DNA from: a virus
Virus record (IMG/VR): IMGVR_UViG_3300015263_000542
Span: 1-21,387 of that record
Length of the DNA stretch: 21,387 nt
Direction: 5' to 3' (one strand)
The stretch's first letter is position 1, and each line of letters opens with the position of its first letter. The translations under genes and the position numbers were made by a program. Below the pieces are notes generated by a model. The model made no database searches and was not told the origin of the DNA. It worked only from the letters and a program-made list of their open reading frames with translations. Positions 1 through 21,387 of the stretch are shown here, in pieces.

Positions 1-680
1 AGGTAGTCATCCGGGCCACTGCCCCCGTCAAGGGTCCAAGTGGCGAGGGAGACCAGTGAGCCACCTTTGGCGAAAATCGCCCCGAGAGGGTAGGCCGTGG
101 CCGTGCCGGTGACCGAGTTCGGGGCAAGGTAGTGCATGTTCATGGAGTTCTTTTCCAGCATGAACAGGCGCTGCTTGTAGAGTTCGATGGCCGAGAGAGT
201 GGTGGTCGCCAGAGCCCCGAGGGTGGCCACAGCCGTCCAGGTGGTCCCGTCGAACTGCCGCATGGTGTCGAGGCCGTTGACCAGGATCAGGCGGTGGGTG
301 CCCCCGGTCGAGATCATCACGGAGGAAACTTGCTCCCCTTTGACGTAGGCTTGCACGGCAGCCCCGACTGTGCCGGCAACGGAAACGTCATAGATACCTT
401 GATCGGTACACCCGAACATCTTCTGGCTGCTGGGGCCATTCCAGACGACAAGGGATTCGACAACATTGTTCTCCGCAAAGCCGGTGACCCAGTCCACGGC
501 CCCCATCCGGGTCATCGGGGACTCGGGGAAGGCGACCCAGTTGTCGAGAATCAGGGCGGCAAGTGGATGCATCGCCGCCTCGGATTCGGTCGCGGAAAGG
601 CCCCGAACGGGCGGGGCCAGGGACTCCGTCTTTGAGCGTGCCGGCCCGTTGTATGGGTCCAGGGCTCCGAGGTTATACAT
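1..680 (-). CDS. Tail-tube/neck-type structural protein, partial (C-terminus outside window)
   Basis: This open frame begins with ATG at 680 and runs off the left edge, giving about 226 residues. Its start overlaps the stop of the adaptor gene (the ATG at 680-678 precedes the TAA at 675-673), which suggests translational coupling. The visible part is rich in short beta-type segments (for example TGGTHRLILVNGLDTMRQFDG and YKQRLFMLEKNSMNMHYL), and near the cut edge it carries TWTLDGGSGPDDY. From memory, that motif recurs in podovirus tail-tube or neck proteins that lie directly after the head-tail adaptor, and the gene order here agrees. The role is therefore inferred to be a virion part that closes the head and forms the tail tube. 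I cannot see the C-terminal half, so the exact family is unproven. Confidence 0.7.
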   Translation of the reverse strand, partial: MYNLGALDPYNGPARSKTESLAPPVRGLSATESEAAMHPLAALILDNWVAFPESPMTRMGAVDWVTGFAENNVVESLVVWNGPSSQKMFGCTDQGIYDVSVAGTVGAAVQAYVKGEQVSSVMISTGGTHRLILVNGLDTMRQFDGTTWTAVATLGALATTTLSAIELYKQRLFMLEKNSMNMHYLAPNSVTGTATAYPLGAIFAKGGSLVSLATWTLDGGSGPDDY

Positions 681-1392
681 TCCAGTTGCCCTCCGGGATG
701 ACAATGCCCGGCCGGGGTGGCGGGAGATGTTCATCCATGCGAATTGTGTTCAGACCGTGCTGCCGACTGCGGAACGCCGCCCGCTTCATCATGGCCTCGG
801 CGTATTTGACGGCGAAGCTCTGTTGGTTCTGCCGCTGGAAGCGCCACTCGAGCTCGGCCATCAGGAGGTCACGGGTGAAAATCGACTTGTCATCGTCGGC
901 GGTGAAGACGGGTTTCGGAGCGCCGAGGTTGTCTGAGATCCCCCATTTCACTTGGCAGATCGCCGAGACGGTGTGCCCCGCAGTAGCCGCCGGGCAGAGG
1001 TAGAGGTCATCCTGAATGACGATGTACTTCAGCGTGGCGCCGGAGAAGTTGGACGTCTTCAGGGCTTGGTATTCGTTGAGCGACATCGGCCCGATGTACG
1101 GCCGCTGGTCGGTGGCATCCCAGAGGGTGCCGTGGACGAGTGAAAGAAAATCCTCGCCGAAGACGTTAGCGCTAGCAAGTGGCCCCTGATTTTCGCTAGC
1201 GATCGTCGTGAAAGATCGGCGGGCGGTGACCTTGAGCCACGGCTCAGCCATCAGTTCGTCTTGAGCTTCTTGAAGAAGTTCAAGGAGTTGAAGGACGGTA
1301 CGCTCCTGCTGACCGAAGGCACCGGCTGGAAGGTCGAGACCGACCTTCGCCGAGAAGCGCCGGAGCAGTTGAATGACGGTCTCGCGTTCCAT
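673..1392 (-). CDS. Head-tail adaptor (connector) protein
   Basis: The product is a soluble protein of 239 residues with an N-terminal helical part (ERETVIQLLRRFSAKVGL, LQLLELLQEAQDELM), then W/F/Y-rich segments and a second helical part (RDLLMAELEWRFQRQNQQ). The pattern of a helical start, an LYLCPAATAGHTV-like strand pair and a C-terminal helix is typical of phage adaptor proteins that sit under the portal in short-tailed phages (P22 gp4/T7 gp11 type of role). It lies 9 bp downstream of the coiled-coil protein gene and overlaps the next virion gene by 8 bp, so it is within the assembly operon. Identification rests on fold-like features and position, not on a diagnostic catalytic motif. Confidence 0.6.
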   Translation of the reverse strand: MERETVIQLLRRFSAKVGLDLPAGAFGQQERTVLQLLELLQEAQDELMAEPWLKVTARRSFTTIASENQGPLASANVFGEDFLSLVHGTLWDATDQRPYIGPMSLNEYQALKTSNFSGATLKYIVIQDDLYLCPAATAGHTVSAICQVKWGISDNLGAPKPVFTADDDKSIFTRDLLMAELEWRFQRQNQQSFAVKYAEAMMKRAAFRSRQHGLNTIRMDEHLPPPRPGIVIPEGNWNV

Positions 1393-1401
1393 GTTGGTTC
1401 C

Positions 1402-1998
1402 TTAAAAGGGTGCCTTGGCCGGGAGTTCTTTGGCGGCGTCGGCCAGCTTTTTCGACTCTGCCAATACCTCGGCGTGTTCGGCTCGCAACGCCTCTAGTTC
1501 GGCCTTTAGTGCCGCAATCTGCTCACTGGCCTTGTTGGTATCCGAACTCTGGAGGAAAGCGCGGGCTTTGTCACGAAGGACAACCCCGCCCATACCGACC
1601 CGCTTGAGGCCCTCATCGGTGAGCGTCGCCAGATCCTCGACGGTGAGAACGTGAAGCTCCAGAAGGGTCTTGAGTTGCGCCGGAGAGACACCCGGCCAGT
1701 TCTTCAGCGGGGTGCCCGACTCGGGGACGGCTTCCGACTTCTTCCAGTAATCGTACAGCTTCTGGAAATGCTCCACCCAGGAGACGGGGACCAGTTCGCC
1801 GTCAGCACGCCGCTTGAGGTTTGCGAGCCACGTTTCCGCCTCGATCTTGAGGGTGTCGCGCTCGCCCTTGACGGTGACGAAGGCGAAGGCCACGTCTTTG
1901 TAGACCGGGTGCCCCGCCTCGATGGACGCCGTCCGGTCTTCAACCGGCAGGTTTTCAAAGCGAACGTATGGGGGAGTGAGTTTCTGTTCCTGTGCCAT
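1402..1998 (-). CDS. Helix-hairpin-helix-like, coiled-coil phage protein of the capsid operon
   Basis: The preferred start is ATG at 1998, because GGAG stands 8-9 nt upstream of it. An in-frame TTG at 2013 would add five residues but has no better ribosome site. The 198-residue product has an N-terminal beta-type region, a Trp/Tyr-rich middle (SWVEHFQKLYDYWKK), then roughly residues 100-149 with WPGVSPAQLKTLLEL and TVEDLATLTDEGLKRVG. This second part looks like a helix-hairpin-helix repeat that could bind nucleic acid or another protein. Residues 157-190 form an Ala/Glu/Lys coiled coil. It lies between the decoration gene and the adaptor gene and is the first gene after a terminator-like hairpin. 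Its function is not known to me. A minor virion or assembly role is inferred from position. Confidence 0.75.
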   Translation of the reverse strand: MAQEQKLTPPYVRFENLPVEDRTASIEAGHPVYKDVAFAFVTVKGERDTLKIEAETWLANLKRRADGELVPVSWVEHFQKLYDYWKKSEAVPESGTPLKNWPGVSPAQLKTLLELHVLTVEDLATLTDEGLKRVGMGGVVLRDKARAFLQSSDTNKASEQIAALKAELEALRAEHAEVLAESKKLADAAKELPAKAPF

Positions 1999-2011
1999 GT
2001 GGATAGTCTCC

Positions 2012-2068
2012 AAAAAAGATACGGCGCAGTGGTGAGAGGGAGACTAGACCCACACCGGCTGCGCCGTA
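2012..2068 (-). terminator. Rho-independent terminator-like hairpin within the structural operon
   Basis: A perfect 10-bp inverted repeat (2020-2029 with 2059-2068, arm TACGGCGCAG) is extended inward by GGTG/CACC (2031-2034 with 2053-2056). On the minus-strand transcript the stem is followed by TCTTTTTT (run of six T at 2017-2012). It stands after the decoration gene stop (2088) and before the start at 1998. The T-run directly precedes the GGAG ribosome site of that next gene. It probably lowers transcription of the connector genes relative to capsid genes, which is an inference. Confidence 0.68.
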
Positions 2069-2087
2069 CCAAGAAGTCAGGGAGAGA

Positions 2088-2837
2088 TTAGGTGATCTGC
2101 CCCTGGACGAAAGGCCGGTCGAACTGGGCGATGAAGAAGCCCGTCGCCGTGAAGGTGCCGGTGACCGTGCCGGTGGCCGTCATGTTGTTGTTCAGCATGA
2201 CGAAGTTGCCACCCGGATCGATTGAGGCGATGACCGACGAGCCGGCGATGCCGGTGCCCGAGACCGCCTGGCCGACGAACAGTCCGTTGACCCGTGCCAG
2301 CTTCAGCTTCTTCGAGCCGTTCTGCGTGGTGACCTGTCGGGTGAAGGACGAGGTCGGCGCCAGCAGGGTGGACATGTTCAGGATCTGCTTGCCGGCGGCG
2401 GCGGTGGAGTTCGCCTGACCCGCTGCCGAGAAGTAGACCGGACCGGTGGCCGTGCCCGCCGTGGCTTGGATCGGGGCGACCCCCGAACGCATCACCCAGC
2501 CGTACTGCGCCGTGACGGAGCCGATTTCGAACCGGGAAAGCGTGACGTAGACTTGCCGACCGGTGTTGCCGGTGTTGGGCATGTCCGTGATCGTCCAGTC
2601 TTTGTCGACCACCACCAGCCGGCCCGGGGCCAAGGCGGTGCCGCCGACGTAGCGCACGAACATCAGTTCCGACGGGCCCCAGTTGGGGACGTTGGCCGTG
2701 AAGTCAGCGCCATCGGTCGGTTCCGCCATGAGAATCTGGCCGAGTCCGAACGGGGACGGGGTGGGGTACGAGACCCCGACGGAGCTGTCGAAGTTCAGCA
2801 GCTTGCCCACCAGGTGGGTTGCAGGTGCGAGACGCAT
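2088..2837 (-). CDS. Probable head decoration or head-fibre protein
   Basis: The gene starts at ATG 2837 behind a good ribosome site (AAGAAAGGAAC, 6-8 nt upstream) and lies 32 bp after the major capsid gene. The product (249 residues) is Gly/Thr/Ala/Ser-rich, with few charged residues and no signal peptide. Two beta-rich blocks are visible: residues about 50-140 (VRYVGGTALAPGRLVVVD, RQVYVTLSRFEIGSV) and about 185-235 (VGQAVSGTGIAGSSVIASID followed by a Thr/Gly/Val stretch). The second block matches a repeat type seen in phage surface proteins. Position next to the capsid gene and this composition point to an outer capsid decoration protein. It could instead be a minor tail or capsid-fibre protein. 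Confidence 0.6.
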   Translation of the reverse strand: MRLAPATHLVGKLLNFDSSVGVSYPTPSPFGLGQILMAEPTDGADFTANVPNWGPSELMFVRYVGGTALAPGRLVVVDKDWTITDMPNTGNTGRQVYVTLSRFEIGSVTAQYGWVMRSGVAPIQATAGTATGPVYFSAAGQANSTAAAGKQILNMSTLLAPTSSFTRQVTTQNGSKKLKLARVNGLFVGQAVSGTGIAGSSVIASIDPGGNFVMLNNNMTATGTVTGTFTATGFFIAQFDRPFVQGQIT

Positions 2838-2869
2838 GATCTGTTCCTTTCTTGGGTTGGCTGCTTGGG

Positions 2870-3841
2870 TTAGGCTTTCGCTACGCCTTGCAGACCTCGA
2901 TGCGAGCAGACCAGGTTGCCCATCCAGATCGCGGGGATGACGACGCCGTCTTGGTTGTACGGCTTCGCTTCATCCATCACGGTCAGGTTGGCATCCGCGT
3001 GGACCACCAGCTCCATGTAGTTCGTGTTCAGGAAGTACATGTGGGCCGCCGGCATGCCGGACGAGCCATCGAAGAACACCGGGATGCCCTTGTACTCCAG
3101 TTCCATGAAACCGCCGTCGGCCGACTCCTGCTTGACGTAGCGCATGTTCTGCACCAGACCGTCTTCGTAGAAGGTGAACCAGTCATCGGACGCGATGATC
3201 ATGTTCGGTTTGTCGGCATTCCGGGTGAGCGCGATGTGCAGCGGCAGCATCATCGAACGCATGGTCGTCGGTCCCGGGGTGATCGCGGCGCCACCCTGCA
3301 GGGGTGCTGCGGCCGATTGCACCTTGCTCTGCCAGAAGGCCCAGAGGGACGAGTCGATGCCGCCGATGGTGCCCTGGCCGGAGTCGGGGACCCACGCTTG
3401 CAGGCCGCTGATCTGGTTCGGCAGGGAGCCGTCGGAATACAGGTCCATCGAGAAGTTGTTTGCGAAGGTGTGCATGGCGTTCTGCATCTTCGCCTTGGCC
3501 AACTTCGCGATCCGTTCCGGACCGGCGTTCATCCGCATTTCCTTGCCGCTGGCGACGACATGAATGGCGATCTGGCGCCACGGGGTCTCGGCCGCGCTGA
3601 TGACGTCGCTCTGGGAGACGTTCAGCGTGTCGAAGCCGTCGTAGCGCTGGTAGGTGCCGTTTTGGGCGTATTCCAGCGGGGTGACGATCGAGTAGCCGCC
3701 GGTTTCCTCACGGGTCCGGCCGCCCTTCTTCATCTTGCGGTAGAAGGCGTTGTGGTTCGAGACCGTGTCGACGATTTCCTTGCGGTGGTTCCGCATCGTC
3801 GTCGAGACGATTTCGGTGAAAAGTTCGTTGGGAGACGGCAT
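2870..3841 (-). CDS. Major capsid protein
   Basis: The product of 323 residues forms the icosahedral shell and is expected to have the HK97 fold. Support comes from length, an N-terminal helical arm (NELFTEIVSTTMRNHRKEI), a central Trp/Phe-rich region (SLWAFWQSKVQ) and a segment with NKPN-like NADKPNMIIASDDWFTFYE, typical of the peripheral domain of podovirus capsid proteins. The end WMGNLVCSHRGLQGV also matches what I recall of this family. The start at 3841 has the strong ribosome site AAGGAG, 5 nt upstream. It follows the scaffold gene by 9 bp, the classic order portal-scaffold-capsid. No cleavable long N-terminal delta domain is evident, in keeping with a separate scaffold protein. Confidence 0.9.
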   Translation of the reverse strand: MPSPNELFTEIVSTTMRNHRKEIVDTVSNHNAFYRKMKKGGRTREETGGYSIVTPLEYAQNGTYQRYDGFDTLNVSQSDVISAAETPWRQIAIHVVASGKEMRMNAGPERIAKLAKAKMQNAMHTFANNFSMDLYSDGSLPNQISGLQAWVPDSGQGTIGGIDSSLWAFWQSKVQSAAAPLQGGAAITPGPTTMRSMMLPLHIALTRNADKPNMIIASDDWFTFYEDGLVQNMRYVKQESADGGFMELEYKGIPVFFDGSSGMPAAHMYFLNTNYMELVVHADANLTVMDEAKPYNQDGVVIPAIWMGNLVCSHRGLQGVAKA

Positions 3842-3850
3842 GTCTGCTCC

Positions 3851-4822
3851 TTAATGGGTTCGGTACTTGTCCACGATGCTGTTGATCGTGTCATCCATAG
3901 AGCCCGAAGCAGGCGCGGGGGGTCGCGCGGGGGCGTTGGATTTCACTTGGTTGATTTCCCGGGCCCCATTCCAGCGGTTTGCGTCCTGTTTCTTCTTTGC
4001 GAGCTTCTGTTCGACTTCCCTGTCGACGATCTTTTGCCGCACTGAAGGATTCAGCATAACAGCCAGTTTGTAGGCTTCGGAAAGGGAACGGGCTTGGCCT
4101 TGTTGGAGGATGCGTAGGATGTCGTCCTGCACCTCCGTGGCAAACTCGTTCTTTGCATCCGAGAAGAAGGCTTTCGTTTCTTCAAGGATACGGGCTTGGT
4201 GCTCCTGGCTCCGGGTCTGTTCGAGCCGGGACAGGCGCTGGAGAACTTGGGGCGGAACCTCCGTCTGGGCATCGTCGAGCGTCAGGCCGTAGTCGACGAT
4301 GATCTTCTGGAGGAATTCACGCTTTTGCTCCGGGCTGCCGAGGGAAAGGACGGCGTGGGCCTGGAGCAGGTTGGAAACGAGGGAAACGGGCTCGACCTCG
4401 GGGTGCTGGTCGAGGAGTTGCTGAAATGGCTGGATGGCGGAGTTCCACTGGCTGGCCGCCGTGCGGTAGAACTGGATGCCCCGGGAGAAGTCGGCTTCGC
4501 GTTTGTTGACGTAGGCTTGGGCTTCGGGGGACATCGAAGACCAGACTTGCTCGGTCTCGGCCGCCCAGGACTTCGGGCGCGGGAGGGTGGCGTCGGGTTT
4601 GGAGTCAGACTCGACGGATTCGGAGGCAGGTTCCGTTTCCGAGTTGTTCTGTTCTTCACCCTGGCGGGCTTCCACCTCTCCCGCCTTGTTCTGGGGAGCA
4701 GGAGTGCTGTTTTCGAACAGAGGGGTGTCGGGCTTGTCCGACTCTTCCCTGCTGAAAACGGTCTCGGTGACGGCGTCAATGGCCCCACCGAGGTCGAAGG
4801 TCTCATTCACTCCTGGCATCAA
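3851..4822 (-). CDS. Capsid scaffolding protein
   Basis: The 323-residue product is very hydrophilic and mostly helical. It has an acidic, low-complexity N-terminus (residues about 25-85, rich in E, S, P, D), a conserved-looking centre (PKSWAAETEQVWSSMSPEAQ, then a VNKREADFSRGIQFY segment), and long helices up to a basic C-terminus. The tail MDDTINSIVDKYRTH resembles the capsid-binding helix seen at the end of scaffold proteins. Scaffold proteins guide assembly of the capsid shell and then leave or are degraded. The gene lies directly before the major capsid gene and overlaps the zinc-ribbon gene by 4 bp (ATGA), implying coupled translation. No protease motif (Ser-His pair) was recognised. 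Confidence 0.85.
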   Translation of the reverse strand: MMPGVNETFDLGGAIDAVTETVFSREESDKPDTPLFENSTPAPQNKAGEVEARQGEEQNNSETEPASESVESDSKPDATLPRPKSWAAETEQVWSSMSPEAQAYVNKREADFSRGIQFYRTAASQWNSAIQPFQQLLDQHPEVEPVSLVSNLLQAHAVLSLGSPEQKREFLQKIIVDYGLTLDDAQTEVPPQVLQRLSRLEQTRSQEHQARILEETKAFFSDAKNEFATEVQDDILRILQQGQARSLSEAYKLAVMLNPSVRQKIVDREVEQKLAKKKQDANRWNGAREINQVKSNAPARPPAPASGSMDDTINSIVDKYRTH

Positions 4823-5190
4823 AGTCTCCCGCGAGCACTCAGCTCGGTCATGGTTTGGTCAACACGAGCGGCGATCAGGTTGTCAGATGCTTTATTACGC
4901 TCTTCGGCGCGCTTGGCAATCTGGTCCTTGATCCCCGGCTCCCAAGGAATGCACCCACTGCGGCGAAGATCGTCCCGACGTGCCTTCTCGGACGAGATTA
5001 CCTTATCCGTGGCAGGTGACCTGTACTCCTGGAACAGCGCCACCTTTCCAACCACGGAGGGTGCGTCCAAACAGCGAGTGAGCGGACCCTCGCAACGCTC
5101 ACAAGCCGGCAGCACATCGCGGTCCGCGATCTTCCGGTATACGCTACCGAAGCTGTCGCAGTGGGTGCAAAATGTGGTATAGAAGGGCAT
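4819..5190 (-). CDS. FmdB-like zinc-ribbon protein of the head operon
   Basis: This small protein (123 residues) has two CxxC knuckles in its first 33 residues (C8, C11, C30, C33; FCTHC and ACERC), the pattern of the FmdB/CxxC zinc-ribbon family. The rest is charged and helical. Proteins of this kind are often found between portal and scaffold genes of podoviruses, but their role is unknown to me. A role in assembly or late transcription is only a guess. It starts 11 bp after the portal stop with no obvious strong ribosome site and overlaps the scaffold start by 4 bp, so it probably relies on coupling to the portal gene. Confidence 0.8.
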   Translation of the reverse strand: MPFYTTFCTHCDSFGSVYRKIADRDVLPACERCEGPLTRCLDAPSVVGKVALFQEYRSPATDKVISSEKARRDDLRRSGCIPWEPGIKDQIAKRAEERNKASDNLIAARVDQTMTELSARGRL

Positions 5191-5201
5191 TGCGCGCGAG
5201 T

Positions 5202-7148
5202 TTAGGCGAGCGGAGGGCCACCGGCAACTGGGTTTATGCCAATTTGCATTTGTTGGAGTTGTTGCTCGAACTTGGCTTGGTTGAGTTGCTTCTTCTGGCT
5301 GTTGGATTCACGCTGATCTTGGAGCTTGGTGAGGGCAAGCTCGTGCTCCATCTGGTTACGCTCCTTTTCACCCTTGAGCTTCTCCATTTCGACTTCTTGC
5401 TTGGCCTTGATGGTGGGGTCCTCGCCCGGCTGCTGGGGTGGCGGGGACTGGAGCATCTGGATGGATTCTTGGACTTCCCGACCAAACTTGAACTTCTTGG
5501 TGACGGCGAGCAGGAGTTCTTTGGCAACACCGAAGCCGGACGGACCAAGTTGGACGAGCGGGGCAAGAGTCGGGCCGAGTTGGCCCAGGGCGGTAACGTA
5601 GGCGGACACCTGCTGCTGGTTCGCCATCGCGGATTCGTCGAGGGTGGAGTCCGATTCGACGTCGATGAGGTAGACGCGCCCGACGTCGTCGCGGAGAGTG
5701 TTAAGCAGGGCTTCCCAGGAAGGTTGTTCAAGACGGGGGTCTGGAGGACGCTGGGGCGGCGGCGGCATGCCGGGTTGCGGCGGCTGCTGGGCAAGCATTT
5801 GTTCTTGTTCGGCGGCTTGCTGGGACTGCGCTTTTTCTTCTTCAGTGACGTAGAGTTCCACCTGCGCCATCCGGGCCCAGACTTCGGGCGGGAATTCGAC
5901 GGCGATGTCGACCGTGAGACGGTAGAGGTCCCGGATGTAGTTCTGGACGGTGCGCTGCATCCGCTTTAGGCGGACAGAGCCCCACTTCTCCTTGAGTGAT
6001 TGGGCAGTGGCGGACTCGGAAGCCTGGCTGGCGCCACGGATGATGTCGGCCAGCCCGGTGATTTCGAAGATGACTTGTTTGATTTCCTCCCGGGCCGTGT
6101 AGAGTTCCTTGGCGACGATGATGAGCTTGTCGATGGGGAGGAGCCAGATACGCTTTTCGAAGGACGAGTTTGGGTCCAGGGGCATTGTGGAGGACTTCAG
6201 GAGATTGTCGGTGTCCCCGTCACTTTCCTTGAAAAGAGACTCGATCTCCGGGCCCATGTTGGAGTCATAGAGGCCACGAACCTTGATGCACCGGAGGATG
6301 CGGGTGAGGCGGGAGGTAACGATGTTGAGTTCCGTCGCCTGACTTTTGTAGTAGTGGTAGAGGGTTTGGGGGACGAGAGAGCGGACCCGGGTGACCATCT
6401 GGAGCAGGCCGGGGGTGGGGTAGAACCCGGCAATCTTCAGGGGGTCGTCGTAGCTCTTGAGGACATTGCCCTCGTAGTATTCGCAGAGGAAGATGACCTT
6501 CAGTTCGGTCTTGTCCCAGAGCTCGTAGACGCAGCAGGAGTCCTTGGCGTTGGTGTCCGAGGTCTTCTCGTCGAGTTCTTCCTGGGACTCGATTTGAATT
6601 TTGTCGGCAGGGACGGAAAACTTCTTGACGATTTCGTCCTTGGTCATGTAGTGACGGAAGGCGATCCAAGGGAGTTTGGTCCACTTCTTGCCCTCGGCCC
6701 AGATGATGTCGGAGTAGGTTCCCGATTCGAACCAGAGGGGGACGCCGGACTCGGGGTCGACCCGGATGCGGGTGTAGGCTCCGCCGGCTACGAGGGCGGA
6801 GAGGACATTTGCCGTGATGCAGTCGTCGAGGGACTCGATGTCCGGACGGTTCAAGTCGGTGACCGAGGTGAGGAATTCGGTGACTGCGCGGGTGTAGATG
6901 TCCGAGCCCTTGGTCTTCCGGGAGATAACCTCGGGGACCGGCTTGGAGGAGTAGAGTGCCGGGGCCAGGACTTCGGTGTTGGCGTAGAGGATGTTGAACG
7001 GGGTGGCATTCCCGGCGATCTGAGAGTCGCGGGACATTTCGTACAGGTCGAGGGCTTCCTCGGCGTTCTTGTACCAGTGGTCCTTGAGAAACTTCTCGCG
7101 GGCTTGGATACGTCCCATCCACGGGGACTCGGTTTTCTTTTCGGCCAT
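5202..7148 (-). CDS. Portal protein
   Basis: The portal is the ring at one capsid vertex through which DNA enters and leaves. The 648-residue product fits the size of podovirus portals. Visible parts are an N-terminal helical clip/wing region (REKFLKDHWYKNAEEALDLY, TPFNILYANTEVLAPALYS), a central stem region (YHYYKSQATELNIVTSRLTR, AREEIKQVIFEITGLADII), and GASQASESATAQSLKEKWGS, a conserved stretch in this family. After this come a Pro-rich linker (around residues 455-475) and a long Gln/Lys/Glu coiled-coil tail (about 585-635). The gene starts 1 bp after the TerL stop with AAAGGGG as ribosome site. The order TerL-portal-scaffold-capsid supports the call. No MuF domain is fused to it. Confidence 0.92.
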   Translation of the reverse strand: MAEKKTESPWMGRIQAREKFLKDHWYKNAEEALDLYEMSRDSQIAGNATPFNILYANTEVLAPALYSSKPVPEVISRKTKGSDIYTRAVTEFLTSVTDLNRPDIESLDDCITANVLSALVAGGAYTRIRVDPESGVPLWFESGTYSDIIWAEGKKWTKLPWIAFRHYMTKDEIVKKFSVPADKIQIESQEELDEKTSDTNAKDSCCVYELWDKTELKVIFLCEYYEGNVLKSYDDPLKIAGFYPTPGLLQMVTRVRSLVPQTLYHYYKSQATELNIVTSRLTRILRCIKVRGLYDSNMGPEIESLFKESDGDTDNLLKSSTMPLDPNSSFEKRIWLLPIDKLIIVAKELYTAREEIKQVIFEITGLADIIRGASQASESATAQSLKEKWGSVRLKRMQRTVQNYIRDLYRLTVDIAVEFPPEVWARMAQVELYVTEEEKAQSQQAAEQEQMLAQQPPQPGMPPPPQRPPDPRLEQPSWEALLNTLRDDVGRVYLIDVESDSTLDESAMANQQQVSAYVTALGQLGPTLAPLVQLGPSGFGVAKELLLAVTKKFKFGREVQESIQMLQSPPPQQPGEDPTIKAKQEVEMEKLKGEKERNQMEHELALTKLQDQRESNSQKKQLNQAKFEQQLQQMQIGINPVAGGPPLA

Positions 7149-7149
7149 G

Positions 7150-8658
7150 TTAGTACCCCTTTGAGGACTGGTTGCGGGCCCGCTGCCGGGCGATGAGTTG
7201 ATTGATCGTCATGCTACCCGGGGTATCCGGGTAGATCATGTCAGGTTCGTTGGGGATGACATCCCCGATGATTGGGCGGGTCATGCAGGCGTAACGGACT
7301 TCATCGCCGGCATGGTCTTCGGCGTCGGTGTCGACATCCTCGATCTTTTTGTCGTCGTGCTGGAGGAATGGGATGGTCCGGATAGCGTGGGTGCAGGACT
7401 CGTGGAAGTAGAGGAGCGGGGCGTCACTGGAGGTGTCCAGGCGCCGGCGCATTTGTTGCCAGCCGCCGTCACGAGCATTGTCTGCACGCATCCAGGCGCA
7501 GTTCTCGGCCAACATCATTTCTGCGATGGACGGCCCGCCGTTGTTGGCGAAGATGGAGGGGTCGGCGAAGCCGGGAACACGGGGGCGCGGATCTCGTGCT
7601 TTGACACCCCGGCCGACAAGGTTGGCGGGCAGTTTGATGCCTTGGTTCGGTTCGTATTGGATGCGGCCCTCGGCCCAACGCTCCTTAATGCCGTACCATT
7701 CTTGGAAGCGGTAGAGAGCGCCACGAGGGAACGGGAGCGATTTGCCGTCGGAGACGGCGTACCAGCCAACTGAGAAAGGCCGGGCAGAGCCCCAGTCCAT
7801 TGCACGGAAAACGGAGAGGTGGCTGGGAATCGGGAGTTCTTCCTTGATGACATGAGTGTCCTCGTCCCACATATCGAAGAAGCTGCCGTCGATGCCGTCC
7901 CAGTCGCCGTCCAGCCACGCCTTGACCAGCTTCTCGGAGCCGACTTGGCGGAGACGGGCAACGTAGGTCGGGTCGTTCTCGAAGAGCTTGGGGTTGTCGC
8001 GCAGGCGAGCGGGGATGAAGACCCGCTCGATGGAAATGTCCTTCTTCGTGCCATCGCCGAACTCGACGGTCTCGGTGACCCGGACGACGTTGAAGGGGCC
8101 GTTGTCGATGTAACGGGCCTTGACCCATTGGTGGCCCGCGCCCCCGGGGTTGCCGGTGAGCCGCATGCCGCAGGGAACGCCGTGCGAGGAACGGAGGACC
8201 GCTTTCATCTTCTGGATGGGTTCCGGATCGGGGAAGTTCGTCACTTCTTCGATGTAAACCCGAGTGTATTCGTGGCCTTGGTAGTTCTCGGCGTCGGAGT
8301 CCCGCTCGAGGTAGACAAATTGGAAGGTGGAGCCGTTGGGGAAGGTCCAGAGCTTGGTTTGGACGTTGTAGGTGGCCCCGACCTTGGAGAAGAGTTGCTT
8401 GGAGCGCTTGATGGCGTCGGTGAGTTGGGTCAGCTTCCGACGGATGAAAAGGGCCGAGGCGTGCTGGCCGTAGGTACGGGAGTGAATCAGCCAGTCGCCG
8501 AGCGAGCCGTCGGTTTTGCCACCGCCCCGGGCGCCGCCGAAGAAAACCTCGAAGCACGGGCACTGGATGAGGAGAGTTTGGGGTCCAGGCTGGGGCTCCC
8601 AGAGGACAACGGTCGCCTTCGGGAGGAGGATTTGTTCGGTCGGCGGGCGTAGGATCAC
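7150..8658 (-). CDS. Terminase large subunit (packaging ATPase-nuclease)
   Basis: The protein (502 residues) drives DNA into the procapsid and cuts the concatemer. The ATPase part has Walker A GGARGGGKT (residues 41-49), Walker B RVYIEE (133-138, with E138 as likely catalytic base) and the coupling motif TGNPGG (168-173). The nuclease part begins near AMDWGS with Asp288 and continues with VPGFADPSIF (Asp367), both placed as in RNase H-like terminase nucleases. The start is GTG at 8658, whose GTGA overlaps the stop of the 756-residue protein gene by 4 bp. The protein appears complete. It is separated from the small subunit gene by about 3.4 kb holding the lysis genes. Confidence 0.95.
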   Translation of the reverse strand: MILRPPTEQILLPKATVVLWEPQPGPQTLLIQCPCFEVFFGGARGGGKTDGSLGDWLIHSRTYGQHASALFIRRKLTQLTDAIKRSKQLFSKVGATYNVQTKLWTFPNGSTFQFVYLERDSDAENYQGHEYTRVYIEEVTNFPDPEPIQKMKAVLRSSHGVPCGMRLTGNPGGAGHQWVKARYIDNGPFNVVRVTETVEFGDGTKKDISIERVFIPARLRDNPKLFENDPTYVARLRQVGSEKLVKAWLDGDWDGIDGSFFDMWDEDTHVIKEELPIPSHLSVFRAMDWGSARPFSVGWYAVSDGKSLPFPRGALYRFQEWYGIKERWAEGRIQYEPNQGIKLPANLVGRGVKARDPRPRVPGFADPSIFANNGGPSIAEMMLAENCAWMRADNARDGGWQQMRRRLDTSSDAPLLYFHESCTHAIRTIPFLQHDDKKIEDVDTDAEDHAGDEVRYACMTRPIIGDVIPNEPDMIYPDTPGSMTINQLIARQRARNQSSKGY

Positions 8659-10925
8659 TTTTTGGCCTTGAAGACGGGGGATTTCTGAGTAAGGCCGCCA
8701 ACCATTCCATCGAGAACGAATTGCCAGTTCGGGTCAGAAAAGGCAGTGTCGTCAAGCCACTTGTTGATTTCGGAGGAGTCCCAAGAGCCGTAGGTGTCGA
8801 TGAGGTGCTGCTTGAGTTCCTCGCCGGACTTATTCTTCAGGGCTTCTTGGAAGAAGGTGGGAGGGGGAAGATCGTCTGTTCCCTTGGCGCCGGTCTTCGG
8901 TGCCGCCGCATCTGGTCCCATCTTGGCCCAAACTAGGTTGTCGATTTTGTGAAAGACGTCGGCGTCCACTTCGTCAAAATTGGCGTTTAGAACCCACTTT
9001 TGATAGTCATCAGGGGTCCATGCGTCGGGGTTACTTGCCATCCAGCCGGGAAGTTGGTCGGGCTTCTTGGCGACGTCGGCAAAGGTGGCCCCGAGTGGGG
9101 CGACGGATTGTTGGGCGGTTTTGCTTAATTTGGCCGCCTGCTTGGAATCAAAAGCGTCTTTGTAGTTTTTCCAAAGTTCGGGGTGAGCAAGGTTTTCCGG
9201 CAAACCGGCACCCGCCATTTTTTCAGCGAGCAATTCGACGTCTGTGCCCCAGATGGAGCCTTCGTTGAATTTTGTGCTGAAAACGTTGTAAAGCTCCGGA
9301 GGAACGTTTGAAAGAGTGTCTTGACCGAGAAGGGCGGAAAGCTGTTTGTAGTTTTCAACGTTTTTCTGGCCCTGTTGGACGTATTCCAGCTGTTTTGGCT
9401 CAAGAAGGTGGGGGGTCTCCAAGAGCTTGTTGATCACTTGTTCGTACTCGGCTACAGCGGCCGTTTCTGGGGAGAGGAAGACGCTGTGATAGTTCTTTTG
9501 AAGGCCGGGAAGGGCCATAAGCCGGTCCTGTACTACGGCCACTTCCGGGGGCGTCTTGGCGACAGGGTCGAGACCCCGGCCCCGAGGGGTGTTCAGGAAG
9601 AACTTCGAGGGCTCGTTTGTCCGGCGGGCGGGGACGGAGTTCTGGATGTCATTGGCTTCACGGGCGAGATGGTGGTATTCAGTGGAGCCTGCTTGGGTGA
9701 CCGGGATCCGCCAGGTGTCCTGGAGCTTGCGAATGAAGTCGGGGGAGACGTTTTCACCGATCAGGGCCCCGGCGAAGTTCTCGGGGTTGATGGCCACGGG
9801 GCCACGGGCCTTGAGCTCGGCGTAGTCCGAGGGGATGCGTTCGAGGTCCTTGAGGATTTGCTGGAACGGACGCTTTTCTTCGGGGGTGAAATCCGGATTT
9901 TGAAGGAGTTTGGTGATGTCAGAACGTTGGTTAATGCTCGGACGCAGGTCGACCGGGATGTTCGCAAGAGCTTCGTTCATCCGACGTTCGATGTCTGCAG
10001 ATTTGTAGTAGTAGGATCCGGCTCCACCCTGAAGGTTGCCGGCGCCCCGGGGGTCGTTGATAAAGTGGTCGAAGGATTGAAAACGGGGGGAGGCTTCGGC
10101 CGCAAGCTGGTGCATGAGACCAGGGGAGTGGGACTCCTGCATCAAGCCGCCACGCTCGATGTTGAATTTCCGGGTGAGCCAGGCGGGAGGTGCGGCGAGC
10201 CCCCGGTCGACGAGACGATTCACGGCCTCCTTGCGGGGGGCCGGGTTATTGCCGTAGAGACGGGCGTTTCGGGCCCGTTCGGCGACTTTTTCCACGGAGC
10301 CCCCGTCGAAGTAGCTGTAGCGCGGGGTGTAGACGTCGCGGTTGAAGAGTGCGTTATTTTCCCGGGGAGAAAAGGCACCTTGGCGGGGGATAAGGACGGA
10401 GTCACCGAAGTCACGAACTAGTTCCGCGCCGGGATTGTGGAGGCTGGTGATGCCCAGGGACGGGGAATAGAGTTCCTTGCGGATGCCTTCGCCGACCCTC
10501 ATGGCGTCGGCGGGGAATTTTGTCTGGAGCAGGAGGTCCTTGCCAAGGCCGAGGTTGAGGCCGGCTTGCGGGAGGTGGGAGCCAAGGCCGGCCGCCATAC
10601 CGCCGAGCATCGCACCGGTTTTGGTGGGGATGGGCAGGTTGGAGGAGAGCTTGGAGTAGGTGTCACCCTCGGGGGAGTTGGTCGAGGGGAGTTTGGCGAG
10701 GATGTCGTCCGTGGTCGGGAGCAGGGGAGGGGTGGTCCGGCCGTTGGGACCGAGGCGGAGAAGGGATTCGAGGTCACCTGGGAAGCCGAGGGTGGAGGCG
10801 GTGACGCCACGAACGCCGCCGGCCCCGAGGTCAAAGAGGGCCTTGGCTACGTCGAGGATATCGGCGTCTTGGGAAAGGGGCGGGGCGGTGTAGCCGGCTT
10901 TCCCCCGGCCTCGGGCGTCACTCAT
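8655..10925 (-). CDS. Large protein of unknown function between lysis genes and TerL
   Basis: The product is 756 residues, soluble and charged. Near its N-terminus (about residues 24-60) is GAGGVRGVTASTLGFPGDLE, a motif I recall from large uncharacterised proteins of podoviruses from water habitats. A short glycine-rich stretch follows (GAMLGGMAAGLGS). The rest has many Asn/Pro-rich, aromatic segments and no recognised enzyme signature. It overlaps Rz by 8 bp upstream and TerL by 4 bp downstream, so it belongs to the late operon. An internal virion (ejected) protein or a packaging-linked protein are the two most likely roles, both inferred from position and size. No signal peptide or clear membrane span is seen. 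Confidence 0.8.
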   Translation of the reverse strand: MSDARGRGKAGYTAPPLSQDADILDVAKALFDLGAGGVRGVTASTLGFPGDLESLLRLGPNGRTTPPLLPTTDDILAKLPSTNSPEGDTYSKLSSNLPIPTKTGAMLGGMAAGLGSHLPQAGLNLGLGKDLLLQTKFPADAMRVGEGIRKELYSPSLGITSLHNPGAELVRDFGDSVLIPRQGAFSPRENNALFNRDVYTPRYSYFDGGSVEKVAERARNARLYGNNPAPRKEAVNRLVDRGLAAPPAWLTRKFNIERGGLMQESHSPGLMHQLAAEASPRFQSFDHFINDPRGAGNLQGGAGSYYYKSADIERRMNEALANIPVDLRPSINQRSDITKLLQNPDFTPEEKRPFQQILKDLERIPSDYAELKARGPVAINPENFAGALIGENVSPDFIRKLQDTWRIPVTQAGSTEYHHLAREANDIQNSVPARRTNEPSKFFLNTPRGRGLDPVAKTPPEVAVVQDRLMALPGLQKNYHSVFLSPETAAVAEYEQVINKLLETPHLLEPKQLEYVQQGQKNVENYKQLSALLGQDTLSNVPPELYNVFSTKFNEGSIWGTDVELLAEKMAGAGLPENLAHPELWKNYKDAFDSKQAAKLSKTAQQSVAPLGATFADVAKKPDQLPGWMASNPDAWTPDDYQKWVLNANFDEVDADVFHKIDNLVWAKMGPDAAAPKTGAKGTDDLPPPTFFQEALKNKSGEELKQHLIDTYGSWDSSEINKWLDDTAFSDPNWQFVLDGMVGGLTQKSPVFKAKK

Positions 10926-11397
10926 CGGCGTTCCTTGAGCAGGTTAGTGAAGAGAGGAAGGCTCGGTGCTCGGCGTCGCGGGCGCGACACTCTCGAGCAT
11001 CTCGGACCACTTCTTCAAAAGCAACTCCGCATTCGTCAGCGATTCGGGCGGTGGGGGTAGCGGCTGGACTGGTGAGGGCGGGAGGCGGACTTCCAGGAGC
11101 TTGGTCACTGGCACGGAGTAGGCGGCGCAGCCGGAGAAGCTGGTAAGAAGAATCAGCAGACTGGCGGCGGAGAATCTCGTTGTGGAGGGCAGCGAGGGAG
11201 GAGATGTGGGCGGTAGCATCATCGAGGGTCCTCTTGATAGCAAGAAAGTCCGCTTCCGCCTTCTGGTTTAGGGTGATTTGGGCGGAGACCAGGGCACGCC
11301 GGGCAGATTCAGAATGGTGTAGCTGTTCAGAGAGATACTTGGAGTGCAGGCTGACGAGCGCCAGGGCGGTACAGAGGACGAAGATAAGATAGCGCAT
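10918..11397 (-). CDS. Rz: Rz-like inner-membrane spanin
   Basis: The product of 159 residues has one N-terminal membrane span (MRYLIFVLCTALALVSL) followed by a periplasmic helical region with coiled-coil character (SEQLHHSESARRALVSAQITL to TLDDATAHISSLAALHNEIL). This is the design of i-spanins, which join with Rz1 to fuse inner and outer membranes in the last step of lysis. Supporting this, a second frame inside the gene codes for an Rz1-type lipoprotein. The start ATG at 11397 has AAGGA 8 nt upstream and lies inside the end of the lysozyme gene (71-bp overlap). Four cysteines occur in the C-terminal third, of unknown purpose. Confidence 0.83.
   Translation of the reverse strand: MRYLIFVLCTALALVSLHSKYLSEQLHHSESARRALVSAQITLNQKAEADFLAIKRTLDDATAHISSLAALHNEILRRQSADSSYQLLRLRRLLRASDQAPGSPPPALTSPAATPTARIADECGVAFEEVVRDARECRARDAEHRAFLSSLTCSRNADE
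10944..11222 (-). CDS. Rz1: Rz1-like outer-membrane spanin lipoprotein embedded in Rz
   Basis: This 92-residue frame lies wholly inside Rz in a different frame. The start chosen is ATG at 11222, because AAGAGGA stands 6 nt upstream. A longer frame from 11243 has no such support. The product has a signal segment (FSAASLLILLTSFSGC) ending in a lipobox-like SFSGC, so the Cys would be lipidated and anchored in the outer membrane. After this comes a proline-rich stretch (RLPPSPVQPLPPPPESL), the hallmark of Rz1 proteins. The nested layout is known from lambda Rz/Rz1. The signal segment is longer and more Pro-rich at its start than usual (MMLPPTSPPSLPS), so the exact start is less certain than the identity. 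Confidence 0.83.
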   Translation of the reverse strand: MMLPPTSPPSLPSTTRFSAASLLILLTSFSGCAAYSVPVTKLLEVRLPPSPVQPLPPPPESLTNAELLLKKWSEMLESVAPATPSTEPSSLH

Positions 11398-11878
11398 TGG
11401 GGAGGTCCTTCAGACAGACGGTCCGGGCCGCTTGCCGCCGCTTGGTGAGCCCCGGCAGGGCGATGTAGGTCCCAAGGACCTTGGCTTTGTCCCAACGTAG
11501 CAGTTGCTCGCAGGCTGCCGAGTAGTTCCCTTGGCTCAGCAGCCGTGAGGCGGTAGAGGAACATGCTACGGAAGGTCCGACGTTGTAGACGGTATCCGCG
11601 AAGGCGACGAGGACAGAATCGGGTAAGCCGGGGTGGCATCGCTCCACAGTGTCGATGGCGGAGTTTGCTGCGGTGTCGTGGAGATTGCGGCATTCTTCGA
11701 CGGAGTAGGTGCGAGCGGGGTCGATGTGAGCACCCGTGGAGCCGTAACAGACGGTGAGAATGCCGACGGGGTCCCGGTAGGCTTTCTGGCGGAGACCCTC
11801 GGCGGGGAGGGTCAGGGCCGCAACGGCGGCCAGGATGACGGCCCGGTTACGATTGCGTGGGCGGGAATTCAGGGTCAC
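11327..11878 (-). CDS. SAR-type lysozyme endolysin, glycoside hydrolase family 24
   Basis: The enzyme cleaves the glycan chain of peptidoglycan. The catalytic triad has the spacing of T4/P21-type lysozymes: Glu27, eight residues, Asp36, five residues, Thr42 (E-GLRQKAYR-D-PVGIL-T). Ahead of it is a basic N-terminus (RPRNRNR) and a weakly hydrophobic Ala-rich span (AVILAAVAALTLPAEG), as in signal-arrest-release endolysins that are exported by Sec and stay tethered until the membrane is depolarised. Several cysteines (C44, C63, C81 and others) could give disulfide control, which is inference. The start is GTG at 11878, with GGAGA 6 nt upstream, inside the end of the holin gene. Length 183 is usual for the family. 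Confidence 0.9.
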   Translation of the reverse strand: MTLNSRPRNRNRAVILAAVAALTLPAEGLRQKAYRDPVGILTVCYGSTGAHIDPARTYSVEECRNLHDTAANSAIDTVERCHPGLPDSVLVAFADTVYNVGPSVACSSTASRLLSQGNYSAACEQLLRWDKAKVLGTYIALPGLTKRRQAARTVCLKDLPNALSYLRPLYRPGARQPALQVSL

Positions 11879-12086
11879 GGTACTTCTCCAGGGCCGGTTG
11901 AAGGACGAAGCGGAGGAAGATGGCGGAGATGGTGGCCACGAGGCCCAGAAGGGGGACCCAGGCGGGGAGCCCCTCGGGGTTCACGGAAGCGATGTAGGCC
12001 GCGACGGCGTCGAGTCCGCCGGCAAGGAGACTTGCCCAGAAGAAGTAGAGGCGATATGGGTATTTGGCTTCGGGGACGAGCTGCAT
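11847..12086 (-). CDS. Small two-helix membrane protein, probable holin or pinholin
   Basis: The product has 79 residues, with two hydrophobic spans (about residues 14-34, LYFFWASLLAGGLDAVAAYIA, and 43-61, WVPLLGLVATISAIFLRFV) and a charged C-terminal tail (QPALEKYRDPEF). Size, topology and place directly upstream of a SAR lysozyme gene point to the holin that times lysis. With a SAR endolysin, a pinholin that only depolarises the membrane would be enough. The pattern of aromatic N-terminus and FLR-FV-Q after the second span resembles a phage holin-like family (DUF7940 type) as I recall it. It starts 3 bp after the TerS stop and overlaps the lysozyme start by 32 bp. Confidence 0.78.
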   Translation of the reverse strand: MQLVPEAKYPYRLYFFWASLLAGGLDAVAAYIASVNPEGLPAWVPLLGLVATISAIFLRFVLQPALEKYRDPEFPPTQS

Positions 12087-12089
12087 GGT

Positions 12090-12563
12090 TTAGTCCTTGG
12101 GGGTGACATCGATGACACGGCCCCCGGCAGCCGCCACCCAGGCGTCGGAGGATGGAGCGGCGGGTGGGGCGGCGACGACGTAGAGGTTGACGTCAGCGGC
12201 CGGGGCCGGGGCGTTTTTCTGGGGTCCGAAGCCGATGGCCTTGGAGGACTTATCGGCGATGTCCGTGAGGTCCTTGGTCGACATCGGGAAGTTCGTTTCG
12301 AGGCGCTCGGCGATCCGTTCCCAGGCTTTGGCGGCGACGCCCCGGATGCGGTCCTCGACGGAGAGTCGGATGAGGGGGTCGACGAGTTCGGCCTTCCGGG
12401 CCTCGAGACGTTCCTGGAAGGCGGAAGAGTTGATGACGATCGACAGCCAGGCGGCGGAGAAGCCGAACATATCGGCGATCTCGTTCTGGGTCAGTTGCGG
12501 CTGGGCGATCATGGTGTCGATGACCATGTCGTGATGCCAGCGGACGGATGCAATTTCGGGCAT
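12090..12563 (-). CDS. Terminase small subunit
   Basis: The product (157 residues from ATG 12563) is the DNA-recognition part of the packaging motor. A helix-turn-helix is visible near residues 20-50 (QPQLTQNEIADMFGFSAAWL, then SIVINSSAFQERLEARKAEL), the usual form of small terminase N-termini. The middle is helical (multimerisation) and the end is Pro/Ala-rich. The start at 12563 was chosen because GGAGG stands 6 nt upstream. The same frame stays open to 12872, but that extension is Pro/Ser/His-rich and lies in the control region, so it is not used. This is the first gene of the leftward block, with a candidate promoter directly upstream. Confidence 0.85.
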   Translation of the reverse strand: MPEIASVRWHHDMVIDTMIAQPQLTQNEIADMFGFSAAWLSIVINSSAFQERLEARKAELVDPLIRLSVEDRIRGVAAKAWERIAERLETNFPMSTKDLTDIADKSSKAIGFGPQKNAPAPAADVNLYVVAAPPAAPSSDAWVAAAGGRVIDVTPKD

Positions 12564-12588
12564 GGGATACCTCCGGGGGTCGCGGGCG

Positions 12589-12617
12589 ATTCTATCCCCA
12601 ACCCATTCTCCGTTAAA
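12589..12617 (-). promoter_or_regulatory. Candidate leftward promoter for terS and the late block
   Basis: On the minus strand, TTTAAC (12617-12612) is followed after 17 bp by TAGAAT (12594-12589). The -10 matches sigma70 consensus in five of six bases, the -35 in only three. It would start transcription about 20 nt ahead of the terS ATG at 12563 and leave its GGAGG in the leader. The -35 hexamer overlaps one copy of the TAAACCCCCGG direct repeat. It may need an activator. Confidence 0.35.
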
Positions 12618-12693
12618 CCCCCGGTCGGGGAAGTTGATGGTTGGACATCGGGGGCACATCCACGTGTCGACAGAGCCGCCGCTAAACCCCCGG
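12614..12693. repeat. Pair of direct repeats TAAACCCCCGG
   Basis: Exact 11-bp copies lie at 12614-12624 and 12683-12693, 69 bp apart in the same direction. The left copy overlaps the -35 of the candidate leftward promoter. They may be binding sites for a late activator or a terminase, which is inference. Confidence 0.5.
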
Positions 12694-12855
12694 GGATAGA
12701 CCCCCCGCCACCGAAGGACTGGGGGCGGGGTCGATAGGTGGGGAAGGAAAGGAAAGTGGCGGGGCGGGGAGTGTGGTGCCGTGGCCACGTGGCAGGCGAG
12801 CAACAGTGGTGGGAATGAGACGTGGGGGAAATGAGACAGATGTGGCGGGGATGCG

Positions 12856-12875
12856 ACGTTGCTCGGGGGCAACGT
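12856..12875. other. Stem-loop with 7-bp perfect arms
   Basis: ACGTTGC (12856-12862) and GCAACGT (12869-12875) are separated by TCGGGG. There is no T-run after it on either strand, so it is more likely a protein-binding site or structural element than a terminator. Confidence 0.45.
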
Positions 12876-13118
12876 TGCGAAAGGGTGACACCGCCCCAGT
12901 TAGGGCTAACTAACGGGGGATTGGCCGTGGCAGTCCGGGAGTCGGGGGTGATAGGCCCGGACTATGGGAATGGGGCACCCTATTGCATCCCTATTGCAGC
13001 CCTATAATCCTTATACGCTGGCTATCGGCCATCCTCCCCCCATTTCCCCGCGTTTTCCCGCTTGACACGATGCGTGAAATGCGCCTCTTTTTTCGGTCTC
13101 TCTGTGCCTCTCTCCTCA

Positions 13119-13148
13119 CTCATTTTGTTACAATTTTTTTTTTATGTA
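13119..13148. other. AT-rich island, possible DNA-unwinding element
   Basis: Within GC-rich surroundings, this stretch has CATTTTGTTACAA followed by ten T residues (13134-13143) and ATGTAG. It lies between two phased CCCTAT groups. No hairpin precedes the T-run, so it is not a standard terminator. An origin unwinding role is a hypothesis. Confidence 0.35.
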
Positions 13149-13253
13149 GATCCCCAAAGGGGGAGGAGGATGTGGTAGGGGGAGGGGAAGTGGAGGGTAG
13201 CAAGGAATGGGAGCCCCCGGGCGGGGGGGTCGGGCCCAAAAGGCGCCCTATAA

Positions 13254-13300
13254 GGATGCTAGGGCTCAAATAGGGAGCCAATAGGGATCCGCTAGCATCC
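13254..13300. repeat. Inverted repeat GGATGCTAG / CTAGCATCC
   Basis: Perfect 9-bp arms at 13254-13262 and 13292-13300 flank 29 bp that contain two ATAGGG copies. A third related TGCTAGC occurs at 13314-13320. This nested arrangement suggests a protein-binding complex rather than a transcript hairpin. Confidence 0.45.
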
Positions 13301-13366
13301 GGCCGTTGCTATATGCTAGCGACGCCCCTCTGCGCGCCCTTCGAGCGCCGGCTGGTGATAGGGGCA

Positions 13367-13381
13367 AACCCTATTAGGGTT
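13367..13381. promoter_or_regulatory. Palindromic candidate operator upstream of the early promoter
   Basis: AACCCTA-T-TAGGGTT is a perfect 15-bp odd palindrome, ending 18 bp before the -35 hexamer at 13400. Dimeric regulators bind sites of this form. Position upstream of -35 would suit an activator or an upstream-bound repressor. Confidence 0.45.
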
Positions 13382-13399
13382 CGCGGGCGAAAAAAACGC

Positions 13400-13428
13400 T
13401 TGCAGACTCGCCTCGGGGCCCCTATAGT
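13400..13428 (+). promoter_or_regulatory. Rightward early sigma70-type promoter
   Basis: TTGCAG (13400-13405) and TATAGT (13423-13428) are separated by 17 bp. Each hexamer matches the consensus at four to five positions, and an A-rich stretch (GCGAAAAAAACG) precedes -35. Transcription would begin near 13435, about 65 nt ahead of the first early ATG at 13502. Use by host RNA polymerase on entry is inferred. Confidence 0.68.
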
Positions 13429-13501
13429 TCATCCATCGCAGCAAGAATGCAGCGAGCCGAAGCAGGCCGGATGCCTAGCGAATGCAAGATGGAGTGCCAA
13501 A

Positions 13502-14056
13502 ATGGCCGATACCGAAAAGACCCCGAAAATGAGCATCACTGCCGAAGAAGACGGCAGCCTGACCTATACCTTCGCCCACGGCGAGAAGGTCAGCGTCAAG
13601 CTGGAGGACTTCAGCGACACGGTGCAGCGCCAATGTGCCCTGCTGGGTCTGCGGACGAAGCTGCGGAACTTCACGGCCGCCGAGAAGGATGAAGCGGGCC
13701 AGACGCTGACGTCGGAGGAAATGGCCAAAAAGCTGATGACCGGCCTGAATGCGCTGAAGTCCGGCGCTTGGCGGACGGTCTCGGATTCGAAGGGCGGGTC
13801 GACGACTGCCTTCCTCGAAGCTGCGATCATGTACCGCCGCGACAAGGCCACGTCGCAAGGTCTGGAATTCACCGAGACGCCCGAGCAAGTCGCCGCCGCG
13901 CTGGAGGCGCTGGACGAAGCCCAAATCAAGCAACTCAAGGCTTCGACCGGCTTCAAGCTGGCGCAGGCCAAGGTTGCCGCTGCCCGCGCTGCCGAACGGC
14001 TGCAAAAGCTGGCGGCGCAGGAAGGGGCCCCGGCCAGCGACGCGGCACCCTTCTAA
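13502..14056 (+). CDS. Conserved-looking early phage protein, function unknown
   Basis: The ATG at 13502 has GGAG 7 nt upstream and is the first start after the early promoter. The product has 184 residues. Its N-terminal part is beta-like (MSITAEEDGSLTYTFAHGEK), followed by helices (LEDFSDTVQRQCALLGLRTK), a Trp/Ser-rich middle (LKSGAWRTVSDSKGGSTTAF), and a long Ala/Gln/Lys helix or coiled coil (about residues 120-175). I recall similar proteins at the head of early regions of other proteobacterial phages but know no function. The coiled-coil end suggests it works as an oligomer. Leucine is coded mostly by CTG here, unlike the CTC-rich genes further right. Confidence 0.85.
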   Translation: MADTEKTPKMSITAEEDGSLTYTFAHGEKVSVKLEDFSDTVQRQCALLGLRTKLRNFTAAEKDEAGQTLTSEEMAKKLMTGLNALKSGAWRTVSDSKGGSTTAFLEAAIMYRRDKATSQGLEFTETPEQVAAALEALDEAQIKQLKASTGFKLAQAKVAAARAAERLQKLAAQEGAPASDAAPF

Positions 14057-14059
14057 CCC

Positions 14060-14133
14060 CAAGGGGCTCCGGCCCCTTGAGACCCTGCGGGGTCTCGCCA
14101 TAAGGGGAGGGGATTCGACATCCCCTTATGGCG
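14060..14133 (+). other. Three back-to-back RNA hairpins in an early leader/intergenic region
   Basis: Hairpin 1: arms 14060-14067 and 14072-14079 with loop TCCG. Hairpin 2: arms 14079-14085 and 14090-14096 with loop TGCG. Hairpin 3: 13-bp perfect arms 14096-14108 and 14121-14133 with a 12-nt loop. The first two loops are UNCG tetraloops closed by C-G, among the most stable known. Adjacent hairpins share a base, so there is no free spacer. No T-run follows any of them. The cluster lies between the stop at 14056 and the ribosome site at about 14150. Confidence 0.7.
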
Positions 14134-14161
14134 CAATCCCGCGCGTTTAGGAGAAACACCA

Positions 14162-14458
14162 ATGATTGGTGGCACCCTTGTTCTGGAGGACACGATCCTC
14201 CATTTCCAATTCGATAAGGAGGTCGGGTCTGTCGCTCTGACGGTCACCGATGCCCACTCAGGCACCAGCGGGTTTCAAATGGTCGATGGGAAGACCTTCG
14301 CCTGCGCTCTCGCCATCGCCTTGAATCCCGAAGGGGAGGCAGTCCCGATGCCCGCCACGGCTGAAGAATGGGAGGAATTGGCGGAAGCGGTCACGCCCCG
14401 CTTGCCCGAGGACCCGAACCCCAAGACCGGCCCGCGCATCCTGCGCTGGATCCCGTAA
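14162..14458 (+). CDS. Small early protein, function unknown
   Basis: The 98-residue product starts at ATG 14162 behind AGGAGA (7 nt upstream). It has beta-type segments at its start (GGTLVLEDTILHFQFDK, VGSVALTVTDAHSG) and a charged, Pro-rich C-terminus (TPRLPEDPNPKTGPRILRWIP). There are no cysteine clusters, membrane spans or catalytic motifs. The leading part looks like a short beta-barrel or sandwich. It stands between two hairpin elements in the first early unit and is probably translated well, given its ribosome site. I cannot assign a family. Confidence 0.78.
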   Translation: MIGGTLVLEDTILHFQFDKEVGSVALTVTDAHSGTSGFQMVDGKTFACALAIALNPEGEAVPMPATAEEWEELAEAVTPRLPEDPNPKTGPRILRWIP

Positions 14459-14465
14459 CTCGACC

Positions 14466-14482
14466 GGGGGGCTCCGGCCCCC
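14466..14482 (+). other. Stable hairpin after the 98-residue gene (UNCG tetraloop)
   Basis: GGGGGC (14467-14472), TCCG loop (14473-14476) and GCCCCC (14477-14482) form a 6-bp GC stem closed by C-G, followed by ATTCTAT. The T content after it is too low for a standard terminator. It could slow polymerase or protect the upstream message from 3' exonucleases. Confidence 0.6.
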
Positions 14483-14506
14483 ATTCTATCAGCCTTAGGA
14501 GCTATC

Positions 14507-14761
14507 ATGACCCTGTCGAACCCCACGCTGCGCCCCGAATCCATGTCTGAAGCGAGCGACGCGCATCGCGCAACCGAGGACGTCTACCGGATGGTGCGCG
14601 ACTCCGCCGGCCCGATGATCCGCGAAGCAGTCCGCAACCACTCCAGCGACGTGCTGATGATGGAAGACGTTCAAGCCATCTTTAAGCGTGTCAACCGAAT
14701 CCGAAACCTGACGGATCGGATCCATAAAGAGTTGGCAAACCCGCTCAAGCGGGAAGATTGA
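14507..14761 (+). CDS. Small helical early protein, function unknown
   Basis: The 84-residue product starts at ATG 14507 with TTAGGAG 6 nt upstream. It is almost wholly helical and charged (ATEDVYRMVRDSAGPMIREA, MMEDVQAIFKRVNRIRNLTD), with a Lys/Arg/Asp C-terminus and no cysteine or membrane span. It is the last gene of the first early unit, with a classic terminator 20 bp behind the stop. The form suits a small protein that binds a host factor or forms a helical bundle, but this is a guess and no family was recognised. Confidence 0.78.
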   Translation: MTLSNPTLRPESMSEASDAHRATEDVYRMVRDSAGPMIREAVRNHSSDVLMMEDVQAIFKRVNRIRNLTDRIHKELANPLKRED

Positions 14762-14780
14762 GCCCTTCAAAGTCCACTAC

Positions 14781-14799
14781 GCCCCTTCGGGGGCTTTTT
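14781..14799 (+). terminator. Rho-independent terminator of the first early unit
   Basis: GCCCC (14781-14785), TTCG tetraloop (14786-14789) and GGGGC (14790-14794) are followed by TTTTT (14795-14799). This is a textbook intrinsic terminator, 20 bp after the stop at 14761. Confidence 0.92.
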
Positions 14800-15112
14800 G
14801 CGTTTGGGGCTCCGAGGGGCCCGGACGTAGTTGTAACAAGCGAGCCTCTAGATCGCCTCAGGAGCGCCCGGCCGGGCATCGGGCTATCTCGGCATGGCCC
14901 GGCCTCCGATCGGCCCGCCTGCGCCCGGCTAGCCCCCTCCGCGACCCCTTCCCTGCATGGCCCGGCTGGCTTGAAAGCGCGGGCGGGCGCACCCGGGCAC
15001 GCGTAGCAGGATCCATGCCAGAAGGCTAAGGGTTTCCCCCAATTCCCTATCCCCCCTAACCCGCCTATACTGGCCCTTCCACATCCTCGTCCTCACAACC
15101 CTTGCCACCCAC
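14800..15112. other. Intergenic region before the second early unit
   Basis: About 310 bp without a convincing gene. It contains the 12-bp palindrome GCCCGGCCGGGC (14866-14877), two direct copies of GCATGGCCCGGC (14892-14903 and 14955-14966), one CCCTAT hexamer (15045-15050) and a -10-like TATACT (15066-15071) without a good -35 at 17 bp (TTCCCT at 15043-15048). Open frames here are short and lack ribosome sites. A start for the second unit is expected here because a strong terminator precedes it. Confidence 0.55.
15043..15071 (+). promoter_or_regulatory. Weak candidate promoter of the second early unit
   Basis: TATACT (15066-15071) matches the -10 consensus in five of six bases. TTCCCT at the proper 17-bp distance matches -35 poorly and overlaps a CCCTAT hexamer of the kind clustered in the main control region. 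If used, the start would be near 15078. Dependence on an activator or phage-coded factor would explain the poor -35. Confidence 0.35.
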
Positions 15113-15460
15113 ATGCCTGCATCCAAAGACCTCGCGGCGCAACCTGCCGCGTATTTCAAACTCCTGAGTGCGTTCAACGACGGCACGCTCCGGGAGCATA
15201 CGATCCCAACCCCGCAAGTGGGCCGACTGGCCTATGAGCTGAACAACTTCCTGAAGGTTGTTCGTGAGTCCAGCCATCCGCACGCCTCGCTTGCCGCGAC
15301 CCTGCTCGTCCGCCGCGACAAGATGAACGGGCAGGTCATCATCCAATTCCGCGATTCCACGGATCAGGCCACGGCCGTGAACGAATCCCTGCGGGCAATC
15401 ATCCCCACCGCCGACGACGAATCGGCATTTATCGACCTCCTGAATAGGAAAGCACAATGA
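15113..15460 (+). CDS. Early protein, function unknown
   Basis: The 115-residue product begins at ATG 15113. No Shine-Dalgarno sequence is seen in the C-rich leader, which is odd for the first gene of a unit, so a different start or start mechanism cannot be excluded. The protein is mixed helical and beta (AAYFKLLSAFNDGTLREHTI, LAYELNNFLKVVRES, GQVIIQFRDSTDQATAV), without cysteine clusters or membrane span. Its stop overlaps the next start by 4 bp (ATGA). No family recognised. Position at the front of the second unit suits a host-takeover role, but nothing in the sequence proves this. Confidence 0.7.
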   Translation: MPASKDLAAQPAAYFKLLSAFNDGTLREHTIPTPQVGRLAYELNNFLKVVRESSHPHASLAATLLVRRDKMNGQVIIQFRDSTDQATAVNESLRAIIPTADDESAFIDLLNRKAQ

Positions 15461-16065
15461 GACCCTTCCAAGAAGTGGTGCAGGCCCGGCTCGACCGGCT
15501 GATTGAAATGCTTTATGGAGTGGATGCTAGCAGCTATCGGCACGATGATGCTACCAGACGCGTCTTCGAGGCAGCCGCCAGTCTCGTCGGATGTTCCCCG
15601 ACCGCTCTCGAATGCCTGCAAGCGCTCGCACGGCAAACACCCCTCATCACTAGCGGCATTTCCCTCTGGGCAGTGACCCGGCGCAATCCCCGCTGGCCCG
15701 GGGAACCTCAGATGCCGGTCACGCCTGTAATCGAGGACCTCTGCGCGAACCTCGCCAACCCGCAGCCGCTGATCGACTTCGGCCCCTTCTTCTCCTCATG
15801 GGACATCCTTTTCTCACTCGACGACTCGGGTGAAGACGACACCGATCGCTGGATCGGCCACTTCCTCGGGCAACTCCCCGACACGTGGCAAAAGCCGGAT
15901 GTCAAGCAACGCCTTGTCTCCGGCATCGCAATGGCGTCGATCATGGGCACCCACCGCATGCACTCCCTTTTCTTCCAACTTGTGAAGCAGACGGAGAATC
16001 GGCGCCACGCCCTCGACAATGCCGTCAACCTCGCACTAGCCCCAACTCAAGGCGGAGTCAACTAA
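15457..16065 (+). CDS. Early protein, function unknown
   Basis: The 202-residue product starts at ATG 15457, inside the stop of the previous gene, so it is probably translated by coupling. It is mostly helical: FQEVVQARLDRLIEMLYGVD, VFEAAASLVGCSPTALECLQ and a long C-terminal helical region (KQRLVSGIAMASIMGTHRMH, FFQLVKQTENRRHALDNAVN). The centre is acidic (SLDDSGEDDTDRW). There are no enzyme motifs or membrane spans that I can name. It is one of a run of small unknown genes between 15113 and 17683, in the place where phages often carry host-interaction proteins. Confidence 0.75.
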   Translation: MRPFQEVVQARLDRLIEMLYGVDASSYRHDDATRRVFEAAASLVGCSPTALECLQALARQTPLITSGISLWAVTRRNPRWPGEPQMPVTPVIEDLCANLANPQPLIDFGPFFSSWDILFSLDDSGEDDTDRWIGHFLGQLPDTWQKPDVKQRLVSGIAMASIMGTHRMHSLFFQLVKQTENRRHALDNAVNLALAPTQGGVN

Positions 16066-16066
16066 C

Positions 16067-16444
16067 ATGCTCGCATCCTTCGCCGATATGATCGCGGCCG
16101 ACGCTGCCGCCGAGAAGTCCCGGCCAGCCGCCGAACCTTACCTCGTCTCCACCTGGACCGACGGCGGCTACATGGCCCGGATTGTCATCACCGCCTGCGC
16201 TTGCGGCCAACGCTCCAAGCACCTCGACGGTCTGTTCCACATCGACATCGACAAGCGCACCGGCGGCCGACGTCTCACCACTCTCGGGCGCAATCCACAA
16301 TTCCCTCCGGGCGAACATACCGCCGAGTACGTCACCATCGACACATCCTGGTGCGCCCACTGCATCCCCGACCTCGGCTTCTCGAAGGCAGTCCACCTCA
16401 CCGAGCGCCAGCAACCCTACTCTCTCACCATCCGGGAGGAGTGA
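16067..16444 (+). CDS. Small protein with a possible zinc site, function unknown
   Basis: The product has 125 residues and begins at ATG 16067, with GGAG 9 nt upstream. Two cysteine pairs, C44/C46 (ACACGQ) and C96/C99 (WCAHC), are about 50 residues apart and could bind one zinc ion. The part between them is beta-like with basic residues (DKRTGGRRLTTLGRNPQF). The C-x-C spacing of the first pair is not the usual CxxC, so the zinc site is tentative. Its TGA overlaps the next ATG by one base. Confidence 0.72.
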   Translation: MLASFADMIAADAAAEKSRPAAEPYLVSTWTDGGYMARIVITACACGQRSKHLDGLFHIDIDKRTGGRRLTTLGRNPQFPPGEHTAEYVTIDTSWCAHCIPDLGFSKAVHLTERQQPYSLTIREE

Positions 16445-16908
16445 TGCACAACCTCCACGCCGCTCCCGACGACTCACCAGAGTACACCCTCTACGCCATC
16501 CTGCGGTACATCGACCTCAACGGCCCGATCCGTTACTCCGCCGGCATCTGCGATAACGTCGAAGACCTAAACGACAGCCTATTCGATCCGATCGAGAATG
16601 GAGACGAAAGCAGCTACAAAGTCAGCAGCATCTTTAACAAGTACCTGGCCTTCTCTGCCAACTCCTGGCCCGAGCACTCTGGCCATCTCTCTTACCCCAT
16701 CCCATCGCCCGATCCCAGCCTCAGCCCCCACGAAGCGTACAACGAATACGACAAGTGGGAAGTCTTCACCCCCTATGGCGACTCCCGTCGCCGCTACATC
16801 GAGCACCTGCTATGCCTACTCGAAAGGGACTACCCCTCACTCAAATCGCAGTACGAATCCCGATCGAACTCAAGGACGCCATCGACGCAGCCGTCGCCAA
16901 CCGCCTGA
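16444..16908 (+). CDS. Early protein with an ICDNV motif, function unknown
   Basis: The start chosen is ATG 16444, with GGGAGGA directly upstream. The same frame is open back to about 16201, but that part lies over the zinc-site gene and is His/Arg/Pro-rich, a sign of a shadow frame. The 154-residue product contains PIRYSAGICDNVEDLNDSLF near residue 30-50, a short GIC-N type motif that recurs, as I recall, in unnamed phage proteins. Trp/Tyr-rich stretches and a C-terminal helix (RRRYIEHLLCLLERDY) follow, then a Ser/Pro-rich tail that overlaps the next gene by about 97 bp. Confidence 0.7.
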   Translation: MHNLHAAPDDSPEYTLYAILRYIDLNGPIRYSAGICDNVEDLNDSLFDPIENGDESSYKVSSIFNKYLAFSANSWPEHSGHLSYPIPSPDPSLSPHEAYNEYDKWEVFTPYGDSRRRYIEHLLCLLERDYPSLKSQYESRSNSRTPSTQPSPTA

Positions 16909-17024
16909 CGAACATCATCGACCGGGGCGCCCTGCAAACCTTCATGATTTCCGCCATTAAGCGTGAACTCGAAGCCCGAGGCCGCCCCACCGCCGTCTAC
17001 CACCAACCCCCGGAGAACTTCTAA
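16812..17024 (+). CDS. Ribbon-helix-helix-like small protein, possible DNA-binding regulator
   Basis: The start is taken as ATG 16812, which gives 70 residues beginning MPTRKGLPLTQIAVRIPIEL. An upstream ATG at 16755 would add a Pro/Arg-rich stretch lying inside the previous gene. The segment LTQIAVRIPIELKDAIDAAV is like the beta strand and first helix of Arc/CopG-type proteins, and TFMISAIKRELEARG like the second helix. Such proteins bind DNA as dimers and regulate transcription, which would suit the palindromes in the control region. The middle (NRLTNIIDRGALQ) is longer than the usual turn, so the fold is likely but not certain. No strong ribosome site is seen and translation may be coupled. 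Confidence 0.66.
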   Translation: MPTRKGLPLTQIAVRIPIELKDAIDAAVANRLTNIIDRGALQTFMISAIKRELEARGRPTAVYHQPPENF

Positions 17025-17276
17025 GTGGCAGAATCCACCCCGCAAGGCGAGCCGACCGCCTTCATTCCCCTTCAACCCCACGAAATCGAACTCCTCCGTA
17101 TGAAAGAGGCTCGCGGGGAACTCACCATCGAGGAATGCGCCGCACTGGTGAAAACCATCCGGGCGAACCTCGGCAACAAGTCCGCCGCCCTCGCGGCGAC
17201 ACCTCGCGGGAAGGCTTCCCGTGTCACCACCCCGAAGGCCAAAGAAGACGCCAACGGGAATGTCGACTTCTTCTGA
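17025..17276 (+). CDS. Small early protein, function unknown
   Basis: Start is GTG 17025, next to the stop of the previous gene, with GGAG 9 nt upstream. The 83-residue product has one amphipathic helical hairpin (PHEIELLRMKEARGELTIEE, CAALVKTIRANLG) and a basic, flexible C-terminus ending in NVDFF. The helical part with EARGELTIEE resembles short phage proteins I have seen, none with a known function. It has no cysteine pair and no membrane span. The aromatic C-terminal end after a Lys/Thr/Ala linker could be a binding tail, which is inference only. Confidence 0.68.
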   Translation: MAESTPQGEPTAFIPLQPHEIELLRMKEARGELTIEECAALVKTIRANLGNKSAALAATPRGKASRVTTPKAKEDANGNVDFF

Positions 17277-17284
17277 CCCACAGC

Positions 17285-17683
17285 ATGAAACTCCAACGCC
17301 TGACCCACAAAGACCTTGACGCGCTCAAGAATACCTACTCTTTCGAGTACCTCGCCACCAGCGACAGCACCAGCACCCTCAAGGAAATCCACATCCCCCT
17401 CATGCCGCTGAAGCAGGGGACGCCGCCACTGGTCCTCCGCGTCGAAATCGAGAGCTACTCCATGTACGCCTACCGGGCCGCCCCGCCGGACCCGGTCCAC
17501 TTCTTCTGGGTCACCCACCCCGACTTCCCGCCCCGGAAGGTCGAATCCACCGATCTCTCCGAACTCGGTCGGCAGCGGGACAAGATCATCGACGGCATCA
17601 ACGAAAACGAGGACAACCGCACCCGGGTCTCCGAAATCGACAGCGACCACATCGTCCAAGCTGATCCGCCCACCCCCTTCTAA
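17285..17683 (+). CDS. Small early protein, function unknown
   Basis: The ATG at 17285 gives 132 residues. The frame is open back to 17135, but the extension lies over the previous gene. The product has a helical start (MKLQRLTHKDLDALKNTYSF), beta-type segments (KEIHIPLMPLKQ, PLVLRVEIESYSMYAYR, HFFWVTHPDFPP) and a charged end. It is aromatic-rich in its core and has no cysteines, suggesting a compact cytoplasmic domain. No clear ribosome site precedes it, only the 8-bp gap to the previous stop. No family recognised. Confidence 0.68.
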   Translation: MKLQRLTHKDLDALKNTYSFEYLATSDSTSTLKEIHIPLMPLKQGTPPLVLRVEIESYSMYAYRAAPPDPVHFFWVTHPDFPPRKVESTDLSELGRQRDKIIDGINENEDNRTRVSEIDSDHIVQADPPTPF

Positions 17684-17709
17684 CCCCTCACCACATCAGG
17701 AGAATTCCT

Positions 17710-18051
17710 ATGCGTATGCCCCGCGCCCTTACCATCTTCCTCGGCGCCGAACTCCAAGCGCGCTTCACTGAATCAGGTCTCTCTGACGCCGACTTCGCCA
17801 GGGATATCGCCACCCACCCGAAATGCCCGCCGCTCCCGGCCGGCTTCGAACTGACGGCGAACCACGTCGGCTCCCTGCGCCGCGACCTCCGCATCCCGGC
17901 GAACAACACAAGCAACGCCCGGGCAGCGGCTGCCGCCGAGCAACTGGCCCGCTACGAAGCCACCATCAAGGAACTGATCCAAAAGGTCACCCGCCTTGAG
18001 GCCGCCGTCGAAATGCTCAAGGCGCTGCCAGCCAACCGGGGCAGAGGCTGA
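17710..18051 (+). CDS. Helix-turn-helix-like protein with C-terminal coiled coil
   Basis: The start at 17710 is well supported: AGGAGA lies 6 nt upstream (ATG 17716 is a second in-frame option). The 113-residue product has a first part (about residues 10-65) with SDADFARDIATH and FELTANHVGSLRRDLRI. The pattern, a helix, a turn with a Pro-rich insert, then ANHVGSLRRDL, looks like a recognition helix of phage winged or helix-turn-helix domains. Residues about 70-105 form an Ala/Glu/Leu coiled coil (AAAAAEQLARYEATIKELIQ). It may be a dimeric DNA-binding regulator of the phage, or bind host chromatin. Function unproven. Confidence 0.7.
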   Translation: MRMPRALTIFLGAELQARFTESGLSDADFARDIATHPKCPPLPAGFELTANHVGSLRRDLRIPANNTSNARAAAAAEQLARYEATIKELIQKVTRLEAAVEMLKALPANRGRG

Positions 18052-18055
18052 CCCC

Positions 18056-18637
18056 ATGCCCGGGGGCCTTCACCTCGGACGGGCCGACGGCTTCGCCGGC
18101 CGTTGGCCCAAATTTGACAACCGGGAATATCTCACCGGCTACTACCAAGGATTTGAGGACTACCAATCATGCAGCTATCCTATGGACGTCAACTGCCCGA
18201 GTCAGAGGACGACTACCTCGAACTCAAGCGACAGAACCGGGTCAAGCACATCAAGTGTGTCGACTGCTCCGCCCCCTTCGACAACGGAAACACCCACACC
18301 GAGGCCGGCTGGCGAGACACCCAAATCACCGGCTTCTGTGAAGCCTGCACAGACGCCCTCTTTCAAGAAGACAACGAAGAAGACGACGACCCCGACTTCG
18401 ACGCAATGGACTAACTCCCTGGGGGTGGACTACGCCGTCCTGCTAGCAATCTCAAAGGCGGATGGCGACATCCTCTATCGCTTCGGCCGCTGCGTAGCCC
18501 ACCTCCACCCCTTCACCCACTCTCTACTCGAACCCTCCGTCCCAACCAACGACCCCGCCATCCTCGGCCCCTACTTCCACCTCCTATCCCTAGTCATCAA
18601 AGATGAAGCTCGATCCCGCACTCGGCCCGCGTCCTGA
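18056..18637 (+). CDS. Doubtful overlapping frame: short conserved-looking N-terminus, then low-complexity
   Basis: An ATG at 18056 with AGAGG 8 nt upstream opens a 193-residue frame. Residues 1-40 (GRADGFAGRWPKFD, EYLTGYYQGFEDYQ) look like a real small phage domain. The next 80 residues are Ser/Thr/Pro-rich because they lie over the zinc-ribbon gene (18169-18414) in another frame. After 18414 the frame is again amino-acid rich (DYAVLLAISKADGDILYRF and on) and fills the gap to the nuclease gene. Either the whole is one gene with an embedded gene, or a second small gene starts at GTG 18425 (70 residues) and the first ends its useful part early. I cannot decide between them. Confidence 0.4.
   Translation: MPGGLHLGRADGFAGRWPKFDNREYLTGYYQGFEDYQSCSYPMDVNCPSQRTTTSNSSDRTGSSTSSVSTAPPPSTTETPTPRPAGETPKSPASVKPAQTPSFKKTTKKTTTPTSTQWTNSLGVDYAVLLAISKADGDILYRFGRCVAHLHPFTHSLLEPSVPTNDPAILGPYFHLLSLVIKDEARSRTRPAS
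18169..18414 (+). CDS. Small zinc-ribbon protein, phage CxxC type
   Basis: The 81-residue product has CxxC pairs C30/C33 (KCVDC) and C57/C60 (FCEAC), separated by NTHTEAGWRDTQITG. The TEAGWR-T-I-GFCE pattern is one I recall from small zinc-ribbon proteins common in proteobacterial phages, of unknown function. The C-terminus is very acidic (EDNEEDDDPDFDAMD), which may imitate DNA or bind a basic partner, as inference. GAGGA lies 9 nt before the ATG. The gene sits inside a longer frame in another phase (18056-18637). The cysteine pattern makes this the more certain of the two. Confidence 0.83.
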   Translation: MQLSYGRQLPESEDDYLELKRQNRVKHIKCVDCSAPFDNGNTHTEAGWRDTQITGFCEACTDALFQEDNEEDDDPDFDAMD

Positions 18638-19544
18638 CTTCCCCCTCTGCTGGGACAACACGATGCGCACCTCCTTCATTTCCTGCCCCCAGAAATGGGC
18701 GTGGGAATTCCTCTATCACTACAAGCCCACTCTCCCGAGCGTCCACCTGCACGCCGGCCAAGCCTGGGCCAAGGGTCTCGAAGTCACCCGCACCGCCTAC
18801 TACTGCGAGGGCAAGGACCCCGAGGACGCCCTTTCCATGGGCATCCAAGCGATGTTCAAAGCCTACGGCACCTTCGAGTGCCCACCCCATATCGCCAAGG
18901 ACCCCGGACGCCTCGCCGAAGCGATGGTCTACTACTTCACCAAGTACCCCCTCGCCACCGATGACTGCAAGCCCTACATCGGCAAAAATGGCCCGATGAT
19001 TGAGTTCTCCTTCGCCCTTCCACTAGACATAGACCTCCGGCACCCCATCACTGGCGAGCCGATCATCTACACCGGCCGGACGGACATGATCGCCATCATG
19101 GGCAACTCTGCAATCTCCGTCTTCGACGATAAAACCACCTCCCAACTAGGCGCCAGTTGGGCCCAGCAATGGGACATGCGCAGCCAATTCACCGGCTACG
19201 TCTGGGCCTGTCGGGAATACGGCATCCCGGTGAAACAAGTCGTCGCCCGGGGCATCGCACTCCTGAAGGAGAAGTTCAACACCTCCCAGGCCATTTCCTT
19301 CCGACCTGAGTTCCGCCTCGACCGCTGGCGCGAGCAGGTCGTCCGTGACATCCGCCGGGCCATCACCTCCTGGGAGGAGGGCTACTTCGACACCAACGAA
19401 GCCGACGAGTGCTCCAGCTACGGCGGGTGCATGTTCAAGTCTCCTTGCCAAGCCGTCGAGCCCGAGCCCTGGCTCCGCGTCAATTTCGCCAAGCGGATCT
19501 GGGACCCGCTGGCCCGGACTGAAACCGAAGTGAGGCCGGAATGA
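18603..19544 (+). CDS. PD-(D/E)XK nuclease of the Cas4/RecB type with probable Fe-S cluster
   Basis: The 313-residue product has the motifs of RecB/Cas4-family exonucleases. An N-terminal C28 lies in ISCPQKW. The active-site region is GRTD (Asp161) followed by DDK (Asp175, Lys177), and motif IV is Q195-x3-Y199 in SQFTGY. Near the end are C270, C276 and C282 (ECSSYGGCMFKSPC), which with C28 give the four ligands of a 4Fe-4S cluster as in Cas4 and AddB. Length exceeds typical Cas4 (about 200). It probably acts in phage replication, recombination or degradation of host DNA. No cas genes are near, so a CRISPR role is not indicated. Start is ATG 18603, without a clear ribosome site. Confidence 0.88.
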   Translation: MKLDPALGPRPDFPLCWDNTMRTSFISCPQKWAWEFLYHYKPTLPSVHLHAGQAWAKGLEVTRTAYYCEGKDPEDALSMGIQAMFKAYGTFECPPHIAKDPGRLAEAMVYYFTKYPLATDDCKPYIGKNGPMIEFSFALPLDIDLRHPITGEPIIYTGRTDMIAIMGNSAISVFDDKTTSQLGASWAQQWDMRSQFTGYVWACREYGIPVKQVVARGIALLKEKFNTSQAISFRPEFRLDRWREQVVRDIRRAITSWEEGYFDTNEADECSSYGGCMFKSPCQAVEPEPWLRVNFAKRIWDPLARTETEVRPE

Positions 19545-20647
19545 CCGATCAACCCGAAACCGTACCCTGCCGGTCGTGCGGCACGCCCACCAGCATGATA
19601 GGCACTCGCCTCTGTGACCCTTGCTGGGAACGCGCCCGGAATCCTCACACCACACAGCTGCCGGAAGGCAAGGCTGACTCGTCGATCGCAGCCCCTGTAG
19701 CGCAGCCGATCGATGACTCGCGCGCAATGTTCGTTGCCCGCCTGGAGCACATGCCGATCGGAGAACTGATGACTGCGCAGGATGTTCTAGGGTTGCTCAA
19801 TGACTGCGACTTTCTGGCGTGGCGTGATGCTCACGCCGTTGCTGCACCTGTAGCGCAGCCGGAGCTGTGGCAACCGATTGAGACGGCGCCGAAAGATGGG
19901 ACACCGATTTTCGGCTGGTGCGTTCACGCAGCGGACCCATATTTCCTGGACGACGGCAAGCGGCTGACCTTGTATGGCTCGCACACCGAAGGACTTGGGC
20001 ACGTTCAGGACGGCCCAAATGTCGTCGTGTGGGGAGGGGCGTTCGACGACAGCACCTGGGAGGCCCCGGGCGCCAAGCTACCTGACTGGTGGTTTCAGCA
20101 CGGCTCTGACTTTGAAGTGACGGCCAATCCAACTCACTGGATGCCGCTGCCTGCCGCTCCGGCAGATGGCGCACCTGTAGCGCAGCCGGTGGCGTGGCGG
20201 TGCTTCCACTGCGACGAGACATTCACAGATCGCGAGCAGGCCGCGCTGCACTTCGGGAGGTCCGAGCAAGAACAAGCGTTCTGCACAATTGACCCGGCGC
20301 ACTTCAGGTGGATGGAGGCGCAGCATCGCCGCAACGTCGACGACGACAGCGAGGCGCTGCGGACTGTCAGGAGCCTCGCCTCCGAGCACGAGCAACTTCG
20401 GCGCGAGGCCGAGGAACTCGGATACGCGCGAGGGATCCGGGACGCGAAGCGCCACCCCGAGGAACTCGGCTTGATTGCCGCCCCGGCAGAGAGAGGCGAG
20501 AGCAAGTTGTTGGTAACTGAGGCGGACTGTGAAGACCAAGGAGTCAGCGACGTGCGCGAAGGATGCAACAACTGGCCTTGTTACCGGACACCACTGGTGA
20601 AGGGGCGCCTTGGATGGCGTTGCCCGAAATGCGGAGGGTGCTACTGA
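19541..20647 (+). CDS. Mosaic protein: zinc ribbons plus DUF551 domain, joined by repeated linkers
   Basis: The 368-residue product is built from blocks. An N-terminal ribbon has C10/C13 and C25/C28. A DUF551 domain spans about residues 109-204 (starting LWQPIETAPKDGTPIFGW, ending HWMPLP). A zinc-finger-like part starts at C221/C224 (CFHCDETF) with H237. A coiled-coil region lies at 265-305, and a C-terminal Cys cluster has C342, C347, C361, C364 and C367. Blocks are joined by APVAQP at residues 51-56, 102-107 and 211-216, coded by nearly identical DNA. DUF551 has no known activity. Codon use (TTG, GCA, more varied) differs from the CTC/ACC-biased neighbours, suggesting recent acquisition. 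It overlaps the nuclease stop by 4 bp. Confidence 0.83.
   Translation: MTDQPETVPCRSCGTPTSMIGTRLCDPCWERARNPHTTQLPEGKADSSIAAPVAQPIDDSRAMFVARLEHMPIGELMTAQDVLGLLNDCDFLAWRDAHAVAAPVAQPELWQPIETAPKDGTPIFGWCVHAADPYFLDDGKRLTLYGSHTEGLGHVQDGPNVVVWGGAFDDSTWEAPGAKLPDWWFQHGSDFEVTANPTHWMPLPAAPADGAPVAQPVAWRCFHCDETFTDREQAALHFGRSEQEQAFCTIDPAHFRWMEAQHRRNVDDDSEALRTVRSLASEHEQLRREAEELGYARGIRDAKRHPEELGLIAAPAERGESKLLVTEADCEDQGVSDVREGCNNWPCYRTPLVKGRLGWRCPKCGGCY
19691..20189 (+). repeat. Direct DNA repeats coding the APVAQP linker
   Basis: GCACCTGTAGCGCAGCCGG occurs exactly at 19844-19862 and 20171-20189. A third copy at 19691-19708 differs by one silent base (GCC for GCA). All three lie at domain joints of the DUF551 protein, in the same frame. 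Confidence 0.85.
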
Positions 20648-20703
20648 TGACTTATCGGCTTGTTTTACCTATTTGAACACCTTTACTTCCCAGGACTCTA
20701 ACC

Positions 20704-20952
20704 ATGAACATCCTCTCCATCGGCCGTCCCTTCTTCGGGCGCATCTACCTTCCCTTCCGCAATCTCAAGGAGTACTTCTACCAGCGAGCCTACCACCGCG
20801 CCTATAGCCAAGGTTGGGAATACCTCCGCAAGGGCAGTCTTACCGGCCCGGACGAGTTCTTCAACCGCCTCGACCTTCTTTCATCACTCAAAGGCAACTC
20901 CGCCCGCTGCCAAGCCATGCGGGACGTCGCCACTGCCTGGGGAGCCAAGTAA
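20704..20952 (+). CDS. Small basic protein, function unknown
   Basis: The 82-residue product starts at ATG 20704 with AGGA 8 nt upstream, 56 bp after the previous stop. It is basic and aromatic, with no membrane span or cysteine pair (FFGRIYLPFRNLKEYFYQRA, YHRAYSQGWEYLRKG). The pattern of Tyr/Arg repeats and a helical C-terminus could bind nucleic acid. No family was recognised. Its TAA overlaps the next ATG by one base (TAATG), so it is probably expressed together with the MazG-like protein. Confidence 0.7.
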   Translation: MNILSIGRPFFGRIYLPFRNLKEYFYQRAYHRAYSQGWEYLRKGSLTGPDEFFNRLDLLSSLKGNSARCQAMRDVATAWGAK

Positions 20953-21387
20953 TGCAACTCACCTCTGCTCAAGCCATCCGCGAAGTCTTCATCGAGAATG
21001 GCGAACGCCGGATCTCCGCCCCGGACGGCCCGGTCCAAACCCTCATCGCCTCGGAGGTTAACGACCTCGTCCGCCTCTGCCACGCCCTCTCGCTGGCCAG
21101 TGGCTGGTGGCCCGGGGACCCCGAGGACGACTCCCCGCTCCTCGACGCCACCAAACTCGGCCTTGTCATGACCGAGGTCTCCGAAGCCTTCGAGGGCTAC
21201 CGTACCGACGCCGACGACGTCCACCTCCCACAGTACAAATCCGTCACCGTCGAACTGGCCGACGCCCTCATCCGCATCTTCGACTTCGCCGGCCGGCGTA
21301 ACCTCCCCCTCGGCCAAGCCCTCGTCGACAAGGCCATCTACAACCAACGTCGCAAAGACCACAAGCCCGAGGAACGGGCCAAGGTCG
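20952..21387 (+). CDS. MazG-like nucleotide pyrophosphohydrolase, partial
   Basis: The frame starts at ATG 20952, with GGAG 7 nt upstream, and leaves the window at the right edge after 145 residues. The MazG signature is clear: E75-x2-E78 (MTEVSEAFEGYR) and E101-x2-D104 (VELADALIRIFDFA), the metal-binding acids of all-alpha NTP pyrophosphatases. A typical end follows (KAIYNQRRKDHKPEER). The enzyme would hydrolyse (d)NTPs to monophosphates and pyrophosphate, adjusting nucleotide pools or removing altered nucleotides. Some phage members act on dATP/dGTP, and the substrate here is unknown. An N-terminal part of about 65 residues precedes the catalytic domain. Confidence 0.87.
   Translation, partial: MQLTSAQAIREVFIENGERRISAPDGPVQTLIASEVNDLVRLCHALSLASGWWPGDPEDDSPLLDATKLGLVMTEVSEAFEGYRTDADDVHLPQYKSVTVELADALIRIFDFAGRRNLPLGQALVDKAIYNQRRKDHKPEERAKV

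Follow-up and report, generated by a model that had tools for sequence, protein, structure and literature searches.

A mirrored 11-bp repeat ladder around a T-tract core upstream of the small terminase gene in a group of uncultured phages

The control region and its surroundings

The stretch of DNA analysed here, referred to throughout as the window, comprises an entire viral record of 21,387 bases, which is a fragment of a genome of roughly 40 kb. Its late block runs leftward and includes the small terminase, endolysin, large terminase and portal genes amongst others, its early block runs rightward and includes a PD-(D/E)XK exonuclease, and the control region lies between the small terminase gene and the first early gene (Table 1). 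The best relatives of the large terminase are found in uncultured phages of roughly 40 kb, including the complete MW202489 (40,250 bp, 52.6% large-terminase identity to the window), and two bacterial bins with related terminases belong to the Hyphomicrobiales/Rhizobiales, which gives a weak hint of an alphaproteobacterial host. The control region itself has no match to public phages by Blastn, and a search of viral contigs gave no relatives of the PD-(D/E)XK gene.

The most clustered non-repetitive hexamer of the window is CCCTAT/ATAGGG, which occurs 11 times when both strands are counted (plus strand at 12978, 12989, 13000, 13246, 13369, 13420, 15045 and 16771; minus strand at 13270, 13281 and 13358). 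Nine of the 11 copies fall within 12978-13425, where base composition would give 0.19 copies in 448 bp (Poisson P for at least nine of 6e-13, or ~3e-11 when corrected for the number of windows), and every other non-repetitive hexamer reaches at most 7 copies per 450 bp. The original prediction of nine copies where chance would give well under one is therefore upheld, all the coordinates it gave for the hexamer were correct on recount, including that of the copy before the second early unit, and the density elsewhere in the window is not equal to that of the control region. The copy at 16771 is probably a chance occurrence. A near-identical phage contig of 18.2 kb, which covers the late half and lacks the control region, has no copy at all.

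Phasing is equally distinct, as CCCTAT at 11 bp is the sole exact hexamer triple in the window at any period from 7 to 24 bp, and the 11-bp lag has a z of 4.5. It had been proposed that three groups of hexamers keep this step; the step itself holds, with the qualification that the third group (13358/13369) is a pair on opposite strands. A decamer said to recur inverted 292 bp away does so, as ATCCCTATTG at 12987 and CAATAGGGAT at 13279. When the control region is compared with its own reverse complement, most of the CCCTAT copies turn out to be rungs of two inverted arms (12978-13015 and 13286-13249) that are identical at 32 of 38 positions without a gap, each arm being a ladder of 11-bp units. 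The match scored 57 in a first comparison (32.0 +/- 5.8 in shuffles) and 56 in a second scan (21.8 +/- 3.2, with 0 of 200 shuffles as high). The arms are separated by ~230 bp, and between them lies an A+T-rich core that contains a T10 tract. The original prediction did not include this arrangement of the clusters as a pair of near-perfect inverted arms with a T10 tract between them. On this evidence the arrays in the window must be regarded as a real element of the protein-binding type.

Table 1. Features in and around the control region of the window
Feature	Position	Strand	Basis
Small terminase gene, other side of control region	12090..12569	-	Alignment and relatives; no library hit
Promoter-like site before small terminase, TTAACG-16-TAGAAT	12589..12616	-	Promoter scan, 9/12 consensus bases
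Left arm, three 11-bp units CCCTATTGCAT / CCCTATTGCAG / CCCTATAATCC, then TTATA	12978..13015	+	Inverted match to right arm
Core GTTACAATTTTTTTTTTA with T10 tract, between arms	13127..13144	+	Exact 18-mer search of IMG/VR
CCCTAT, inner end of right arm	13246..13251	+	Hexamer count
Right arm, CCCTATTGGCT / CCCTATTTGAG / CCCTAGCATCC / TTATA on minus strand	13249..13286	-	Inverted match to left arm
Third cluster, ATAGGG/CCCTAT pair at 11-bp step, one on each strand	13358..13374	.	Hexamer count
Early promoter-like TTGCAG-17-TATAGT after A7 run	13400..13428	+	Direct reading of sequence
First early gene, orphan family, ~50 related loci	13502..14056	+	Profile searches
Isolated CCCTAT, gap before second early unit	15045..15050	+	Hexamer count
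Isolated CCCTAT inside open frame starting near 16444	16771..16776	+	Hexamer count

One copy had been placed in the -10 of an early promoter. The overlap of the CCCTAT at 13420 with TATAGT at 13423-13428 is plausible as such a site, but the accompanying -35 (TTGCAG at 13400) matches only 3 of 6 positions and the promoter scan made no call there. On the other side of the control region the motif YTAAACNCCC is found upstream of the small terminase at 12612 and 12682, the first of these overlapping the predicted -35 of the leftward promoter, and it is also found upstream of the small terminase in several relatives (L250, L199, L206, L214, L216, L221 and L266).

Two small proteins had been put forward as partners of the array, a ribbon-helix-helix protein at 16812 and a helix-turn-helix-like protein at 17710. 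Neither gains support from protein families, public phages or structures: there is no convincing Pfam hit (best E 0.01, below family cut-offs), no PHROG hit, no match among public phages, and solved structures offer no meaningful relative. The model made of the 16812 protein from its single sequence is weak, with two helices and no strand. The product of the first early gene would be a better candidate for the binding protein than either of these, because its family accompanies the region in about 50 loci. Single-sequence patterns found no relatives of this gene in viral contigs and it was profiles that later gave these loci; the family has near-invariant G, A, W and A residues, sits beside the control region and is often present in two copies (as in L190 and L192). 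The protein has a confident structure model, with no Pfam family and no match in a fold search at E <= 0.001.

Conservation of the layout in related phages

The hexamer does not have a special role across viruses. Three CCCTAT at 11-bp steps were present in 108 of 2.9 million viral contigs scanned, and the control patterns were nearly as frequent (67 for the reversed word and 88 for a 12-bp step), so that the idea of CCCTAT arrays as a motif common to viruses was rejected. Two other arrays were seen in viral contigs, the 11-bp array gggtatNNNtaCCCTATCNATACCCTATNNATACCCTATCNATAcccccaa in ten AT-rich contigs, which is unrelated to the window, and gcaCCCTATTNCCACCCTATNNCCACCCTATNG, which five GC-rich contigs have in common. 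Nor is the hexamer enriched in the control regions of relatives, where 34 copies were found at 63 loci compared to 28.6 in shuffles; the hexamer itself is phage-specific. Conservation in related phages, which the original prediction had looked for, is thus absent for the word and present for its position, the inverted symmetry and the 11-bp spacing.

This layout was followed in 80 loci around relatives of the small terminase, of which 63 were non-redundant and had enough upstream sequence. In 20 of the 63 the non-coding region upstream of the small terminase contains long inverted arms that score above all of their own shuffles, and the same was true of none of 62 coding controls. These shuffles preserve dinucleotides and ignore phylogeny, near-identical loci having been removed, and all of the results come from sequence with thresholds that were chosen during the analysis. 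The arm sequences are unrelated between phages. In relatives the spacer has a length of 70-220 bp in most cases. It usually contains a T8-T10 tract, which is also present in most of the strong cases, and the orientation of the tract is nearly fixed relative to the small terminase even where the early genes are inverted (an exception is L244, with an A16 tract). Arms were not detected in about two thirds of relatives, including the complete MW202489, and these may be further diverged or may truly be without arms.

The core is the part whose letters recur. The exact 18-mer GTTACAATTTTTTTTTTA is found in only 7 other IMG/VR contigs, six of which belong to the same phage group as judged by the small terminase and/or the family of the first early gene. 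Six independent loci with a GTTACA-T9/T10 core, one of them a T9 variant, all have significant inverted arms, with scores of 40-106 compared to about 22 in shuffles and 0 of 200 shuffles as high in each case.

Phasing is also shared. With the window excluded, self-comparison of the arms of 16 other phages peaks at a lag of 11 (Stouffer z 5.15 with left and right arms taken together, compared to -0.6 for coding controls). The left and right arms of any one phage are similar, and the values for single arms are therefore safer: left arms alone give z = 4.0 at lag 11, and right arms alone give 3.3 at lag 11 and 4.5 at its harmonic, lag 22. Periodicity of the mismatches between arms was not significant. 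The closest relative with a control region (L003, 62% terminase identity) has the same ladder built from the unit GGCAGGTGCCT, and another (L208) has a GTTAA ladder at 11 bp.

Other repeats and sites occur in the same upstream regions. Identical 7-mers exactly 24 bp apart are found at 24 of the 63 loci (for example L260, L246, L265 and L221), compared to 2.2 expected and 4 in coding controls; the theme CCCGGGGATTAT is common to several, and they may be another conserved site. There is also a strong enrichment of sites that resemble sigma-54 (-24/-12) promoters (TGGCAYR-N4-TTGCW), with 31 in 19 of the 63 loci (among them L243, L244, L255, L259, L208, L200 and L269) compared to about 1.2 in shuffles and 0.8 in coding controls. 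A sigma-54 promoter cluster in the array of the window was considered and rejected, as the best score there, 10.8, is the array's own TTGCA repeat and none is present. In L224 CATATACCC is repeated at a 13-bp step at about 356-410 of the upstream region, with inverted copies nearby.

Possible functions of the element

Where a protein oligomerises on either side of a site that is to be opened or bridged, one would expect mirrored ladders such as these, with their units facing one side of the helix and an A/T core between them. The element has the appearance of a landing platform for a phage protein that evolves fast, most likely at the point where DNA replication starts, and a replication origin in which helically phased initiator sites surround an A/T core is the best reading, although we would hold it with somewhat less than even confidence. 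The suggestion that the hexamers belong to an uncharacterised binding system is thus well supported, and of the two roles first proposed for it, iterons of an origin and operators, it is the former that we prefer.

As an origin, the element would work as follows. Most of the CCCTAT copies are rungs of two mirror-oriented ladders, which flank the conserved A/T core in non-coding DNA in front of the small terminase gene, and the whole would act in cis. One phage-encoded protein would sit on each unit, on the same helix face, and would oligomerise on each arm such that the T-tract melts between the two oligomers, most likely for a bidirectional start of DNA replication. Protein and sites would co-evolve to give a different word in every phage, the A/T core being the conserved part and the ladder the variable part that confers specificity, and through the copy at 13420 the same protein may also regulate early transcription. 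As a rule, the iterons of plasmids are also phased with the helix and surround an A+T-rich site of opening (PMC5043065).

DnaA boxes, which many but not all iteron origins have, occur in some of these control regions. Inverted perfect DnaA boxes TTATCCACA are located in the two arms of L225 and a DnaA-box pair is found in the control region of L246/L248, and 6 boxes were seen in the 94.7 kb searched compared to about 0.7 by chance; only these two independent relatives have boxes, and the window has none. No initiator gene was recognised in the window, which is a 21-kb fragment in which most early proteins are orphans, cumulative GC skew in two complete relatives (L190 and L192) was uninformative and did not place an origin at the control region, and the literature that could be searched on phage origins describes none with this layout.

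A packaging start of the pac or cos type is the main rival. In this case the phased arms would be bound by the ring of the small terminase, and cutting by the large terminase would take place near the T-tract. The element is directly upstream of the small terminase in the window and in relatives, and the near-constant orientation of the T-tract to that gene despite inverted early genes suits packaging at least as well as an origin. There is also a precedent in SPP1, where pac comprises three sets of direct repeats and spans the small-terminase promoters, with repeat sets around the start of the small terminase in SPP1/SF6 and only moderate conservation of the repeats in SF6 (PMC4737164). Contig ends pile up as packaging would predict, since of the 80 loci 38 end within 2 kb upstream of the small terminase and 6 within 2 kb downstream of it, but assembly breaks in a variable region would yield the same picture and the breakpoints are scattered and differ between near-identical genomes. 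Near-complete contigs have only apparent assembly-type overlaps at their termini, and for complete-length contigs the overlap has in three cases a length of exactly 127 bp, a value taken to be the assembler's word length and not a physical end. As the terminal overlaps that were checked look like assembly artefacts, a packaging site is given a low probability.

An operator array would be about as improbable. Here a phage repressor or activator on the units would switch transcription between early and late, perhaps by bringing the two arms into a loop, as is known for ParR-parC of plasmid R1, where a split array surrounds a promoter (PMC5016525). Copies lie over the early -10 (13420), over a TATAAT (13000) and before the second early unit (15045), although the last is a single isolated copy and weak as evidence, and the conserved T-tract core is not a recognisable promoter. 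Furthermore, in ten relatives (L200, L211 and L260 amongst them) the family of the first early gene is on the small-terminase strand and runs toward the element, as if the early block were inverted, and control of the early promoter therefore cannot be the common function.

That the arms form a long stem in RNA is very unlikely. They pair at about 67-88% and plus-strand mismatches of the G-U type are slightly over expectation (74 vs 59.4, p 0.006), but once composition is accounted for there is no consistently better fold on either strand (mean -2.6 kcal/mol, 10 of 15 negative), there is no Rfam match and the 11-bp ladder is left unexplained. Least likely of all is a site for partition or silencing of the ParR-parC kind, to which a ribbon-helix-helix protein would bind. 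The phased repeats either side of a central region do resemble parC (PMC5016525), and a ribbon-helix-helix protein at 16812 had been proposed as a partner of the array, but that protein has no family match and a weak model, no ParR/ParM gene, partition ATPase or filament gene was recognised in the 21 kb of the window and no partition gene is annotated in the complete MW202489.

More tentatively, we would propose a wider class of viral cis-element. Across a phage family such elements would keep their symmetry, their 11-bp phasing and a T-tract core whilst the unit sequence is free to change, and the units may be recognised by a single phage protein which evolves rapidly and which gives co-infecting relatives separate identities as replicons, through incompatibility of origin or of packaging. 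In uncultured phages the sites for replication origin and packaging are hardly ever identified, as their sequence is not conserved, yet a T-tract flanked by inverted ladders of 11-bp units, in front of the small terminase gene, is recognisable although the letters differ. If confirmed, this would provide a means to locate the site in many metagenomic phages and would show how replicon specificity may diversify, and the question of how DNA replication starts in this phage group is made directly testable by experiment.

Comparison with known systems

The element resembles several known systems without being the same as any one. With the pac sites of SPP1/SF6 it shares repeats upstream of and into the small terminase gene that are only moderately conserved between relatives (PMC4737164); no pac site is described as having long inverted arms with 11-bp phasing and a T10 core. 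In ParR-parC of plasmid R1 a central region is likewise flanked by two blocks of repeats, each repeat of roughly one turn (PMC5016525), whereas here the arms are inverted and no partition genes are seen.

The plasmid iteron origins (P1, F, RK2 and pSC101) and ori-lambda also have replicon-specific, helix-phased sites beside an A+T-rich opening region (PMC5043065). Unlike these, the element described here has two mirrored ladders of 11-bp units that flank the A/T core, no recognisable Rep/O gene and units that are unrelated between relatives. In herpesvirus origins of the oriS type, inverted initiator sites flank an A/T spacer, and these are a few single boxes. The placing of inverted sites either side of an A/T spacer is alike in the two, with no homology implied, but in the window the few single boxes are replaced by ladders of 11-bp units and the spacer between them is about 230 bp.
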